Shown here piece after piece: positions 1 to 64,000 of a DNA stretch of 64,000 nt (positions within the stretch are counted from its first letter, which is position 1; the number at the start of each line of letters is the position of its first letter). The notes beneath the pieces were generated by a model. It saw only the letters and a list, made by a program, of their open reading frames with translations. It was not told the origin of the DNA and made no database searches. The stretch is taken from NCBI RefSeq assembly GCF_000314005.1, contig NZ_JH980292.1, forward strand, positions 4,438,121 through 4,502,120, in the 5' to 3' direction. The DNA comes from Spirulina subsalsa PCC 9445. Lineage in GTDB: Bacteria > Cyanobacteriota > Cyanobacteriia > Cyanobacteriales > Spirulinaceae. The position numbers and the translations under genes were made by a program.

Positions 1-335
1 GGGGAGATCGCGATCGCACCAAGCGCCCCAAAATGGGCAAAATTGCCGCCGATTTAGCCGATGTGGCCGTAGTCACTTCCGACAATCCTCGCACGGAAGA
101 TCCCGAACAAATTTTGCGGGATGTGGTGGCGGGGATTGATCCTAGTCGGAATCCGGTGGTGATTGGCGATCGCGCTACCGCCATCCGTCAGGCCATCCTC
201 GACGCACAACCGGGAGATGGGGTACTCATTGCCGGAAAGGGTCACGAAGACTATCAAATCCTCGGCACAGAAAAGATCCACTTTGACGACCGAGAACAAG
301 CCCGAGAAGCCCTACAGATGCGGTTTTCCCGTTAA
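1..335 (+). CDS. murE: UDP-N-acetylmuramoyl-tripeptide synthetase MurE, C-terminal part
   Basis: Cytoplasmic Mur ligase that adds meso-diaminopimelate to UDP-MurNAc-L-Ala-D-Glu in peptidoglycan synthesis. The reading frame is open to the left window edge (first whole codon at base 3), so only about the last 110 residues are here. Visible are the [12 protein letters not shown] stretch, typical of the MurE C-terminal domain, and [12 protein letters not shown] is the family motif for diaminopimelate recognition. The segment ending in GKGHEDYQ is also characteristic. The gene ends in TAA and its last 24 bases overlap the convergent lasso-B2-like gene on the other strand. Identification is secure; the true start lies outside the window. 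Confidence 0.95.
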
Positions 336-758
336 CGGGGCAAACACCTGATACTCTTGATAAACTTCAGCCTCTTGATTTAAGGGTTGACCCTGTACCT
401 CAACCCAAGCATGGGCTTCTAGTTGTTCTCCTTCCCGTCTCACCCCAATCCGTAACAGACTCTCCACCCCCTGACAGCGCAGGAGGGCTTTTAGAACTAG
501 GGCTTGGGGTAAACAGGAGGTTCTGGTGTAACGGGCGGCCACCTTGACCATTTCCGCCGTCGTGGGTAAAGCCCCATCCTCTAGGGGGAAGATGGGGAGG
601 GAATTCAGGAGGGCTTGGGTGCGTTTTAGCCCCAAAACCTTAAGGGAGAGTGAAACAGGGGGCAAGGCGAAGAGGGCGAAGAAGAAACAAAAGCGCGATC
701 GCCCAGATAACCCCCCATAAGTCCTAACCTTCCCCCTCACTAACTTCCACCAACTCAT
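312..758 (-). CDS. Lasso-peptide-type B2 protease (transglutaminase-like leader peptidase)
   Basis: Protein of 148 residues of the transglutaminase-like Cys protease family that removes leader peptides from lasso-peptide precursors (McjB C-terminal half / B2). A candidate nucleophile is Cys82 in [10 protein letters not shown], followed by GVRR and His116 in AHAWVE. The third catalytic residue in McjB is an Asp 12 residues after the His; here that position is Gln128 (PLNQ), so activity is uncertain. Residues 20-45 form a hydrophobic stretch. The start overlaps the end of the upstream PqqD-like gene by about 35 bases, indicating translational coupling. No cyclase (asparagine-synthetase-like) and no precursor gene is adjacent, so the substrate is unknown. 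Confidence 0.75.
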
Positions 759-1008
759 AAGCTAATAACTCATTCACAAACTTGAGAAGATCGGCTTTTA
801 GCCGTTCTATCTCCACATCATACTCTTCCACCAGAACCTCCGACGCTTCAGCAATAGAACCCGACTCTTGCAGCACCTCTAACATTCGCGTGCCGATTTC
901 ATCTAAACCAAAATACTGTTCATTGTTCAAATTAAGCAAGACCGCCTCTCCCGCTAAATCCTGCATCAAAACATCTGGAGCCAAGGTTACTCGTTGGGTA
1001 AGCATCAT
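724..1008 (-). CDS. PqqD-like RiPP recognition element protein (lasso B1 type)
   Basis: Small protein of about 94 residues with the PqqD fold, which binds leader peptides of ribosomally made, modified peptides and presents them to processing enzymes. The pattern AVLLNLNNEQYFGLDEIGTRML matches the strand-strand-helix core of lasso B1 proteins, and an acidic C-terminal helix follows. I chose ATG at 1008 (or 1005) over the upstream TTG at 1017. It overlaps the B2-like protease gene, so the two form a B1/B2 pair. The gene upstream is tRNA-Cys on the opposite strand, which leaves no room for a precursor gene there. Confidence 0.75.
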   Translation of the reverse strand: MMLTQRVTLAPDVLMQDLAGEAVLLNLNNEQYFGLDEIGTRMLEVLQESGSIAEASEVLVEEYDVEIERLKADLLKFVNELLAYELVEVSEGEG

Positions 1009-1132
1009 CGGTGACAATGTGGACAGAAACCGACCGTTATTTTAGCCTAGGTTGTGCCTTGATTCCCGATTTTCGATCAGGGACTTGTAAAGCACCCGTT
1101 CATTCTGCTACAATAAGAAACTGGATGTTAAT

Positions 1133-1204
1133 GGCGGCATAGCCAAGTGGTAAGGCCGAGGTCTGCAAAACCTCTATTCTCCAGTTCAAATCTGGATGCC
1201 GCCT
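1133..1204 (+). tRNA. tRNA-Cys (GCA)
   Basis: A cloverleaf folds directly. The acceptor GGCGGCA (1133-1139) pairs with TGCCGCC (1197-1203), the anticodon stem GAGGT/ACCTC encloses loop CTGCAAA with anticodon GCA, and the T arm CCAG-TTCAAAT-CTGG is intact. The discriminator base at 1204 is T, as expected for cysteine tRNA. CCA is not encoded. Confidence 0.95.
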
Positions 1205-1688
1205 TTTAAACTCAGGGGTTCAGCCATCGTCTAACCCCACCAAAACCCCAAAATCCCCCCAAATTGAAGATCGTTTGAAGATCCGAAGTTGGGGGGATTG
1301 TTCTATGGGGTGTTGATAGTCGTTACTCTCGTGGCTCTACCAAATAACGCCATCTTGGAGGCTCTGCCTCCATACCAAGCGGCAGAACTGCGCAATGCGT
1401 CACGCCAGAGCATGACAAGAGACGGGTCTGATTTTTGCCTTTTCCGACTCCCACTGTTCCCTGTCCCCTTATTCAGCAGACACTAACGATTCACTGATTC
1501 GGTTTTCCAGACCTTCCCTTTCTAGTAAACCCAACCTTAAGCGAATACAACCCCCAATTAACTAAAATCTTATCGGTAAACTCCCACTCAAAAATACGGT
1601 TTTTCCGACTGTAATTCCTAAGTCCATAGACGCAAAATAAAGATGTAAGCAAACAGCAAACCAACCGACTAACTTGGAGGAAAGAGTT
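1205..1688. other. Intergenic region with inverted repeats, upstream of hsp20
   Basis: No convincing gene. A perfect 11-bp inverted repeat (AATCCCCCCAA at 1252-1262, its complement at 1289-1299, loop 26) lies after the tRNA but lacks a T-run. A short hairpin GGAGGC-TCT-GCCTCC is at 1357-1371. A 65-codon frame at 1289-1486 is low-complexity and probably not translated. The right part should hold the hsp20 promoter and leader. I see no CIRCE element (TTAGCACTC-N9-GAGTGCTAA). Confidence 0.5.
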
Positions 1689-2162
1689 ATGGCTTTAATT
1701 CGTTGGCAACCCTTCGCAGAAATGGAAACCCTTCGTCACCAAATGGATCAACTTTTTGACGAAATCACCCAAAAAACCTACACCCCATCTGCTTTGTGGA
1801 AACCCGCCATTGAACTGAAAGATACGGAAGATAAACTGATTTTACAAGTTCAATTACCGGGCATTACCCCCGATGATCTAGATATTAATGTGACCCGCGA
1901 AGCCGTTTCTATTCAAGGGGAATATCGCAGCAGCGAACAAAGCGAAGACAAAGGACTGTATCACTCCGAATTCCGGTATGGTCAGTTTAAACGGGTTATT
2001 CCTCTCCCTATTGCCATCCAAAATGAGCAAGTCACCGCTAGCTTTGAGCAGGGAATTTTAACGCTTACTTTGCCCAAAGTGACAGAAGCTGTAAACCGAG
2101 TCGTTAAAGTAAAACTGAATGGAGACAATAGCTCTAATTCTCAGCTTCCATCCGATTCCTAA
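1689..2162 (+). CDS. Small heat-shock protein, Hsp20 / alpha-crystallin family
   Basis: Protein of 157 residues that acts as an ATP-independent holdase for unfolding proteins, also linked to thylakoid membranes in cyanobacteria. It starts MALIRWQPFAEMETLRHQMD, typical of bacterial class A small Hsps, and carries the alpha-crystallin domain (about residues 40-135) with the conserved C-terminal motif GILTLTLPK. The start is ATG at 1689, eight bases after the ribosome site GGAGG at 1676-1680; an in-frame TTG at 1674 is rejected because it overlaps that site. The gene stands alone and ends before a strong terminator. Heat induction is expected, but no operator is recognisable. Confidence 0.93.
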   Translation: MALIRWQPFAEMETLRHQMDQLFDEITQKTYTPSALWKPAIELKDTEDKLILQVQLPGITPDDLDINVTREAVSIQGEYRSSEQSEDKGLYHSEFRYGQFKRVIPLPIAIQNEQVTASFEQGILTLTLPKVTEAVNRVVKVKLNGDNSSNSQLPSDS

Positions 2163-2217
2163 GCTTAAAGCGTGCTGTTGCTTTTTGACCCAAGTCATGG
2201 AATAGATAATTCTTGCC

Positions 2218-2250
2218 CCCACTTGTTAGCTTAACAAGTGGGTTTTTGTT
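2218..2250 (+). terminator. Rho-independent terminator of hsp20
   Basis: An 11-bp perfect stem (CCCACTTGTTA at 2218-2228 with TAACAAGTGGG at 2232-2242) and a 3-base loop are followed directly by TTTTTGTTT. Confidence 0.9.
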
Positions 2251-2316
2251 TGTGATCAGGGAGTCCTGCCTAAGATACAATCAGAACGAACTCATTTAAG
2301 AGACTCATTAAGCGAA

Positions 2317-2919
2317 ATGGACACCTTCCAAGCAATTCAAGAACGTCGGGCAATTAAACACTTTGATCCCAACCATACAATGACTGATCAAGAGATTAGT
2401 ACGCTGTTAGGAGCGGCGATTTTATCACCGACTTCGTTTAATATTCAACATTGGCGTTTTGTCGTGGTGAAAAACCCGGAATTACGGCAACAAATTCGCG
2501 CTGCCGCTTGGGATCAAGCACAGGTCACGGACGCATCCATTGTTATTTTACTCTGTGGGGATCTCAAAGCTTGGGCAAAAGACCCCCAACGCTATTGGCG
2601 CAATGCCCCGGCTGAGGTGCAAAATGTTTTAGTCCCGATGATTGGTTCTTTTTATGAAGGCAAAGAACAGTTAGCGCGAGATGAGGTCATGCGCTCTACA
2701 GGGCTTGCAGGTCAAACTATTATGTTAGCGGCGAAGGCAATGGGTTATGATAGCTGTCCGATGATTGGGTTTGACCCGGTGAAGGTGGCGGACATCATTA
2801 AACTGCCGGAAGATTACGTTATTTCGTTTATGATCACGGTAGGGAAAGCTATCCAACCCGCCCGACCTCGTGGGGGTCAATTGGCTTTAGAAGAAGTGTT
2901 AGTTTACGACACTTTTTAA
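2317..2919 (+). CDS. Nitroreductase-family FMN oxidoreductase
   Basis: 200-residue protein of the nitroreductase fold, which binds FMN as a dimer and reduces nitro compounds, quinones or similar substrates with NAD(P)H. The N-terminal ERRAIKHFDP and the SPTSFNIQHWRFVVV segment are the classic FMN-phosphate-binding region. TGLAGQTIMLAAKAMGYDSCPMIGF and the C-terminal VGKA match the rest of the family. The physiological substrate cannot be told from sequence. It is a single gene on the plus strand, followed by two MITE-like repeats. Confidence 0.9.
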   Translation: MDTFQAIQERRAIKHFDPNHTMTDQEISTLLGAAILSPTSFNIQHWRFVVVKNPELRQQIRAAAWDQAQVTDASIVILLCGDLKAWAKDPQRYWRNAPAEVQNVLVPMIGSFYEGKEQLARDEVMRSTGLAGQTIMLAAKAMGYDSCPMIGFDPVKVADIIKLPEDYVISFMITVGKAIQPARPRGGQLALEEVLVYDTF

Positions 2920-2922
2920 CGG

Positions 2923-3078
2923 GGGTTTGCTGAGAAAGTCCAAGAGTTGGGTGTCGGGTATCGGGGAACAGGGAATAGGGAATAGGGAATAATGTCATTG
3001 CAAGGTACGAAGCAATCTAGTCAGGAGTCGGGAGATTGTCTCTCCCCTGCTCCCCTAGCAGACTTATTCAGCAAGCCC
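2923..3078. repeat. MITE-like element A1
   Basis: About 156 bp bounded by GGGTTTGCTGAGAAAGTC on the left and the inverse of GGGCTTGCTGAATAAGTC on the right, with the GGGAATAGGGAATAGGGAAT type of low-complexity core also seen at 42780 and 32270. No coding capacity. No clear target duplication on the left. It lies head to tail with element A2. Confidence 0.7.
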
Positions 3079-3084
3079 TACTTA

Positions 3085-3237
3085 GGGTCTGCTGAATATC
3101 CATCTAAGCACTGTTACTAGGACTTTCGATTGGGAGTGAGAAAGTGCAAGGTTTTAGGGATAAAGAATCAAAAAGGCTTACCTTTTTCTGATTCCCCCTG
3201 TTCCCTAGCCCCACGAGCAGACTTATTCAGCAAGCCC
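3085..3237. repeat. MITE-like element A2 with target duplication at the purF stop codon
   Basis: 153 bp with ends GGGTCTGCTGAATATCC and (inverted) GGGCTTGCTGAATAAGTC. It is flanked by the direct repeat TACTTA at 3079-3084 and 3238-3243; the right copy contains the purF stop codon (3241-3243 on the minus strand). A relative in opposite orientation lies at about 32274-32403. No coding capacity, so any movement would depend on a transposase elsewhere. Confidence 0.8.
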
Positions 3238-3240
3238 TAC

Positions 3241-4740
3241 TTAGACTTTCGCTTGTTCTAAAATCAACTTGGCCCGCTTCACATTCTCCGGAATCGTAAT
3301 GGGATAATTCCCGGTGAAACAAGCGGAACAGAAATGATTAATATCCTCTCCCGTTGTTTCTAACATTCCCTCCCAACTCAAATAGGTCAAAGAATCAACC
3401 CCAATCTGTTGGGCAATTTCTTCAATAGTTTTGGTCGCGGCAATTAATTGATCTTGAGTGTCCGTATCCAAACCATAGAAACAAGGATGAGTCACGGGGG
3501 GTGAGGAAATCTTCATGTGAACTTCCGTCGCCCCGGCATCTCGCAAGGCTTTGACGATTTTTTTACTGGTAGTTCCCCGCACAATGGAATCATCGACTAA
3601 AACTACCCGTTTCCCCGCTAAAACATCCCGTAAGGGGTTTAATTTCATGCGAATCCCTGACTCTCGCATGGCTTGGGTCGGTTGGATAAAGGTACGCCCC
3701 ACATAACGGTTTTTGATTAATCCTTCGCCGTAGGGAATGCCCGACTTTTTGGCGTAACCAATGGCGGCCGGAACGCCGGAATCGGGGACGGCAATCACAA
3801 TATCTGCGTCGGTGTGGGACTCTTCGGCTAAACGTTCCCCAATGCGTATCCGGTAACTATACAAGCTTTCGTCATGCACCACACTATCAGGACGGGCGAA
3901 GTAAATCATCTCGAAAACACACATTTTGGGCTGGGGTTTTTCGGCCCAGTGGAAAGAGGCCATCCCCTCTTCGGTAATCCAAACTAATTCCCCCGGTTCA
4001 ACGGAGCGCAAGTATTCCGCCCCAATGATATCTAACCCACAGGTTTCTGAGGCTAAAACGTAACGGGCGGGGCTGGTGCTGGTGCTGGGTAACAGACCGA
4101 TCACGAGGGGGCGGATGCCGTGAGGATCTCGCACCCCCATTAGTCCGGCTGGGGTACCCACCACTAAACTATAGGCCCCCTGACAGAGTTGAAAGGCTGT
4201 AAGGGCGGCTTCTAACCAGTCTTTCCCTTGATCTACTTCATTGCCAATGGCGATCGCAATCATTTCAGAATCCGTCGTCGTGACAAAACTACAATTGCGC
4301 CGCGTCAGTTCTTCTCGTAATTCTTTGGTATTGACAAGATTCCCATTATGTGCTAGGGCTAGACTCCCTAAGCGAGTTTCCACAACCGCCGGTTGAGCAT
4401 TTACCTTTAAACTAGATCCCGTGGTGGAGTAGCGAGTGTGACCAACGGCAATCTCTCCCGGTAGTTTACCTAAAATCTCTTCATTAAAAACCTGAGACAC
4501 TAACCCCATGTTTTTATAGTGGTGGATGGTTTCTCCGGCAAACGTGGCGATGCCAGCCGACTCCTGGCCCCGATGTTGCAAGGCATAAAGACCAAAGTAG
4601 GTTAACTTGGCAACATCTTCCTCTGGGGCATATACACCGAAGATCCCACAGGCCTCTTCCATTTTATCGGGTCTTTCAGGAGAGCGTGCTTCCGGTTGAC
4701 TATTGCACTGATCAGCGTAGCGGGATTCATTAGGCATCAT
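3241..4740 (-). CDS. purF: Amidophosphoribosyltransferase
   Basis: Catalyses the first committed step of purine synthesis, PRPP plus glutamine to phosphoribosylamine. About 499 residues from the chosen start. A short propeptide precedes the nucleophile Cys in ACGIFGVY, so N-terminal self-processing is expected. The PRPP-binding loop VVLVDDSIVRGTTS and four cysteines placed as in the 4Fe-4S type enzyme of Bacillus (KMCVFE, HPCFYG, CSACF) are visible. The ATG pair at 4740/4737 follows GAGGAG; the longer frame to 4800 begins with a hydrophobic stretch and is rejected. It lies downstream of purL on the same strand, and its stop codon sits inside the MITE target duplication. Confidence 0.96.
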   Translation of the reverse strand: MMPNESRYADQCNSQPEARSPERPDKMEEACGIFGVYAPEEDVAKLTYFGLYALQHRGQESAGIATFAGETIHHYKNMGLVSQVFNEEILGKLPGEIAVGHTRYSTTGSSLKVNAQPAVVETRLGSLALAHNGNLVNTKELREELTRRNCSFVTTTDSEMIAIAIGNEVDQGKDWLEAALTAFQLCQGAYSLVVGTPAGLMGVRDPHGIRPLVIGLLPSTSTSPARYVLASETCGLDIIGAEYLRSVEPGELVWITEEGMASFHWAEKPQPKMCVFEMIYFARPDSVVHDESLYSYRIRIGERLAEESHTDADIVIAVPDSGVPAAIGYAKKSGIPYGEGLIKNRYVGRTFIQPTQAMRESGIRMKLNPLRDVLAGKRVVLVDDSIVRGTTSKKIVKALRDAGATEVHMKISSPPVTHPCFYGLDTDTQDQLIAATKTIEEIAQQIGVDSLTYLSWEGMLETTGEDINHFCSACFTGNYPITIPENVKRAKLILEQAKV

Positions 4741-5014
4741 TAGTGATTTAAGGCTCCTCTGTGCGGCAGTGATTAAGGGTAAGTAGATTAAAAGCAACAA
4801 GTAGACTCAACCCTGAGACTGAGCCACTTGATTCTATTCAAGATAGGACGGGGAAAAGACAACGCGGCCAAATCCTCGCAAATGTTTTAAGAAAAAAGAC
4901 CGACCCTTTACATCAGTTTAAATTTTTCTTAACATTTGAACAAGAAAAAGGGTCTATCCCAAGGGGGAAGGGCAAATCAAGGTGAGGGGTTTAATCCTGA
5001 CCTTGAATAGGCGG

Positions 5015-7330
5015 CTAGAGGGTTAAGCGACGTTCTAGGGCTAAATGCCAGCGATCGCCTAACTCCTTAATGCTAACGTTAAGCAGGGTGTCTTGGTTAC
5101 TCGTGAAAACCCGTAAATTGGCCGTTGCCTGTACCGTCCCCAGTAACCAAACCCCCTCCCCTAACACCGATTGAGCGTAGTCCTCCCAAAGCGCTTGGAA
5201 CTCCGGGGCAACCGACACCACAATCCGCGCCCCTCCTTCCCCAAACAGCACCTCATCCCAGCGTCCATCCCCCCCTTCCAGAGTAATCTCCGCCCCCAAT
5301 TCCCCTCCGAGACAACATTCCGCCAGCGCCACCCCTAGACCGCCTTCCGCGCAATCATGAGCCGACCGTAACCACCCCTGATAAATCCCCTCCCGACAGA
5401 CCTCCTGCACCCGGCGTTCCGCCTCAAAATCAATGCGAGGGGGCTGACCCGCCACCGTGCCATGAACCAGTGCCAAATAGTCCGACCCCCCCAACGTCAC
5501 CCCAGCAGAGCCGATTAAATACACCAAATCCCCCGCCCCTTGCCAACCTTGACCACAAAGGCGCGTCACATCCGGCACCAGCCCCACCATACCAATCACC
5601 GGAGTTGGATAAATGGCTTGAGGTTTACCCTCACTATCCAACGTCTCGTTATACAGCGACACATTCCCCCCCGTGACCGGAGTTGCAAACTCCCGACAGG
5701 CCTCCGCAATCCCTTCACAGGCCTTCGCTAACTGCCAGTAGCCCACCGGATGCTCCGGACTGCCAAAATTCAAGTTATCCGTCACCGCCAAAGGTTGCGC
5801 CCCCACACAGCTTAAATTGCGCGCCGCCTCCGCTACCGCCGCCTTTGCCCCCTCATAGGGGTCTAAATACACATAACGGGCATTACAATCCGTCGTTGCC
5901 GCCACCCCCTTAGTAAACACCGTCGCCCCCACATTGGGAATCGGTTCTTGGGGACGAATGCGAATCACCGCCGCATCAGCCCCTCCTGGCAGCAACACCG
6001 TATTATTTTGAACTTGGTGGTCATATTGGCGATAAACCCAGCGTTTCGAGGCCAGAGAGGGGCTATCCAACAAGCGCAACAACACCGCCCCCCAACTCAG
6101 GGACTCTCCCCCCACCACAATTCCCGCCCCATCACAGGGCGGTAACTCCTCCGTCGTCCACCGCCAAGCCTTTTGGGCATAGTCCGGCGCTTGGGGCAGC
6201 AATTCCCGATGGTAGATGGGCGTATTATCCGCCAAAGCCGTGGCCGGAATTTCCGCCGCCACTTCCCCTTGAAACAAAATCCGCACAATGGGTTCCTCAA
6301 TCACGACCCCAGCCATTACCGCCTGAAGACCCCAACGGTGGAAAATGTCGATTAACTCCTGTTCCCGTCCCTTGTGCGCCACAAAAAGCATCCGTTCCTG
6401 AGATTCTGAGAGCAGGTACTCATAAGGCACCATCCCCGTTTCCCGCACGGGAATTTTATCCAGGTCTAACTCAATGCCGACTCCCCCTTTAGCCGCCATT
6501 TCCGAGGTGGAACAGGTAATCCCGGCGGCTCCCATATCTTGGGCAGAAGCCACAGCCCCAGTTTTAAAGGCCTCTAAACAGGCTTCAATCAGGGATTTTT
6601 CCAAAAAAGGATCCCCCACCTGCACGGCCGGGCGGTCATCCATGGACTGGTCGGTTAGTTCGGAACTGGCGAAACTCGCGCCCCCCATACCATCCCGCCC
6701 GGTGGTTGACCCCACATAGAGAACAGGATTCCCCACCCCAATGGCTCCGGCCTTAACGATTTCTGGGGTTTCCATAATTCCCAGCGCCATGGCATTGACT
6801 AGGGGGTTTCCGGTGTAGGCCGGGTCAAAATAGACTTCACCCCCCACCGTTGGCACACCGACACAATTTCCATAGTGGCTAATGCCTTCGACGACTCCGC
6901 TAAAAATGCGGCGGGTGCGGGCATTGTCGAGGGTTCCGAAGCGCAGGGAGTTGAGAATGGCAATGGGACGGGCGCCCATGGTAAAGATATCCCGTAGGAT
7001 ACCCCCTACCCCAGTCGCCGCCCCTTGGAAGGGTTCAATGGCTGAGGGGTGATTATGGGACTCAATTTTAAAGGCGAGGTGCAGTCCGTCGCCAAGGTCT
7101 ACAATGCCAGCATTTTCACCGGGGCCGACGAGGATATGTTCTCCGGTGGTGGGAAATTGGCCGAGGAGGGGGCGGGAGTTTTTATAGCAGCAGTGTTCGC
7201 TCCACATTACGCCAAACATCCCTAATTCGGCTTTGTTGGGGTGTCTACCGAGGCGGTGGACTATTTCCTCATATTCTTCGGGTTTGAGGCCTTCTGCGGC
7301 GATTTCTTGGGGGGAGAAGGGGGCGGACAT
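5015..7330 (-). CDS. purL: Phosphoribosylformylglycinamidine synthase subunit PurL
   Basis: 771 residues, the length of the small-type PurL that works in a complex with PurS and PurQ to convert FGAR to FGAM in purine synthesis. Recognisable stretches include [20 protein letters not shown] near the N-terminus, [22 protein letters not shown] (ATP/substrate loop), [12 protein letters not shown] and [11 protein letters not shown]. It is followed by purF after about 270 bases with no gene between. The opposite strand is rich in open frames because of high codon bias; none resembles a protein. A decayed piece of this gene (like 6927-6979) recurs at 9923-9975. Confidence 0.97.
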
Positions 7331-7393
7331 AGGGTTTCTGGATTGAGATTGCAGACTTTAGATTTTAGCAGTCTGTTGAGGGGGGTTCGGCAA

Positions 7394-7421
7394 TCCTAGG
7401 GGATTTTTAAGTTTTGGGGGG
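7394..7421 (+). repeat. Direct repeat, left copy, flanking the ATPase/DUF4435 cassette
   Basis: 28 bp beginning CCTAGGGGATTTTTAAG and ending in a G-run. It matches 9976-10003 at 26 of 28 positions by eye. Position: 64 bases upstream of the purL start and outside the minus-strand cassette at 7527-9835. Confidence 0.75.
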
Positions 7422-7526
7422 GATTCTGGTGGTGAGTTGTTGGGTTTCGTTGTCGCTGCACCCAACCTACGGATGGCTAGGGGAGAAACCGGATTGCGTG
7501 GATTCTTTCATTTCCACAAGGGGCAT

Positions 7527-8450
7527 CTATAAACTACTCAGTCTATTCACTAGGTAATCATCCAAGTCTGAAGGACAGGGTAGACGGGGAGCCAGCAATT
7601 CAACGATATTGTTGAGATTGATCGGTGATCTAATTTTCAGCTTGACTTCCCCAGTTTTTACCTCTTCTTCCAATCGGTTCAGGAACTTAACTAAACACCA
7701 GAGTTCCTGTTTTCCCCGCAACCAAACTTTTGTTGGCAAGGCTTCCAATTCTCTGGTAGTGTGGTCAATTGTCATCGAATCTGGCCGGATATTGACATTA
7801 CAGACTCTCCCTAGGTGAGTCAAAATGTCAGGTTGCCAGTTGAACATAATTTGATAGTTGATATCCACTGTAAATACTGAAGCATTGATATTATTGTTGT
7901 TTGGGTTTTCCCCCAATCGACGAATGGCTAAAAGCCAAGCCATCCAAGGTAAAAAGGCTTGACGATAATCCGCTTGGAATTGATGAAATTTTTGGCAGGC
8001 GATCGTAATTGCCTCACTAGATGAATCCAATCCCCAAAAATCGGTTAGTATTGCGGCAATGGCTGATTCTGAAACCAGATAATTCTCAATAGAGTAGTAT
8101 GGGGTGACGAATAGGCTTTCCTGAGTTTGTATTCCCCGATTTTCACCGAGGAGGTCATCATGATCTTTGTCCACAAAAAACATGATTCTGGGATTGTTGG
8201 GAAATCGTTTGCCGAGATAATCATAGGCTTTTAAAACTTCTTTTTTATTCCCCAATATAATGGTTTCTACTGATAAAGCTTTCTGTTCAGCGAATCGTTG
8301 AACGTTAACTCGAATCAAGGAAGGATCGTCGCGTCCCTCCAGAAAAATTGAGATCGCCTGACCTTGGGGTTGAAAACTGAGCAGAAAGATGTTTAATTTG
8401 GCTTGGGGTGTTTGCGGTGCAGCCTTCAACGCATCTAAAAAAGATGACAT
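7527..8450 (-). CDS. DUF4435 (TOPRIM) protein, AriB-like effector
   Basis: 307-residue protein matching the DUF4435 pattern, a TOPRIM nuclease-type fold. Visible are FLEGRDD (acidic Glu38), FFVDKDHDD (Asp93, Asp95, Asp97) and YYSIENYL at 117-124. In the PARIS anti-phage system the partner AriB is a DUF4435 protein that is released from the ATPase AriA and cuts host tRNA. The start is two bases after the stop of the upstream AAA ATPase gene, as expected for an AriA-AriB pair. The assignment to PARIS is inference from domain pairing, order and sizes; the tRNA target cannot be inferred. Alternatively it could be another OLD/TOPRIM-type abortive-infection effector. Confidence 0.78.
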   Translation of the reverse strand: MSSFLDALKAAPQTPQAKLNIFLLSFQPQGQAISIFLEGRDDPSLIRVNVQRFAEQKALSVETIILGNKKEVLKAYDYLGKRFPNNPRIMFFVDKDHDDLLGENRGIQTQESLFVTPYYSIENYLVSESAIAAILTDFWGLDSSSEAITIACQKFHQFQADYRQAFLPWMAWLLAIRRLGENPNNNNINASVFTVDINYQIMFNWQPDILTHLGRVCNVNIRPDSMTIDHTTRELEALPTKVWLRGKQELWCLVKFLNRLEEEVKTGEVKLKIRSPINLNNIVELLAPRLPCPSDLDDYLVNRLSSL

Positions 8451-8452
8451 TG

Positions 8453-9835
8453 TTAAATCTCCTCGATAAACTCACTGATAGAATGTGCATATTCGGCCAG
8501 GGAATTTTCAAACACAAAGGGAGAATGAGTCACCGCAATTAAACCAGAACATTTCTCTGTATCTTTCAAGTCTTGCAGAAAACGACGTTGCCAAGGAACA
8601 GAAATGGATAATTCTGGTTCATCAATTACTACAAAATACTGGCTATAATCACTTAAAAATATGTGAGAAAACAACGAGATAATTTGTTTTTCTCCCGATG
8701 ACAAGCCCGAAATTGGCACTTCTGTCATGTCTTTGTTTGTGCGCTTAATCACTAACTTAAATTCACTGGGATTAAATTCTAATTTTTTGTTGCTGAGATA
8801 CTGATTGACTAAATCGACTAACTTTCGGATGGGACGTTCTTTTTCCTGTTGACTTTTATGAATTTCGACCAAGCGAGTCAAAAAATAAGCAGTCACCCGT
8901 TGTTCTTCTAACAAAACTTGTTTTGTTTTGACATCTTCAAGGAGGTGTCTCAGTTTTTGGCGATCTCCTTCTGAAAGAATATCCCCAATCCGAGGGAGCA
9001 TCACGTTGATTGTTTCCGTAAATTCTTTAGTAGATAGTTGAGATGCTTCAACATTTGTATAGTTATTGCGAATAATATCTCCCAAGTAACGCCCTGTCAA
9101 TCGGTTTAATTCAGTGCGAAAATTTTGATCCAAGTCTGATAAAGTTGAGTCAAAGGATTGAATGACATCTTCCATGCCAAACTCAACCAGTTCAACGTAT
9201 CCAGACCGTAGTTGCTTATGATAGGGTAAGATATCATCCCAGTCTATATCAGGAAAAACCTCACCTAAGTCTTTTTCAATTCTGCGATAAGTGGGTAAAA
9301 ATAGAACTTGTTCCTTCTGCTTGGATTGAAGAGCGTCAGCAAGTTTATCTGTATCTTTTCTTTCTTCATTTTTATCCAAATATGGAAAATTTTGATTGAT
9401 TTTAGCTAGCTCTCGTAATGCTCCAAAAGGAATTGTAGGAAATTTATTTTTTAATTCCAACATTCCATTTTTTGACAACCAGTATTCTGAGCTATACTCT
9501 GCTAACTCATGGCATAAATTTTCAAAGTCTTGACGAGAAAGCTTACTTTTTAAGTACCTAACCAAAAATCTTTCCTTTTGACTGTCAGCAGTGGGTAAAT
9601 CCTTTCTTTTTAGGATATAGTCTTCTTGACCAATTGTAACAGTACAAGAATCAAAGGGAAGCTGGGCTAAACGTGACCACTGAGCGGTTAATGTGTAGTA
9701 TAATAAGTTAATCAGTGTGCTTTTCCCGGAGCCGTTTTCGCCCACTAGGATTAAAGTATTGTCCTGAATGGGGACATCTAAATTATAAGCGTCAAAGAGA
9801 CGCTCTATCCGAATTTGCTTGAGGTCAATGGGCAT
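8453..9835 (-). CDS. AAA/ABC-type ATPase, AriA-like
   Basis: 460-residue soluble ATPase with an ABC-like core: Walker A GENGSGKST (32-40), signature LSSGEKQ (378-384), Walker B FVVIDEPE (401-408) and H-loop His437 in VTHSPF. A long, Lys/Glu-rich helical middle lies between them. It is the first gene of a two-gene operon with the DUF4435 gene. AriA of PARIS is an ATPase of this type that forms a scaffold holding AriB until a phage trigger is sensed. The A+T-richer, AAA/TTT-rich coding style contrasts with purL next door and suggests acquisition by transfer. The trigger cannot be predicted. Confidence 0.8.
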   Translation of the reverse strand: MPIDLKQIRIERLFDAYNLDVPIQDNTLILVGENGSGKSTLINLLYYTLTAQWSRLAQLPFDSCTVTIGQEDYILKRKDLPTADSQKERFLVRYLKSKLSRQDFENLCHELAEYSSEYWLSKNGMLELKNKFPTIPFGALRELAKINQNFPYLDKNEERKDTDKLADALQSKQKEQVLFLPTYRRIEKDLGEVFPDIDWDDILPYHKQLRSGYVELVEFGMEDVIQSFDSTLSDLDQNFRTELNRLTGRYLGDIIRNNYTNVEASQLSTKEFTETINVMLPRIGDILSEGDRQKLRHLLEDVKTKQVLLEEQRVTAYFLTRLVEIHKSQQEKERPIRKLVDLVNQYLSNKKLEFNPSEFKLVIKRTNKDMTEVPISGLSSGEKQIISLFSHIFLSDYSQYFVVIDEPELSISVPWQRRFLQDLKDTEKCSGLIAVTHSPFVFENSLAEYAHSISEFIEEI

Positions 9836-9922
9836 TTAATTTATAAAATCACTTGGAGAATTATCTTGAGAGTTATCCCCTATTATACAAGCCTCGGAAA
9901 GCAGGGCTTTCGCTTTTGGATG

Positions 9923-10003
9923 TTGAGGGGTCGGAAGTGTAGGGGGTTGAGAATCGCAATGGGACGAGTGCCTATTCTAGGAGATTTTTAAGTTTTGGGG
10001 GGG
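9923..10003 (+). repeat. Decayed purL fragment joined to the right direct repeat
   Basis: 9923-9975 matches purL positions 6927-6979 in the same orientation (about 42 of 53 bases by eye). It is followed directly by 9976-10003, which matches 7394-7421. The arrangement looks like a copy of the purL head region with an internal deletion, on the far side of the ATPase/DUF4435 cassette. No protein is encoded. Confidence 0.65.
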
Positions 10004-10063
10004 GGAATGTCCTAGGTTGCTGGTGGTCTTTTGTAGAATGGCGATGGTGTTTTCAGAGTCACT

Positions 10064-10360
10064 ATGACACTTGGGCGATCGCTTTGTAGAATAGCGATAT
10101 TTGGGGGGATTTGCTTTGCAGCTTCTTCGGTTCCCCTATGGGCGACAGCAGGGTTGGCCTTATCAGAGAACTCTCAGATGTTGGCTCAGATGATTGCCAG
10201 TGTTGTGGCAGGGAATACGGCGAATGCTATTGATAATTTTGACCTAAGCCGTCCCGATTATCTGGTGTGGGTGAATCCTGTGCCGAGGGAACGGTGGGCA
10301 ATGTTCACGGCTGGGAAAATCGATATAATTATGATTAATTGTTTAAGAGGTTGTCTAGGC
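10064..10360 (+). other. Open stretch with signal-peptide-like start, fused in frame to the next small gene
   Basis: Ninety-nine codons open without a stop, beginning MTLGRSLCRIAIFGG, a plausible secretion signal (hydrophobic to about residue 30, Ala-rich end). The rest is not recognised. The frame runs straight into the small gene at 10361, so it may be the 5' end of a lost secreted-protein gene joined by deletion. It could also be non-coding. Low confidence that this part is translated. Confidence 0.3.
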
Positions 10361-10564
10361 ATGAATGAAATTATTTTTTGGGTGAAATGTGATGCAGAAG
10401 AAGGATATATTGCTCAAGCATTAGGAGAATCAATTATCACTCAAGCTGATAATTTAGATAGGCTCAAATTAGAAGTTAGAGACGCGGTGCGTTGCCATTT
10501 TCCAGATGAGGAATTGCATCCCCCTATGATTCGACTGGTTACGGAGGATGGGATAACACTATGA
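10361..10564 (+). CDS. Small HicB/DUF1902-like antitoxin-type protein
   Basis: 67 residues beginning MNEIIFWVKCDAEEGY and continuing ARALGES-like (IAQALGESI) and RDAVRCHFPDEE. This is the pattern of a widespread small family, often misnamed 2-oxoisovalerate dehydrogenase subunit, with a HicB-like fold. The start at 10361 follows AAGAGG at 10345-10350. The stop overlaps the start of the mntA gene (ATGA junction at 10561), so it is probably part of the same operon. No HicA-like toxin is adjacent. The function in this context is unknown. Confidence 0.6.
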   Translation: MNEIIFWVKCDAEEGYIAQALGESIITQADNLDRLKLEVRDAVRCHFPDEELHPPMIRLVTEDGITL

Positions 10565-10851
10565 AACTCAAGGATGAATTACAACAAAGACGAGAGGAAA
10601 TTTTAGCCGTTGCACAACAGCATGGGGCGTTCAATGTACGGATATTTGGGTCGGTGGCGAGGGGGGAAGAACGGGAGGATAGTGATATTGATTTTTTGGT
10701 GGAAATGAACAGTCATTGCAGTTTATTGGATAGAATTGCCTTAATTCAAGATTTAGAGGACTTGTTAAACCGAAAAGTTGATGTCACGACGGTTAAAGGT
10801 TTACGGGATTATTTTAGAGAACGGATTATCAATCAGGCGATTCCGCTATGA
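10561..10851 (+). CDS. mntA: MNT-type nucleotidyltransferase antitoxin (MntA)
   Basis: 96 residues of the minimal nucleotidyltransferase family. It has the GSX10DXD signature (Gly30-Ser31 ... Asp42, Asp44, in GSVARGEEREDSDIDF) and a third acid at Asp74 in KVDVTT. In studied pairs MntA adds AMP groups to a Tyr of the HEPN toxin HepT and so neutralises it. The stop overlaps the hepT start by 4 bases, typical of the module. The first 140 bases are nearly identical to the second copy at 11182, whereas the rest diverges. Confidence 0.88.
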   Translation: MKLKDELQQRREEILAVAQQHGAFNVRIFGSVARGEEREDSDIDFLVEMNSHCSLLDRIALIQDLEDLLNRKVDVTTVKGLRDYFRERIINQAIPL

Positions 10852-11198
10852 CAGATGATGAAATATATTTACAAGATATTTATGAACGCATCTGTCGGAT
10901 TGAGACTTATACAGAGGGAGGACAAACAGCATTTATGCAATCTCTTTTGATTCAGGATGGGGTGATTCGTAGTTTTGAAGTGATTGGAGAAGCAGTTAAG
11001 CGACTTTCTCAGGAGTTGAGGCAAAGTTATTCAGATATTCCTTGGCGCAGAATGGCGGGATTGAGAGATGTTCTGATTCACGACTACGAGGAAATTAATT
11101 TAGAAGAAGTTTGGAATGTTGTTGAACAGAATCTGCCTGATTTGAAGCGTAAAATATTAGTAATTTTATCGGCAGTTAATCATGAAACTGAAGGATGA
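10848..11198 (+). CDS. hepT: HEPN-domain toxin HepT (DUF86)
   Basis: 116 residues, all helical in character. It contains the ribonuclease motif RX4HXY as Arg73-DVLI-His78-Asp-Tyr80 (RDVLIHDY) after the DUF86 hallmark GEAVKRLS. HepT is an RNase whose activity is blocked when MntA modifies the motif Tyr. It sits between two mntA genes and overlaps both, by 4 bases upstream and 17 bases downstream. Complete and probably functional as far as the motif shows. Confidence 0.88.
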   Translation: MTDDEIYLQDIYERICRIETYTEGGQTAFMQSLLIQDGVIRSFEVIGEAVKRLSQELRQSYSDIPWRRMAGLRDVLIHDYEEINLEEVWNVVEQNLPDLKRKILVILSAVNHETEG

Positions 11199-11475
11199 AT
11201 TACAAAAAAAACGAGAGGAAATTTTAGCCGTTGCACAACAGCATGGGGCGTTCAATGTGCGGATATTTGGGTCGGTGGCGAGGGGGGAAGAACAGGAGGA
11301 TAGTGATATTGATTTCTTGATTGATTATGATTTAGCCAAAATCTCCTCTTGGTTTCCGGTGGGACTAATTCAAGATTTAGAACAACTCTTAAATCGGAAG
11401 GTTGATGTGGTTATCACCAAGTCATTACATTATTTTATTCGGGATAAAGTTATAGCAGAGGCGATTGAATTATGA
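11182..11475 (+). CDS. Second MNT-type nucleotidyltransferase, chimeric duplicate of mntA
   Basis: 97 residues. The first half is almost identical in DNA to 10561-10700, including GSVARGEEQEDSDIDF with all signature residues. The second half (IDYDLAKISSWFPVGLIQDLEQLLNRKVDVV) is different but still MNT-like. The start lies inside the end of hepT. The identical 5' end joined to a diverged 3' end suggests unequal recombination or gene conversion between tandem modules. The following hepT is only a stub, so this copy may serve the HepT upstream or be redundant. Confidence 0.8.
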   Translation: MKLKDELQKKREEILAVAQQHGAFNVRIFGSVARGEEQEDSDIDFLIDYDLAKISSWFPVGLIQDLEQLLNRKVDVVITKSLHYFIRDKVIAEAIEL

Positions 11476-11528
11476 AGGATTACCGGCTTTATTTGATTCA
11501 TAGAGGCTCAAAGCTCGTCCCCTACTAA
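11472..11528 (+). pseudogene. Truncated second hepT (N-terminal stub)
   Basis: Overlapping the mntA-2 stop (ATGA), a frame starts MKDYRLYL, the usual opening of MntA-associated HepT proteins, and then runs into unrelated sequence with a stop after 18 codons. The rest of the toxin is missing. Too short to be functional; it marks the right edge of the duplicated module. Confidence 0.6.
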
Positions 11529-11805
11529 CTTCTGAATTTCTGAACTCCTGCATTCTTCCTCCAAAAGAGATTCACAATCCAGATAGACCCGCTATACATA
11601 CGTTTAAAGATATGACAAGAACTAGACGACTGCAACTTTTATCTAAGAAACTGGGTTTCTTTTGATCCCGGAAAACGGCAGATGAAGCCCGAGGAATGCC
11701 CTACTCTAGCCCTGTGGGGAGCAATTGGGGGGAAATTTCGTCCTTTTCTTTAAACGAATGTTACAATCACCGCAATTTAACGGAGATTAAGGGGGAATTC
11801 CATCC
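11529..11805. other. Intergenic region with palindromic repeat
   Basis: 277 bases without a gene. Contains AAGAAACTGGGTTTCTT at 11645-11661, a member of the AGAAACC-GGTTTCT palindrome family also found near 44825, 57280, 57327 and 59827. The right end should hold the promoter of the PBP4-like gene. Possible ribosome site GGAG at 11780-11783 is distant from the start at 11806. Confidence 0.4.
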
Positions 11806-12687
11806 ATGCAGATTCTGAAACCACTCACATTATTGGCGATCGCAACCCTAAGCTGGCAAAATCCCGCGATCGCTACCTCCGCCCAGCGTTCCCTCTCCTC
11901 AGAACCCCTCGAAATTACCCCCCCCGCCATCATCGCCCAAGCCCAAGAACAAGCCGCCATCGGGATGTGTCCCGCCCAACTCGCCAGTCGTTTAGATAGT
12001 ATTGTCAACCGCCCCACCTTCGCCAGTGCGCGCTGGGGCATTCATATTGAATCCCTCCAAGATGGCACCGTACTATACAGTCGCAATCCCCATCAAGCCC
12101 TCATCCCCGCCTCCAACATCAAACTCCTCACCACAGCCGCCGCCCTACAACTCTATGATCCCCGTTCCCCCATCAGTTCCTCCAACCTTGGGGCCTGGAT
12201 TCACACCATCAACCAAAGCAGTCATAACGGCTACGCAGACAGCCTTTTAAGGGGCATTGGCGGCGCTCCCTCCGTGCGTGATGTTCTCAGTCGTTTAGGC
12301 GTAGAAACCAACGGATTTCGCCAAATTGACGGCTCTGGACTCTCCCGCCAAAACCTAGCCACCCCCTACGCCCTTGTGCAGATATTGCGCAGTATGCGTT
12401 CTTCCGCCTATGGGGGCGAAGTCTTCTACGCCTCCCTCCCCGTCGCTGGGGTGAGTGGTACCCTGCGCAATCGAATGCGTGCGACACCCGCTCAAGGTCA
12501 AGTCCGCGCCAAAACCGGAACCCTGCAAGGGGTGCGCGCCCTCTCCGGTTACTTAGAACATCCCGAATATGGCCCAGTCGCCTTTAGCATCTTAGTCAAT
12601 CAACCGGGGCAAGCTGGAAATACTTTGATTGGTGCCATTGACCAAATCGTGCTACAACTCACCCAAGTAAGAAATTGCAATTTTTAG
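11806..12687 (+). CDS. Compact D-alanyl-D-alanine carboxypeptidase/endopeptidase, PBP4 (S13) type
   Basis: 293-residue exported enzyme that trims peptidoglycan peptides. Residues 1-25 form a signal peptide. The three S13 motifs are all present: SNIK (Ser103-Lys106), GSGLSRQN (Ser180) and KTG (236-238). In E. coli PBP4 the first two motifs are about 240 residues apart because of inserted domains; here they are 77 apart, so those domains are absent. No frameshift scar is visible and the C-terminus is intact, so it may be a naturally short form or a clean in-frame deletion. The next gene starts 10 bases downstream. Confidence 0.82.
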   Translation: MQILKPLTLLAIATLSWQNPAIATSAQRSLSSEPLEITPPAIIAQAQEQAAIGMCPAQLASRLDSIVNRPTFASARWGIHIESLQDGTVLYSRNPHQALIPASNIKLLTTAAALQLYDPRSPISSSNLGAWIHTINQSSHNGYADSLLRGIGGAPSVRDVLSRLGVETNGFRQIDGSGLSRQNLATPYALVQILRSMRSSAYGGEVFYASLPVAGVSGTLRNRMRATPAQGQVRAKTGTLQGVRALSGYLEHPEYGPVAFSILVNQPGQAGNTLIGAIDQIVLQLTQVRNCNF

Positions 12688-12697
12688 GAACAGCACG

Positions 12698-13111
12698 ATG
12701 GCACAATATGAACAGTTACTGGCAATGGCCGAAGATGAACTGACCCAGTACAGCACCGATGCCCGGAAAATAGAGAAACTGCGGCGGAAAATTGCCTTAA
12801 CCGTACCGTTTGCCCAACAACGGGAAATTCAAGCCCGACTGGAGAAAGAACTACCGGATCAAGGGATAGCCGCCTGGGTAGAAAAGGAACGGCAAACGAT
12901 TGCCCTCCCGTTTTGGGGGGTGGCGGGATTAGGCTTATTGTTAGGGATTTCCCTCTCCCAACCCTTTGATTTTATCGCCACAGTCGGAGGAATTGCGATC
13001 GCCTACACCGTCCAGAAATGGGGCTGGCGCTTACAGGCCAAGCGTCTCCTCCTCATCACCCTCCAAGACATCCAAGCCAAAAGCGTCACCCCCTCCACTC
13101 ACGGAATCTAA
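12698..13111 (+). CDS. Uncharacterised membrane protein
   Basis: 137 residues, not recognised as a named family. The N-terminal 65 residues are charged and helical (EKLRRKIALTVPFAQQREIQ), followed by two closely spaced membrane segments (about 69-88 and 91-107). A short basic tail follows. It starts 10 bases after the PBP4-like gene and ends 46 bases before the rhomboid gene, so the three may be one transcript. Probably a conserved cyanobacterial protein; no function is proposed. Confidence 0.7.
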   Translation: MAQYEQLLAMAEDELTQYSTDARKIEKLRRKIALTVPFAQQREIQARLEKELPDQGIAAWVEKERQTIALPFWGVAGLGLLLGISLSQPFDFIATVGGIAIAYTVQKWGWRLQAKRLLLITLQDIQAKSVTPSTHGI

Positions 13112-13157
13112 ACAACAATTGTTATCTTGGAAGAGATCCCTTTCTTTTCTCGCCATC

Positions 13158-13808
13158 ATGACTCGTCCCGAAGAACCCTCCATCACCAGCATTGTTAAAC
13201 AACAAATCGGCATTTTAGCCACCTTTGTCATCCTCTTCTGGGGCATCCAGATCATCAACGTCTCGGGCCTCAGTTGTCTCGTCGGTAATGCTGGAGTCGT
13301 AGGGCGCTGTCCAACGCGACTCATCGGCACCTGTAACCTCATCCGTTTCGGTATTATTCCCCATAATTTCATCGGATTACGGGGCGTTTTATTTGCCCCC
13401 TTTATTCACGGCGGATTTGGCCACCTCATCGCCAACACCATCCCTTTTATTGTCTTAGGGTGGTTAGTCATGTTACAAGAAACCCGCGACTTTTGGATTG
13501 TCACCGCCTTTACCATGATTATTGGTGGTCTAGGAACCTGGGTTTTCGGAATGCCCTGTTCCTTCCACATCGGGGCCAGTATTTTAATCTATGGTTACTT
13601 AGGCTTTCTCCTCTTCCGAGGCTATTACGAACGCAACCTCATGTCTATTTTGCTCTCCATTGTCGTTTTCTCCCTCTATGGGGGTGTAATTTGGGGAGTT
13701 TTACCCACTCAACCCGGAGTATCTTGGCAAGGCCATTTATTCGGATTTATTGGGGGCATTATTGCCGCCAAATATATCGGCAAAGCCAGACGCGCCCTGA
13801 GAGATTGA
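13158..13808 (+). CDS. Rhomboid-family intramembrane serine protease
   Basis: 216 residues, six or so membrane segments. Rhomboid hallmarks are IHGGFGHLIANTIPF (His and Asn of the oxyanion region), the nucleophile Ser in CSFHIGASI, and the catalytic His in SWQGHLFGFIGG. These enzymes cut transmembrane helices of substrate proteins inside the membrane. ATG at 13158 (MTRPEEPS) is chosen; an earlier in-frame ATG at 12966 would add a low-complexity Ser/Pro tail overlapping the previous gene. After the Ser the residue is Ile rather than the usual Gly. Confidence 0.88.
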   Translation: MTRPEEPSITSIVKQQIGILATFVILFWGIQIINVSGLSCLVGNAGVVGRCPTRLIGTCNLIRFGIIPHNFIGLRGVLFAPFIHGGFGHLIANTIPFIVLGWLVMLQETRDFWIVTAFTMIIGGLGTWVFGMPCSFHIGASILIYGYLGFLLFRGYYERNLMSILLSIVVFSLYGGVIWGVLPTQPGVSWQGHLFGFIGGIIAAKYIGKARRALRD

Positions 13809-13872
13809 CACTTTAAGCGAATTTGCGTCAAGATAAACATTAGGAGTAAATTTTTGTAAAGGCGAATACTGG

Positions 13873-14508
13873 ATGTCGTTTGAACTATTATCACTGGAAA
13901 ACATCCAAGCAATTGCAGATCACTATGGCTATTGGGCAGTATTTGGTGGCATTGCCCTAGAAAATACAGGCATCCCCCTACCTGGTGAAACCATTACCCT
14001 CGTCGGTGGTTTCCTCGCAGGGAGTGGTGAACTCAATTATTGGTGGGTGTTAGCCAGTGCAACGGGCGGCGCAATTTTGGGGGATAACTTTGGCTACTGG
14101 ATTGGCAAATTTGGCGGGTGGCCGCTCTTAAAACGCCTTGGCCGTTTATTTCGCATCTCAGAACACCAATTAGAGAAAGCGAAGGCCCAGTTTAGCGAGA
14201 ATGCAGCGCGAGCCGTCTTTTTTGGCCGCTTCGTGGCCCTGTTGCGCATTTTCGCCGGACCAATGGCAGGCATTGCCCAGATGCCCTATCCTCAGTTTTT
14301 ATTGTATAACTCTGGCGGTGCCGCCCTTTGGGCTTCTGTGATGGTGACATTATCCTTTTTTATTGGTCGGGTGGTTCCCCTTGCTCAAATGGTGTTCTGG
14401 GTGGCGAATTTTGGCGTTCTGGTCTTAATGGGGATTGTGACTTGGGTGATTCTTTCCCTATTTTTGGAGTTCCGAAAAAATCGCTTAGAATCCTCACCTT
14501 TAGAATGA
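13873..14508 (+). CDS. DedA-family membrane protein
   Basis: 211-residue membrane protein of the DedA/SNARE-associated (VTT) family; members have been linked to lipid-carrier flipping and envelope homeostasis. Typical motifs are the amphipathic ENTGIPLPGETITLVGGFLAG, GDNFGYWIGKFGG, and FFGRFVALLRIFAGPMAGIAQMPYPQFLLYN, with the conserved Arg pair and Gly/Pro. Starts with ATG 64 bases after the rhomboid gene on the same strand. Its 3' end abuts sequence of a decayed IS200/IS605 element. Confidence 0.92.
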   Translation: MSFELLSLENIQAIADHYGYWAVFGGIALENTGIPLPGETITLVGGFLAGSGELNYWWVLASATGGAILGDNFGYWIGKFGGWPLLKRLGRLFRISEHQLEKAKAQFSENAARAVFFGRFVALLRIFAGPMAGIAQMPYPQFLLYNSGGAALWASVMVTLSFFIGRVVPLAQMVFWVANFGVLVLMGIVTWVILSLFLEFRKNRLESSPLE

Positions 14509-14567
14509 TGGAGTCCCACAGCAAGGAAACCAAAATCCTCGCTTTTTTTCGATTCCAAGTGGAAAAT

Positions 14568-14579
14568 TTGACACTCCCG
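14568..14579 (+). repeat. 12-bp inverted repeat, left partner
   Basis: TTGACACTCCCG here is the exact inverse complement of CGGGAGTGTCAA at 15576-15587. The two bracket the dead tnpB. IS200/IS605 elements do not have terminal inverted repeats, so this is probably a leftover right end of a second, oppositely oriented element. Confidence 0.5.
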
Positions 14580-14590
14580 GCTCTAAAAAG

Positions 14591-15550
14591 ATGACGGTTA
14601 AACTGAAAGGAACTAGAGACCTAAACTTTTATCCTTTAGACCAAATTAAACGAGTTAGGATTATTAAACGAGCGGATGGTTACTATGTCCAATTCTGCCT
14701 TAACGTTGATATTCGGGAATACGCTAAACCGCTAGAACCGACTAAAAGATGTGTAGGATTGGATGTAGGCTTAAAAGTGTTCTATGGGAACAGTGATGGT
14801 GAAACAGTAGAGATACCACAATACTATCGCCAGGCCGAAAAAAGATTAAACCGTCTGAATCGGCAGAAATCTAAAAAGTTTAAGAAAGGTCAACCCCAAT
14901 CAAACAACTATCAAAAAGCTAGAAAGAGATATGCTAGAAAACATTTAAGAATAAGTAGGCAACGTAGAGGCTTTGCCGAAAAAGAGGCATTGCGCGTCAT
15001 TAAATCTAACGATTTCATCGCCTACGAAAACTTAAATGTCAAAGGCATGGTAAAAAACTCTAGACTAGCTAAATCTATTAATGATGCAGCTTGGTCAACG
15101 TTTCGTCAATGGCTAGAGTATTTTGGCTTTAAATATGGTAAGGCTACGGTAGCAGTGCCGCCCCATAACACGAGTCAAAACTGTTCTAACTGTGGTCAAA
15201 AAGTACCTAAATCCCTATCTACAAGAACCCATGTTTGTCCCCCGCCCTGGTTATGCGGAAGATAGAGATGTTAATGCTGCTATCAACATTTTGAAAAGAG
15301 GACTAAGTACGGTCTGTTGAATAACACCAGATGCTAGGCTCAACAAGGGAACAGGGAACTCTTAACAGGGAACAGATCATCTAAAACTGGCACTATTGCC
15401 TATTCCCGACTCCCGACTCCCGATTCCCCAACTCTCGGACTTATTCAGCAAGCCCTAAGTACGGTGGGACACACCGAAACTTATACGCTTGGGGAGAGAT
15501 TCCCTCTGGCTTGGTTGGATACGTCCTGTCAAGTCAAGGAAACTCCGTGA
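14591..15550 (+). pseudogene. IS200/IS605-type tnpB, truncated, frameshifted and interrupted
   Basis: Remnant of an RNA-guided TnpB nuclease. The N-terminal third is missing; the frame begins in the middle and shows RuvC-I (VGLDVGLKVF) and RuvC-II (IAYENLNVKGM). The zinc finger begins CSNC but then shifts frame near 15240, with the last Cys pair ruined (CPPPW, with CPRPGY in the other frame). RuvC-III (AEDRDVNAAINI) continues in the new frame. At 15310 a MITE is inserted, after which the tail TVGHTETYTLGE resumes to a stop at 15548-15550. Not functional. No tnpA is nearby. Confidence 0.88.
15311..15454. repeat. MITE-like element D inserted in the tnpB remnant
   Basis: 144 bp with ends GGTCTGTTGAATAA and (inverted) GGCTTGCTGAATAAGTCC, flanked by the 8-base direct repeat CTAAGTAC at 15303-15310 and 15455-15462. 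Removing the element and one repeat copy restores the tnpB reading frame across the junction, which proves insertion into an older gene. The core carries GGGAACAGGGAAC and CCCGACTCCCG runs as in the other copies. Confidence 0.88.
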
Positions 15551-15553
15551 ACC

Positions 15554-15587
15554 AAGAATCCCTCGCTTTTAGCGACGGGAGTGTCAA
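15554..15587 (+). repeat. IS200/IS605 right-end hairpin at the ankyrin-gene stop codon
   Basis: AAGAATCCCTCGC-TTTTA-GCGACGGGAGTG then TCAA. This is the palindromic right end expected downstream of tnpB. The final TCA (15584-15586) is, on the minus strand, the TGA stop of the ankyrin-repeat gene, so the element end supplies or coincides with that stop. Confidence 0.75.
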
Positions 15588-16570
15588 TCGGTGACTCCAA
15601 ATTGTTGGAGCAGTTCAATCATGTCTGGGGAATGATCAAATTGGGCAATCCCTAACACGGTATAGCCGCCCTTGTTCTTGAGTTTGACATTCACTTGTTG
15701 GGTTTCTAATAACAAGCGCACGGCTTCTGAGTGGCCCCGATGGGTAGACCACATCAGGGCTGTGGCTCCGGTGTTGTCTTGTAAGTTCAAGTCGGCTCCC
15801 CCTTGGATGAGGACTTTTAGGGTTTCAACGTCTCCCTGTTCTGCTGCCGTCATTAGGACGGTGCGACCGTTGGGTAAGCTGGTATTGGGAGGGGCTCCGG
15901 CTTGGAGTAAACGCTGGACAAGGGGGGTATTTTGGGAGTCCACGGCCAAGGTGAGGGCAGTTTCCCCGGAACTGACTAGGTTAAAGTCGGCTCCCTGTTG
16001 GAGTAGTAAATCAACAATGCCGTCATGGCCTTGGAGGACGGCAAGAATCAGGGGAGTATCACCGAATTGGTTGATCACGTTGACGGCGGCACCTTGGCCG
16101 AGGAGTCGTTCTACTATGGCTTGATGCCCTTCCATGGTGGCATAGTGCAGAGCGGTTTCTCCGTCTTCGTCGGTGGCGTTCACGTCTACATCAAGGCTAA
16201 GAAGGTGTTCCACGATGTCGAGATGTCCCCCACTGGCGGCCGCTTGTAGTGCCATTGGCCACTGCATAGAGTCGGCACCGTGAGCAATGAGGGTTTTAAC
16301 GAGGTTGAAATGGCCTTGTTCTGCGGCGAGGGTGAGGGCGGTTTCTCCGTCTGGATTAACACTGTTTAGGGGTGCGCCTGCGTTGATTAGCTGTTGTGCG
16401 ATCGCCTCTTGACCTTGATAGGCCGCAATCATAAGGGGAGTGGTGCGATCGCGCTCATCCCACACTTCCAAATTTGCCCCTAACGTCAGTGCCGCCTGAA
16501 TTTGCTCGGAATTCCCCTGCTGAACGGCTTGCAGTAAAAGAATATCTAGGTTTTTCGGATCGTTGGTCAT
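15584..16570 (-). CDS. Ankyrin-repeat protein
   Basis: 328 residues made almost entirely of about nine ankyrin repeats of roughly 33 residues; units such as DGETALTLAAEQGHFNLVKTLIAHGAD and DEDGETALHYATMEGHQAIVERLLGQGA are clear. No signal peptide or membrane segment, so a cytoplasmic protein-binding scaffold of unknown partner. Its stop codon coincides with the right end of the IS200/IS605 remnant, so the original C-terminus may have been longer. Single gene; nothing nearby indicates its partner. Confidence 0.9.
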   Translation of the reverse strand: MTNDPKNLDILLLQAVQQGNSEQIQAALTLGANLEVWDERDRTTPLMIAAYQGQEAIAQQLINAGAPLNSVNPDGETALTLAAEQGHFNLVKTLIAHGADSMQWPMALQAAASGGHLDIVEHLLSLDVDVNATDEDGETALHYATMEGHQAIVERLLGQGAAVNVINQFGDTPLILAVLQGHDGIVDLLLQQGADFNLVSSGETALTLAVDSQNTPLVQRLLQAGAPPNTSLPNGRTVLMTAAEQGDVETLKVLIQGGADLNLQDNTGATALMWSTHRGHSEAVRLLLETQQVNVKLKNKGGYTVLGIAQFDHSPDMIELLQQFGVTD

Positions 16571-16717
16571 GCGATTTCCACCATTAACTGCCCCAATAAG
16601 CTGTATTTTGCCCTATTTTCGCCGTTTCATATAGAAGAAAATGGTCGATTCATCCCTAAAGTGTAAAGATTATGTTAAGTTTAGTAACATTAGTCATACT
16701 TATCAAATCAACCCGTA

Positions 16718-17188
16718 ATGATCATGGATCTTCCAGAACCCCTGAAAATCTACTCGCAATTTTTCCATCCCATCTTAATGTGGATTCTACTCGCCCTCAC
16801 CGTTTACGCTCTGTATTTGGGGGTACAGATTCGGCGCACCCGTAATGCTGACAAGGAAGTGCGGAAAGAGTTAGTGAAAAAGAATTTCAATAGCAAACAT
16901 CATATTGTCGGTTCTGCGATTTTAGCCTTTATGGTTTTAGGCACCATCGGAGGAATGGCTGTCACCTATATTAACAACGGCAAGTTATTTGTCGGCCCCC
17001 ACCTCCTCGCTGGACTTGGCATGACGGGGATGATTGCTGTGTCTGCCTCTCTCGTGCCATTTATGCAGAAGGGGAATGATATCGCCCGTTATACCCATAT
17101 TTCCCTCAATGTGGTGTTGTTGGGTCTATTCAGTTGGCAGGCCTTTACGGGAGTGCAAATTCTGCAACGGATTATCAGTAATTTGTAG
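16718..17188 (+). CDS. DUF4079-family membrane protein
   Basis: 156 residues with four probable membrane segments (about 15-33, 62-84, 92-112 and 126-145) and conserved His residues in FFHPILMW, KHHIVGS and THISLNV. This resembles the DUF4079 family common in cyanobacteria, whose function is unknown. His in membrane helices could bind haem, but that is speculation. Start at ATG 16718, or ATG 16724 two codons later. It lies 105 bases before the ubiD-like gene in the same direction. Confidence 0.75.
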   Translation: MIMDLPEPLKIYSQFFHPILMWILLALTVYALYLGVQIRRTRNADKEVRKELVKKNFNSKHHIVGSAILAFMVLGTIGGMAVTYINNGKLFVGPHLLAGLGMTGMIAVSASLVPFMQKGNDIARYTHISLNVVLLGLFSWQAFTGVQILQRIISNL

Positions 17189-17293
17189 TCAATCTGTGAA
17201 CAGTGAATCAATAACGATTCACTGTTCTCGGTAAATGGCAAAAGGTAGCCCCACAAACCCCTATGATTAAGAAAAACCCAAATTTAAGCAACT

Positions 17294-18805
17294 ATGGCTA
17301 GAGATTTAAGGGGGTTTATCCAACTCCTAGAGGAACGGGGACAACTGCATCGCATCACAACAGAAGTTGATCCGGATTTAGAAATTGCAGAAATTGCCAA
17401 CCGGATGTTAAAGGTGGGGGGCCCAGGACTACTCTTTGAGAAGGTTACAGGGTCTAAGTTTCCCGTGGCCGTGAACTTGATGGGAACCGTTGAACGGATC
17501 TGTTGGGCGATGAAGATGGAAAAACCCGAGGAGTTGGAGGAGTTGGGGAAAAAGTTGGGGATGTTGCAACAACCTAAACCCCCGAAAAAACTCGCTCAAG
17601 CGGTGGATTTTGGCAAGGTGTTGTTTGATGTGGTGAAGGCGAAACCGGGGCGTAGTTTCTTCCCTCCTTGCCAGCAGGTGGTGATTGAAGGGGAGGATCT
17701 GGATTTAAATGAATTGCCTTTGATTCGCCCCTATCCCGGAGATGCGGGGAAGATTATCACCCTGGGATTAGTGATTACTAAAGATGTGGAAACGGGGACT
17801 CCTAATGTGGGGGTGTATCGATTGCAATTGCAGTCCAAAAATACTATGACGGTTCATTGGTTGTCTGTGCGGGGGGGGGCGAGACACCTACGCAAAGCCG
17901 CCCAAGCGGGGAAACCGTTAGAAATTGCGATCGCCCTCGGTGTAGACCCTTTAATCATTATGGCCGCCGCGACCCCCATTCCGGTAGATTTATCAGAATG
18001 GCTCTTTGCTGGGCTGTATGGTGGCTCTGGGGTGCAATTGGCGAAATGTAAAACGGTGGATCTCGAAGTTCCGGCCGACTCAGAATTTGTCCTAGAAGGT
18101 ACCATTACCCCCGGTGAAATCTTACCCGACGGCCCCTTTGGGGATCATATGGGGTACTACGGGGGGGTAGAAGATTCCCCCTTGATTCGTTTTCATACCC
18201 TTACCCATCGTTCAGATCCCATTTATTTAACGACTTTTAGCGGTCGTCCCCCCAAAGAAGAGGCCATGATGGCGATCGCCCTCAATCGTATCTATACCCC
18301 CATCCTGCGCCAACAAGTCTCAGAAATCACCGACTTTTTCCTCCCCATGGAGGCCTTAAGTTATAAAGCGGCCATCATCTCCATTGATAAAGCCTATCCC
18401 GGACAGGCCAAACGCGCCGCCCTCGCCTTTTGGAGTGCCTTACCCCAATTCACCTATACTAAATTTGTGATTGTCGTAGACAAAGACATCAACATCCGGG
18501 ATCCCCGTCAAGTAGTTTGGGCGATTAGTTCCAAAGTAGACCCCTCCCGGGATGTTTTTATCCTCCCTGAAACCCCCTTTGATACCCTCGATTTTGCCAG
18601 CGAGAAAATCGGTTTAGGGGGACGCATGGGCATTGATGCCACGACCAAAATTCCCCCCGAAACCTCCCACGACTGGGGCGAAGTCTTAGAGTCCGACCCC
18701 CAAATGGCCGCCCAAGTCGAGCGTCGTTGGGCAGAATACGGTCTAGGGGATATCACGTTCACAGAAGTTGATCCCAATCTCTTCGGCTACGACATCAAGC
18801 TTTAA
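17294..18805 (+). CDS. UbiD-family decarboxylase
   Basis: 503-residue member of the UbiD family, prenylated-FMN-dependent (de)carboxylases of aromatic or unsaturated acids. Family pattern: N-terminal RDLRGFIQLLEERGQLHRI, central GVYRLQLQSKNTMTVHW (cofactor/metal region), EGTITPGEILPDGPFGDHMGYYGG and RPPKEEAMM. In cyanobacteria such a gene may act in quinone-ring synthesis by decarboxylating a hydroxybenzoate intermediate, but substrate assignment is inference. The partner flavin prenyltransferase UbiX is not in the window. The stop is followed at once by a hairpin shared with the convergent gene. Confidence 0.9.
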   Translation: MARDLRGFIQLLEERGQLHRITTEVDPDLEIAEIANRMLKVGGPGLLFEKVTGSKFPVAVNLMGTVERICWAMKMEKPEELEELGKKLGMLQQPKPPKKLAQAVDFGKVLFDVVKAKPGRSFFPPCQQVVIEGEDLDLNELPLIRPYPGDAGKIITLGLVITKDVETGTPNVGVYRLQLQSKNTMTVHWLSVRGGARHLRKAAQAGKPLEIAIALGVDPLIIMAAATPIPVDLSEWLFAGLYGGSGVQLAKCKTVDLEVPADSEFVLEGTITPGEILPDGPFGDHMGYYGGVEDSPLIRFHTLTHRSDPIYLTTFSGRPPKEEAMMAIALNRIYTPILRQQVSEITDFFLPMEALSYKAAIISIDKAYPGQAKRAALAFWSALPQFTYTKFVIVVDKDINIRDPRQVVWAISSKVDPSRDVFILPETPFDTLDFASEKIGLGGRMGIDATTKIPPETSHDWGEVLESDPQMAAQVERRWAEYGLGDITFTEVDPNLFGYDIKL

Positions 18806-18809
18806 GCCT

Positions 18810-18832
18810 AACCCCCCTTTGGAAGGGGGGTT
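18810..18832. terminator. Hairpin between convergent genes
   Basis: A 10-bp perfect stem AACCCCCCTT / AAGGGGGGTT with a TGG loop, positioned between the ubiD stop and the stop of the convergent gene (18831-18833). No T-run, so termination is plausible but not certain. Confidence 0.55.
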
Positions 18833-19523
18833 AGGGGGGATAGTCCTTAACTCTAGAGCTAATCTGCTTAGAATCAGAGTTCAGCAATACTTGCTGAATT
18901 TCCTCCAACAGTTGATTCTCTTCTTGTCGCAATTGTGCCAAACGACTGAGCAGTTGCTCTAACTTTTCCGGTTGACGGGGACGATCAAAAATCAGGGCTT
19001 CTAATTCATGAGTGCTATTATTTCCCCGAGAACGTTTCCATAAAAGTTGGAACAAACCCCGCACCAACACCCCCGGCAGAGCAAAGAGTTTTAACCAAAA
19101 CGTTTTCACCAGACTACTAATCGCTTGAAATAATCCCCCTGCCAACGCGAGTACAATCACCAACAACAAAAGCGTGAGTAGGGGATGGTGAATAAACCAG
19201 AGGAGTTTCGGATGACTCCGTAGGATGCTTCTAAATTGGTTCGCAAAAATGGTTTCTAAGGCATTGGTGAGCGCGGTTTGTAGTTGACCTGCTTCTTGGA
19301 AACTTTGGGCGATCGCATTTTTCGTCTGTTCCGTCGAATTTGCCACTTGGGTTAGGGTTTGACTGGCATTATCTAACAGATTCGTTTTCGTCGTCGTTAG
19401 CGTGTTGAGCGTTGCCTCAGTTTGTTGGCTAAGGGTTTGCTTAAGGGTTTCCGCTTGATTATTTAGCGTGGTTTGGGTTTGTTCCCAAGTTTCAGTCAGA
19501 CGGTTCAGGAGGGCGAACAGCAT
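18831..19523 (-). CDS. Uncharacterised coiled-coil membrane protein
   Basis: About 230 residues. The N-terminal 95 are Gln/Thr-rich and helical (LTETWEQTQTTLNNQAETLKQ and similar), predicted coiled coil; a membrane segment follows at about 113-135 (LLTLLLLVIVLALAGGLF). A second hydrophobic stretch follows and a C-terminal acidic coil (LSRLAQLRQEENQLLEEIQQ). ATG at 19523 is used; an in-frame TTG lies 12 bases upstream. No family is recognised. It is followed by nothing on its strand and lies next to the ATPase/TOPRIM pair, from which it is separated by about 50 bases. Confidence 0.65.
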   Translation of the reverse strand: MLFALLNRLTETWEQTQTTLNNQAETLKQTLSQQTEATLNTLTTTKTNLLDNASQTLTQVANSTEQTKNAIAQSFQEAGQLQTALTNALETIFANQFRSILRSHPKLLWFIHHPLLTLLLLVIVLALAGGLFQAISSLVKTFWLKLFALPGVLVRGLFQLLWKRSRGNNSTHELEALIFDRPRQPEKLEQLLSRLAQLRQEENQLLEEIQQVLLNSDSKQISSRVKDYPP

Positions 19524-19570
19524 AAATGATGTCAAAAGGACTTTTTCTGAAAGGTATCATACCTTGGAAC

Positions 19571-20317
19571 TTAATCAAACATTTGTAGAAACGATTTAAT
19601 TTCAAGTAATACCGGAGAATTTAAATTAAATATGTCTTTCCCCCGTGAATTTTGCAATCTTTCACCTTGCTTAGTAACCCCTAACATGATCCCTTTCCAA
19701 TCGGTATTTTTGTAGTTTCTTTTTCGTCTTTCTAGGGTATCAAACCGCTTATAAAAATCCACCCACAATTTCAGCAACTCTTTCTCAGATAAATCAAACG
19801 CTTTGCCTTTTTGTTCAATCTTTTTTCCTTTATCAATGAGGCAGTTTTTCCATCCATCATATAGACAATCTGCAAAAACAGAGTCTTTTGATTTAATCTG
19901 TCTTAAAATATCCTCCAATTCACCTTGACCCCCAACATTGTTAAAAAAGCAGGCAATCTTAACATTTAAGAGATCATCAATTGGGTAAGTGACAAATTTT
20001 TTTACATCTGTTAATAATTGTTGAGGTTCAGGCAAAAAACAGTCAGCAAAAGATTCTTTTAAGCATTCATTAATTAATTCGAGCCTAGTTTCACGAGTCG
20101 AATCATCTAAATCCAAAATGATTCCTATTTTGGTTTCTCCTGCTTTTTGAGCATCTATTAAAGCATTAGAAAGCTGAGTGACTAATTTTCTTTTTTCTAA
20201 ATTAGAGTGCTTATATTCATCAATACAATACAGCCGATTAGTAGCGGATGAGAGTTCTTGAATCAGTGCCTCGATAAAATATTCATCATTTTCACTCTCC
20301 ACGATTAGAATATTCAT
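19571..20317 (-). CDS. TOPRIM protein, DUF3226-like, partner of an AAA ATPase
   Basis: 248 residues. The N-terminus MNILIVESENDEYF places an acidic Glu7 as in TOPRIM domains, followed by GIILDLDD (Asp69, Asp71) and a DUF3226-like FNNVGGQGELEDIL at 124-136. TOPRIM proteins with these acids cut or religate nucleic acid. It starts 12 bases after the ATPase gene upstream and is clearly co-transcribed. By analogy with OLD/Gabija and PARIS pairs it is likely the effector nuclease of a defence module, but this exact combination is not one I can name. The codon style is A+T-rich compared with the flanking genes. Confidence 0.72.
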   Translation of the reverse strand: MNILIVESENDEYFIEALIQELSSATNRLYCIDEYKHSNLEKRKLVTQLSNALIDAQKAGETKIGIILDLDDSTRETRLELINECLKESFADCFLPEPQQLLTDVKKFVTYPIDDLLNVKIACFFNNVGGQGELEDILRQIKSKDSVFADCLYDGWKNCLIDKGKKIEQKGKAFDLSEKELLKLWVDFYKRFDTLERRKRNYKNTDWKGIMLGVTKQGERLQNSRGKDIFNLNSPVLLEIKSFLQMFD

Positions 20318-20329
20318 TTGAATTTAAAC

Positions 20330-21442
20330 CTAAATTGACTCACCTCTAACAGAGCGTTTATTTTTTAATTTGTCTTCCAGAGAATAAGGTGGAATCTTTT
20401 GTATAACAATTTGATTAGAGATTGGATGCCTAGACATCTCAAAATAACCTGCATCGTCTAAGTTATCCGGTTGAATCATAACATTTTTAAAAGCATTAAT
20501 CATCTCATAGCTATGAGATGTTGCAAAAAGTTGTACATTATAAAGTTTACAAAGCTTTAGCAAAAAAGACCAAACTTGTTCTTGACGGGTATGATGAATT
20601 CCATTTTCTATTTCATCAACTAGGACTAGACCATTTTTGTTGTTAATTATAATCAGAACAAACTCAGCAATACGAGTCATCGCATCTCCAAACAAAGAAA
20701 GTGGTAAATTATCCTCATTTTTGCGTTTTACATAAAGTTCTGGACTACCAAAGGTAAATGATTCAACCTGCTCAATTGTTGGATCAAGTAGTTGAAAGGC
20801 TTGCAGTAGATAATCAGCTTTACCTTCAAATCTAGCCTTATCAAATTCTGTTGCAAGTTGATGGCTTTCTAGCTTAGAGTTTGCCGGAATAAAAAAGGTT
20901 GTAAAAAACAAGTTAGCGGCAACTACTGAATTTCCCAATGTTAAGCCATTCTGACTTGCTATAATGACATTTTCCGGTAATTTTACACCATTTTTCAAGG
21001 GGTTAATCTTCAAATAGGATTGAACCGGAAAATGAGTATTGAGAGTTTGGGAAAAATTCAAAATATCTCCCGGTCTGACTTGTGAATTTACTAAGTCAAG
21101 GGTCTTTTCTGTTTTTTGTTCAGCTAAAATTATGACTTGATTCTGGCAACCATTAGCTAACGTGAAATCAAACGTAATCTGTTTTGTTGCACGTCTATGA
21201 TAAAAGAAATTTTCCCAAGTCAGGTGAGGCATTTGTTGCAAAAAATAGGGGTTAAATCTTCTAACAAATTTCAAGATTTTTAGAATACTATTCGCTGAAG
21301 GATCTCCCATTAAAAGCAAGGCTTCTAATAAAGCGGTTTTGCCTATATTGTTCTGACCGCCTAATAAATTTACTTGACAAAAACCTGTAGCTTTAGTGGA
21401 CTCAAAACAACGAAAATTTTCCAAATAAAACGATTTAATCAT
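20330..21442 (-). CDS. AAA ATPase (OLD/AAA_15-like), partner of the TOPRIM gene
   Basis: 370 residues. Starts MIKSFYLENFRCFE, the typical opening of RecF/OLD-like ATPases. Walker A is GGQNNIGKT (28-36), Walker B GLVLVDEIENGIHH (Asp276, Glu277) and the H-loop LFATSHS (His310). The signature region around LSLFGDAMTRI (250-258) resembles that of AAA_15/AAA_21 proteins. Upstream partner of the DUF3226-like gene in a two-gene operon. Probably the sensor/regulator half. It could also be a RecF-like repair factor, but the TOPRIM pairing favours defence. Confidence 0.78.
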   Translation of the reverse strand: MIKSFYLENFRCFESTKATGFCQVNLLGGQNNIGKTALLEALLLMGDPSANSILKILKFVRRFNPYFLQQMPHLTWENFFYHRRATKQITFDFTLANGCQNQVIILAEQKTEKTLDLVNSQVRPGDILNFSQTLNTHFPVQSYLKINPLKNGVKLPENVIIASQNGLTLGNSVVAANLFFTTFFIPANSKLESHQLATEFDKARFEGKADYLLQAFQLLDPTIEQVESFTFGSPELYVKRKNEDNLPLSLFGDAMTRIAEFVLIIINNKNGLVLVDEIENGIHHTRQEQVWSFLLKLCKLYNVQLFATSHSYEMINAFKNVMIQPDNLDDAGYFEMSRHPISNQIVIQKIPPYSLEDKLKNKRSVRGESI

Positions 21443-21736
21443 ACTTGCTCATACTTACTACTAATTATTTTTTTGTTTCTATAAGGAAAAACTGTATACC
21501 CCCAGGAAACCCTTGATTGACCAAAATCAATGAACTCCCCTATAATTAACTCTCCCTTATCTTATAATTATACAGTTGGGGCTTAAAGAAAACCCCCCTG
21601 TTTTAACAATTGGGGGGGGTAAGGTTGATTGTGTCGTTTTCAGGAGGAGAATAGAAGAGAAGCTAATTGAGCAAAATCTCTTTAATTCCTAAAAGCCAGC
21701 AAGCCACTGATCAGTTGAACAGAGAAGAAAAAGAAG

Positions 21737-21884
21737 GTAGTAGTGCAGTTCTCTTAGCTGTTGAGCTTTGTCCTAATGTAGTTTGGTAAATCCCCATTTA
21801 CTAAACCACTAAGCTCCACCAGTTCATGGATGGTTGAGCATCTTATCCCTGAGAGTCCCTGCTTAACGTTGCACTACTACTTTT
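21737..21884 (+). ncRNA. Candidate structured RNA (6S RNA is one possibility)
   Basis: The ends pair: GTAGTAGTGCA (21737-21747) with TGCACTACTAC (21870-21880), extendable outward with A-T and G-T pairs into TTTT. Inside, GAGCTT/AAGCTC encloses a hairpin AGTTTGGTAAAT-CCCC-ATTTACTAAAC. Length about 150 bases, terminal stem followed by T-run, no reading frame. A rod-like RNA of this size would fit 6S RNA, but I cannot match its sequence, and an unknown class is equally possible. Confidence 0.5.
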
Positions 21885-22017
21885 CTGATGCTGATGTCTC
21901 TATTGTTCCCTGCTTTTGGGAAAAACGCACTGATCTTAATCCTATCTTCCAGTGAATTTAATCTCGTGTCATCGTGAGGCTTGTCTCTGCCTTTATGCAA
22001 TTTTAAGCATCTTTTGC

Positions 22018-22033
22018 AGTGACTTAAGTCACT
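22018..22033. promoter_or_regulatory. Palindrome of CRP/SYCRP1 type, site 1
   Basis: AGTGACTTAAGTCACT, a perfect 16-base palindrome fitting GTGA-N6-TCAC, the consensus core of CRP-family sites including the cyanobacterial cAMP receptor SYCRP1. It lies 115 bases before the sigma-factor start. Confidence 0.6.
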
Positions 22034-22040
22034 AATTTCG

Positions 22041-22056
22041 TGTGATTTAAGTCACT
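22041..22056. promoter_or_regulatory. Palindrome of CRP/SYCRP1 type, site 2
   Basis: TGTGATTTAAGTCACT, also GTGA-N6-TCAC, with its centre 23 bases from that of site 1 (about two helical turns). Together they form a likely tandem operator for the ECF sigma operon. Which regulator binds is inference. Confidence 0.6.
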
Positions 22057-22132
22057 AAAAAAAGAAAATCGGGAAATTGAACCTTTTTGTGACCCTCTTT
22101 GTCTAAACCTACACAATTGACTGGTGAGGGAA

Positions 22133-22708
22133 ATGCAAGAGGTGTTAGCCAATGACTCCAGACAAATGAGCGATCGCGAATTAGTGCTGCGATGTCAGCA
22201 AGGTGACAGCGCCTCTTTCCAGCAACTTTACCAACGGTATCAACAGCGTGTGCGCTCTACCCTGTATTCGTTATGTGGGGCTGCCATGTTGGAGGATCTG
22301 ACTCAAGACGTTTTTCTTAAAGCTTGGAAAGGATTATCCCAACTGCGTCAAGCTTCCACCTTCGGCACTTGGTTGTATCGTATTACTTGGAACGTTGCCC
22401 AAGATCAACGGCGTAGATTTGCCGTAATGCGTCAAGAACAAACCGAGGAAGCTTTGAGCGATCGCACAGCCCCCCCCCAAGTCACTCCGGATCTCCTACG
22501 ACTCCACTACCAAGACTTGGTACAACGAGGCTTGAAGCAACTAGATCTCGAACATCGGGTGGTTTTAGTCCTGCATGATCTCGAAGATATCCCTCAGAAG
22601 GAAGTGGCGAAAATCCTAGACATTCCCCTTGGAACTGTTAAATCTCGTCTCTTTCACGCCCGCAAAGCATTGCGGCAATTGCTTCAGTCCGAAGGTGTGT
22701 CCCTGTGA
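22133..22708 (+). CDS. ECF-subfamily RNA polymerase sigma factor
   Basis: About 191 residues with regions 2 and 4 only. Region 2 spans the FQQLYQRYQQRVRSTLYSL to DLTQDVFLKAWKGLSQLR stretch and includes TFGTWLYRITWNVAQDQRRR; region 4 includes GLKQLDLEHRVVLVLHDLEDIPQKEVAKIL and IPLGTVKSRLFHARKALR. RpoE-like, so it probably directs an envelope-stress regulon. Starts considered: GTG 22124 or ATG 22133; the latter is used. The stop overlaps a possible GTG of the next gene. Downstream are a membrane anti-sigma candidate and a Spy-like periplasmic protein, the usual arrangement for envelope stress. Confidence 0.92.
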   Translation: MQEVLANDSRQMSDRELVLRCQQGDSASFQQLYQRYQQRVRSTLYSLCGAAMLEDLTQDVFLKAWKGLSQLRQASTFGTWLYRITWNVAQDQRRRFAVMRQEQTEEALSDRTAPPQVTPDLLRLHYQDLVQRGLKQLDLEHRVVLVLHDLEDIPQKEVAKILDIPLGTVKSRLFHARKALRQLLQSEGVSL

Positions 22709-22725
22709 AAGAGGAAAGAGGAATC

Positions 22726-23136
22726 ATGAACAACAACGATCCTGACCGCGACTTAGTGGACTTCTTAAAAGAATATCGTCCTGTTCCCCCACAGGTCGAT
22801 CCGGCAGTAGAGGAACGGTTGATGCGGCAAATCACAGACTCTCCTCGTTCCTTGGGTGTCGGTCGTCCCCGTCGTCTTTGGGTCTTAGGTGGGGTAATGA
22901 TCGCAGCCAGCACCCTATTGACCTTGATTGTTGTTCCCCGACTCAACCTAAACCGAGTGAGTCCTATTCTGACTGAATCTGAACCAAACCCCTTATCAGA
23001 CTTGCAACAACAGGAACTAGAAGAGTTCATGCTCACCCTTTGGGATACCGAAGTTATTAACTCAGAAACCCTAACCAGCAATTGGGATCAAAGTTGGCTC
23101 AGTCTCGCCAACTTTGAAACCGACCCCTCCAATTAA
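22726..23136 (+). CDS. Putative membrane anti-sigma factor
   Basis: 136 residues from ATG 22726, preceded by AGAGG. A cytoplasmic N-terminal half (DLVDFLKEYRPVPPQVDPAVEERLMRQI), a single membrane helix at about 56-76 (LWVLGGVMIAASTLLTLIVV), and a periplasmic tail rich in Glu and Trp. The position directly after an ECF sigma gene and the one-helix topology fit an anti-sigma that holds the sigma factor until the envelope is stressed. No zinc-binding anti-sigma motif (HXXXCXXC) is present, so assignment rests on context. Confidence 0.7.
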   Translation: MNNNDPDRDLVDFLKEYRPVPPQVDPAVEERLMRQITDSPRSLGVGRPRRLWVLGGVMIAASTLLTLIVVPRLNLNRVSPILTESEPNPLSDLQQQELEEFMLTLWDTEVINSETLTSNWDQSWLSLANFETDPSN

Positions 23137-23166
23137 CGGCACACAACAAGTCGCTTTATTAAGATT

Positions 23167-23757
23167 ATGAACAATATTCAAAGAGTTTCATCCCTAACTG
23201 TTGCGCTTTTGACCCTTACGGGGGGAATTGCCTTAGCGCAGCCCTTATTTAACGAGTCAGGTCATGGCCTGCAAGCTCAACAAATGCAGCCAGGTCGCCA
23301 CTGGGGAGAGCGTAAAGGGGAGGGGGGCCATGAGCGCTTAATGGAAACCCTCAATCTTGATGAAAACCAGCGCCAACAAATGCAAGCTATCCATGAACGG
23401 ACCAGAGCGCAAATGTCCCAAAATTGGGAAGCACTGCAAGCCGCCCACCAACGGATGCGGGAACTGATGGCGAGTAGTTCTGCCTCAGAACAAGAATTGC
23501 GCGCTCAACACAATGAACTGCAACGTCTCCAACAAGAAATGGGCAACTTACGCTTCCAATCGATGTTAGAGATGCGGAACATCCTGACTCCTGAACAACG
23601 CAGCCAAATGAACCAAATGCACCAACAACGGCGCATGAACCGGGATAGCAGTTCTTCCATGGGTCGTCCGGGGGTAGGATTGCGAAATATCAACTCGGAA
23701 GAAGCGGCTCAAATGCGGCAACGGATGCAGAATCTGAGAAATAGCCCAGACCGCTAA
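23167..23757 (+). CDS. Spy/CpxP-like periplasmic protein
   Basis: 196 residues with a signal peptide (to about residue 25, ALAQ). The mature part is a highly charged helical Gln/Met/Arg-rich protein with the LTXXQ-type signature LNLDENQRQQMQAIHERTRAQM and ILTPEQRSQMNQMHQQRR. Such proteins bind misfolded periplasmic proteins or metals. It sits last in the sigma/anti-sigma operon and is a likely target or feedback component of that stress response. Followed by a strong terminator. Confidence 0.82.
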   Translation: MNNIQRVSSLTVALLTLTGGIALAQPLFNESGHGLQAQQMQPGRHWGERKGEGGHERLMETLNLDENQRQQMQAIHERTRAQMSQNWEALQAAHQRMRELMASSSASEQELRAQHNELQRLQQEMGNLRFQSMLEMRNILTPEQRSQMNQMHQQRRMNRDSSSSMGRPGVGLRNINSEEAAQMRQRMQNLRNSPDR

Positions 23758-23807
23758 ATTCCACCGTTTTGGTACAACATCACCCACAGTAGTTATCCCA
23801 ATTATGC

Positions 23808-23861
23808 CATCTTGAGCGCGGACGGTTCTGAGAAACCCCGTCCCCTCAAGATGTTTTTTTT
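23808..23861 (+). terminator. Terminator of the sigma-factor operon
   Basis: Outer stem CATCTTGAG (23808-23816) with CTCAAGATG (23845-23853), an inner stem GGACGG/CCGTCC, and a run of eight T directly after. Confidence 0.88.
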
Positions 23862-23969
23862 GCTTTGAAGTCGAAGGAAGAGACTCTAGACTCTGTGACC
23901 GGAGATTGAGGGAGGACGGGGCGCTTGCCTGCTATAGTGATCGTTGAAATCCCTAGGCATCTGAAATTT

Positions 23970-25568
23970 ATGGCGATCGCGATTGACTTCGGAACCAGTA
24001 ATACAGTAATCAGCCGTTGGAATAGTGCCACCCAGCAAGGGGAAACCCTCAAACTGCCCGGTTTTTCTCAGCAATTAGCCAATAATCCTCCGTTAATCCC
24101 CAGTTTGTTGTATTGGCAGGATGTGCGGGAGGGGAAAGTGTTACTGGGGCAACAAGTGCGCGATCGCGGATTAGACTTAAAGAACGATCCTCGCTATTTT
24201 CGGGACTTTAAACGGGGTATTGGTTCGAGCATTCAGGGATTTTTACCGGAATTAGACGACAAAATAATCACCTTTGAACAGGTGGGTGAACAGTTTTTAA
24301 AGACCCTAATTGCTGAATTACAAAAAGAGCAACCGATTGATTCTTTAGTGTTAACGGTTCCGGTGGATAGTTTTGAACTCTATCGCCATTGGTTAACGGG
24401 AGTGTGTAGTCAGTGGAATATCGAACAGATTCGCATTCTGGATGAGCCGACGGCGGCGGCTTTGGGCTACGGGACGACGGATGAAGATGTTTTATTGGTG
24501 GTTGATTTTGGTGGAGGAACGGTCGATTTTTCCCTAGTTCAGTTGAATCTTTCGGGAGAAGGACTGGATAAAAAACCGATGGGATTTATCTTGAAGTGGG
24601 GAGAGAAATTATTAGGAGAAAGCTCTGGTCAGAAGGTGAAAACGGCGCGAGTTTTAGCTAAAGCAGGGCTAAATCTAGGGGGTTCGGATATTGATCACTG
24701 GTTGGTGGATTATTTTGCCCAAACCCAAGGGATTGAAAAGTCTAGTTTAATTACTCGTTTAGCGGAACGGTTAAAGGTGAAGCTTTCGAGCCAACAAAAA
24801 GCGACGGAGGTTTATTTTAATGATGAGACGTTGGAAAGCTACGAATTAAGTTTAGATCAAGGGACTTTTCGGGAGATTTTAACCCGGCAGTTGTTTTTTA
24901 ATCAACTCGATGACTTGATGACTCAAGTATTACAACGGGGACGTTTACAGGGGATAGAAACCCGCGATATTGATGGGGTGTTATTGGTGGGGGGAACGAC
25001 CCAAATTCCAGCCGTACAGGAGTGGATTCAAGGCTATTTTGAGCGAGATAAGATTAAGTCTGAACAACCGTTTGAGGCGATCGCATCGGGGGCGCTCCAA
25101 CTGGCGCAAGGCTTTCAATTAAAGGATTTCCTCTATCACAGTTATGGGGTGCGTTACTGGAACCGTCGGAATAAATGCCATAGTTGGCACCCCATTATTA
25201 AAGCGGGGCAAGGCTACCCCACGAATCAGCCCATTGAGTTATTGTTAGGGGCATCGGTGGAGAATCAGCCTAGTATTGAGTTGATTATTGGGGAGTTGGG
25301 GGCCCAAAATAGTAGCACAGAGGTTTATTTTGATGGCGATCGCCTGATTACTCGAACCGTGAGTAGTGGAGAGACGGCTGTGCAGCCCTTAAATGATAGG
25401 GAGGGAGGGCGTACTATTGCCCAACTGTCGCCCCTCGGAAATCCGGGAAGCGATCGCATTAAAGTTCAATTTCGAGTCGATGAGCAATGTTCTTTGCGCA
25501 TCACCGTTGAAGACTTATTAACCCAAGAAACCCTATTAGAAGATCGTCCTGTCGTACAGTTAAGTTAA
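23970..25568 (+). CDS. Hsp70-family (DnaK-like) protein
   Basis: 532 residues with the Hsp70 ATPase fold. Phosphate 1 motif IDFGTSNTVIS at 4-14, phosphate 2 VVDFGGGTVDFSLVQ, adenosine motif VLLVGGTTQIPAVQEWI, and DEPTAAALGYG between. The C-terminal 150 residues are a shortened substrate-binding-like beta region without the helical lid or EEVD tail of true DnaK. It is therefore an atypical Hsp70, of which cyanobacteria carry several. ATG at 23970 (MAIAIDFGTS) is chosen over the upstream 23925. Confidence 0.9.
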   Translation: MAIAIDFGTSNTVISRWNSATQQGETLKLPGFSQQLANNPPLIPSLLYWQDVREGKVLLGQQVRDRGLDLKNDPRYFRDFKRGIGSSIQGFLPELDDKIITFEQVGEQFLKTLIAELQKEQPIDSLVLTVPVDSFELYRHWLTGVCSQWNIEQIRILDEPTAAALGYGTTDEDVLLVVDFGGGTVDFSLVQLNLSGEGLDKKPMGFILKWGEKLLGESSGQKVKTARVLAKAGLNLGGSDIDHWLVDYFAQTQGIEKSSLITRLAERLKVKLSSQQKATEVYFNDETLESYELSLDQGTFREILTRQLFFNQLDDLMTQVLQRGRLQGIETRDIDGVLLVGGTTQIPAVQEWIQGYFERDKIKSEQPFEAIASGALQLAQGFQLKDFLYHSYGVRYWNRRNKCHSWHPIIKAGQGYPTNQPIELLLGASVENQPSIELIIGELGAQNSSTEVYFDGDRLITRTVSSGETAVQPLNDREGGRTIAQLSPLGNPGSDRIKVQFRVDEQCSLRITVEDLLTQETLLEDRPVVQLS

Positions 25569-25655
25569 CTCCCCTATCCCCCCTCTTCCTCGTCCTCCCC
25601 GATTCCCGAGGGTGATTATTTTTCCCGACCTAAACCAACAACCCCAGATCAATGC

Positions 25656-25703
25656 AGAGAGGATCTGGGGCAGAGAGGATCTGGGGCAGAGAGGATCTGG
25701 GGG
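25656..25703. repeat. 16-bp tandem repeat, three copies
   Basis: Unit AGAGAGGATCTGGGGC repeated at 25656, 25672 and 25688. An inverted CCCCAGATC at 25642-25650 can pair with any of the copies, giving alternative hairpins between the Hsp70 and rpsU 3' ends. Confidence 0.85.
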
Positions 25704-25729
25704 ACTCAGTGAGTTTCTACTACTTTAGT

Positions 25730-25909
25730 TTAGCTAAAACGTTTTTTCCTGCGCCGTGCGATCGCCTTGCGTTTGCGCTTTTCTTGGGGCGTTTCAAAGT
25801 GGCGTAAACGCTTCATATCAGCGAATATTCCCGCTTTTGAGACTTCCCGTCTGAATCGTCTGAGTGCAGATTCAATACCTTCATTTTCGCCAACGGTTAC
25901 TTGCGTCAT
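25730..25909 (-). CDS. rpsU: 30S ribosomal protein S21
   Basis: 59 residues. Sequence [19 protein letters not shown], then [19 protein letters not shown] and a basic tail [15 protein letters not shown], diagnostic of bS21, a small-subunit protein near the mRNA exit platform involved in initiation. ATG at 25909 follows a strong AGGAGG. In Anabaena an RNA-binding-protein gene (rbpA1) and rpsU form a cold-regulated cluster; here the rbp-like gene is upstream on the same strand but separated by about 480 bases holding an IS-derived repeat. Confidence 0.96.
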
Positions 25910-25977
25910 TCAGTTTCCTCCTAAATATAAATAGACAGACAGTTCAAGACACCCCATGCTTTTGTTCGGCAGGGATG

Positions 25978-26270
25978 GTGAATTGCCCCACCCTGCCGTT
26001 GGCGAGGATGGAGCTTCCTGATTCAATGGGAAGTGCTTTCTATACCGAAATATAGCCAGTCTTATCTTCCCTCCCCAGGCAGAAGTCCTAGTTCCTAAGA
26101 CCCAAATTTTCTCTTGCAACACAGCCCTTTTTAGCTTGGTTTTCGCTTTGGGAGTTAGTGGTCAAGATATATTTATCTTAGCATGGATTCGCTGTCGCTC
26201 AGTATATTGCTGGGTTGCTATCCATTTCCTCCCTGCAAGCGAGGAAGGGGAATTCCGCAACATTTTTGTT
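25978..26270. repeat. IS-derived dispersed repeat, copy 1 (between rbp and rpsU)
   Basis: About 293 bp without a gene, with the inverted copy at 59869-60108. One end is an IS200/IS605-type palindrome (CCACCCTGCC...GGCGAGGATGG followed by AGCTTCC). Copy 1 carries about 53 bases (around 26163-26228) that copy 2 lacks. It contains no intact transposase, so it is a palindrome-associated, non-autonomous element. Confidence 0.8.
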
Positions 26271-26390
26271 AAAGCGTCTTTTTTTTCGATCATAGCATTA
26301 GAGGCGGAAAAACCCAACTGGATAGAGCGGGTTTCTCAGCCTGCATTAGCATCCGCACTATAGGAATTCAGAAAATCTTAGGCGGCAACA

Positions 26391-26666
26391 TTAGCCTCTG
26401 CGACCACCACCTCCTGACCCTCCATCCCGAGGCCTTGCTTTATTCACTTTCAGAGAACGCCCCAGCCATTCCGCACCATCTAGTTCTTCAATGGCTGCGT
26501 CTTCTTCCTCTGGAGTAGCCATTTCCACAAAACCAAAACCACGAAGGCGACCGGATTCACGGTCTGTGGGAAGATAAACCCGCCTAACGGTGCCGTACTC
26601 AGCAAAAACTTCTGATAGTTCCTCCTGGGTGACGCTATAGGCAAGGTTGCCCACATAGATCGACAT
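26391..26666 (-). CDS. Small RRM-type RNA-binding protein (Rbp family)
   Basis: 91 residues: one RNA recognition motif with RNP2 IYVGNLAY at 3-10 and RNP1 RGFGFVEM, then a short Gly-rich tail. Cyanobacterial Rbp proteins are often cold-inducible and bind mRNA. ATG 26666 (MSIYVGNL) is preferred over the longer frame to 26690, and a GGAG sits upstream. Partner of rpsU in the known cyanobacterial cluster, here interrupted by the repeat at 25978-26270. Confidence 0.94.
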
Positions 26667-26988
26667 AATGTATCTCCAAAACCAATGCAAAACTAAAAAT
26701 AGAGCAGTTGAGATTCGGAGATCGACCTGCTAATCTGTATCAATGAACGATGAATCAACATCAATGAACGATGAATCAACAAACGATTTAGTCCGAACTT
26801 AACAAATACTCACCCCGGTAGTTTAACATGGAAGCACGGAAAAGGTATCAATATGTAAACGAACTGCAATGATTGATGAAGTGGTGATTCACTCTGTCCT
26901 TTTCCGGTCACATCTACCACTGAATGGAGTCTTCTCCATTATCCCCTCATGGGGAGTTGAGCAGTTGTTGAGCAGTATTCTGAAACCT
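26667..26988. other. Divergent upstream region with a 21-bp direct repeat
   Basis: Holds the promoters of the rbp-like gene (left) and the secreted-protein gene (right). CAATGAACGATGAATCAACA occurs twice, at 26741-26760 and 26762-26781. No other structure seen. Confidence 0.5.
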
Positions 26989-27351
26989 ATGTACAAGAAC
27001 AATATGTACAAGCATTTCTGGCAATCAATGTTAAGTCTCGGGGTTTTCCTGACTGTGATGGGGGGCGCAATCTCTCCCCTGTTTGCCCAAAACAACCACA
27101 ATCCTAGTCGAGAGGGGTTTCAAAAAAATGAGGTAAATTCCCTTTTCGGCAATACAGACGGCTTGAATCCTTTTGACTTGATTCACCGGGCCACGATGGG
27201 CAATGGGCGTTCTCTCGGAGATTTTCGCCGAGACACCAACCGCCAACTAAACCGGGCCAGTGAAGAGTTTCGCCGTCTTCAGTTAGAGCGGATGCAGCAG
27301 TTACAACAACCCCAACCCTCGGAAGAGGTTTCTCTTCCTGAAGAGGAGTAG
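26989..27351 (+). CDS. Uncharacterised secreted protein
   Basis: About 120 residues. ATG 26989 or 27004 opens a signal peptide (MLSLGVFLTVMGGAISPLFAQ, cleavage after AQ). The mature part is charged with a predicted helix (RRDTNRQLNRASEEFRRLQLERMQQLQQ) and an acidic tail. The frame extends upstream to 26869, but that part has no signal character. No family recognised. It stops 10 bases before the palindromic terminator shared with the prxQ-type gene. Confidence 0.7.
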   Translation: MYKNNMYKHFWQSMLSLGVFLTVMGGAISPLFAQNNHNPSREGFQKNEVNSLFGNTDGLNPFDLIHRATMGNGRSLGDFRRDTNRQLNRASEEFRRLQLERMQQLQQPQPSEEVSLPEEE

Positions 27352-27360
27352 AGTTAATGG

Positions 27361-27393
27361 GGGTCAATTCTCAATTGAGAATTGACCCTTAAT
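27361..27393. terminator. Bidirectional terminator
   Basis: A perfect 28-base palindrome at 27361-27388 (half-site GGGTCAATTCTCAA) followed by TTAATTTTT on the plus strand, between two convergent genes. Confidence 0.85.
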
Positions 27394-27395
27394 TT

Positions 27396-27830
27396 TTAGC
27401 CGACGACTTTCAGAATGTCTTGAGCATGGCTGGAGGTTTGCACGGCTGCGTCTACATGGGTGATGTTGCCTTGTCCGTCGATAATGTAGGTGACACGCTT
27501 GGCATAACCGCCACCTTCGACATCGTAGGCTTTGGTGATGGTGCCATCTACATCGGTTAAGAGGGTGAAGGGCAGACCATATTTTTCTTTAAAGGCTTTG
27601 TGGGAGGCTTCGTCATCCATGCTGACTCCTAACACAACCATATCTTTCCCTTGATATTCTTCATAGTTGTCCCGGAAGCTTTGGGCTTGTTTGGTGCAAC
27701 CGGGGGTGTCGTCTTTGGGGTAAAAATAGAGGACGACGATTTTTCCGGCGAAGTCAGCGAGGGAAACGGTGTTTCCTTGGTCGTCTGTGGTGGTAAAGGC
27801 GGGTGCTTTGGTACCGACTGTTAAAGCCAT
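27396..27830 (-). CDS. Peroxiredoxin of the Bcp/PrxQ type, single-Cys form
   Basis: 144 residues with the thioredoxin-like fold that reduces hydroperoxides. The peroxidatic Cys45 lies in KDDTPGCTKQAQSF. In most PrxQ proteins a resolving Cys sits five residues later (CTKEAC); here that position is Gln50, and no other Cys exists in the protein, so it must work as a one-Cys enzyme with an external thiol. FPTLLTD-like (PFTLLTDVDG) and RVTYIIDGQG are family-typical. Single gene with its own promoter side facing the gene at 27955. Confidence 0.93.
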   Translation of the reverse strand: MALTVGTKAPAFTTTDDQGNTVSLADFAGKIVVLYFYPKDDTPGCTKQAQSFRDNYEEYQGKDMVVLGVSMDDEASHKAFKEKYGLPFTLLTDVDGTITKAYDVEGGGYAKRVTYIIDGQGNITHVDAAVQTSSHAQDILKVVG

Positions 27831-27954
27831 AATGAGAATGTTCCTTGCTCTAGATCAACAACGTCCTCACAAATTTTACAATAATTCACATACTACTGAA
27901 GTTCAGGGGGCATATCTCCCACTTCAGATAGAGCCACTTTTAACGGATGAATCT

Positions 27955-28371
27955 ATGACGATTAGCGCGCCTAAAACGAACGGGAAGGCTGGGAAAATCC
28001 AATATTCTCAACAGACTATCCAACGGGCAGAACGAGCGTTGTTTTGCGCGCCGTTTTTGTTGGTGTTATGGGTCACGATGCGGGGGCAGAGTGTGGCGTT
28101 AGGGGCGATCGCGGGACAAACGGGGGTAGAACAAGGTTATACTCGCTCCCCCCTGTTGGAAATTACGGCGGAAAGTCAGTTAGGCTGGCTGATTAAGGTG
28201 GGAGTGTTACGGCGAGAAGTGGACGGACAAGGGATTACCGATAGTTTCCGCCTCACCCCCCTCGGTCGTCAAATTGTAGACCATTGGCAAAGCCAAGGGG
28301 CATTTCCTAAACCTACTCTAGGGCAACGGCTTTTAAATGCGATCGCCCGTTGGTTCACCTTATCCCTCTAA
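27955..28371 (+). CDS. Conserved cyanobacterial protein, Npun_F0494-like
   Basis: 138 residues from ATG 27955. The pattern (AERALFCAPFLLVLWVTMRGQSVALGAIAG, QGYTRSPLLEITAESQLGWLIKVGVLRREVDGQGITDSFRLTPLGRQIV) recalls a cyanobacterial family known to me as Npun_F0494, of unknown function. The C-terminal part looks like a winged-helix domain, so nucleic-acid binding is possible. The longer frame to 27769 overlaps the prxQ-type gene and is rejected. Confidence 0.65.
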   Translation: MTISAPKTNGKAGKIQYSQQTIQRAERALFCAPFLLVLWVTMRGQSVALGAIAGQTGVEQGYTRSPLLEITAESQLGWLIKVGVLRREVDGQGITDSFRLTPLGRQIVDHWQSQGAFPKPTLGQRLLNAIARWFTLSL

Positions 28372-28420
28372 TCTGCTCTATAAAACTTAAACAAAACCGG
28401 ACATAGCCGGATATTGATGT

Positions 28421-28849
28421 TTATTTCTTGCTTCGTCCGGGACTGTCGGCAGCACCCCGTCCACAAGTGTAATCGTCGGAACCCGGCGATTTTTCTAAAT
28501 TTATACTGGCGTTCAAATCTCTATCAATCTTCAGCCCACAGTTCTGACATTCAAAAGTCCGACGGACTAGGGGCATTTTTTGACGATGGCCACAGTTAGA
28601 ACAAAGTTGACTAGATGGATAAAATCTATCGGCAATAATCAACTTTGAACCATAACGTTCTGCCTTGTAACCTAGTTGACGACGGAACTCATAAAATGAA
28701 GCATCAGCGATAGAACCCGCCAAACAATGATTTTTCAGCATACCTGACACATTTAAATCTTCAATGACGACTTGGCTGTGGTTTTTAGCCAAAAAAGTAG
28801 TGATTTTATGAATGGTGTCACGGCGAATGTTTGCTACTCTTTGATGATG
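28421..28849 (-). pseudogene. IS200/IS605-type tnpB, 3' part only
   Basis: The frame shows VANIRRDTIHK, RuvC-II (VVIEDLNVSGM), the zinc finger CSNC...CQNC and RuvC-III (KIDRDLNASINL). RuvC-I and the whole N-terminus are missing, with a stop (TAA) just upstream of about 28849. The Asp needed from RuvC-I is therefore absent and the nuclease is dead. No tnpA. Unlike the remnant at 14591, both Cys pairs are intact. Confidence 0.88.
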
Positions 28850-28909
28850 TTAAGCAAATCTTGGATTAAATTCTTGCTCCCCCATACTGGGCATTGTGAG
28901 CCAGAATCT

Positions 28910-28937
28910 CCCCGACTGTATTGGGGTATAGTCGGGG
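28910..28937. repeat. Hairpin downstream of the tnpB remnant
   Basis: CCCCGACT (28910-28917) pairs with AGTCGGGG (28930-28937), 12-base loop. Possibly an IS200/IS605 end palindrome; the surrounding 28850-29103 contains no gene. Confidence 0.5.
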
Positions 28938-29103
28938 TTGCCAAGGGGAAGAGGTTGACATCCTGCCCCCCGTGGAACGGCGGAGATTCCCAAACCTCGG
29001 GATTTAGAGGAATTCCCTGATCCAAAAGGAGATCACAGGCATAATGGAATAAGCACCAATCGACTCCTGCTCATTCCTTGACCTCTACCCCTAACTGTTG
29101 CCC

Positions 29104-30597
29104 ATGAGAGCCATTATGGTGGTTGGAACCACCTCCAATGCTGGAAAATCCATGATTACCGCCGCCCTCTGTCGCATTCTCTCCCATCGAGGTTGGCGCA
29201 TTACCCCCTTTAAAGGTCAAAATATGGCACTCAATGCCTATGTCACGGCGACAGGGGGCGAAATTGGCTATGCTCAAGCGGTGCAAGCTTGGGCGGCTGG
29301 GGTGAATCCCTTGGTGGAAATGAATCCGATTCTGCTCAAACCCCAAGGGAATATGACCTCTCAAGTGATTCTGAAGGGAAAACCCATCGGGTACACCACC
29401 GCCCAAGAATATTATGAGCAGTATTTTGAGTTAGGCTGGGAAGCCATTACAGAGTGTTTACAGCGCCTTTCGGCGGAATTTGATCTGATTATCTGTGAAG
29501 GGGCGGGCAGTCCGGCGGAAATTAATCTAAAACATCGGGATTTAACCAATATGCGGGTGGCGAAGTACCTCAACGCCCCCACCATTTTAGTGGTAGATAT
29601 TGATCGGGGGGGAGCTTTTGCCCATGTGGTGGGAACTCTAGCCCTGTTGGAACCCGAGGAGCGGATCTTAATTCGGGGGATTGTGATTAATAAGTTTCGC
29701 GGCCAGCGTTCTCTGTTAGATTCGGGGATTAAATGGCTGGAAGACTATACAAAAATTCCGGTTTTGGGGGTGATTCCTTGGAGTGAGAACCTCTTCCCGG
29801 CGGAAGACTCTCTGGGTTTGTTGGAAAGGCGATCGCGCAAACCCAATTCCGAACTTACTATAGGTGTCCTCCGTTTACCCCGCATCTCCAACTTTACCGA
29901 CTTTGACCCCCTCGACGCAGAACCCAGCGTTACCCTCAAATATATCCACCTCAACGACTCTCTCGCCTATCCCGATGCCCTGATTATTCCCGGTTCCAAA
30001 ACCACCATTTCTGACCTCAAAGCCCTCCATGATAGCGGCATGGCGCAGAAAATCCAAGACTACGCCGCCGCCGGGGGGAATGTGTTAGGAATTTGTGGTG
30101 GTTTTCAGATGTTAGGGCAACTAATCACAGATCCCGAAGGTCTAGAAGGGGAAGATCGCTATTACCCCGGCCTCAATCTCCTCCCGGTGCGCACCACCAT
30201 CACCCGCAACAAAGTGGTGCGTCAACGCAGTTGTTTGTCCCACTTTCCCCATAAAGGTCTACCCATTGATGGCTACGAAATCCATCAAGGCCGCACCCAT
30301 CGTATAGAAGGGAATAAAGATACTCAAATTCCCTCCTGTCATCCTCTCTTTGATGATCCCGGATTGGGGGTAGTGGATCAGACTCAAACGGTGTGGGGCT
30401 GCTATTTACATGGTTTATTTGATAACGGGCCTTGGCGGAGGGCGTGGCTTAACCATTTGCGCCAACGTCGGGGTTTATCTTCCCTACCGACAGGGGTTCC
30501 TAACTACCGAGAACACCGGGAAATCATCTTAGATGGGATTGCCGATTTAGTCTCCCACAATCTCAATTTAGCCCCGATTCTCCCGATGTACTTATAG
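29104..30597 (+). CDS. cobQ: Cobyric acid synthase
   Basis: About 497 residues. Amidates four side chains of adenosylcobyrinate a,c-diamide with glutamine and ATP in cobalamin synthesis. The N-terminal dethiobiotin-synthetase-like domain has VVGTTSNAGKS and KGQNMALNAYVT. The C-terminal glutaminase-like domain has the Cys nucleophile in VLGICGGFQMLG and the His in WGCYLHGLFDN. ATG at 29104; a TTG at 29098 is also in frame. The stop is immediately followed by the ATG of the HDAC-family gene. A CbiG domain lies at the right edge of the window. Confidence 0.96.
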   Translation: MRAIMVVGTTSNAGKSMITAALCRILSHRGWRITPFKGQNMALNAYVTATGGEIGYAQAVQAWAAGVNPLVEMNPILLKPQGNMTSQVILKGKPIGYTTAQEYYEQYFELGWEAITECLQRLSAEFDLIICEGAGSPAEINLKHRDLTNMRVAKYLNAPTILVVDIDRGGAFAHVVGTLALLEPEERILIRGIVINKFRGQRSLLDSGIKWLEDYTKIPVLGVIPWSENLFPAEDSLGLLERRSRKPNSELTIGVLRLPRISNFTDFDPLDAEPSVTLKYIHLNDSLAYPDALIIPGSKTTISDLKALHDSGMAQKIQDYAAAGGNVLGICGGFQMLGQLITDPEGLEGEDRYYPGLNLLPVRTTITRNKVVRQRSCLSHFPHKGLPIDGYEIHQGRTHRIEGNKDTQIPSCHPLFDDPGLGVVDQTQTVWGCYLHGLFDNGPWRRAWLNHLRQRRGLSSLPTGVPNYREHREIILDGIADLVSHNLNLAPILPMYL

Positions 30598-31512
30598 ATG
30601 GCCGTTTCTATTGTTTACCACCCGGATTATGTTACCCCCCTGCCGGATCAACATCGGTTTCCCATGCCGAAATTTAAACTACTTTACGATTATTTATTGC
30701 AAACCGGGATTACCACAGGCGATCGCGTTTTCACCCCCAAAATAGCCCCTCGCGCTTGGATTGAACAAGTTCACACCCCCGACTATGTAGCCGCCTATTG
30801 TGAGGGAACTTTAGACCCCAAAGCCCAGCGCCGCATCGGTTTACCCTGGAGTCCAGCATTAGTCAAGCGCACCTGTACAGCCGTGGGGGGGACAATTTTA
30901 GCCGCCGAGTTAGCCTTAGAGAAGGGGATTGTTTGTAATACGGCCGGGGGAACTCACCACGCTTTCCCCAGTTACGGCTCCGGATTTTGTATTTTCAATG
31001 ATTTAGCGATCGCCTCTCAACTCCTCCTCAATCAAGGGAAAGTCCAGAAAATCCTCATCCTTGATCTTGACGTTCACCAAGGCGATGGCACAGCCTTTAT
31101 CTTTCGTAATGATCCGCGAGTGTTCACCTTTTCCATGCACTGCGAGGCCAACTTCCCCCACAGAAAACAACAAAGCGATCTTGATGTTCCCCTCCCCATT
31201 GGTTTGGATGATGATGGCTACCTGCAAATTTTGGCGCAACAGTTACCCGATCTACTGAGTGCAGTCAAACCGGATCTAGTGTTATACGATGCCGGAGTAG
31301 ACACCCACGTTGAAGATCGTCTCGGGAAATTAGCCCTCAGTGATTGGGGTATTTATCGACGAGAGAAAATAGTATTAAGTACCTGTTATAGTGCCGGATA
31401 CCCCGTCGCCGCCGTCATTGGGGGAGGCTACGCTAAAGATATCATGACCCTTGTCCGTCGCCATAGTCTCCTGCATCAAGCCGCCAGTGAAACCCTGATG
31501 AGTCAACCGTAA
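30598..31512 (+). CDS. Histone-deacetylase-family hydrolase (AcuC-like)
   Basis: 304 residues with the zinc-dependent deacetylase fold. Key residues visible: His-His in GGTHHAFPSYGSGFC, the metal Asp and His in LDLDVHQGDGT, and YDAGVDTHVEDRLG with the second metal Asp. In bacteria such enzymes deacetylate small amines or proteins such as acetyl-CoA synthetase. Its ATG touches the cobQ stop, so the two are co-translated; a shared function is not obvious. Substrate unknown. Confidence 0.93.
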   Translation: MAVSIVYHPDYVTPLPDQHRFPMPKFKLLYDYLLQTGITTGDRVFTPKIAPRAWIEQVHTPDYVAAYCEGTLDPKAQRRIGLPWSPALVKRTCTAVGGTILAAELALEKGIVCNTAGGTHHAFPSYGSGFCIFNDLAIASQLLLNQGKVQKILILDLDVHQGDGTAFIFRNDPRVFTFSMHCEANFPHRKQQSDLDVPLPIGLDDDGYLQILAQQLPDLLSAVKPDLVLYDAGVDTHVEDRLGKLALSDWGIYRREKIVLSTCYSAGYPVAAVIGGGYAKDIMTLVRRHSLLHQAASETLMSQP

Positions 31513-31567
31513 CGTAACGGGTTTTCGTTTAAAATGTTTGGGTGAACTCAATCGATTATCTTGCATC

Positions 31568-32104
31568 ATGACTTCCTCTGAATATCCCACTTTAGCCAGT
31601 TTAGAATTTATTCCCTATTTAACCGAAGCGGGAAAAGTGGCTGAATCTTGGCATAAAAAAATCGGGGTTTATGCCATTTTTGATCAAAAAAAGGTCTTAC
31701 AATTGGTGAACTATTCTCGGGATATTGAGGTGAGTTTAAAACAGCATTTAGTCCGAAAACCGTTTAATTGTTATTGGCTAAAAGCCCAAACCATCGACCG
31801 CCCCAGTCGAACGATTTTAGACGAAATTAAGCAAGCTTGGCTAGCAGAAAATGGCGCAATTCCCCCCGGAAATAGTGAGGAAGAGGGAGATTGGAATGAT
31901 CCCATTGATGCTAAATTAACCTGGAGTGAAGAAGAGCAAGAAGCTTATGAAAGTCAAGATGATTTAGGTAAAATTAAGTTATTAAAAAAAGTAGCCCGTC
32001 GATTAGAAGCTGAGATTTTAAAACAGTTAGAAGACCGCGGAGTGACTTTAGAAATACGCTTTAACCCCAAGCTGAAAGAACAAGGATTATTAGATTTAAA
32101 ATGA
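31568..32104 (+). CDS. GIY-YIG-nuclease-like cyanobacterial protein
   Basis: 178 residues. The N-terminal half (HKKIGVYAIFDQKKVLQLVNYSRDIEVSLKQHL) has the GIY-YIG core with the first motif as GVYAIF and the second changed (LQLVNYSRD), while the conserved Glu position is uncertain. The C-terminal half is acidic with a Trp- and Glu-rich stretch and a helical end. Family members in cyanobacteria are uncharacterised, and the degenerate motif makes DNA cleavage doubtful. The start at 31568 is an ATG. Confidence 0.6.
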   Translation: MTSSEYPTLASLEFIPYLTEAGKVAESWHKKIGVYAIFDQKKVLQLVNYSRDIEVSLKQHLVRKPFNCYWLKAQTIDRPSRTILDEIKQAWLAENGAIPPGNSEEEGDWNDPIDAKLTWSEEEQEAYESQDDLGKIKLLKKVARRLEAEILKQLEDRGVTLEIRFNPKLKEQGLLDLK

Positions 32105-32465
32105 TGCAAGAAAATCGTGAAGATATTTCTTCATGCTGATAGCTTGAACAAAAAGAGCGACGCACACCCCCACCTGCTTGGGGCGAGGTGGCGGTGTCTT
32201 ATGCTAATCCCGGACTCTTCTGATACCAATTTAACTTGAGTTGTGTGCAGTAGGGGAAGGTTTGGGGAACAGGGAACAGGGAACAGGGGGAATCGGAAAA
32301 AGGCAAGCCTTTTTGATGATTTATCCCTAAAACCTTGTAGTTTCTCGTTCCTAAACCGCTAAGAATCCTAATAACAGTGATTAGATGGATATTCAGCAGA
32401 CCCTAAATATAGCTTTGAGTGAACTGTGATTAGAATGAGGGCATTGATCTGAATTAAAGTTTGTT
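32105..32465. other. Intergenic region with hairpin and MITE remnant
   Basis: No gene. A hairpin ACACCCCCACCT / AGGTGGCGGTGT at about 32164-32197 resembles an IS200/IS605 end. A repeat starting TACCAATTTAACTTGAGTTG (32224) also occurs in nearly the same form at 51491. The rest is MITE copy B, listed separately. Confidence 0.6.
32224..32403 (-). repeat. MITE-like element B (minus orientation, partly replaced)
   Basis: The right end is the inverse of GGGTCTGCTGAATATCC. From 32274 to 32403 it matches element A2 (GGTTTTAGGGATAAA, AAAAAGGC-TCTGATTCCCCC). The left end of the family is not present; instead the 50 bases shared with 51491 are joined on, so it is a composite. Confidence 0.7.
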
Positions 32466-34028
32466 GTGATTAACCTAGAAATACCGGAGGGACAAGTTCC
32501 TCTAGGCTCTCCCTTTTATGTCGAACGTCCCCCCATTGAGCCAGATTGCTATGAGGCGATCGCCCGCCCTAACACCTTAATCCGCATTAAAGCCCCCCGT
32601 CAAATGGGCAAAAGCTCTCTGATGAGTCGGATTTTAGGGGAAGGTGAACGGTTGGGGTATCAGGTGGCCTATATTAACCTGCAACTGGCGGATAGTCAGT
32701 TCTTAGAGACGCTGGACAGTTTTTTACAGTGGTTTTGCGCCAGTGTGGCCGAGGAATTAGACCTGCCAGAGAATCTAGATAAGTATTGGCAGGGGGTGTT
32801 AGGCAGTAGTCGCAAATGTACCAAGTATTTCAAAAAATACTTGCTCACGACTTTAGAGAGTCCCCTCATTTTGGCTTTAGATGAGGTGGATCGGGTGTTT
32901 CAACACCCAGAAGTAGCGATGGACTTCTTTGGACTCCTGCGGGCCTGGCACGAAGAGGGCAAAAATCAAGCCCTCTGGCAAAAGCTGCGCCTCGTCATTT
33001 CCCACTCCAAAGAGGTTTATATTCCGCTCAATATCAATCAATCGCCCTTTAATGTGGGGATTCCCATTGAACTCCCCGAATTGACTTTTGAGCAGGTGCA
33101 GAGCTTGATTGAACGTCATCATTTAACCTTCACCGAGGATCAACAGATGACCTTGATGAAGGTACTCGGAGGGCATCCTTATCTGGTGCGGTTGGCGCTC
33201 TATCATCTCGCCCAGCACAGGCTAACCTATGAGGAGTTATTGAGGACAGCACCCACCGAAGCGGGTATTTATTACGACCATCTGCGGCGACATTTGGGGA
33301 ATCTGCAAGAGGACGAGGGTTTACTGGAGGCGATCGCGCAAATTATCCAACAGAATAATCCCGTCGAGATTGGCTCCGATGAAGCCTTTAAATTGCGCAG
33401 TATGGGGCTAGTAAAATTTGTTGGAAATGCCGTCACTCCGTTGTGTGACCTCTATCGGATTTATTTGCGCGATCGCCTGATCCTCCCCAACCCCCTCTCC
33501 AGCCCCAGTGAACAGAACTCCGGCTCCACCCTAGCCGCCATCCTGTTCACCGACGTAGTAGACTCCACCCCCAAAATGGTCGCCAACCAGCAGAAAACCC
33601 TCGAATCCCTCAAGCGGGACTTCAAAACCATGACAGCCATCTGCCAAGACCATCAGGGGCAAATCCTCAAAAACACAGGAGATGGTCTGTTAGTCTATTT
33701 TGTTAGCGCCGTGAAAGCCGTCGAATGTGCGCAACAGATGCAGGCCGCCCTGACCGCCCAAAACCACGACCTAGACCCCCATAGCATCCTAGAGCATCGT
33801 ATCGGCATCCATGTCGGGGATGTATTGCTCAGTGATGGAGACGTTCTCGGTGCCGGGGTCAACATTGCCGCCCGACTTCAGAGCAAAGCCAAACCCGGAG
33901 GCATCTGTATCTCTCAGATGGTCTATGACACCGTAAAAGATCACCTCTACTTACCCGTAGAAGACATGGGACTTCAGGAACTCAAAGGCATCCCCTACCG
34001 CGTCCAGTTGTACCAAGTCCTCTCCTGA
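32466..34028 (+). CDS. AAA_35 (STAND-like) ATPase fused to a class III adenylate/guanylate cyclase
   Basis: 520 residues. N-terminal P-loop region [15 protein letters not shown] (about 43-57) and LALDEVDRVF are typical of the AAA_35 family frequent in cyanobacterial signalling proteins. A linker follows, then a class III cyclase domain from about 355: LFTDVVDST (metal Asp), NTGDGLLVYF (second Asp), GIHVGDVLLSD and GVNIAARL. It should make cAMP or cGMP, perhaps when the AAA part senses something. The start is GTG at 32466. It ends at a TGA at the edge of an IS200/IS605-type hairpin. The gene downstream at 34110 has a paralogous AAA_35 domain. Confidence 0.85.
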   Translation: MINLEIPEGQVPLGSPFYVERPPIEPDCYEAIARPNTLIRIKAPRQMGKSSLMSRILGEGERLGYQVAYINLQLADSQFLETLDSFLQWFCASVAEELDLPENLDKYWQGVLGSSRKCTKYFKKYLLTTLESPLILALDEVDRVFQHPEVAMDFFGLLRAWHEEGKNQALWQKLRLVISHSKEVYIPLNINQSPFNVGIPIELPELTFEQVQSLIERHHLTFTEDQQMTLMKVLGGHPYLVRLALYHLAQHRLTYEELLRTAPTEAGIYYDHLRRHLGNLQEDEGLLEAIAQIIQQNNPVEIGSDEAFKLRSMGLVKFVGNAVTPLCDLYRIYLRDRLILPNPLSSPSEQNSGSTLAAILFTDVVDSTPKMVANQQKTLESLKRDFKTMTAICQDHQGQILKNTGDGLLVYFVSAVKAVECAQQMQAALTAQNHDLDPHSILEHRIGIHVGDVLLSDGDVLGAGVNIAARLQSKAKPGGICISQMVYDTVKDHLYLPVEDMGLQELKGIPYRVQLYQVLS

Positions 34029-34069
34029 CATTCTCCCGGCGCTGACCTTCGGGACAGCGCCGGATTCCC
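34026..34069 (-). repeat. Solitary IS200/IS605-type end hairpin at the cyclase stop
   Basis: Starting at the TGA stop: TGACATTCTCCC, then CCGGCGCTG (34036-34044) paired with CAGCGCCGG (34055-34063), then ATTCCC. Read on the minus strand this is GGGAAT-hairpin-GGGAGAATGTCA, the form of a tnpB right end. No tnpB is attached. Confidence 0.65.
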
Positions 34070-34109
34070 ACCTCACAGACACAACTCAACCCCCCAATTA
34101 AGCCAGCCC

Positions 34110-36710
34110 ATGAAAAGCCAACAGTCCCCCTCCCTCTATCAAGTGGGGGGGAGTTTACCCCACAACGCCCCCACCTACGCCCAACGTCAGGCCGACGAAG
34201 AATTCTATCAAGCCCTCCTATCCGGGGACTTCTGCTATGTCCTCAATGCCCGACAGATGGGGAAATCCAGCCTGCGGGTGCGCACCATGCAGCGTTTACA
34301 AGCCGAGGGCATCGCCTGCGTTGCCATTGATATCACCGTCCTAGGCACAGCCAGCGTCACCCCCGAAGCCTGGTATGCAGGGATGATTGACATTCTCATA
34401 GACAGCTTAGACCTAGATGACCAATTGGATTGTAATGCTTGGTGGGCAGAGCATAACTATCTATCCAACGTCCATCGCTTTAGTAAATTCATTGTCACCC
34501 TCCTCGAATTAGTCCCCAGTCCCCTAGTGATTTTCATTGATGAAATAGACAGTATTCTGAGCCTAGACTTTAACCTAGATGACTTCTTTGCCGTCATTCG
34601 AGACATTTACAACAAACGAGCGGATTTACCCGCCTATCAACGCATCACCTTTGCCCTAATCGGTGTTGCCACACCAGGAGATTTAATCGCCGACAAAAAA
34701 CGCACCCCCTTTAATATAGGTCGGGCAATAGAATTGCAAGGCTTTGAGCTTCAGGAAGCCCTGCCCCTGAGTCAAGGGTTGGTCGAGATAGCCGATGACC
34801 CAGAGCAAGTCTTAGCCGCCATCTTAGACTGGACAGGGGGACAGCCCTTCCTGACCCAGAAGTTGTGTCACTGGTTGAGAGCAGACGTAGAACAGATTCC
34901 CCAAGGAAGGGAAAAAGAAGAAGTCGCTCAATTAGTCCAACGGCGGATTGTGGAGAATTGGGAAATGCACGACGAACCGGAGCATTTACGCACCATTCAG
35001 AACCGTCTCCTGAGTAATGAGCAGTTAGCCAGTCGTTTATTGGGGGTATATCAACAGATATTACAGGCCGGTCAAATGAAGGCAACAGGAGACTTAGAAA
35101 TCACCTATCTGCGTTTAATGGGATTAGTGGTGAAACGGGGGGAAAGCTTAAAAGTAGCCAATCCCATCTATGGGGAGGTGTTTAATCTCGAATGGGTAGA
35201 AAAAGCCTTAAACCAACTGCGACCCTATAATGAAGCCTTTAACGCCTGGTTAACATCAGAGCGCCAAGATAAATCCCGTCTGTTGCGGGGGCAGGCCTTA
35301 AGGGATGCGTTGACATGGCGGGAGGGAAAACGGCTAAGTACAGAGGACGAGGATTTTCTGTCAGCCAGTCAGCAACAGATGAGCGAGGAAACAAGGTCAG
35401 CGCTCGAAGCCGAACAAACAGCCCGGGAAGTTCTGAGCCAAGCGTACCAGAAAGCCAAGGAGCGCATCCGTTGGGGAACAGGAATCTTGATGGTTTCCTT
35501 ATTGGGGTCTGGGGTGGCTGTTTGGGGGGGTCATCAATTAGTCCGACAAGCCCAGACTGTAACCCGTCTGGAACAGCAAAGCAATCTAGCGTTAGAACAA
35601 TTTGAATTCCAACCCATTCCCGCTTTAGTGACAGCACTAGAAACAGCATCAGAATTGGCCTCTCTAACAGACAATGGTCGTCGGATGGCTGACTATCCGA
35701 CGAAACGCCCAGTCTTTGCCCTACAGTCGATCTTAGGCAGAATCCGCGCTAAAAATGAACTGCGGGGTCACTCTGGCGGGGTTTATGCTGCCCAATTCAG
35801 CCCAGATGGTCAACACATTGTTACCGCTTCAATCGATAGAACAGCCCGACTCTGGAATCAGGAGGGCAAGGAATTAGCCGTCTTAACAGGTCACTCCGGC
35901 GGGGTTTATGCTGCCCAATTCAGCCCAGATGGGCAGCGTATTGTTACCGCTTCAGACGATGGAACAGCTCGACTGTGGAATCAGGAGGGCGAGGAATTAG
36001 CCGTCTTAACGGGTTACTCCGGCGGGGTTTATGCTGCCCAATTCAGCCCAGACGGGCAGCGTATTGTTACCGCTTCAGACGATGGAACAGCCCGACTGTG
36101 GAATCAGGAGGGCAAGGAATTAGCTGTCTTAACGGGTCACTCCGAAGGGGTTATGTCTGCCCAATTCAGCCCAGACGGGCAGCGTATTGTTACCGCTTCG
36201 GAGGATAACACTGCTCGACTCTGGAATCAGGAGGGCAAGGAATTAGCTGTCTTAACGGGTCACTCCGAAGGGGTTATGTCTGCCCAATTCAGCCCAGACG
36301 GGCAGCGTATTGTTACCGCTTCGTGGGATGGAACAGCCCGACTGTGGAATCAGGAGGGCGAGGAATTAGCCGTCTTAACGGGTTACTCCGGCGGGGTTTA
36401 TGCTGCCCAATTCAGCCCAGATGGGCAGCGTATTGTTACCGCTTCAGACGATGGAACAGCCCGACTGTGGACGTTAGACGGTCAAAGTATTGGCCTGTTT
36501 TCCGGTCATTTAGATGCAGTATTGTTTGTCCAATTCAGCCCCGATGGTCAGCAAATCCTCACCAGTTCTGGCGATGGTACTACAAGGCTTTGGCCTGTGC
36601 GGGATTTACCCCAGTTGTTGGCAGCGGGCTGCGACCATTTAAGGGACTTTTTGCGCCTTAATCCCCTGATTGACCAACGGTTGGAGGTTTGCCATGATTC
36701 AGACAACTGA
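34110..36710 (+). CDS. AAA_35 ATPase with transmembrane segment and WD40 repeats
   Basis: 866 residues. Residues 46-55 [10 protein letters not shown] is the P-loop of an AAA_35 domain, with [11 protein letters not shown] as Walker B. A single membrane helix is at about 453-475 ([20 protein letters not shown]), and a C-terminal WD40 domain of seven repeats from 553. Repeats 2-6 are nearly identical in protein and DNA (41-residue, 123-bp unit). ATPase plus repeats with high internal identity resembles NLR-like sensors whose repeat surface can vary. It probably binds a partner through the propeller. Not in an operon with a recognisable effector, but the AAA_35/cyclase gene lies 81 bases upstream. 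Confidence 0.88.
35766..36626 (+). repeat. 123-bp WD40-encoding tandem repeats, seven units
   Basis: Units start at 35766, 35889, 36012, 36135, 36258, 36381 and 36504. Units 2, 3 and 6 differ from each other at very few positions, as do 4 and 5. The last unit is the most divergent. One more unit is found outside the gene at 36724-36846. Confidence 0.92.
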
Positions 36711-36852
36711 CACGGAATTGCGAGGTCACTCGGACTGGGTTAGGTCTGCCCAATTCAGCCCAGATGGGCAGCGTATTGTGACCACTTCTGAGGATCAAAC
36801 AGCCCGACTGTGGAATCACAAGGGCGAGGAATTAGCCGTCTTAACCGATTAA
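36694..36852 (+). pseudogene. Orphan WD40 unit downstream of the WD40 protein
   Basis: A 52-codon frame from ATG 36694, overlapping the end of the preceding gene: [20 protein letters not shown] and then a full WD40 unit ending LAVLTD, stop. One blade alone cannot make a propeller, so it is probably the broken-off 3' end of a longer WD40 gene or of an ancestral version of the neighbour. It overlaps the phzF-type gene by 4 bases. Confidence 0.65.
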
Positions 36853-37742
36853 ACGAACAATTCCCCTTGGGCAATCATCACGACTTGCCCCCCAATATGT
36901 ACATCGATCCCCTCTGTTTTCGGTTTTGCCTTTAAAAAAAGTAAGGAGGGACGCTCAATTTCATAGCCTTGTTCAACCTGTAGGTCTACCGTCGGTTGAT
37001 TGAAATAATTATGTTCGGCTAAATAACCAGCGAGACACCCGTTAGCGCTGCCTGTGGCAGGATCTTCTGGGATGCCTAAATAGTCAGCAAAAACACGGAC
37101 ATTGAGTTGATGCTCCCTCCGATAGGTTTCTGGACAAAAGACTAAAATACATTTAGCCTCGCTGTTTGTAATTAGCTCAAAATAACGGTCACGCTGAAGC
37201 TGAATTTGTTGGACATCGGAGAGAGTTTTGAGGGGAACAATAATAAAGGGAACCCCCGTAGATACCGCTTGAATGGGGAAGCGGGGATCAATGGCTTCTG
37301 GGGGGAGATTGAGGATAGGGGCCAAGGTTTCTGGGGGGAAGGTGTCACCAAATTGGGGCGGATTTTGCTGCATCCAGAGGATTTCACCCAAGGGATGATC
37401 CCCTTGAATGGTGACGGGGATCGGGCCGACTTTTAGATTTAGGGTGAGGGTATCTGGGGGGGAGGAGAGAATTTTTTCCTTGAGGATGTAAGCGGTGCCG
37501 AGGGTGGGGTGTCCGGCAAAGGGGAGTTCTTGTTTTGGGGTGAAAATGCGCACGTCGTAGCCACCGGATCGGGGGGTATTACTGAGGATAAAGGTGGTTT
37601 CAGAATAATTCATTTCTCGGGCGATCGCCTGCATCTGTTGATCGTCTAAGGTATGGGCTGAAGTGATGACGGCAAGCGGGTTTCCCGTATAAGCTCCCAC
37701 GGCGAAAACATCCACAATATAAAAGGGAATCAAGTGCGGCAT
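36849..37742 (-). CDS. PhzF-family isomerase/epimerase
   Basis: 297 residues of the diaminopimelate-epimerase-like PhzF fold. Motifs: [19 protein letters not shown] at the N-terminus, [10 protein letters not shown] with the catalytic Glu, [14 protein letters not shown] and [15 protein letters not shown]. Members catalyse trans-2,3-dihydro-3-hydroxyanthranilate isomerisation in phenazine makers, but most bacterial homologues have no known substrate. No phenazine genes are nearby, so the role is open. Confidence 0.9.
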
Positions 37743-37907
37743 AAAGGTTTTGAGAATAGAGAAGAAATCGATAAGATAGGGGAGTTTTGGCCTCCTGCTC
37801 CCCTACCAAAAGGTAGGATTTTAAGGGCTGGGGCGGGATAGTCCCCTACTCACTTTTCCCGATTCCCTGCGCTCTGTCAACAGGCAACCAGCCGCTTTGA
37901 GAAGGGC

Positions 37908-37932
37908 GGGGATCAAAATTTTCTTGATCCCC
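37908..37932. repeat. Hairpin upstream of rlpA
   Basis: GGGGATCAA (37908-37916) pairs with TTGATCCCC (37924-37932), 7-base loop. A TATACT box follows at about 37948. No T-run, so it may be an operator or leader structure rather than a terminator. Confidence 0.45.
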
Positions 37933-38000
37933 GAGGAAATTATGTATACTAAGGTACGTTTCGTTCCTCACTGGTGTGTCGTCTTTAAAAAATACTGCTC

Positions 38001-39290
38001 ATGACTTTTTTCAGACTAGCCTGGGTGACATCCTGTGTCGGGATCTTACTAGGGTTTAGCCAATTTATCCTGACAGACTCTCGTTTAACAGGATTACGTC
38101 TAGCCTCTGCTCCTAAAAATAGTCATTTATTGAGTTATTCTTCAGATTGGGGTTCATGGATGCCCTCTGCCCCTTGGCAATGGTCTTGGGCAACCACGGG
38201 GTTACATCTTGGCGGCTACAATCGGGGTCAGGAACCACCTCTTGAGGTGGCATTCCAGCGTTTGCCTGAGACGCTTTCGAGTTGGGAAACGGATTTTCGT
38301 TCCTATGAAGGAGTCCCCCGCCCCTTACGGGGAAAAATAGTCTCTTGGCAAAATTCCGCTCAGGATGGCTTCTGTCCTCCGGCTTGGTCTTCTACGGCTC
38401 AATGGTCCCAGCGACCGCAGACGGAGAAGTTAGGGCAGTCTCAGCCTAAATTAACCCATCAGACTAGCCTGAGAGAACGTTTAAGTCAGGTCGTTGAGAA
38501 TGTGTTTCATTGGTCAAAAATGACTCAGGAGGCGGGGAATGTGGTGAAAATTGCTCAGGTGGTTAATGGTGAAACCCGCAAGCTAACTGTTCCTGAGCGA
38601 TTACAATGGGTGAGCGGGCGATCGCAACCTGAAACTCCTTCCAAGCATCGGGAGGAGTTTCATCTTTTGGTTAATGGTCAGACGGTGATGAAATTAGAAA
38701 ACCGTCAACAGATTGAAGATTTAGCCGAGCGTTTACGGTATTTGCTGAATAAGGAGGACTTGGATCCGACGGAGATTAAGCCCAGTCTGCTAGGAGGCAA
38801 TCCGGCGGGGATGGCGGGCGATCGCCTTTTATTTTTAGTGGATTCTAATATTACACCGCTTGAAGAACCCCATCGGGAATTAATGGTTATTCATTGGGTG
38901 AATCATCTCCGTCAAGCACTGGGCGCTGAGGCTTTGAGTTTGGTGGAAGCTCAACGGGCTATGTACAGTTTAGTCGAAACCCGTCGTCAGTTTGAGGGGT
39001 TAGCATCTTGGTATGGGCCTTATTTTCATGGTCGTATGACGGCCAATGGGGAAATCTATGATCAAGAGGCCTTTACTGCCGCTCATCCCTATTTACCTTT
39101 TAATACCTATCTCAAGGTGACAAATTTAGAAAGTCAGGAGAGCGTGATTGTGCGGATTAATGACCGGGGGCCTTATATCTATCCTCGCACCCTTGATTTA
39201 TCCCGAGGGGTGGCGCGTTGTCTCGATAGTAAGCAGTCCGGTGTGGTGCGCTATCGGGCGGTGGTGATGGAATCTTACTCTCGCCTGTGA
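38001..39290 (+). CDS. RlpA-like septal ring lytic transglycosylase family protein
   Basis: 429 residues. An N-terminal membrane anchor or signal (LAWVTSCVGILLGFSQF) is followed by a long, poorly conserved region of about 300 residues and a C-terminal double-psi beta-barrel: GLASWYGPYFHGRMTANGEIYD, ...AAHPYLPFNTYLKVTN and VRINDRGPYI-PRTLDLSRGVA. RlpA enzymes cut peptidoglycan strands lacking stem peptides at septa. The middle region may serve cyanobacterial localisation. Its TGA stop is the start of an IS200/IS605-type hairpin. Confidence 0.87.
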   Translation: MTFFRLAWVTSCVGILLGFSQFILTDSRLTGLRLASAPKNSHLLSYSSDWGSWMPSAPWQWSWATTGLHLGGYNRGQEPPLEVAFQRLPETLSSWETDFRSYEGVPRPLRGKIVSWQNSAQDGFCPPAWSSTAQWSQRPQTEKLGQSQPKLTHQTSLRERLSQVVENVFHWSKMTQEAGNVVKIAQVVNGETRKLTVPERLQWVSGRSQPETPSKHREEFHLLVNGQTVMKLENRQQIEDLAERLRYLLNKEDLDPTEIKPSLLGGNPAGMAGDRLLFLVDSNITPLEEPHRELMVIHWVNHLRQALGAEALSLVEAQRAMYSLVETRRQFEGLASWYGPYFHGRMTANGEIYDQEAFTAAHPYLPFNTYLKVTNLESQESVIVRINDRGPYIYPRTLDLSRGVARCLDSKQSGVVRYRAVVMESYSRL

Positions 39291-39334
39291 CTTCCTCCCG
39301 ACGCTGACCACAAGGACACCTGGCGGGGATTCGC
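39288..39334 (-). repeat. Second IS200/IS605-type end hairpin, at the rlpA stop
   Basis: TGACTTCCTCCCGACGCTGACC ... GGCGGGGATTCGC, starting in the rlpA stop codon. Similar layout to 34026-34069, less perfect stem. No tnpB attached. Confidence 0.5.
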
Positions 39335-39349
39335 TACATTGGGAATTTA

Positions 39350-40147
39350 TTAGGAGACAATCGCGGCCTTTAAACTTTGGCAAAATTCCCCAATGGCTTT
39401 TAATCCCTCTTCCGGGGAATTTTCGGCGAGGCGTTTCACAAAGGCACTGCCCACAATGACCGCATCTGCCCCCCAAGCCTTGATTTGTTGGGCGTGTTCT
39501 GGCTGAGAAATACCAAATCCAACACCAATGGGCTTGTCTGTCAGATCCCGTAGGGCGGGAAGAATATCTTTGACTCTAGAGGCGACTTCGGTACGAGTTC
39601 CCGTTACTCCTGTAACACTAACGAGATAAATAAAGCCTTGGGATTGTTGTGCGATCGCCTCAATCCGTTCTTTCGGACTCGTTGGAGCCACTAATAACGT
39701 TACATCAATCCCTTGAGCCGCCGCCGGTTTTAACAAAACCTCGGCTTCTTCTAAGGGTAAATCCGGCACGACCAAACCTTTCACACCCGCTTGAGCCACT
39801 TGGGCGAGAAAATTTTCAACCCCTCGATAAAAAATGGGGTTGTAGTAAGTAAACAAAACAATGGGAGCCTTGACCTCTCCCTGTACCGACTTAACCACCT
39901 CTAACACCTTATCCAGTGTCACCCCCTGTTGTAACGCACGGGTAGCCGCCGCTTGAATCACCGGACCATCTGCTAAGGGATCCGAGTACGGCACCCCTAA
40001 CTCAATTAAATCCGCCCCCGATTGATCTAATACTCTTAAGGCTTGGGCTGTCGTCCCTAAATCTGGATCTCCGGCCGTAATAAAGGGGATCAGGGCGCAA
40101 GTTCCTTGTTTTTTCAGGGCTTGGAAACAATCAGAAACAGAGGTCAT
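39350..40147 (-). CDS. trpA: Tryptophan synthase alpha subunit
   Basis: 265 residues, TIM barrel that splits indole-3-glycerol phosphate and passes indole to TrpB. Signature: [33 protein letters not shown] (catalytic Glu and Asp), VPDLPLEEA and [11 protein letters not shown]. The gene follows DUF3007 and ndhL on the same strand, a grouping also known from other cyanobacteria. Convergent with rlpA. Confidence 0.97.
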
Positions 40148-40215
40148 GGGGGGTTGAAGGTGAAAGACTCAGACTTTTGATCTTATCAGAATTTGGTGCA
40201 GGGGATGAGGTCGCT

Positions 40216-40542
40216 TCACGTCTCAGACTGGGAAGGGTGGCCGCGCTCTTCTTGCTCAATTTCGGCTTGAAGTTGGGCTAACTCGTCAGGACTCATTTCC
40301 TCTAAACGCTTTTGTAGAACCGCGTCCTCGTAATCCTTCAACTGTTGATGATAGGTCATTTTACCCGTACCGACCCGGAATAAATAGGTACCTAACCAGC
40401 CTAACAGCCCCATCACCATCAAGGCTTGTGTCCAGATTCCGGCTTGAATACCATCGAGTCCGAACCATTGAAACCCCCAGTAGAGAACAGCACCGCCCCC
40501 GAAAATCACTAAGGTGAAGGCGATCGCATCAATTCGTCGCAT
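40216..40542 (-). CDS. DUF3007 membrane protein
   Basis: About 108 residues from ATG at 40542 (MRRIDAIAFTLVIFGGGAVLYWGFQWFGLDG): two membrane segments, then a cytoplasmic helix KDYEDAVLQKRLEEMSPDELAQLQAEI and acidic tail. Matches DUF3007 of cyanobacteria and plastids; function unknown, often beside ndhL. The start is 8 bases after the ndhL stop. Confidence 0.85.
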   Translation of the reverse strand: MRRIDAIAFTLVIFGGGAVLYWGFQWFGLDGIQAGIWTQALMVMGLLGWLGTYLFRVGTGKMTYHQQLKDYEDAVLQKRLEEMSPDELAQLQAEIEQEERGHPSQSET

Positions 40543-40550
40543 CTTCTCTG

Positions 40551-40802
40551 TTAGACTCCCACTTGACGGCGTTTCGGGCGAAAATTGAGGAAGGGCGAGA
40601 GTAACAACAGTCCGGGGAACAGGAAGAAGACAAAGAAATACATCACCGTCCGTTCCACAGAACTCGCCACATACCAACGTTGATTCAAATACCAATAGAG
40701 AACTGAAGGGAGAATCAACAAATATAAGCCACTCAACACCAGATACAACAAGGCGGTTAAAGTTGTGGCCACATCTAAACTTAAAACACTCAGATCCATC
40801 AT
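40551..40802 (-). CDS. ndhL: NAD(P)H-quinone oxidoreductase subunit L
   Basis: About 83 residues with two membrane helices ([32 protein letters not shown] and [17 protein letters not shown]), the pattern of NdhL (IctA), a thylakoid NDH-1 subunit needed for cyclic electron flow and inorganic carbon uptake. ATG at 40802; an in-frame GTG at 40817 adds five residues. First gene of the ndhL-DUF3007-trpA run. Confidence 0.9.
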
Positions 40803-41032
40803 GGGGAGTTCACTCACTGGGCTAAAAACACCTATTTTAGTCTACATGAATCCCAGACCATCAGCATCCCACCCCTGAAAACCCCTACTTGCGGCTGATT
40901 TTTCCCCCAGCTTGATCGTTGATTCTTCATCTAGGTCTATCAGCGTTCCCTCGAAAAACCGGAAAGTGACAGACGAGGGCTAACGGACGCACCAATAATT
41001 TATACTAACGTTGATAGAAACGGTTCACTCAA

Positions 41033-42067
41033 ATGACTTCATACGCTTTCTGGAACAATAAAGGTGGAGTAGGAAAAAGCTTTCTTTGCTTTGTAGCGGC
41101 TTCCGAATATGCTTACCGTCACCCTGATACAGATGTCTATGTCATTGATTTATGTCCACAAGCCAATGTCTCAGAAACTATACTTGGGGGAAATCCTAAT
41201 AGTCCAAAGGCCCTAAACTCGTTAATTCAGAAAAAACCACGAGCAACAGTAGCAGGCTACCTAGAAGCACGTCTGAATTCGCCTTTTATGATGCTCCCTG
41301 ATATTTCTCCCTATGTCTGTGAAGCTAGAGATTTTAATTCTAATATACCGAAGAATTTAAAACTTGTATGTGGTGACAATCTCTTGGAAATACTCTCTGA
41401 AGCAATCCGCCAAACCTCCCAACTTTCAATCCCTATTGATGCTTGGAAACAGGTACTTACTTGGATCAAAGACCTGACTGTTGCTCTGCGCAAAAAAAGT
41501 GGGAATCGGGACACTTTATTTGTGATTGATTGTAATCCGAGTTTTGCTGTTTATACACAGCTTGCTCTGGTTGCCGCAGAAAATTTAGTGATCCCATTCA
41601 CGGCTGATGATAGTTCCCGTCGCGCTCTAGAGAATGTCGTGGCACTTCTCTATGGTATCAGCGATCCATTAACTGAAACCTATGCACGAATTAGCTTTGC
41701 TAAACGAGCAAAAGAAGAGGGATTAGATATTCCAAAGTTACATACATTTGTGAGTAACCGGGTGACTTTATTTGAAGGAAACCCCAGCAAAGCGTTTCAA
41801 GCGGTCAACAAAACAATTAAGCAGACGATGGATGCTCTACATCAGAAACATCGTCATATTTATGCGATATCTAAAGAATTGCCTAGCAAAAGTTTTATCT
41901 CTATTCCTGATTATCATAGTGCTTGTGTGGTAGCTGCTCATACTGGCACTCCTTTGCACAAACTCAAATCGGGTCCCAAAATAATTGTGGAAGAACGGGT
42001 GCAATTGAATAAAGATCCTCTGGATAGATACCGAACCGCACTTGAGGAATTTGTAGACTGTCTCTAA
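41033..42067 (+). CDS. ParA-like ATPase in a cassette with a HEPN protein
   Basis: 344 residues. Deviant Walker A NNKGGVGKS (8-16) with the signature Lys, switch I DLCPQAN (Asp39), Walker B FVIDCNPS (Asp166) and the basic SSRRALENV region. These define a ParA/MinD-type ATPase that dimerises on ATP. Chromosomal ParA for segregation normally lies with ParB; here the neighbour is a HEPN protein 10 bases downstream and no ParB is present. A+T-rich coding. Function in this pairing is unknown; it could be the regulator of a defence module. Confidence 0.85.
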   Translation: MTSYAFWNNKGGVGKSFLCFVAASEYAYRHPDTDVYVIDLCPQANVSETILGGNPNSPKALNSLIQKKPRATVAGYLEARLNSPFMMLPDISPYVCEARDFNSNIPKNLKLVCGDNLLEILSEAIRQTSQLSIPIDAWKQVLTWIKDLTVALRKKSGNRDTLFVIDCNPSFAVYTQLALVAAENLVIPFTADDSSRRALENVVALLYGISDPLTETYARISFAKRAKEEGLDIPKLHTFVSNRVTLFEGNPSKAFQAVNKTIKQTMDALHQKHRHIYAISKELPSKSFISIPDYHSACVVAAHTGTPLHKLKSGPKIIVEERVQLNKDPLDRYRTALEEFVDCL

Positions 42068-42077
42068 GATTATTACT

Positions 42078-42680
42078 GTGCCTTCACCAGCAGCTATTAA
42101 GTATCAGATCGCCTCCGAACAGGCTCGAATTCTTCGATCAACAGCAACTGATCTTCGGTTGCGACCAATATCACGGACTCAAACTCAAGTTTACTATCAC
42201 TCCGCTCTTGCCGCATTTATTGCGGCATGGGATGCTTACATCAATGAACTGGTAAGAAATTTTTTCGATGCAACGGCGAATCCCTTAGATTCCCAATTCC
42301 ATGCTGTACATTCTGTGGCGAAAGGGAATGCTGAACGGGAACTTAAAAGATTCAATACACCCAATGCAGAGAACACCCGTAACCTTTTAGTACAATATAC
42401 TGGTTATGATCCTATCGGAGATTGGGTTTGGCCAGCCAGAAATATGAATGGGGTTAGGGTTCGTGAAAAACTCAACGAAATTATGAAAGTACGGCACAGT
42501 TTTGCACATGGCTTTAGTATTCCTGCATTTTCTTGGACTCAAACCCCTACGGGAAGAGTTCGGCTCACGGCTCAAGCTATTAAGGATGTTGATGCTTTCT
42601 GTCAAAATCTTGTTACTGTTACGGATCGCGGTATGAAACAGCATATCCAAACAATTTATAGTAGATCAATGCCTTGGTAG
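42078..42680 (+). CDS. HEPN-domain protein (RiboL-PSP-HEPN-like)
   Basis: 200 residues, helical. The N-terminal SALAAFIAAWDAYINELVRNFFD and the motif Arg139-HSFA-His144 (VRHSFAHGF) fit the RX4-6H active site of HEPN ribonucleases, with a layout like the RiboL-PSP-HEPN family found in conflict systems. GTG start at 42078, 10 bases after the ParA stop, so the two are co-transcribed. It ends before MITE copy C. RNase activity is inference from the motif; the target is unknown. Confidence 0.72.
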   Translation: MPSPAAIKYQIASEQARILRSTATDLRLRPISRTQTQVYYHSALAAFIAAWDAYINELVRNFFDATANPLDSQFHAVHSVAKGNAERELKRFNTPNAENTRNLLVQYTGYDPIGDWVWPARNMNGVRVREKLNEIMKVRHSFAHGFSIPAFSWTQTPTGRVRLTAQAIKDVDAFCQNLVTVTDRGMKQHIQTIYSRSMPW

Positions 42681-42741
42681 GAAAGAGGCAAGAGCCACTC
42701 TTGCAATAGGGGGGAGTCGGAGAATTATTACTTATTGCCTA

Positions 42742-42859
42742 GGGCTTGCTGAATAACTCTGCTCCGGGTGGGGAACAGGGAACAGGGGAGAGGGAATAGG
42801 GAATAATTCTTGATTCCTCGACTCCCGATTCCCGACTCTCCCACTTATTCAGCCAACCC
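42742..42859. repeat. MITE-like element C, at the pstA stop codon
   Basis: About 118 bp with ends GGGCTTGCTGAATAA (42742) and (inverted) GGGTTGGCTGAATAA; GGGAACAGGGAACAGGGG core. Its last base belongs to the pstA stop codon (42859-42861 on the minus strand). A duplicated TA or CTA is the most that can be seen at the ends. Confidence 0.75.
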
Positions 42860-43761
42860 TAGCTATAAAAGGCCTTCTGTTTGCCCGCCAAACGCGCCAC
42901 AATACTGAAAATTAACACAATAGCCACTAAAACCATTGCCGCCGCCCAAGCTAAATCTTGAGAGGCCTTATAGGGAATAATCGAGAAGAAATAAATCAAC
43001 ACAGGCAAAGTCGCCACGGGCCGACTGGGATCCGTTGACCAAAAATTATTATTAAACGCCGTAAATAATAAAGGCGCCGCTTCCCCGGCTGCCCGTGCTA
43101 AGGCCAAAACTACCCCAGTAATAATTGCTGGGAGGGCGGCCGGAATGACAATGGAAATCACCATCTGGAAGCGGGTAGAACCTACCCCAATGGCAGCCTG
43201 ACGCATTTCATTGGGAACCAATAATAAGGCTTCTTCTGTTGCCCGAACAATAATCGGTAACATCAACACCGCCAACGCCACACCACCAGAAAAGGCGGAA
43301 AACCCTCCCATAGGCATCACCACAATGGAGTAGGCAAATAGACCGCATAAGATAGCCGGAACCCCGGTTAAAACGTTGGCGGAAAATTTGACCAGATAGG
43401 CGATTTTACTCCCCCGACCAAACTCAGCTAAATAAATGGCCGATAAGATGCCAAAGGGAACCGCAATAGCACTGGCAATGGCGAGGGTGATTAAGGTGCC
43501 GATAATGGCATGACCAAACCCCCCTTCTGTTAAACCGGGAGGGGGAGGTAGTTGGGTGAAGGTATCGGGAAACTTGAGTTGATTCACCCCTCTAGCGGAG
43601 ACATTAATCACCACCATAAACAGGGGAATTAAAATGGCACTGGTGAAAATAAAGGTTAGTGAGGTGAGAGTAATACTCAAGATTCGCCGATGGAGGGCGA
43701 CTGATTTTTTAGATAGGTCAAATAGACGCTGATTAGGAATAGGTGAGGGCTGATTTTCCAC
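42859..43761 (-). CDS. pstA: Phosphate ABC transporter permease PstA
   Basis: 300 residues with six membrane segments and the permease loop EALLLVPNEMRQAAIGVGSTRFQMVISIVIPAALPAIITG, including the EAA-type cytoplasmic loop that contacts the ATPase. Partner of PstC and PstS for high-affinity phosphate import. pstB, which normally follows pstA, is not downstream: the stop is overlapped by a MITE and the HEPN gene beyond is convergent. Confidence 0.95.
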   Translation of the reverse strand: MENQPSPIPNQRLFDLSKKSVALHRRILSITLTSLTFIFTSAILIPLFMVVINVSARGVNQLKFPDTFTQLPPPPGLTEGGFGHAIIGTLITLAIASAIAVPFGILSAIYLAEFGRGSKIAYLVKFSANVLTGVPAILCGLFAYSIVVMPMGGFSAFSGGVALAVLMLPIIVRATEEALLLVPNEMRQAAIGVGSTRFQMVISIVIPAALPAIITGVVLALARAAGEAAPLLFTAFNNNFWSTDPSRPVATLPVLIYFFSIIPYKASQDLAWAAAMVLVAIVLIFSIVARLAGKQKAFYS

Positions 43762-43815
43762 GGTGTCTAAGGTTATTTACTCTGGAAGGAACAAGATTTA
43801 CCCCTAGCGGGGGAT

Positions 43816-44784
43816 TTATTCAATATTTTGGAAGCGACGAATGATTAACTCAGCCAAAATATTCACGATTAGGGAGAGAACCATTAAGACCAAACCTGCA
43901 TACATCAGGGCGGAAACTTGCAAGCGTCCAGCTTCCCCAAACTGGGAGGCGATGAGGGCGGTAATGGTGGAACCGGGCTGAAGAATGGAAACATCAATAC
44001 GGTTGGCATTACCTACCATCATGGCGGCTACCATGGTTTCCCCCATGGCGCGTCCCATTGCCAACATCACGGAACTAATAATCCCGGAAAGGCCGGCGGG
44101 AATTAGCACTTTGAGGATGGTTTCCCAACGAGTGGCACCCAAGGCCAAGGAACCAGCACGGAGGGAGGGGGGCAACACTTCAAAGGTGCTGCGGGTGATG
44201 GAGATAATCAGGGGAACAATCATCAGGGAGAGGACTAAACCCACGACGAAAAGGTTGTTTCCGCGAGGTGCGCCACCACTAAAAATGGGAATCCAGCCAA
44301 AATTGTTATTGAGGAATTGAAAGAAGGGGCGCAGGAAGGGAATTAAGACGAAAATTCCCCAGAGTCCTAGGACTACGCTGGGAATGGCTACGATTAACTC
44401 GATGGCGAAGGCGATAGGGGTAGTAATGTAGCGGGGGACAAAATCCTCAGTCAGGAAGACGGCCACACCGACACCTACAGGAATGGCAATCAGGAGGGCA
44501 ATAAAGGAGGTGACGAGGGTGCCATAGATTTGGGGTAGTACGCCGTAAATGTTGGTGACGGGGTTCCAGGTCTTGGTGGTTAGGAACTCTAGACCAAACT
44601 GCTGAATGGCGGGAATGCTGGAGTTAGCGGTTTGTAGGATCACCCAAATTAAGACGGCTCCGGCACTGATGGCGAGGAGGAGGGTTAACCCCCAAAAGCC
44701 TACATCTAGGACGCGATCGCTACTAATTTTTTTCTCTAGACTGGGAGCAGAAACTTTATCCTGTATATCGTCAAAGGTTGTCAT
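43816..44784 (-). CDS. pstC: Phosphate ABC transporter permease PstC
   Basis: About 322 residues from ATG 44784 (MTTFDDIQDKV), with the six-helix permease core and SLRAGSLALGATRWETILKVLIPAGLSGIISS as the EAA loop. The frame extends to 44820 but the upstream codons overlap the hairpin region. Forms the channel with PstA. It lies between pstA and pstS. Confidence 0.95.
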   Translation of the reverse strand: MTTFDDIQDKVSAPSLEKKISSDRVLDVGFWGLTLLLAISAGAVLIWVILQTANSSIPAIQQFGLEFLTTKTWNPVTNIYGVLPQIYGTLVTSFIALLIAIPVGVGVAVFLTEDFVPRYITTPIAFAIELIVAIPSVVLGLWGIFVLIPFLRPFFQFLNNNFGWIPIFSGGAPRGNNLFVVGLVLSLMIVPLIISITRSTFEVLPPSLRAGSLALGATRWETILKVLIPAGLSGIISSVMLAMGRAMGETMVAAMMVGNANRIDVSILQPGSTITALIASQFGEAGRLQVSALMYAGLVLMVLSLIVNILAELIIRRFQNIE

Positions 44785-44824
44785 GATGGCGTGGAATAAA
44801 AAACAAAACCCAGAGAGCAAAAAA

Positions 44825-44879
44825 CCGGGTTTCTAGGACTATTTTGGTAGTTTAACCAAGATTTAGGCAAGAAACCCGG
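44825..44879. repeat. Hairpin of the AGAAACC-GGTTTCT family between pstS and pstC
   Basis: CCGGGTTTCT (44825-44834) pairs perfectly with AGAAACCCGG (44870-44879). It may reduce read-through from pstS to pstC, as intercistronic hairpins often do after abundant binding-protein genes. Relatives at 11645, 57279, 57327, 59827 and 59854. Confidence 0.6.
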
Positions 44880-44926
44880 CGGCTTTTTCTTCGGAGCCCT
44901 AGGCGAACGGCATAATCCAATCAGGG

Positions 44927-46042
44927 CTAGTTCACTTTAACGGCATCTAATTCTTTTTTGATCCGAGTCACGATACTATCGGGCATCGGCACATAGTACA
45001 ACTCTTCGGTAATGGCGCGCCCTTCGGGGCCGAGGGTCCACTCTAACACTTCTTTGAGTGCATCCCATTTATTGGCATCGCTATATTCCCGATAAACCAT
45101 CACCCACACTAAACCAGAGATGGGGTAAGCGTCGGGATGTTCAGGATCGGGAACCAGCAGGGCGAAATCATCGGGCATCTCAACCCCTTCAAAGGCTAAG
45201 GACGCATTGGCTGGCAGGGGATCGGGGAAGTTGCCCGCTTTGTTTTCAATGCGAGCAACGGGAATGTCGTTCAATTTAGCGTAAGCGTAGGACAGATAGC
45301 CGATGGCTCCTTCATTTTGTTGGATCCCGGCGGCTACCCCTTCATTCCCTTGACCACCAATGCCAACGGGCCAGTCTACAGAGGTACCGGCTCCGGCGGG
45401 CCAATCGGGACAAATGGTGTCGAGGTGATTGGTGAAGACGAAGGTAGTCCCGGAACCGTCGGAACGGTGGACAAAGGTGATCGGTTGATTGGGAAATTCT
45501 ACGCCTTCGTTATCGGTGGCGATCGCCGGATCATTCCAGTTGGTGATCGTACCGCCCACAATCCCGCAGTAGGTCGTCCGGGACAGTTTCAATTCGGCAT
45601 CCACCCCCGGCAGATTATAAGCAAAAATCACATACCCCCCGACTAAAGGCAGTTGCAGAGGTTCGTAGGGGTAAGCATCTTTAAAGGATTTTAAACGGTC
45701 GGCGGATTCAGTAATCGGCGCTTCACTGGCCCCAAAGTCCACAGTTCCGTTGATATACTGTTCCAACCCTGCACCACTGCCGACGGATTGGTAACTCACT
45801 TGAACCATAGAGTCTACTTGGCGGTTGAAGGTGTCAAACCAACGCTGGAACAGAGGAGCCGGGAAGGTTGCCCCCGCGCCACTAATGGCTACGGTGGAAG
45901 TCCGACCACTGCCTTCTGTCTCCCCATTATTATTGGCTACTTCTCCCCCACAGGCCACTAAACCCGCAGAAAGAGCCGCAACGGATAGCAGTTTGACGCT
46001 ACGCCAAGAAAACAGTTGAGATGGGAAATTTAAAGATAACAT
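44927..46042 (-). CDS. pstS: Phosphate-binding protein PstS
   Basis: 371 residues. Lipoprotein-type signal with SAGLVACGG, Cys as the acylated residue. Binding-protein features: GAGATFPAPLFQRWFDTF, SVGSGAGLEQYINGTVDFGASEAP and RSDGSGTTFVFTNHL (phosphate contacts). Extracytoplasmic receptor of the Pst importer and first gene of the pstS-pstC-pstA run; expected to be induced by phosphate limitation. Confidence 0.96.
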   Translation of the reverse strand: MLSLNFPSQLFSWRSVKLLSVAALSAGLVACGGEVANNNGETEGSGRTSTVAISGAGATFPAPLFQRWFDTFNRQVDSMVQVSYQSVGSGAGLEQYINGTVDFGASEAPITESADRLKSFKDAYPYEPLQLPLVGGYVIFAYNLPGVDAELKLSRTTYCGIVGGTITNWNDPAIATDNEGVEFPNQPITFVHRSDGSGTTFVFTNHLDTICPDWPAGAGTSVDWPVGIGGQGNEGVAAGIQQNEGAIGYLSYAYAKLNDIPVARIENKAGNFPDPLPANASLAFEGVEMPDDFALLVPDPEHPDAYPISGLVWVMVYREYSDANKWDALKEVLEWTLGPEGRAITEELYYVPMPDSIVTRIKKELDAVKVN

Positions 46043-46348
46043 CAGACCTCAAAAAAATGTGACTATACTGTTGTGCAAGCAAAGATTAAGCAGAGGAGAA
46101 AAGGGGGTTTTTGCCCCAACAAAAACCAAAAACTTTAGGAAATTTAACGAGGTTGAATGGGGTTGGTGTAATTGAGTTAGTGTGATTTGGGCAAAAGGAA
46201 CTTAGGGGGACAATGATCTGTCTTAATCCCCAATAATTGGGTTCTACTGACCCCGTGACTGCTGCCAAAACGAGGACAACCCGCTACAGTGATGAGCGCA
46301 TAAGTCATGCACCATAGGGAATTGTAGGGAGTCAAGGTTAACCCATGT
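46043..46348. other. pstS upstream region
   Basis: 306 bases without a gene; should hold the pst promoter. On the minus strand there is TTCAACCTCGTTAAATTTCC at roughly 46136-46155, loosely like cyanobacterial Pho-box repeats (CTTAACCT-type) but with a 10-base instead of 11-base period, so not called as a site. Confidence 0.35.
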
Positions 46349-49300
46349 TTAAGGGTAAGTTTTTTTTAGGGATCCAAATCCACCCCCACCGGGAGTTTCA
46401 ATGACAAAACAATCCCCGGCTTCTAGCTCAACCATCGCTGTATTGCCCAATTTTTCTAGGGTTTCGCCCTGTCGTAAAACGTAATTTTTGCCCGGTAATC
46501 CGGCCTCTCCCCCGGCTAATCCAAAGGGGGCTACTCGTCGGCGACTGGATAAAATGGCGGCCGTCATGGGTTCTAAAACCTGAATTTGACGAATTACGCC
46601 ATTTCCCCCCTTAAACAAGCCGTCTCCGCCACTCTGGGGGCGAATGGTGAAGCTTTTCAAGAGGACTGGAAACCGCCATTCTAGCACTTCAGGATCCGTA
46701 AGGCGGGAGTTGGTCATGTGGGTTTGTACGGCATCGGTTCCGTTAAAGGTTGCCCCGGCACCGGAACCGCCACAAATGGTTTCATAATATTGATATTTTT
46801 CGTTACCAAAGGTGAAGTTATTCATGGTACCTTGAGCGGCGGCCATGATGCCTAACGCTCCATATAAACAGTCGGTAATCAGTTGAGAGGTTTCTACATT
46901 CCCCGCAACAACGGCGGCGGGGAATTGAGGGTTAAGTAAACAACCGGGGGGGATAATAATTTCTAGGGGGTTTAAGCACCCAGCATTCAGGGGAATATCT
47001 TGATCAATTAGGCTACGAAAGACATATAAAACGGCGGCTTTACAAATAGCAGAGGGAGCGTTATAGTTGCTATTAGTTTGGGCAGATGTTCCGGTAAAAT
47101 CAAGGACGGCTCGATTATTATTTAGGTTGGTTTCATCACGATGAATGGTGATTTTAACTTGAATTTTTTCCCCACTATCTAATTCTGTGCTAAATTCCCC
47201 ATCTTTCAAGACATTAATCACTCGACGAACACAAAGCTCGGCATTTTCTTGAACATACCTCATATAAGCTTGCACGGTTTCTAAGCCGTATTGTTGAACC
47301 ATTTTTTGCAGTTCTTGCACGCCCTTTTCATTGGCGGCAATTTGGGCTTGTAGGTCGGCGATATTTTGGGTTAAGTTGCGCACGGGATAGGGACGGGTTG
47401 TTAATAACTCAATTAGTTCTGGTTCTCGGAACGTTCCCTGATCCACTAATTGGAAATTATCAATTAAAATTCCCTCCTCTTGGACTTGTTGACTTTGGGG
47501 GGGCATGGAACCGGGGGTAATGCCGCCGATGTCGGCATGATGCCCGCGAGAGGCGACATAAAAGAGGGGTTTTGTGGTGAGATCAGGGGGGTTAAAAACG
47601 GGGGTGATCACGGTAATATCGGGGAGGTGGGTTCCGCCATTGTAGGGGTTATTGAGGGCGTACACATCACCGGGTTTAAAGGGGGTTTGTTGGTTTTCAA
47701 TTAACCGGGTGACGCTTTCTCCCATTGAGCCTAAATGAACGGGGATATGGGGGGCGTTGGCGACTAATTGACCCTGCTGATCAAAAATGGCACAGGAGAA
47801 GTCTAAACGCTCTTTAATGTTGACAGAATAGCTGGTGTTTTGGAGGGTTGTCCCCATTTGTTCGGCGATGGAACGGAAGAGGTTATTAAAGATTTCTAGG
47901 AGGACGGGATCGGCTTGATCTGCGCTGGGGATGGCGCTAGGAGAGGGGGCGGGGGTGGCGACTTTGCGTAAAATCAGGTGCTGGTAGGGGTTCACTTCCG
48001 CTTGCCAACCGGGTTCAAGGACATTTGTTCCGGTGGATTCGATGATCAGGGCGGGACTGGGAATAATATCACCGGGTTGGAGGTCTTCCCGTTGGTAGAC
48101 GGGGGCTTGATGCCATTGGTCGGCGGTGTAGAGGGGAACGGTGGTGAGGGGTTGGGGGGGGTGGGGGGTGGTGCGGGGGTGGGTCTTTTCGGGGGGGATT
48201 TGGGTAGGACAGACTAATTCGAGGGAGAGGGATTGGACGATTAGGGGTTTGTCGGGGAGGGTGAAGCCATAGCGTTGGTGGTGGAGGGTGGCAAATTCGG
48301 CCTGCATGGTGGCGTAGTTGTCCCAGTGGATGGGGAGGGTGGAGTCGGTGCCTTGGTATTTGAGGTGGAGGGTGCAGATTTCTTGACTGATGGGGGGTGG
48401 GGTGGGGTATTGTTGGCGCAGTTCGGCCTGGGTGGTTTGGGAGAGGTCTTGGAAGGCTTGGCTGAGTTGGGGTTCTAGGGCAGGGTTTAGGGGCAATTCT
48501 AGGGCCTTTTCCCGCAGGATGCGAATGTCGGCTAGGCCGATGCCGTAGGCGGAGAGAACGCCTGCGTAGGGGTGAATGAGGATTTGTTCCATGCCTAAAG
48601 CGTCGGCAATTAAACAGGCGTGTTGTCCTCCGGCTCCGCCAAAACAGCAGAGGGTGTATTGTGTGACATCATAGCCTCGTTGCAGGGAGATTTTTTTGAT
48701 GGCGTTGGCCATTTTTTCGACGGCGATCGCTAAAAAACCACTGGCGACTTGTTCCGGTGTTCTCCCGTCGTCGATAGCGGCGGTTAATTGGTCGAATTTT
48801 TCCCACACAATGGCGGTATTGAGAGGCTGATCGCCATGGAGGCCGAAGATGGGGGGGAAAAAGGCGGGTTGTAGTTTCCCCACTCTTACATTACAGTCGG
48901 TGATGGTCAGGGGGCCGCCTTTGCCGTAGGCCGCGGGGCCGGGATGGGCGCCGGCGGATTGGGGGCCGACGAGGTAGCGGGTGCTGTCGTAGTGGATCAT
49001 GGAACCGCCCCCGGCGGCGACGGTGTGAATGGCCATCATGGGGGTTTGTAGGCGCACTCCGGCGATTTCGGTTTCTAGGCTGCGTTCGTATTCTCCGGCA
49101 TAGTGGCTGACATCGGTGGAGGTGCCGCCCATATCAAAGCCGATGATTTTTTGATATCCAGCGATCGCACTGGTTTTGACGGCCCCGACAATCCCCCCAG
49201 CGGGCCCCGACAGAATGCTATCTTTGCCCTGAAAGCGATGGGCGGCGGTGAGTCCCCCGTTAGACTGCATAAATAATAAATGGGGGGTGGTGGGCGTGGG

Positions 49301-50029
49301 GGGGTTTTTCTCTCCCCATAAAAAAGTCGCCACTTGATCCACATAACGGCGTAAAATGGGGGAAAGGTAAGCATCAACCACTGTGGTATTTCCCCGACTG
49401 ACCCACTTCATCAGGGGGCTGACTTGATGGGAGACGGAGATTTGAGTAAAGCCGATTTCTTGGGCGAGTTGTGCGATCGCCTGTTCATGTTCAGGGTAGC
49501 GATAACCGTGCATCAGAACAATGGCACAACTGCGAATTCCGGCGTGATGGGCGATTTCTAAATCTTGCCTGACGGCTTCAATTTGCAGGGGAGTAAGAAT
49601 AGTTCCCCTAGCATCAATCCGTTCGACGGCTTCAATCACCGTTTCGTACAGGAGACGTGGTAAAATAATTTCACGGGCAAAAATCTGAGGACGGTTTTGA
49701 TAGCCAATGCGGAGAGCGTCTTTAAAGCCTTGAGTCACGACTAAAACAACGCGATCGCCTTTATGTTCTAACAGGGCATTGGTGGCTACTGTTGTCCCCA
49801 TTTTGAGGCTTTCAATTTCCGCCGTGGGAATAGGTTGATCTCGACTAACCCCCATAATATCCCGAATCCCTTGTAGGGGGGCATCTGGGTATTGTTCCGG
49901 GTTTTCCGACAGGAGTTTATGAATGACAATTTCCCCATCGGGTCGTTTCGCCACAATATCGGTAAAAGTACCACCGCGATCAATCCAAAATTGCCAAAGA
50001 TTTTGAGGGGAATTTACTGGGGTCATCAT
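46349..50029 (-). CDS. Fused hydantoinase A/B, 5-oxoprolinase-like protein
   Basis: 1226 residues, the size of ATP-dependent 5-oxoprolinase (OplAH) with both halves fused. The HyuA half (about 1-650) has [13 protein letters not shown] and [11 protein letters not shown]. The HyuB half (about 700-1226) has [29 protein letters not shown] and GGGGFG at the C-terminus. Hydrolyses 5-oxoproline to glutamate with ATP, or a related hydantoin-type ring; which one cannot be told. The opposite strand carries many spurious frames. Either of two ATG codons (50029, 50026) may be the start. Confidence 0.92.
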
Positions 50030-50064
50030 GAAAATTCAATCGTATTAAGTGATTATGAGGTTCT

Positions 50065-51486
50065 ATGGAACAGATTAACAGTAACAGGTTTAAATTAAGA
50101 TATTGGATTATTGGCGGTTATTCCATTCCTATTATTTTAGTCTTTTTTTCCTCTTTTTTTATCCTCAATGATGTTAATAAAATGAGAGAATCGACTAATT
50201 ATCTACAAGAATCTTACAACATTGAAGAAACAATCAATAAATTTTCCCTCAGTGTGGTTCTTAGCTTAAAAGCGCATCAAATTTATCTGCTAGACCCCAA
50301 TAGTGAAGCCCAAGAACGCTACAACGAATTAATGCAACAGTATAAAGGATATCAAACCGAACTCAACCGCTTGATTACGGATGCTACACGACAGCCTATT
50401 TTAGCTGAATTGAATGACTTATTAAGCCGTATGGAACAGAATAATCAACGGATTAATCAAAGTGTGGAAGCAGGTAACTTAGAACTAGCATTACAACAGT
50501 GGCGAGGGGCTAATATTCGCAGTATTTCAGATCGGGTTGAAGTCTTGTTAGATACTCTTAGCACTTCAGAACACGAAACTGTTTTAGAAGCCCAAGAACT
50601 ACAACAAGCCCGACTGGATATTCTACAAAATACTGCGGGGCTACTGAGTATTATATCCCTGCTCGGTACGGTTGCTGTCGGTTGGTTTTTAATTCATCGC
50701 CTGATTCATCGCATTAGTTCAGAAGCCAATACTATCGCCACCTCTTCTGTGGAAATAACTGCCACCATCGAAGAACAGGAAAGTATTGCAGCACAACAAG
50801 CCGCATCTGTCAACCAAACTACTGCTACCATTGAAGAATTAAGCACCTCTTCCCAACAGTCTGCCGAACAAGCCGAAGCCGCCGCTAAAGCCGCTCGTCA
50901 TATTTTAGTACGAGCCAATGGGAAAGATTTGGCCAGTGGGGATCTGATTAACGACAAGGATAATCTGGATGCGAAATCCCAGCAAATCGTTAAACAGGTG
51001 TTAGATTTAACCGAACAATTAGGGCGCGTTAACGAGTTTACGGAAGTTGTCCGGGATATTGCCAGTCAAACCAATATGTTAGCCCTTAACGCGGCTGTGG
51101 AAGCGGTGCGGGCTGGGGAAGCGGGGAAAGGTTTTGGGGTAGTGGCCACAGAAATCCGGAAGCTGGCCGATCAAAGTCGTCAATCGGCGGTGAGTATTAC
51201 CCAAATCCTGCAATCAGTACAGACTACGGCTTACTCAACGGTAGAAGTGACGAAAGACGGAACCAAGGCAGTGGATGATATTGTGGAAGGGATTAATGCG
51301 ATCGCCCTCAATGTGGAGCAAATCTCCCTCACCGCCCGCCAACAAGCCACCGCCACGGAACAAGTACGCCTAGCAATGGATGATATTAACCTGGGTGCGC
51401 AACAAACGGCGACAGGTATTGCTCAAACGAGGATCGGAGTACGCAGTTTACAGGAAACGGCCAATAATTTGAAAACCTTGGTTTAA
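50065..51486 (+). CDS. Methyl-accepting chemotaxis protein
   Basis: 473 residues. Two membrane helices (about 13-35 and 190-212) frame a periplasmic four-helix-bundle-type sensor. A C-terminal cytoplasmic signalling bundle carries the hairpin tip [49 protein letters not shown] see no clear HAMP domain after the second helix, only a short linker. Sensors of this kind drive twitching or phototaxis in cyanobacteria via CheA/CheW. No che genes are in the window, so it is an isolated receptor. Confidence 0.92.
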
Positions 51487-51490
51487 CGTA

Positions 51491-51590
51491 ATACAAATTT
51501 AACTTGAGTTGTGTGCAATAGAGGAAGGTTTGGGGAGCAGGGGAGAATTATTCCCTATTACCTATTCCCGACTCCCGATTCCCGATTCCT
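51491..51590. repeat. Dispersed repeat shared with 32224
   Basis: The first 50 bases, starting ATACAAATTTAACTTGAGTT, match 32224-32275 closely. CCCGACTCCCGATTCCCGAT-type runs follow, as in the MITE cores. It sits between the chemoreceptor and the convergent 2Fe-2S protein gene. Confidence 0.65.
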
Positions 51591-51599
51591 GACTCTTAC

Positions 51600-52199
51600 C
51601 TACTGAGGATTAAAATGTTGATTTAAAAGCTGGGGCAGCTTGCGGGGGGTGACTTGGGTATATTTGGCTTTATCGGGTAAAACGACCATAGCGGGGCCTT
51701 TTTTGCACTGATTGAGGCAACCTGTGGCTTTGATTTGCACTTGGTTTTCTAAACCGCGATCGCGCAAATACTCATCTAAAGCACTACATAACCCAGATCC
51801 CCCTCGTTGGCGACAATTCGATTTTTGACAAATGAGAATTTTTGCTTTTTGGCTGGGGGGAGTGGAGAGTATGGGGGGAGGCGATACCCGAGGAGAAGGG
51901 GAGGGAAAGTCATTAAAAACGGGTTGAAGTGCGATCGCCTTATACTTAAATTTTCCCGTTTTACCAGAGCGTTTTTGAGTCCCTGAGACTTTCACCCAAC
52001 AGCCCGGATACAGGCTTGGATCCAAGGTTTTCCGTAGAGACTTGGGGACTTTGAGCCAATACTCTTGGTTGTGAATCACTAACCGCAAATACTTGATTTT
52101 CTCCCCATCCTTCATCACAAATCCTAACAACTGTCCAACCTGCTCAAAAGTCGAGGTTTTGGGGGTTTTAACCTCAGTGACTACCGTCGCTTGTCCCAT
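51600..52199 (-). CDS. (2Fe-2S) ferredoxin-domain protein
   Basis: 199 residues. The N-terminal 95 are an uncharacterised beta-rich domain (LLGFVMKDGEKIKYLRLVIHNQEYWLKVPKSL). The C-terminal thioredoxin-like ferredoxin domain has Cys residues in ILICQKSNCRQRGGSGLC and KATGCLNQCKKGPAMVVLPD, the four ligands of a 2Fe-2S cluster. Electron carrier of unknown partner; the domain pairing is common in cyanobacteria. Confidence 0.85.
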   Translation of the reverse strand: MGQATVVTEVKTPKTSTFEQVGQLLGFVMKDGEKIKYLRLVIHNQEYWLKVPKSLRKTLDPSLYPGCWVKVSGTQKRSGKTGKFKYKAIALQPVFNDFPSPSPRVSPPPILSTPPSQKAKILICQKSNCRQRGGSGLCSALDEYLRDRGLENQVQIKATGCLNQCKKGPAMVVLPDKAKYTQVTPRKLPQLLNQHFNPQ

Positions 52200-52357
52200 G
52201 CTTGCGTTTCATCCTCCGAATTGCTGAACCAGTTTCCCAAGTGAGAGAGGTCGAATCCCCCCCTTCTTCTGTCCACTATAAACACAAAAACCATAAATGA
52301 CAACTATTCTCAATTATTTTTCAAAGTAGCCAAGTTTGGGAACAGGGAGGAGTCTCA

Positions 52358-53950
52358 ATGTTAGACTGGACTCATTTTGGCAGTCCAAATCATTCAAGCA
52401 TGAGTTTATCTAAGCAAATGCGCCCCCGCGCTTCCGTCAAACGTTCCCCGAAAAAAGGCGGTAGCCTTTGGTTTGAGCGAATTATGGCGATTATCGCCTT
52501 CCTCAACTATGTTCTTGTGGTGTTTGACTTTACCTATGTTCCCTTGCGGGATTTTTGGTTACAGGGGCGCGTTAGACTCTTGAGTATTAATCTCGGAGGT
52601 TATCAACTAGAGATACCCGAAGAACCTATTGTTGTACATCGTTTACCCATTACTCAAGCTTACGACTGGGTAAAAGCCATTGAACCTCATCGGGACACAG
52701 AAGCCTATTTAAAGCGCGTTGAAGACTTAGAAGAAGAACTGATTCAAACCAGTTTAAGTTCTCCAGAAGTGGCGGAAATTCTCGAAGATTTGCGCCAACT
52801 CAGCGATGAAATGATTGATACTAACCCTTTTTTAATTGCCAATAAAACTGGGACATTGGAACAAATTAAAAACATCATGCGAGAACACATCTGGGGAGAA
52901 GAGGGTTCATCCAAAGAAGCGTTCCAAATTTTCTGGAGTCAAGAATATTTATCGACCCGAAATGCTATCCAAGAATTAAATTTTTTTAACCGCAAACTTC
53001 GCCCCCTCATCGAAACGAACTATTTTCGACCCATCGGAGAAAATGGTCGCCCAGTCAATAACTTCGGTTTACTAGACTTTCCTTTTGCCTTAATTTTTTT
53101 TGCTGAATTTTTACTCCGCAGTTGGTTCATCAGTCGTCGTCATACAGGCGTAAATTGGTTTGATGCTATGTTATGGCGTTGGTACGATATTTTACTGTTT
53201 GCTCCGGTTCTTTTTGGCTTACGTTCCATTCGGTTATTACGAGCAATTCCTGTTCTAATTCGACTTAATCAAGCCAACTTAATCGATTTAAAGACCATTA
53301 AGCGACAAGCCAGCCAAGGCTTTGTAGCCGGTATTGCTGAAGACTTAACCGAGGTGGTAGTTGTGGGAGTTCTCAACCAAGTTCAGGGGTCAATTCAACG
53401 GGGAGAATTAACTGATTTTTTAGCACAACGGAACACTAATCCCTATATCAATCTGAATGATATTAACGAAGTTGCCGAAATTTCTCGTTTAATTGTGCAG
53501 TTAATTGTTAATCAAGTTTTGCCCGCCACTCGTGAGGACTTGGAGGCGATTATTCATCATAGTTTAGACAAGGCAATTGCTGATATTCCGGGCTATCAAA
53601 ATCTAAGTAAACTGCCGGGAGTAGAAAACTTAACCAAAAATGTGATAGAACAAACCATCCATCAGGTTTATTCCATCGTCTACACACAGATTCAACATAT
53701 CCTAGAAGAAGATCCCGAATTTGACCGTTTGTTAGACCGTTTAATTAGTACTTTTACCCAATCCATGCGTTCAGAAATTCAAGCCAAGGAGAGTATGGAA
53801 CGGATGGAATACTTACTCCATGCTTTAATTGAAGAGATTAAGGTGAATTATGTTCAGCGTCTGTCTGAGGAAGATATGGAGGCCTTATTAGATCAAACTC
53901 GCGCCTTGCGTCAAGCCGCACAAGCCACAATGGGGAACTCTGATCAGTGA
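52358..53950 (+). CDS. Uncharacterised conserved membrane protein
   Basis: 530 residues. A membrane segment at about 43-60 (IMAIIAFLNYVLVVFDFTYV), a long soluble region with coiled character (EAYLKRVEDLEEELIQTSLSSPEVAEIL), then a membrane-associated block (FPFALIFFAEFLLRSW, WRWYDILLFAPVLFGLRSIRLLRAIPVLIRL) and a C-terminal helical domain. The Arg-spaced RSIRLLRAIPVLIR stretch looks like an ion-channel S4 segment, but no pore is apparent. Function unknown. ATG at 52358 is the first of several candidates; the second is MSLSKQMRPR. Confidence 0.75.
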   Translation: MLDWTHFGSPNHSSMSLSKQMRPRASVKRSPKKGGSLWFERIMAIIAFLNYVLVVFDFTYVPLRDFWLQGRVRLLSINLGGYQLEIPEEPIVVHRLPITQAYDWVKAIEPHRDTEAYLKRVEDLEEELIQTSLSSPEVAEILEDLRQLSDEMIDTNPFLIANKTGTLEQIKNIMREHIWGEEGSSKEAFQIFWSQEYLSTRNAIQELNFFNRKLRPLIETNYFRPIGENGRPVNNFGLLDFPFALIFFAEFLLRSWFISRRHTGVNWFDAMLWRWYDILLFAPVLFGLRSIRLLRAIPVLIRLNQANLIDLKTIKRQASQGFVAGIAEDLTEVVVVGVLNQVQGSIQRGELTDFLAQRNTNPYINLNDINEVAEISRLIVQLIVNQVLPATREDLEAIIHHSLDKAIADIPGYQNLSKLPGVENLTKNVIEQTIHQVYSIVYTQIQHILEEDPEFDRLLDRLISTFTQSMRSEIQAKESMERMEYLLHALIEEIKVNYVQRLSEEDMEALLDQTRALRQAAQATMGNSDQ

Positions 53951-54735
53951 TGAGTCAATGTTCCACTCCGAATTGAAAAAATACCAGTATTTTTGATTTC
54001 TTACCCCCATGCACGTTGCACTTTATCGCTCTTAAAAAGGCTGAAAGTGTTATTTAATAATGCTTAGAGCCATATTCAGCAAGCCTTATGTAAAGTTTTA
54101 TTGAAACATTCAACGTTTTCAGTAGAATTACATAGAATGAGAAGGGAGTTCATCGTAGGATAATCATAAGTCTTTCATTTTTGCTGTGTGCCTAACTCTG
54201 TTCCAAGATGTTTCTATCTTTGATGAAGAGTAGCCCTAAAAAATTAGCTGTGAAAAATTGGCATATTTTAGTTAGTCCATTGCACGGTGAACTCGCTTTA
54301 AAATTACTGTAATTTGATTTGAACTGAACAAACGATCGAAGAATAATGAGAGTTGGGAGGAAAGTCATTTATTCTCGGTTTTGGCTTATATCAAGTCTGT
54401 TGAAATAGAGCAAAGCTTAGTCAGCCAACTGTTAAACGCTTAAGGTTGAACAGTTTGGGCTTAGGGAATTACAGACAACAAGGGAATTGAGATCAAGTTA
54501 AGGGGATTGAGCCTAATGGCTATCCCATGAAATCAAGAATTTGAGCTTGTTTTTTAGATAGGGGTTGGGCGGCGTTGCTCTCAACTCTTCAATCCTCTAT
54601 GGCAATCCTACATAGGTTTGGCTAGGGAAAATTCATGAATTCCCCCTAGGAGAAGAGGATAGCTTTATTCCTGATTTGGCCATGATAAACCTCTTAAAAA
54701 TAACCCTTCATACTTGATCAAAGGTCAAGATTCTG
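53951..54735. other. 785-base non-coding region
   Basis: No reading frame resembling a protein on either strand. A short remnant of the MITE end (ATATTCAGCAAGCC) is at about 54075-54090. The right part should contain the promoter of the radical SAM gene. Nothing else recognised. Confidence 0.5.
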
Positions 54736-56289
54736 ATGAAAACCTTATTACTTTATCCTAAATTTCCCCAATCGTTCTGGTCTTATGACCGCTTCATGGA
54801 AATTGCGGGACTCAAAGCGGTTTTACCCCCTTTGGGACTCATTACAGTGGCCTCTTTGTTGCCCAAAACTTGGCAGATTCGGTTTTGCGATCGCAATGTT
54901 GCCCCAGAAACAGACGCAGATTGGGCTTGGTGTGATTTAGTGATCCTTTCTGCCATGTTAGTTCAACAACAGGATTTTCATAATTTGATTCAAAAAGCCG
55001 TCAAACTGGGTAAAAAAGTAGCCGTTGGGGGGCCTTATCCCACAGCTGTTCCAGAAGAGGCCATTCATTCCGGCGCACATTATCTAATTTTAGATGAGGG
55101 AGAATTAACCATTCCTCTGTTTTTAGAAGCGATCGCCCAAGGAAAAACCACAGGACTATTCCGATCCAGCGAAAAACCCGATGTCACCCTAAGTCCTATC
55201 CCCCGCTTTGATTTACTCCAGCAGGATGCTTATTTAATGATGGCCGTTCAATTCTCCCGGGGGTGTCCTTTTAACTGCGAATTCTGTGACATCATTGCTT
55301 TGTATGGTCGTAAACCGCGCACCAAAGAACCTGAACAAATATTAACCGAATTACAAACCCTCTATGATCTCGGTTGGCGGGGTTCAATTTTCATGGTTGA
55401 TGATAACTTTATTGGCAATCAGCGCAATGTGAAACGCTTACTCCGGGCATTAAGTCCTTGGTTAGCCGAACATAATTATCCCTTTACCTTCCTAACCGAA
55501 GCCTCCGTAAATTTAGCCGAAGATGATGAATTACTCTCCCTCATGGTGGAATCGGGTTTTTATGCCGTTTTTCTAGGGATTGAAACCCCAGATCAAGAGA
55601 GTCTGCACGTCACAGGAAAAGTGCAAAACACACGCCAGCCCCTCGTTGAGGCCTGTCGTAAAATTAATGATGCAGGTTTACTGATTTATGCCGGATTTAT
55701 TCTGGGTTTTGATGGAGAACGTGCAGGCGCTGGGGCAAGGATTCAAGAATTTGTGTCAGAAACCAGTATTCCTCAACCGATGTTAGGGATTTTACAAGCG
55801 CCGCCCTTAACAGCCTTGTGGCATCGTCTCAAAGGGGAAGAACGTTTGATCATGGGTGAGAGAATTCATCCCACCGGAGATCAAAATACACTGATGAATT
55901 TTATTCCCACTCGCCCGATTGCCGAAATTGCCCAAGACTATGTAGAGGGTTTTTGGACAATGTATGAACCGAAACAGTATCTGAAACGTTGTTTCGAGCA
56001 ATGTCTGCGTATTGGTGTACCTTTGAAACCACGGCAAACGATGAAATTTCCTCTGGCGAAAGGCTTTCATTTAGTGCTTCAGGTGATGTGGTATCAGGGA
56101 ATCTGCCGTTCCGAAATTCGCGGTCAATTTTGGCGGCAACTGTGGGTTATTTTCTGGCAAAAACCCCAAGTGCTTAATATGTATTTAGGGTTATGTGCGG
56201 CAGGTGAGCATTTTTGGGAGTATCGTGTTTTAGCCCGAGAACGTATTATGGAACAATTAGGCTATGATCCTTTGAATGTTTTAGCTTAA
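54736..56289 (+). CDS. B12-binding-type radical SAM protein (DUF4070 group)
   Basis: 517 residues. N-terminal B12-binding-like Rossmann region (KVAVGGPYPTAVPEEAI), then the radical SAM cluster motif CX3CX2C at Cys177, Cys181, Cys184 (RGCPFNCEFCDI), VDDNFIGNQRNVKRLL and a C-terminal domain resembling DUF4070. Related proteins include the hopanoid 2-methylase HpnP, which methylates hopanoids, but many paralogues have other or unknown substrates, so I do not assign one. Uses S-adenosylmethionine and perhaps cobalamin. Confidence 0.88.
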   Translation: MKTLLLYPKFPQSFWSYDRFMEIAGLKAVLPPLGLITVASLLPKTWQIRFCDRNVAPETDADWAWCDLVILSAMLVQQQDFHNLIQKAVKLGKKVAVGGPYPTAVPEEAIHSGAHYLILDEGELTIPLFLEAIAQGKTTGLFRSSEKPDVTLSPIPRFDLLQQDAYLMMAVQFSRGCPFNCEFCDIIALYGRKPRTKEPEQILTELQTLYDLGWRGSIFMVDDNFIGNQRNVKRLLRALSPWLAEHNYPFTFLTEASVNLAEDDELLSLMVESGFYAVFLGIETPDQESLHVTGKVQNTRQPLVEACRKINDAGLLIYAGFILGFDGERAGAGARIQEFVSETSIPQPMLGILQAPPLTALWHRLKGEERLIMGERIHPTGDQNTLMNFIPTRPIAEIAQDYVEGFWTMYEPKQYLKRCFEQCLRIGVPLKPRQTMKFPLAKGFHLVLQVMWYQGICRSEIRGQFWRQLWVIFWQKPQVLNMYLGLCAAGEHFWEYRVLARERIMEQLGYDPLNVLA

Positions 56290-56448
56290 TCTGCTTGGGA
56301 TAGACTTCCCTGGCCTAGATTCGGGGAAGTCTAAACTCTATTGTTCAAAGGACATTGTTTTGAGGGCATTCTAAAGCCCGCGCTGTCTGCGATGGCGCAA
56401 CTCGCTAGTTCACAGATCACACGAACCTGAGAGGTTAAAAGACGCGGT

Positions 56449-56847
56449 ATGTTTGGGAATTTCCAGAAAAGTCATCTTCGGATTGAAGTGAATGCCTCGG
56501 CTGATGCGATCGCCGATAGTTTACTAAAACCGGAATTATTTCGTCAATGGCTGATACCCCAACAGTTTGAACGTGGACTGCCGGAGAAACTTTACCCGGA
56601 TTTAGTCTTTCGTGCTTCTTTGGGAATTGTCACCCTTGAACATCATGTCGATGTGGTTTATCCTAACGCCCTCCGTTTGATTTTAAGTCAAGGTATTGAC
56701 GGTTATCATGAATGGTACTGGGGAGAGGGTTGGGTTCAATCTCGTTTAGAAGGGGTTTCTCTCTTGCCGTTAAATTTAGGACAAACCTTTGCTTTATCTC
56801 GTTTACGGGATTTTGTGACTCGGAAAAAAGAAAATGGAGAACATTAA
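56449..56847 (+). CDS. SRPBCC-like small protein
   Basis: 132 residues. HLRIEVNASADAIADSLLKPELFRQWLIPQQF resembles the first strand-helix part of START/SRPBCC lipid-binding folds, and the later strands (HHVDVVYPNALRLILSQGIDGYHEWYWGEGWVQS) fit the beta sheet. A hydrophobic ligand is likely; none is known. Single gene, no operon. Confidence 0.65.
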   Translation: MFGNFQKSHLRIEVNASADAIADSLLKPELFRQWLIPQQFERGLPEKLYPDLVFRASLGIVTLEHHVDVVYPNALRLILSQGIDGYHEWYWGEGWVQSRLEGVSLLPLNLGQTFALSRLRDFVTRKKENGEH

Positions 56848-56984
56848 GGCAACGGAAAAGATGGTTGATTTTGAATAATTATTGATTATCAGAATGATTA
56901 GTGATTCTGATTTCTTTTCTCTGCCGATTGGGTGAATTTTGTTTAAACTGGGGGCAAATTTAAACCCGATTTAGGCTTAACTTC

Positions 56985-57215
56985 ATGACCCATCAACCGA
57001 ACTCAGGTGTTCAGGTTTGTCCCGCTTGCGGGGTGAAAATTGTAGGCAGAGATACCGTTCTATTTTCCGCAGGTGCGCCCGGAAATCGTGCGAGATTGTG
57101 GGCGAGGGTGTGTCAATATGTGAAAAAACCGGGTTGTATTAATGAGGAAGAAGAGTCCATCGGTGTAGTCAAAGAGGGTGACTATTACAGCCAACAACAA
57201 TCAAGTTCTCCGTAG
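56985..57215 (+). CDS. Small Cys-motif protein of unknown function
   Basis: 76 residues with CPACG at 12-16, and CQYVKKPGC at 43-51, perhaps a zinc-binding site of the CX2C...CX7C type. The middle VLFSAGAPGNRARLWARVC is conserved-looking. The acidic tail (EEEESIGVVKEGDYY) is followed by Ser/Gln. Probably a cyanobacterial conserved protein; function unknown. Confidence 0.6.
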   Translation: MTHQPNSGVQVCPACGVKIVGRDTVLFSAGAPGNRARLWARVCQYVKKPGCINEEEESIGVVKEGDYYSQQQSSSP

Positions 57216-57492
57216 GTTGGGTGAAGTGAAGCGCAACCCAACATCCCCCCCTGACGATGTGAACCTTAAAGCCAAAATAAGAAACTGGGTTTCTGTCAAG
57301 AAATAGGGGGAAAATGAGGGGAGGCAAGAAACCGGGTTTCTGGGTTGCGAAAACCCCCAAGATGCTCCCAAACACAACCCAAGCCCTCAGCGTAACTCTT
57401 AAGGCTTTTATTTGGGAGCAAAAATCCGCTATGCTTAGATGAGGTTAATCCTTAAGCGTATCTCGTCTTAGATTCTGATGACATAGCACCGC
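57216..57492. repeat. Intergenic repeats upstream of aat
   Basis: Contains an inverted GTAGGTTGGGTG...CAACCCAAC (57211-57242) similar to 7436-7472, and two AGAAACC-GGTTTCT palindromes, AAGAAACTGGGTTTCT at 57279-57294 and AGAAACCGGGTTTCT at 57327-57341. No gene. Confidence 0.6.
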
Positions 57493-58068
57493 ATGGACTT
57501 TCAGATTTCCTCTTTGATTGAAGGCTATTCTCAAGGTTATTTTTTAATGGCGGATGAAAAGGGGGAGTTGGGTTGGTATTCAAGCCGTCAGCGCGCTATA
57601 GTCCCCCTAGATGGTCGTTTCCGCTATCCCAAATCCCTACGCCGGGTTTTGAATCAAAATCGCTTCACTACGGCGATTAACCGCGATTTTAAGGGGGTGT
57701 GTGAAGGTTGTGCAGCGCGGGAGACGACTTGGATTTCTGAGGATTTACAAGCGTTATATTGGCAACTGCATCTAGCGGGATGGGCGCATAGTTTTGAGAC
57801 GTGGGAAGGGGATAAACTGGCGGGGGGGATTTTGGGGATTGCCATTCGTGGGCTATTTGTGGGAGAGTCGATGTTTTACCGGATTCCCGATGGGTCTAAG
57901 GTGGCGATGGTGCGGTTGGTGGAACATTTGCGACGACGGGGGTTTCAGGTGTTTGATGCTCAGTTGCAAAATCCCCATTTAGAACGGTTTGGGACGGTGA
58001 CGGTGACGGATCGAGATTATCAAATTCTCTTGCAAAAAGCGATCGCTACTCCCTGCCGTTTCCTGTGA
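57493..58068 (+). CDS. aat: Leucyl/phenylalanyl-tRNA-protein transferase
   Basis: 191 residues, a little shorter than the E. coli enzyme at its N-terminus. Transfers Leu or Phe from tRNA to N-terminal Lys/Arg of proteins, marking them for ClpS/ClpAP degradation. Signature: GYFLMADEKGELGWYSSRQRAIVPLD, CEGCAARETTWIS, GWAHSFETWEGDKLAGGILGIAIRGLFVGESMFYR. The catalytic region is intact. Confidence 0.95.
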   Translation: MDFQISSLIEGYSQGYFLMADEKGELGWYSSRQRAIVPLDGRFRYPKSLRRVLNQNRFTTAINRDFKGVCEGCAARETTWISEDLQALYWQLHLAGWAHSFETWEGDKLAGGILGIAIRGLFVGESMFYRIPDGSKVAMVRLVEHLRRRGFQVFDAQLQNPHLERFGTVTVTDRDYQILLQKAIATPCRFL

Positions 58069-58147
58069 AGCCTCACGCTAGAATAGAAGCTAGTCCTCTC
58101 TGGATTAAGACTAACTTGATCTAAACGTTTCTCTAAGCTCATTCATC

Positions 58148-58750
58148 ATGAAACGCCGAACACCCCCCCCCTATCAGCGCGGTTATAACTCCGGATATAG
58201 TCGCGGATATGATTCCCCCCCCCCTTCTCGTCCTCCAAGTAAGGAGGGGGATGGTTTCTTGAGTCGTTTAAATTATGGAATGTTAGCCCTCCTCGCTGGG
58301 GTGTTTATTGTGGGAGTGGGACTGGGGATGACCTTGAGTATCACGTCTAGCACCAATAATGTGGCCAATGTAGCGACGCGGGAAGTAATTGACCGTAGCG
58401 CCCCGGATGCTGCCCTCTGTCAACAGTTTGGGGCGAGTGCCATTGTGACGGATATGCGGGTATTTGTCACGTTGAACCCTTTTAATGTCTATGTGACCCA
58501 GCCCCAAATGACTCCCGGATGTGTCTTGCGACGGAATAACTGGTCAATTTTGGAACAACGGAAATTAGTCTCGGATCAAAGTGTGAGAGACTGTAAAAAC
58601 CGCATGAATACGTTTGGTTTTACAGGAACTTTAGATGGCGGTTCTCCGAGGATCTCCTGTATTTATCAAAATGATGCGGCCGGGAATTTGTTCTTAAATA
58701 AACCGGGTACGGTGGATGTGCAGGTACCATCGGAAACGAATCAGTTCTAA
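58148..58750 (+). CDS. DUF3172 protein
   Basis: 200 residues. Pro/Arg/Tyr-rich N-terminus, a membrane segment at about 45-67 (YGMLALLAGVFIVGVGLGMTL), then a beta-rich domain with four or so conserved Cys (CQQFG, GCVLRR, DCKNR, SCIYQ), typical of DUF3172 in cyanobacteria and plastids. Function unknown. Lies 42 bases before the CSP41-like gene. Confidence 0.85.
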   Translation: MKRRTPPPYQRGYNSGYSRGYDSPPPSRPPSKEGDGFLSRLNYGMLALLAGVFIVGVGLGMTLSITSSTNNVANVATREVIDRSAPDAALCQQFGASAIVTDMRVFVTLNPFNVYVTQPQMTPGCVLRRNNWSILEQRKLVSDQSVRDCKNRMNTFGFTGTLDGGSPRISCIYQNDAAGNLFLNKPGTVDVQVPSETNQF

Positions 58751-58792
58751 GTCCAGCAGTAACGAGAAAAACAATCAGGAGGCTAGAAAATC

Positions 58793-59731
58793 ATGCGCGT
58801 GTTGATTATGGGGGGGACTCGGTTTATTGGGGTGTCTTTGACCAAAATCCTCGCCCAACAGGGTCATGAGGTGGTTTTGTTCAATCGGGGGAATAAACCC
58901 GCCCCTCTAGAGGGAATTGACCAGATTCATGGCGATCGCAAAAACCCCCAAGACTTAACCGAAAAACTGGCTGGACAACGGTTTGATGCGGTCTTTGATA
59001 ATAACGGCCGGGAATTAAGCGACACTCAGCCTCTGGTGGAATTATTTAAAGACACGGTGCAGCACTTTGTCTATGTCAGTTCGGCCGGGGTTTACTTAAA
59101 ATCAGAACAAATGCCCCATATTGAAGGGGATGCCGTCGATCCCCAAAGTCGTCATAAAGGGAAACACGAAACTGAGGCCTATTTAGCCCAGCAAGGATTG
59201 CCTTGGACTTCCGTTCGTCCGGTGTATATTTACGGGCCGCAAAACTATAATGACCTAGAGGCGTGGTTTTTTGATCGGATTGTGCGCGATCGCCCCCTTC
59301 CCATCCCTTACGACGGCACCCACATCACCCAACTCGGCCACGTCAAAGACTTAGCCAGCGCCATGGCCGCCATTTTAGGCAACGACACGGCCAAAGGTCA
59401 GCTATACAACATTTCCGGGGAGCGTTATGTCACCTTTAAAGGATTAGCCCTCGCTTGTGCCGAGGCCGCCGGAAAAGCCCCTGATAGCGTGAAATTAGTC
59501 TATTTTGACCCCAAAACATTCGATTTCGGCAAACGGAAAGCCTTCCCCCTGCGCGTGCAGCACTTTTTCACCGACATCCACAAAGCCAAAACCGAGTTAA
59601 ACTGGCAACCGGAATTTGACCTGATTGGGGGGTTAAAAGACTCATTCCAGAACGATTATCTGCCATCGGGTCGAGATCAAGCGGAGATTGATTTCTCGGT
59701 GGATGAGCAGATTTTAGCCAGTGTCCAGTGA
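58793..59731 (+). CDS. CSP41-like NAD(P)-binding protein
   Basis: 312 residues of the atypical short-chain dehydrogenase fold. GGTRFIG at 7-13 is the nucleotide loop; VYVSSAGVYLKSEQMPHIEGD and SRHKGKHETEAYL replace the usual YXXXK active site. These are features of the chloroplast stem-loop-binding protein CSP41, which binds RNA, ribosomes and polymerase complexes. The role in cyanobacteria is not settled. A ribosome site AGGAGG lies about 10 bases before the ATG. Confidence 0.9.
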   Translation: MRVLIMGGTRFIGVSLTKILAQQGHEVVLFNRGNKPAPLEGIDQIHGDRKNPQDLTEKLAGQRFDAVFDNNGRELSDTQPLVELFKDTVQHFVYVSSAGVYLKSEQMPHIEGDAVDPQSRHKGKHETEAYLAQQGLPWTSVRPVYIYGPQNYNDLEAWFFDRIVRDRPLPIPYDGTHITQLGHVKDLASAMAAILGNDTAKGQLYNISGERYVTFKGLALACAEAAGKAPDSVKLVYFDPKTFDFGKRKAFPLRVQHFFTDIHKAKTELNWQPEFDLIGGLKDSFQNDYLPSGRDQAEIDFSVDEQILASVQ

Positions 59732-60212
59732 AGTTGGAGTTTAGACTAAACGGGAAAGAAACGGGTTGCTTCGTACCTCCCAATGACCTTGTTTTAGGGC
59801 AGCTGTAGCAGAAAACAAGCTGGTGCAAGAAACCCGGTTTCAAGTTCAAGGTCAGAAACCGGGTTTTTAACAAAAATGTTGCGGAATTCCCCTTCCTCGC
59901 TTGCAGGGACCGGATGGACTTGACCACTAACTCCCAAAGCGAAAACCAAGCTAAAAAGGGCTGTGTTGCAAGAGAAAATTTGGGTCTTAGGAACTAGGAC
60001 TTCTGCCTGGGGAGGGAAGATAAGACTCGCTATATTTCGGTATAGAAAGCACTTCCCATTGAATCAGGAAGCTCCATCCTCGCGCCTCGGCAGGGTGGGG
60101 TAGTTCACTAGGGTTGGAGGCACTCACGAAGCGCACTTAAAGCTAAATTGACAACGGAAAGAAATTAACATCACGGCGGTTAAAACTGCTCGTGTCGCAT
60201 TTCATCCCCCAC
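59732..60212. other. Intergenic region with IS-derived repeat
   Basis: No gene. Left part has the palindromes AAGAAACCCGGTTTC (59827-59841) and AGAAACCGGGTTTT (59854-59867). The middle is the IS-derived repeat copy 2, listed separately. The remainder shows nothing recognisable. Confidence 0.6.
59869..60108. repeat. IS-derived dispersed repeat, copy 2 (inverted to 25978-26270)
   Basis: 240 bp complementary to copy 1 over nearly its whole length, lacking about 53 bases in the left third. Right end: GAAGCTCCATCCTCGC...GGCAGGGTGGGGTAGTTCAC, an IS200/IS605-type palindrome. Two inverted copies 34 kb apart can support inversion of the interval. Confidence 0.8.
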
Positions 60213-60602
60213 TTAAAAGAGGGAGGCTTTCATGCTCCCGCTATTTTCCCGTAAATAACTTAACAACCAATTGGCCATCGTTGCCCGTCTAGCCTGAGTG
60301 GGGCTGAACTCCCCCACCTTATAGCCTTTAAAGCCCAATTCCTCCTTTAAAAGTTGTTTATTCGCCGCCGGGATAGAGCGCGTTAACTTCACCGTTGGGG
60401 GACGATGGGCGATAAAATCTGGGGGCTCCGGGTAATCTTGCCGCCACTCTGGGGCAACTTGTTCATTGTTCCACTGTTGGCTGGTTTTATCGTAGCGATA
60501 GCCCAAATAGTACCAGACCAATTGATTCACCGTATCATCGCTTAACTCCTCATTGAGAATCGCCCAAATGGTATCCGTGTTTAGGGGGGGTAAGTTAATC
60601 AT
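60213..60602 (-). CDS. DUF1823 protein
   Basis: 129 residues. LPPLNTDTIWAILNEELSDDTVNQLVWYYLGYRYD and RPPTVKLTRSIPAANKQLLKEELGFKGYKVGEF are diagnostic of DUF1823, a cyanobacteria/plant family of unknown role. Starts at 60602, divergent from the pap gene, with 160 bases between. A 46-codon frame starting at 60601 on the plus strand is probably not real. Confidence 0.87.
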   Translation of the reverse strand: MINLPPLNTDTIWAILNEELSDDTVNQLVWYYLGYRYDKTSQQWNNEQVAPEWRQDYPEPPDFIAHRPPTVKLTRSIPAANKQLLKEELGFKGYKVGEFSPTQARRATMANWLLSYLRENSGSMKASLF

Positions 60603-60763
60603 GAAACTTGATCCGGGTAGTAATCCGGAAACAATTATCCATCATGAAGGGTTAGGCCTCAACCCACCTGTTGACGGAAACTTTAATTCCTTGGGTGGTT
60701 TGCTCACCTCTCCCGGTTCTCTTGCTAGAGTGAAGCTATGAACCCACGAGAACTTACGGCTCT

Positions 60764-62257
60764 ATGTTAGATACTCTGGATCTAGAACGTTCCCTCGACA
60801 AAGACACCTATACAACCCAAGTTGAGGACTTAATGCAGCAGTTGCAAGTCTTACAACAATCCTGTTGGGAGCGTCAACTGCCCTTAATTGTTGTTTTAGA
60901 AGGATGGTCTGCGACGGGGAAGGGATCCCTGGTGAAAAAAATGGTGAACTCAATGGACCCTCGGGGGTTTTCCGTGCATCCTACCCTGGCTCCCACCCCT
61001 ACGGAGGAACAATATCCGTTTTTATGGCGCTTCTGGCAACAATTGCCCCCTCGGGGGAGCTTTGGTATTTTTTACCATAGTTGGTATACCCATGTTTTAG
61101 AGGATCGTCTCTTTGATAAATTGCCTGAATATAAAGCCCCCCAAGCACTGGCGCAGATTAACGCTTTTGAACGTCAACAGGTCGAGGATGGGGTGGCGAT
61201 CGCTAAATTTTTTATCCACATTAGCCGCAAAGAATTAAAAAAACGGATCAAAACCCTTGCTAAAGATGAACTGAGTGCTTGGCGAGTTCGTCCCGAAGAT
61301 TGGTTACAAGCCAAATATTATGCTCAATACTGTGCCTTAGCTGAGGAAATGTTCCTCCATACCAGTACAGGTGTCGCTCCGTGGGTCTTAGTTGAAGGCA
61401 ACTGTAAACGCTGGACAAGGGTTAAAGTCTTATCCCAACTGGTTTCTACCCTCACCAGTGCCTTAGATCGTCAGGCCATCCAACAACCCCTTCCCCCCAG
61501 CACCCCTCAAGTGCAACTCCTCCCCACAGAACCGGATTTTCTGGCGAAAGTAGACCTTTCCCTCAAACTAGATCGCGAGGAATATAAAGAAAAACTGCGC
61601 AACGCTCAACTGGAACTGCTCCAGCTACAATTACAAATTCATAAACATCAAATTCCCGTTTTATTAGTCTTTGAAGGCTGGGATGCGGCCGGAAAAGGGG
61701 GAGCCATTAAACGGTTTACTGATACTCTCGACCCTCGCAGTTATGAAGTAAATGCCTATGCAGCCCCCACAGAGGAGGAGCATAAATATCACTATCTCTG
61801 GCGCTTTTGGCGGAAACTGCCCGAAGCGGGGAAATTTGGCATTTTTGACCGCAGTTGGTACGGCCGGGTTTTAGTGGAGCGCGTGGAAGAGTTTGCCACG
61901 GAGGCGGAATGGCGCAGAGCGTACCGGGAAATTAACGAATTTGAAGCCCAATTAGTCAGCAGTAATTATGTGTTAGTCAAGTTCTGGTTACATATTAGCC
62001 CGGAGGAACAATTAGCCCGCTTTGAAAAGCGCAAAGAAGATCCCCTCAAACAATATAAATTAACCGAGGAAGATTGGCGCAATCGGGAAAAATGGCCGTT
62101 GTATGAAGTGGCGATTAACCAGACCATTGGACGGACTAGCACCCCCGGAGCGCCTTGGACGATTGTCCCCGGAAATGATAAATATTATGCCCGAGTATTT
62201 GTGATTGAAACCGTCATTCAAGCGGTTAAGGCACGGTTGAAACAGTTTAAAGATTAG
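60764..62257 (+). CDS. pap: Polyphosphate:AMP phosphotransferase, two PPK2 domains
   Basis: 497 residues, two tandem PPK2 domains (about 10-245 and 262-495), as in class II PPK2 (Pap), which makes ADP from AMP and polyphosphate. The C-terminal domain has Walker A EGWDAAGKGGAIKRF and the lid/Walker B FDRSWYGRVLVERV intact. The N-terminal domain keeps EGWSATGKGSLVKKM but has FYHSWYTHVLEDR instead of the DRSWYGR core, so it is probably inactive, as in other two-domain members. Lies before a tnpB remnant; the hairpin right end begins just after its stop. Confidence 0.9.
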   Translation: MLDTLDLERSLDKDTYTTQVEDLMQQLQVLQQSCWERQLPLIVVLEGWSATGKGSLVKKMVNSMDPRGFSVHPTLAPTPTEEQYPFLWRFWQQLPPRGSFGIFYHSWYTHVLEDRLFDKLPEYKAPQALAQINAFERQQVEDGVAIAKFFIHISRKELKKRIKTLAKDELSAWRVRPEDWLQAKYYAQYCALAEEMFLHTSTGVAPWVLVEGNCKRWTRVKVLSQLVSTLTSALDRQAIQQPLPPSTPQVQLLPTEPDFLAKVDLSLKLDREEYKEKLRNAQLELLQLQLQIHKHQIPVLLVFEGWDAAGKGGAIKRFTDTLDPRSYEVNAYAAPTEEEHKYHYLWRFWRKLPEAGKFGIFDRSWYGRVLVERVEEFATEAEWRRAYREINEFEAQLVSSNYVLVKFWLHISPEEQLARFEKRKEDPLKQYKLTEEDWRNREKWPLYEVAINQTIGRTSTPGAPWTIVPGNDKYYARVFVIETVIQAVKARLKQFKD

Positions 62258-62483
62258 TTGACGCTCCCCGCTCTTGCATAGACGGGGATTCTTCATTCAT
62301 CGACTCGCCATAATCCAGCAGGATTTCTCCAACCAAACTAGAGGGCAAATCTCCTGAAGCTTGAAATTTGACGCGCCCCGCCATATTTATCCCTTTTTGC
62401 AAGATGTTCAGTGCGGTGTTTCTATCACGACAATCCTTGTATCCACAATGAGGACAAACATGAGTTCGACTAGATAGAGACTT
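62247..62483 (-). pseudogene. IS200/IS605-type tnpB, 3' remnant
   Basis: A minus-strand frame with KSLSSRTHVCPHCGYKDCRDRNTALNI, i.e. half of the zinc finger and RuvC-III, then LQKGINMAGRVKF and NEESPSMQERGAS to a stop at 62247-62249. All the gene upstream of the finger is lost, replaced by a MITE end (62484-62532). No tnpA. Confidence 0.82.
62258..62294 (-). repeat. IS200/IS605 right-end hairpin at the pap stop
   Basis: On the plus strand TTGACGCTCCCCG...CGGGGATTCTTC starts directly after the TAG stop of pap; stem CCCCG (62266-62270) / CGGGG (62283-62287). Read with tnpB it is GAATCCCCG-loop-CGGGGAGCGTCAA. Confidence 0.7.
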
Positions 62484-62532
62484 CTGGCGCCCCTACACCG
62501 ACTCCCGATTCCCGGACTTTTTCAGCAAGCCC
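62484..62532. repeat. MITE-like element E, right end only
   Basis: CGACTCCCGATTCCCGGACT followed by TTTTCAGCAAGCCC, the inverse of the GGGCTTGCTGAA end. It replaces the rest of the tnpB remnant and lies before the psaK promoter region. Confidence 0.65.
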
Positions 62533-62632
62533 TAATTATTGATAATTGCTCAGGAGTGTATCCCCCTGGGCGATTTTGTGGCAAAATGGGTCGTCAAAAG
62601 TCATGTTGATATTGGAATAAAGGAGAAAACCC

Positions 62633-62896
62633 TTGACTCATACCCTTTTACTTGCTGCTGTTGGTGGAACGTCCGTAAGCTGGAGCCCTAAAGTGGCTAT
62701 TGTGATGATTGTTTGTAATATTATTGCGATCGCCTTTGCGAAATTCACCGTTCAACAACCCAGCGTCGGCCCTGCCCTGCCCATGTCTCCCTTTTTCGGG
62801 GGAATGGGTTTCCCCGCCCTCTTAGCCACCACCAGCTTCGGGCATATCCTCGGCGCTGGGGCTATTCTAGGTTTAGCCAGTTTGGGCGCTCTCTAA
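62633..62896 (+). CDS. psaK: Photosystem I reaction centre subunit PsaK
   Basis: 87 residues, two membrane helices (SPKVAIVMIVCNIIAIAFAKF and FPALLATTSFGHILGAGAILGLASLGAL) with the conserved C-terminal LATTSFGHILGAG motif. It lies at the edge of photosystem I and takes part in trimer-periphery energy coupling with other antenna. The start is TTG at 62633, with AAGGAG at 62620-62625; there is no in-frame ATG near the start. Short leader after the MITE end. Confidence 0.93.
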   Translation: MTHTLLLAAVGGTSVSWSPKVAIVMIVCNIIAIAFAKFTVQQPSVGPALPMSPFFGGMGFPALLATTSFGHILGAGAILGLASLGAL

Positions 62897-62922
62897 TTTC
62901 CCCCTTGTATCCATCCTAGAAG

Positions 62923-62971
62923 GAGCAGGAAATCCTCTCAATTCGATGACGAGTTTGGATTTCCTCGCTCT
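62923..62971. terminator. Possible bidirectional hairpin between psaK and the hugZ-like gene
   Basis: GAGCAGGAAATCC (62923-62935) can pair with GGATTTCCTCGCTC (62958-62971), with a 22-base loop. No strong T-run. Position between convergent genes supports a terminator role. Confidence 0.4.
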
Positions 62972-63450
62972 TCTAGCACCAAGCGGTTTAAATCATTGCC
63001 TCGGATGTGATAAGCCCCCCCAAAGCCTAAAATAAAGCGCCCCTGAGTGGGAGTTAATTCCACCACCCGAAAATCTGGTAAACGCCGAAATACCGTCACA
63101 ATATCCCCGAATTTATCCTGAAATTGATCGGCGATATATTGCCATTCCCCCGTGTTACGTTCTATGAATTTGGCTTGACAAAGATAGCTTAAACGGCAAC
63201 GAGCAAAAATCTGTTGCGCGCCCCCTTCATCTTCAATGATCAACACACTAGCTTGAGGACGGACTAATAAATTTTGGGTATGGGTTGATAAACCACTGAC
63301 AAACAAATAAATTTGTTTCTGGGCATTCATAATAAAGGGCGCATAACTCGCATCTGGAACTCCCTCTGTGCTGACTGTGCTTAACATCAGACTTTGAAAC
63401 CGTCCGGGAAAACTTTGGTAGATTTCCTGCGCTTGTTGAATTGAATTCAT
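62938..63450 (-). CDS. HugZ-like / pyridoxamine-phosphate-oxidase-fold protein
   Basis: 170 residues. MNSIQQAQEIYQSFPGRFQSLMLSTVSTEGVPDASYAPFI, then VSGLSTHTQNLLVRPQASVLII, is the split-barrel FMN-binding-like fold of the HugZ family, some members of which degrade haem. The C-terminal RFILGFGGAYHIRGNDL is family-like. Whether it binds haem or FMN is unknown. Divergent from the CbiG-domain gene's 3' end region. Confidence 0.82.
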   Translation of the reverse strand: MNSIQQAQEIYQSFPGRFQSLMLSTVSTEGVPDASYAPFIMNAQKQIYLFVSGLSTHTQNLLVRPQASVLIIEDEGGAQQIFARCRLSYLCQAKFIERNTGEWQYIADQFQDKFGDIVTVFRRLPDFRVVELTPTQGRFILGFGGAYHIRGNDLNRLVLEERGNPNSSSN

Positions 63451-63502
63451 TGTGTTTTTCTATTTTTGCTCGAATCAATGGCGGTACTCTCCCAATGACC
63501 CA

Positions 63503-64000
63503 TCATAACGAATTGGCTCGACTAGATAGGGCAACAGCAAGGGTGAGGGATCCTTTGCGCCCAGCTTGCTTGATAATTTGCTTCGGTACCAACAATCTAG
63601 CCCCCTCTCCTCCCGCTGCACACAAGGCCGCCGCTTCTGCAACGCTGGGGATGCCGACTTTCTGCTGCACGACCCCCGAAGCCGTGGGGACTCGAATCCC
63701 TTGGAGTTGCTGGCGTGTAAAGGTTTGTAGGGGGAAGTGGCGATCGCGACAGAGGGCCAAAATCCCGGTTTCCTTAGCTTTTACGTCCAATGTGGCAATT
63801 CCCGCGATCGCCTCCGGTGCCAAATCATAATCCCGGAACACCTGCTCCACCCCCTCCGCCATTAACTGACCATCCGTATCCTGTTGACACCCCATGCCTA
63901 CCCATAACCAAGCCCGACCATTTTCTTGACAAAAATCCTCTAATATGCAGTTAAATTGAAGCATCGTTGCGATCGCCGCCCAAGGTTGATCATCGGCAAA
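63503..64000 (-). CDS. CbiG C-terminal domain protein, cobalamin synthesis (partial)
   Basis: The frame is open to the right edge, so the N-terminal part is outside the window. Visible C-terminal domain: WLWVGMGCQQDTDGQLMAEGVEQVF, IAGIATLDVKAKETGIL, QLQGIRVPTASGVVQQKVGIPSVAEAAAL and LLVPKQIIKQAGRKGSLTLAVAL, matching the C-terminal domain of cobalt-precorrin-5A hydrolase CbiG (CobE-like). In cyanobacteria this domain is often fused to CobJ/CbiG-N, so this could be the end of a longer fused protein. An internal ATG at 63964 may be only an internal Met. Confidence 0.85.
   Translation of the reverse strand, partial: FADDQPWAAIATMLQFNCILEDFCQENGRAWLWVGMGCQQDTDGQLMAEGVEQVFRDYDLAPEAIAGIATLDVKAKETGILALCRDRHFPLQTFTRQQLQGIRVPTASGVVQQKVGIPSVAEAAALCAAGGEGARLLVPKQIIKQAGRKGSLTLAVALSSRANSL

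What the first reader, a model, noticed from the sequence alone, without database searches (positions are those of the whole stretch)
41033..42680. Two-gene ParA-like ATPase plus HEPN ribonuclease-like cassette
A ParA/MinD-type ATPase (KGGVGKS, DLCPQ, FVIDC) is followed after 10 bases by a 200-residue HEPN protein with Arg139-x4-His144. ParA proteins normally pair with ParB or CopG-type partners; a HEPN partner suggests an undescribed toxin or anti-phage module in which an ATP-switch protein controls an RNase. The cassette is A+T-rich, flanked by a MITE, and occupies the place where pstB would be expected. Seen: motifs, spacing, flanks. Inferred: function and coupling.
Basis: partly seen in the sequence, partly recalled or inferred. 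Interest (0 to 1): 0.82.

Follow-up and report, generated by a model that had tools for sequence, protein, structure and literature searches.

The report
Mobile ParA–HEPN ribonuclease gene pair
This is a small, horizontally spreading two-gene unit, present in many bacterial phyla, in which a ParA-type ATPase is encoded just before a predicted RNA-cutting HEPN protein; it looks like an antidote–toxin pair, a kind predicted in 2013 for which I found no experimental test.

Summary
In detail: a 344-aa ParA/Soj-type ATPase gene (41033-42067) and a 200-aa HEPN gene (42078-42680), 10 bp apart. The pair is real far beyond this genome. Of 45 testable loci with ParA at >=50% identity (cyanobacteria, Chloroflexota, Poribacteria, Proteobacteria, Actinobacteria), 40 have the HEPN gene immediately downstream. 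HEPN was never found without ParA (7/7 cyanobacterial, 15/15 poribacterial genomes). ParA outlived HEPN several times, the asymmetry expected of antidote and toxin. The Arg-x4-His motif is invariant (45/45), and the HEPN model resembles HepT-type toxins. More distant ParA relatives (36-42%) lack HEPN. The cassette is absent from the sister species. New here: in Poribacteria the pair, or ParA alone, often lies between Res and Mod genes of a type III restriction system (12 of 20 ParA loci within about 1.2 kb of Res). Not new: Anantharaman et al. 2013 already predicted a ParA/Soj–HEPN toxin–antitoxin dyad. The HEPN here belongs to another Pfam family (RiboL-PSP) and lacks the tyrosine that MntA AMPylates, so it looks like a variant. 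The 'pstB position' claim fails: pstB is elsewhere. Function, neutralisation and trigger are inferred; a tethered structure prediction gave no confident interface.

The parts
41033..42067 (+). ParA/Soj-type ATPase gene (344 aa), proposed antidote/switch
   Evidence: ORF; Pfam AAA_31 1e-11; closest solved folds Soj/ParA, Z 26.9, for a homologue's model
41060..41080 (+). deviant Walker A, KGGVGKS (signature Lys10, P-loop Lys15)
   Evidence: K10 G11 G12 G14 K15 invariant in 48 homologues
42068..42077 (+). 10-bp spacer between the two genes
   Evidence: spacing 9 or 10 bp in 32 of 43 dyads
42078..42680 (+). HEPN (RiboL-PSP type) gene, 200 aa, GTG start; predicted RNase toxin
   Evidence: Pfam PF18735 1.4e-10; AF2 pLDDT 94.4, pTM 0.90; HEPN folds top the PDB comparison
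42492..42509 (+). Arg139-x4-His144 motif (RHSFAH), predicted RNase active site
   Evidence: R139, H140, F142, H144, G145 in 45/45 homologues
40897..42844 (.). extent of sequence present here and absent (replaced by ~134 bp) in the sister species
   Evidence: blastn against L178
42740..42861 (.). MITE-like dispersed repeat with terminal inverted repeats; a related end also sits at the empty site of the sister species, so probably not the vehicle

Best explanation
The cassette is a mobile toxin-antitoxin/abortive-infection-type module. Shown: two linked genes, an intact ParA/Soj ATPase first and an intact HEPN protein second, co-inherited across phyla, with HEPN never found without ParA. Inferred: the HEPN protein works as a dimer and cuts cellular (or phage) RNA; the ParA protein, made first from the same transcript, holds it inactive by binding it in an ATP-dependent, ParA-dimer-like state rather than by AMPylation; when the ATPase is displaced, degraded or switched (for instance by phage takeover of DNA or nucleotide pools), the RNase is released and growth stops. 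In Poribacteria it is often an accessory inside a type III restriction-modification locus, which fits a back-up role when restriction fails.
For: Linkage: 40 of 45 testable loci. Spacing 9-10 bp in 32 of 43. Co-inheritance: ParA and HEPN distance matrices correlate, r 0.895 against a maximum of 0.38 in 2000 permutations. Asymmetry: HEPN 7/7 (cyanobacteria) and 15/15 (Poribacteria) with ParA; ParA without HEPN in L031, L038, L051, L055 and L058, with HEPN absent from the whole genome in all five; these are scattered in the ParA tree. Catalytic motif 45/45. HEPN fold closest to HEPN domains including HepT toxins, Z 8-9.8. Type III R-M nesting. Insertion/empty site. MNT-type AMPylation unlikely: the tyrosine of RX4HXY is F146 in 38/45 and Tyr in 1/45 (PMC7641770).
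Against: No experiment shows toxicity or neutralisation. A tethered 1:1 ParA-HEPN model gave confident domains but pTM 0.66, so no supported interface. No PADLOC model matches either protein. Outside Poribacteria the flanks are mostly ordinary genes. ParA persisting alone inside R-M loci could mean it has its own job there, not only an antidote role.
Confidence: 0.62

Rival explanations
1. The ParA protein is the sensor/activator, not the antidote: it binds DNA non-specifically as an ATP dimer, detects foreign or damaged DNA and switches on a HEPN RNase that is harmless on its own (as ABC ATPases do in RloC/PrrC).
For: ParA/Soj fold and intact ATPase motifs; nesting with type III R-M in Poribacteria, like PrrC with its R-M system; ParA kept without HEPN fits a protein useful by itself.
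Against: A harmless effector should sometimes be found without its activator; none was (22 of 22 linked). Gene order (regulator first, 9-10 bp) is that of antidote-toxin dyads.
Confidence: 0.22
2. A cellular RNA-processing or regulatory pair (not a toxin): ParA positions or assembles HEPN on the nucleoid for a housekeeping function.
For: Both proteins are well conserved within cyanobacteria (about 69-83% identity); in several cyanobacteria the flanks are not defence genes.
Against: Very patchy distribution (7 of 386 cyanobacterial and 15 of 84 poribacterial genomes), absence in the sister species, and presence in distant phyla.
Confidence: 0.1
3. Plasmid or element partition function: ParA segregates a mobile element and HEPN is incidental.
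For: ParA/Soj family membership.
Against: Here the pair sits in a 5.2-Mb chromosome-sized contig; no close relative of HEPN in 72,556 plasmids (best 30%) and none in phages; the next gene is HEPN, not ParB, in 40 of 45.
Confidence: 0.03

Closest known systems
ParA/Soj-like ATPase + HEPN (MAE_18760 family) dyad predicted by Anantharaman et al. 2013 (PMC3710099)
   Same: ParA/Soj SIMIBI ATPase gene 5' of an Rx4H HEPN gene, proposed antitoxin-toxin.
   Different: The HEPN here matches Pfam HEPN_RiboL-PSP and not the MAE_28990-type model PF18737; the type III R-M nesting, the breadth and the loss asymmetry were not found in the passages of that paper that I read. Its supplement could not be read, so identity with its examples is open.
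HEPN-MNT (HepT-MntA) toxin-antitoxin system (PMC7641770)
   Same: HEPN RNase fold with Rx4H, small two-gene module of regulator and HEPN protein.
   Different: Partner is a ParA ATPase, not an MNT nucleotidyltransferase; the AMPylated Tyr of RX4HXY is replaced by Phe.
PrrC/RloC HEPN anticodon nucleases with R-M genes or ABC ATPase domains
   Same: HEPN RNase under control of an NTPase, sometimes with R-M genes.
   Different: Separate ParA-type ATPase rather than a fused ABC ATPase; different HEPN family; type III R-M and only in Poribacteria.
ParA/Soj/McdA ATPases
   Same: Fold (Z 25-27) and ATPase motifs.
   Different: Partner gene is HEPN, not ParB or McdB; own subfamily (KGGVGKS, where the partnerless relatives mostly have KGGTGKT).

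Membership tests
HEPN superfamily (RiboL-PSP HEPN, PF18735) | family profile over the curated cut-off | tested here: met
   41.9 bits against 28.4
HEPN superfamily (RiboL-PSP HEPN, PF18735) | Rx4-6H catalytic motif | tested here: met
   45/45 homologues
HEPN superfamily (RiboL-PSP HEPN, PF18735) | helical HEPN fold | tested here: met
   pLDDT 94.4; HEPN chains dominate the top 21 rows, Z 9.8-6.8; moderate Z for a helical bundle, but the top rows are nearly all HEPN
HEPN superfamily (RiboL-PSP HEPN, PF18735) | RNase activity | not testable with these tools
   needs an enzyme assay
2013 ParA/Soj-HEPN dyad | ParA/Soj ATPase gene directly 5' of HEPN | tested here: met
2013 ParA/Soj-HEPN dyad | HEPN of the MAE_18760 family | tested here: inconclusive
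   no PF18737 match at E<=1; profile-profile with PF18737 members: probability 8.8%, E 0.004. That PF18737 covers MAE_18760 is from memory; the paper's list was not readable
HEPN-MNT toxin-antitoxin | MNT nucleotidyltransferase partner | tested here: not met
   partner is AAA_31/ParA
HEPN-MNT toxin-antitoxin | RX4HXY with acceptor tyrosine | tested here: not met
   position 146 Phe 38/45, Tyr 1/45
ParA/Soj (SIMIBI) ATPases | deviant Walker A with signature lysine, A' and B aspartates | tested here: met
   K10, K15, D39, D166 invariant in 48
ParA/Soj (SIMIBI) ATPases | ParB/segregation partner gene next to it (partition systems) | tested here: not met
   next gene is HEPN in 40 of 45 loci
Type II toxin-antitoxin systems | toxic protein neutralised by direct binding of the partner | not testable with these tools
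   tethered model gave no confident interface, pTM 0.66; needs co-expression
Type II toxin-antitoxin systems | toxin gene not kept without antitoxin gene | tested here: met
   22/22 HEPN-bearing genomes have the adjacent ParA

The most novel reading that the evidence does not exclude
A distinct family of RNase-based immunity in which a ParA-type, DNA-binding ATP switch (rather than an MNT, ABC or AAA+ protein) controls a HEPN ribonuclease, acting as a plug-in back-up for type III restriction-modification.
Probability: 0.3. Interest if true: 0.75.

Novelty: new variant of a known kind. Interest (0 to 1): 0.52.

Why it matters
ParA ATPases are known for moving DNA and protein cargo. A ParA that keeps a ribonuclease in check would add a new control principle to toxin–antitoxin and anti-phage biology. 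I found no experimental test of the 2013 prediction. The clear loss polarity, the natural HEPN-less ParA loci and the restriction-system nesting found here make it directly testable.

Tried and rejected
PADLOC gave no match for either protein, and NCBIfam only sub-cut-off matches. PDB sequence search gave only weak ParA hits and nothing useful for HEPN. HEPN was sought in plasmids, phages and viral contigs: only about 30% remote matches in three plasmids, none in phages or viral contigs, so carriage by phages or plasmids was not shown. A fused ParA–HEPN read-through (in-frame homologues, stop read as Gly) was folded to look for an interface: pTM 0.66, so not interpretable; the 4-residue linker and the missing dimers limit the test. 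Foldseek alone was not significant for HEPN; the VIA-align re-ranking was informative. No promoter or terminator signal above shuffles. No conserved upstream operator was seen by eye; similarity outside close relatives starts at the ParA start codon. The pstB-replacement idea was rejected. The MITE as vehicle is unlikely. A first ParA tree run failed on labels and was redone.

Full report
OBSERVATION. The first encodes a 344-aa ATPase with a deviant Walker A (NNKGGVGKS), a Walker A' aspartate (DLCPQ) and a Walker B (FVIDC), Pfam AAA_31 at 1e-11. The second encodes a 200-aa protein with RHSFAH (Arg139-x4-His144), Pfam HEPN_RiboL-PSP at 1.4e-10. They are 10 bp apart. Local GC is about 41% against 48-51% around. 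The repeat at 42740-42861 has 51 matches in the 5.3-Mb genome.

THE SITE. The genome of a sister species (same genus, G386) has ndhL and pstA next to each other with about 134 bp where the window has about 1950 bp (window 40897-42844), and no trace of either gene there. The names ndhL and pstA are read from the translations. The cassette is therefore a gain here or a loss there. The sister's short spacer already contains a repeat end of the same kind beside pstA, so the MITE-like element is probably not what carried the cassette. The remark that the cassette stands where pstB should be does not hold: pstB is elsewhere in the genome (G000:C2:1509899-1510657, 383.9 bits, the only match over the cut-off).

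THE PAIR ELSEWHERE. A scan of 84,980 species genomes with the ATPase returned 80 loci. The 46 with at least 50% identity come from cyanobacteria, Caldilineaceae, Poribacteria, Thiotrichales, Rhodospirillales, Azospirillum, Rhizobiales, Burkholderiales, Xanthomonas and Actinobacteria. One is cut by its contig end (L069). Of the other 45, 40 have a HEPN homologue immediately downstream. The gap is 9 or 10 bp in 32 of 43 dyads measured (that set includes the window and loci from the cyanobacterial sample). The 34 loci whose ATPase is 36-42% identical have no HEPN relative and no recurrent partner. In the tree the HEPN-linked ATPases form one clade (support 0.989) inside this wider family of partnerless ATPases. 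Distances of ATPase and HEPN correlate at r = 0.895 (permutation maximum 0.38, 2000 permutations). This shows inheritance as a unit; shared species history contributes to it. Sequence upstream of the ATPase start is not conserved except between close relatives (by eye).

ASYMMETRY. In 386 cyanobacterial genomes HEPN (>=69% identity) occurs in 7, always next to the ATPase. In 84 Poribacteria it occurs in 15, always next to the ATPase, while the ATPase (>=70% identity) occurs in 20. Ignoring phylogeny, the chance values are 1e-12 (Poribacteria) and 3e-14 (cyanobacteria). The ATPase is present with HEPN absent from the whole genome in L038, L051, L055, L058 (Poribacteria) and L031 (Oscillatoria) (some of these genomes are incomplete assemblies). 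In the tree these five are interspersed with HEPN-bearing relatives (L058 with L060, L038 with L054), so HEPN was lost several times (some nodes are weakly supported). One more locus has a HEPN broken into two frames with an intact ATPase (L030), and one genome keeps only a 64-residue ATPase remnant (L022). A toxin that cannot be kept without its antidote predicts this pattern.

THE HEPN PROTEIN. Arg139, His140, Phe142, His144 and Gly145 are invariant in 45 homologues. The AlphaFold2 model has pLDDT 94.4 and pTM 0.90. In the structural comparison nearly all of the first 21 rows are HEPN domains: HepT toxins of HEPN–MNT systems, sacsin, HepS, Csm6 (Z 9.8 to 6.8, rmsd 3.6-5.4 Angstrom), with LsoA at rank 23. 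Foldseek alone was not significant. It is therefore, by sequence and fold, a HEPN protein with a complete catalytic motif. In HepT–MntA the antidote AMPylates the tyrosine of RX4HXY (PMC7641770). Here that position is Phe in 38 of 45 and Tyr in 1, so this modification is not the likely control.

THE ATPASE. Its ATPase residues are invariant among 48 homologues. The ATPase domain of a homologue's model (L036) matches Soj/ParA/McdA structures at Z 25-27. A read-through fusion of in-frame homologues gave confident domains but pTM 0.66, so the arrangement of the two proteins is not predicted.

DEFENCE CONTEXT. Neighbours of the dyads include type III restriction (10 of 118 proteins) and type III modification (5 of 118) hits that are not among the 25 listed families for 120 neighbours of partnerless ATPases. 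A few of these hits are generic helicases (the L066 protein is UvrB). The Res/Mod signal is entirely poribacterial. There the dyad, or the ATPase alone, lies between a Res gene and a Mod gene, often with a small membrane protein and a ~140-aa protein at the same position and AAA ATPases beyond Mod. In the 84-genome survey, by comparing coordinates, 12 of the 20 ATPase loci lie within about 1.2 kb of Res, and 12 of the 28 genomes with that Res family have the ATPase there. Related ATPases in the same phylum occur without Res (for example L044, L050, L052), so the dyad and the R-M locus are separable. Elsewhere there are single suggestive neighbours (a TIR–NB-ARC–TPR protein in Frankia L046, a type ISP R-M enzyme in L035) but no statistical case, and in the window the flanks are housekeeping genes.

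WHAT IS KNOWN. Anantharaman et al. [quoted passage not shown] None of the library searches turned up an experimental test (titles and term counts, not full reading). By Pfam the HEPN here is RiboL-PSP, which that paper lists as fused to endoRNase L-PSP or in operon with ParB. It does not match PF18737, and a profile comparison with PF18737 members is weak. None of the 60 PF18737/PF18735 loci fetched from cyanobacteria (the best-scoring hits; some genes appear twice) has a relative of this ATPase within 1.5 kb. So either this is a different HEPN family recruited to the same kind of dyad, or the 2013 authors grouped this family under MAE_18760; their supplement could not be read.

JUDGEMENT. A mobile ParA–HEPN module is established by comparative evidence. 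A toxin–antitoxin or abortive-infection role with ParA as antidote is the best explanation (0.62). ParA as activator is the main rival (0.22). The kind was predicted before; the new parts are the phylogenetic scale, the loss polarity, the HEPN family, the absence of the AMPylation tyrosine, and the type III R-M nesting in Poribacteria.

Noticed in passing
L033, L038, L043, L051, L055, L056, L058: A ~155-aa membrane protein followed by a ~140-aa protein (weak FlgT_C match) recurs between Res and Mod of poribacterial type III R-M loci, with or without HEPN; no Pfam family for the first. Possibly another accessory of the locus.
   Followed up: partly
L031, L036, L041: In Microcoleus/Oscillatoria the dyad (or ParA alone in L031) has large genes that are similar among these loci beside it; in L031 the downstream one looks like a non-ribosomal peptide synthetase (condensation-like sequence read by eye).
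   Followed up: partly
L070-L103: A wide family of partnerless ~335-aa ParA/Soj ATPases (KGGTGKT type) in Proteobacteria, Actinobacteria, cyanobacteria and an archaeon, with no recurrent neighbour; function unclear.
   Followed up: partly
G000:C2:3250822 and G000:C2:4109086 (outside the window): The window's genome carries two further HEPN genes (PF18737 type), one with an internal TGA; the one fetched (4109086) has no ParA relative within 1.5 kb.
   Followed up: no
L046:5819-8587: TIR-NB-ARC-TPR protein gene about 1.4 kb upstream of the Frankia dyad.
   Followed up: no
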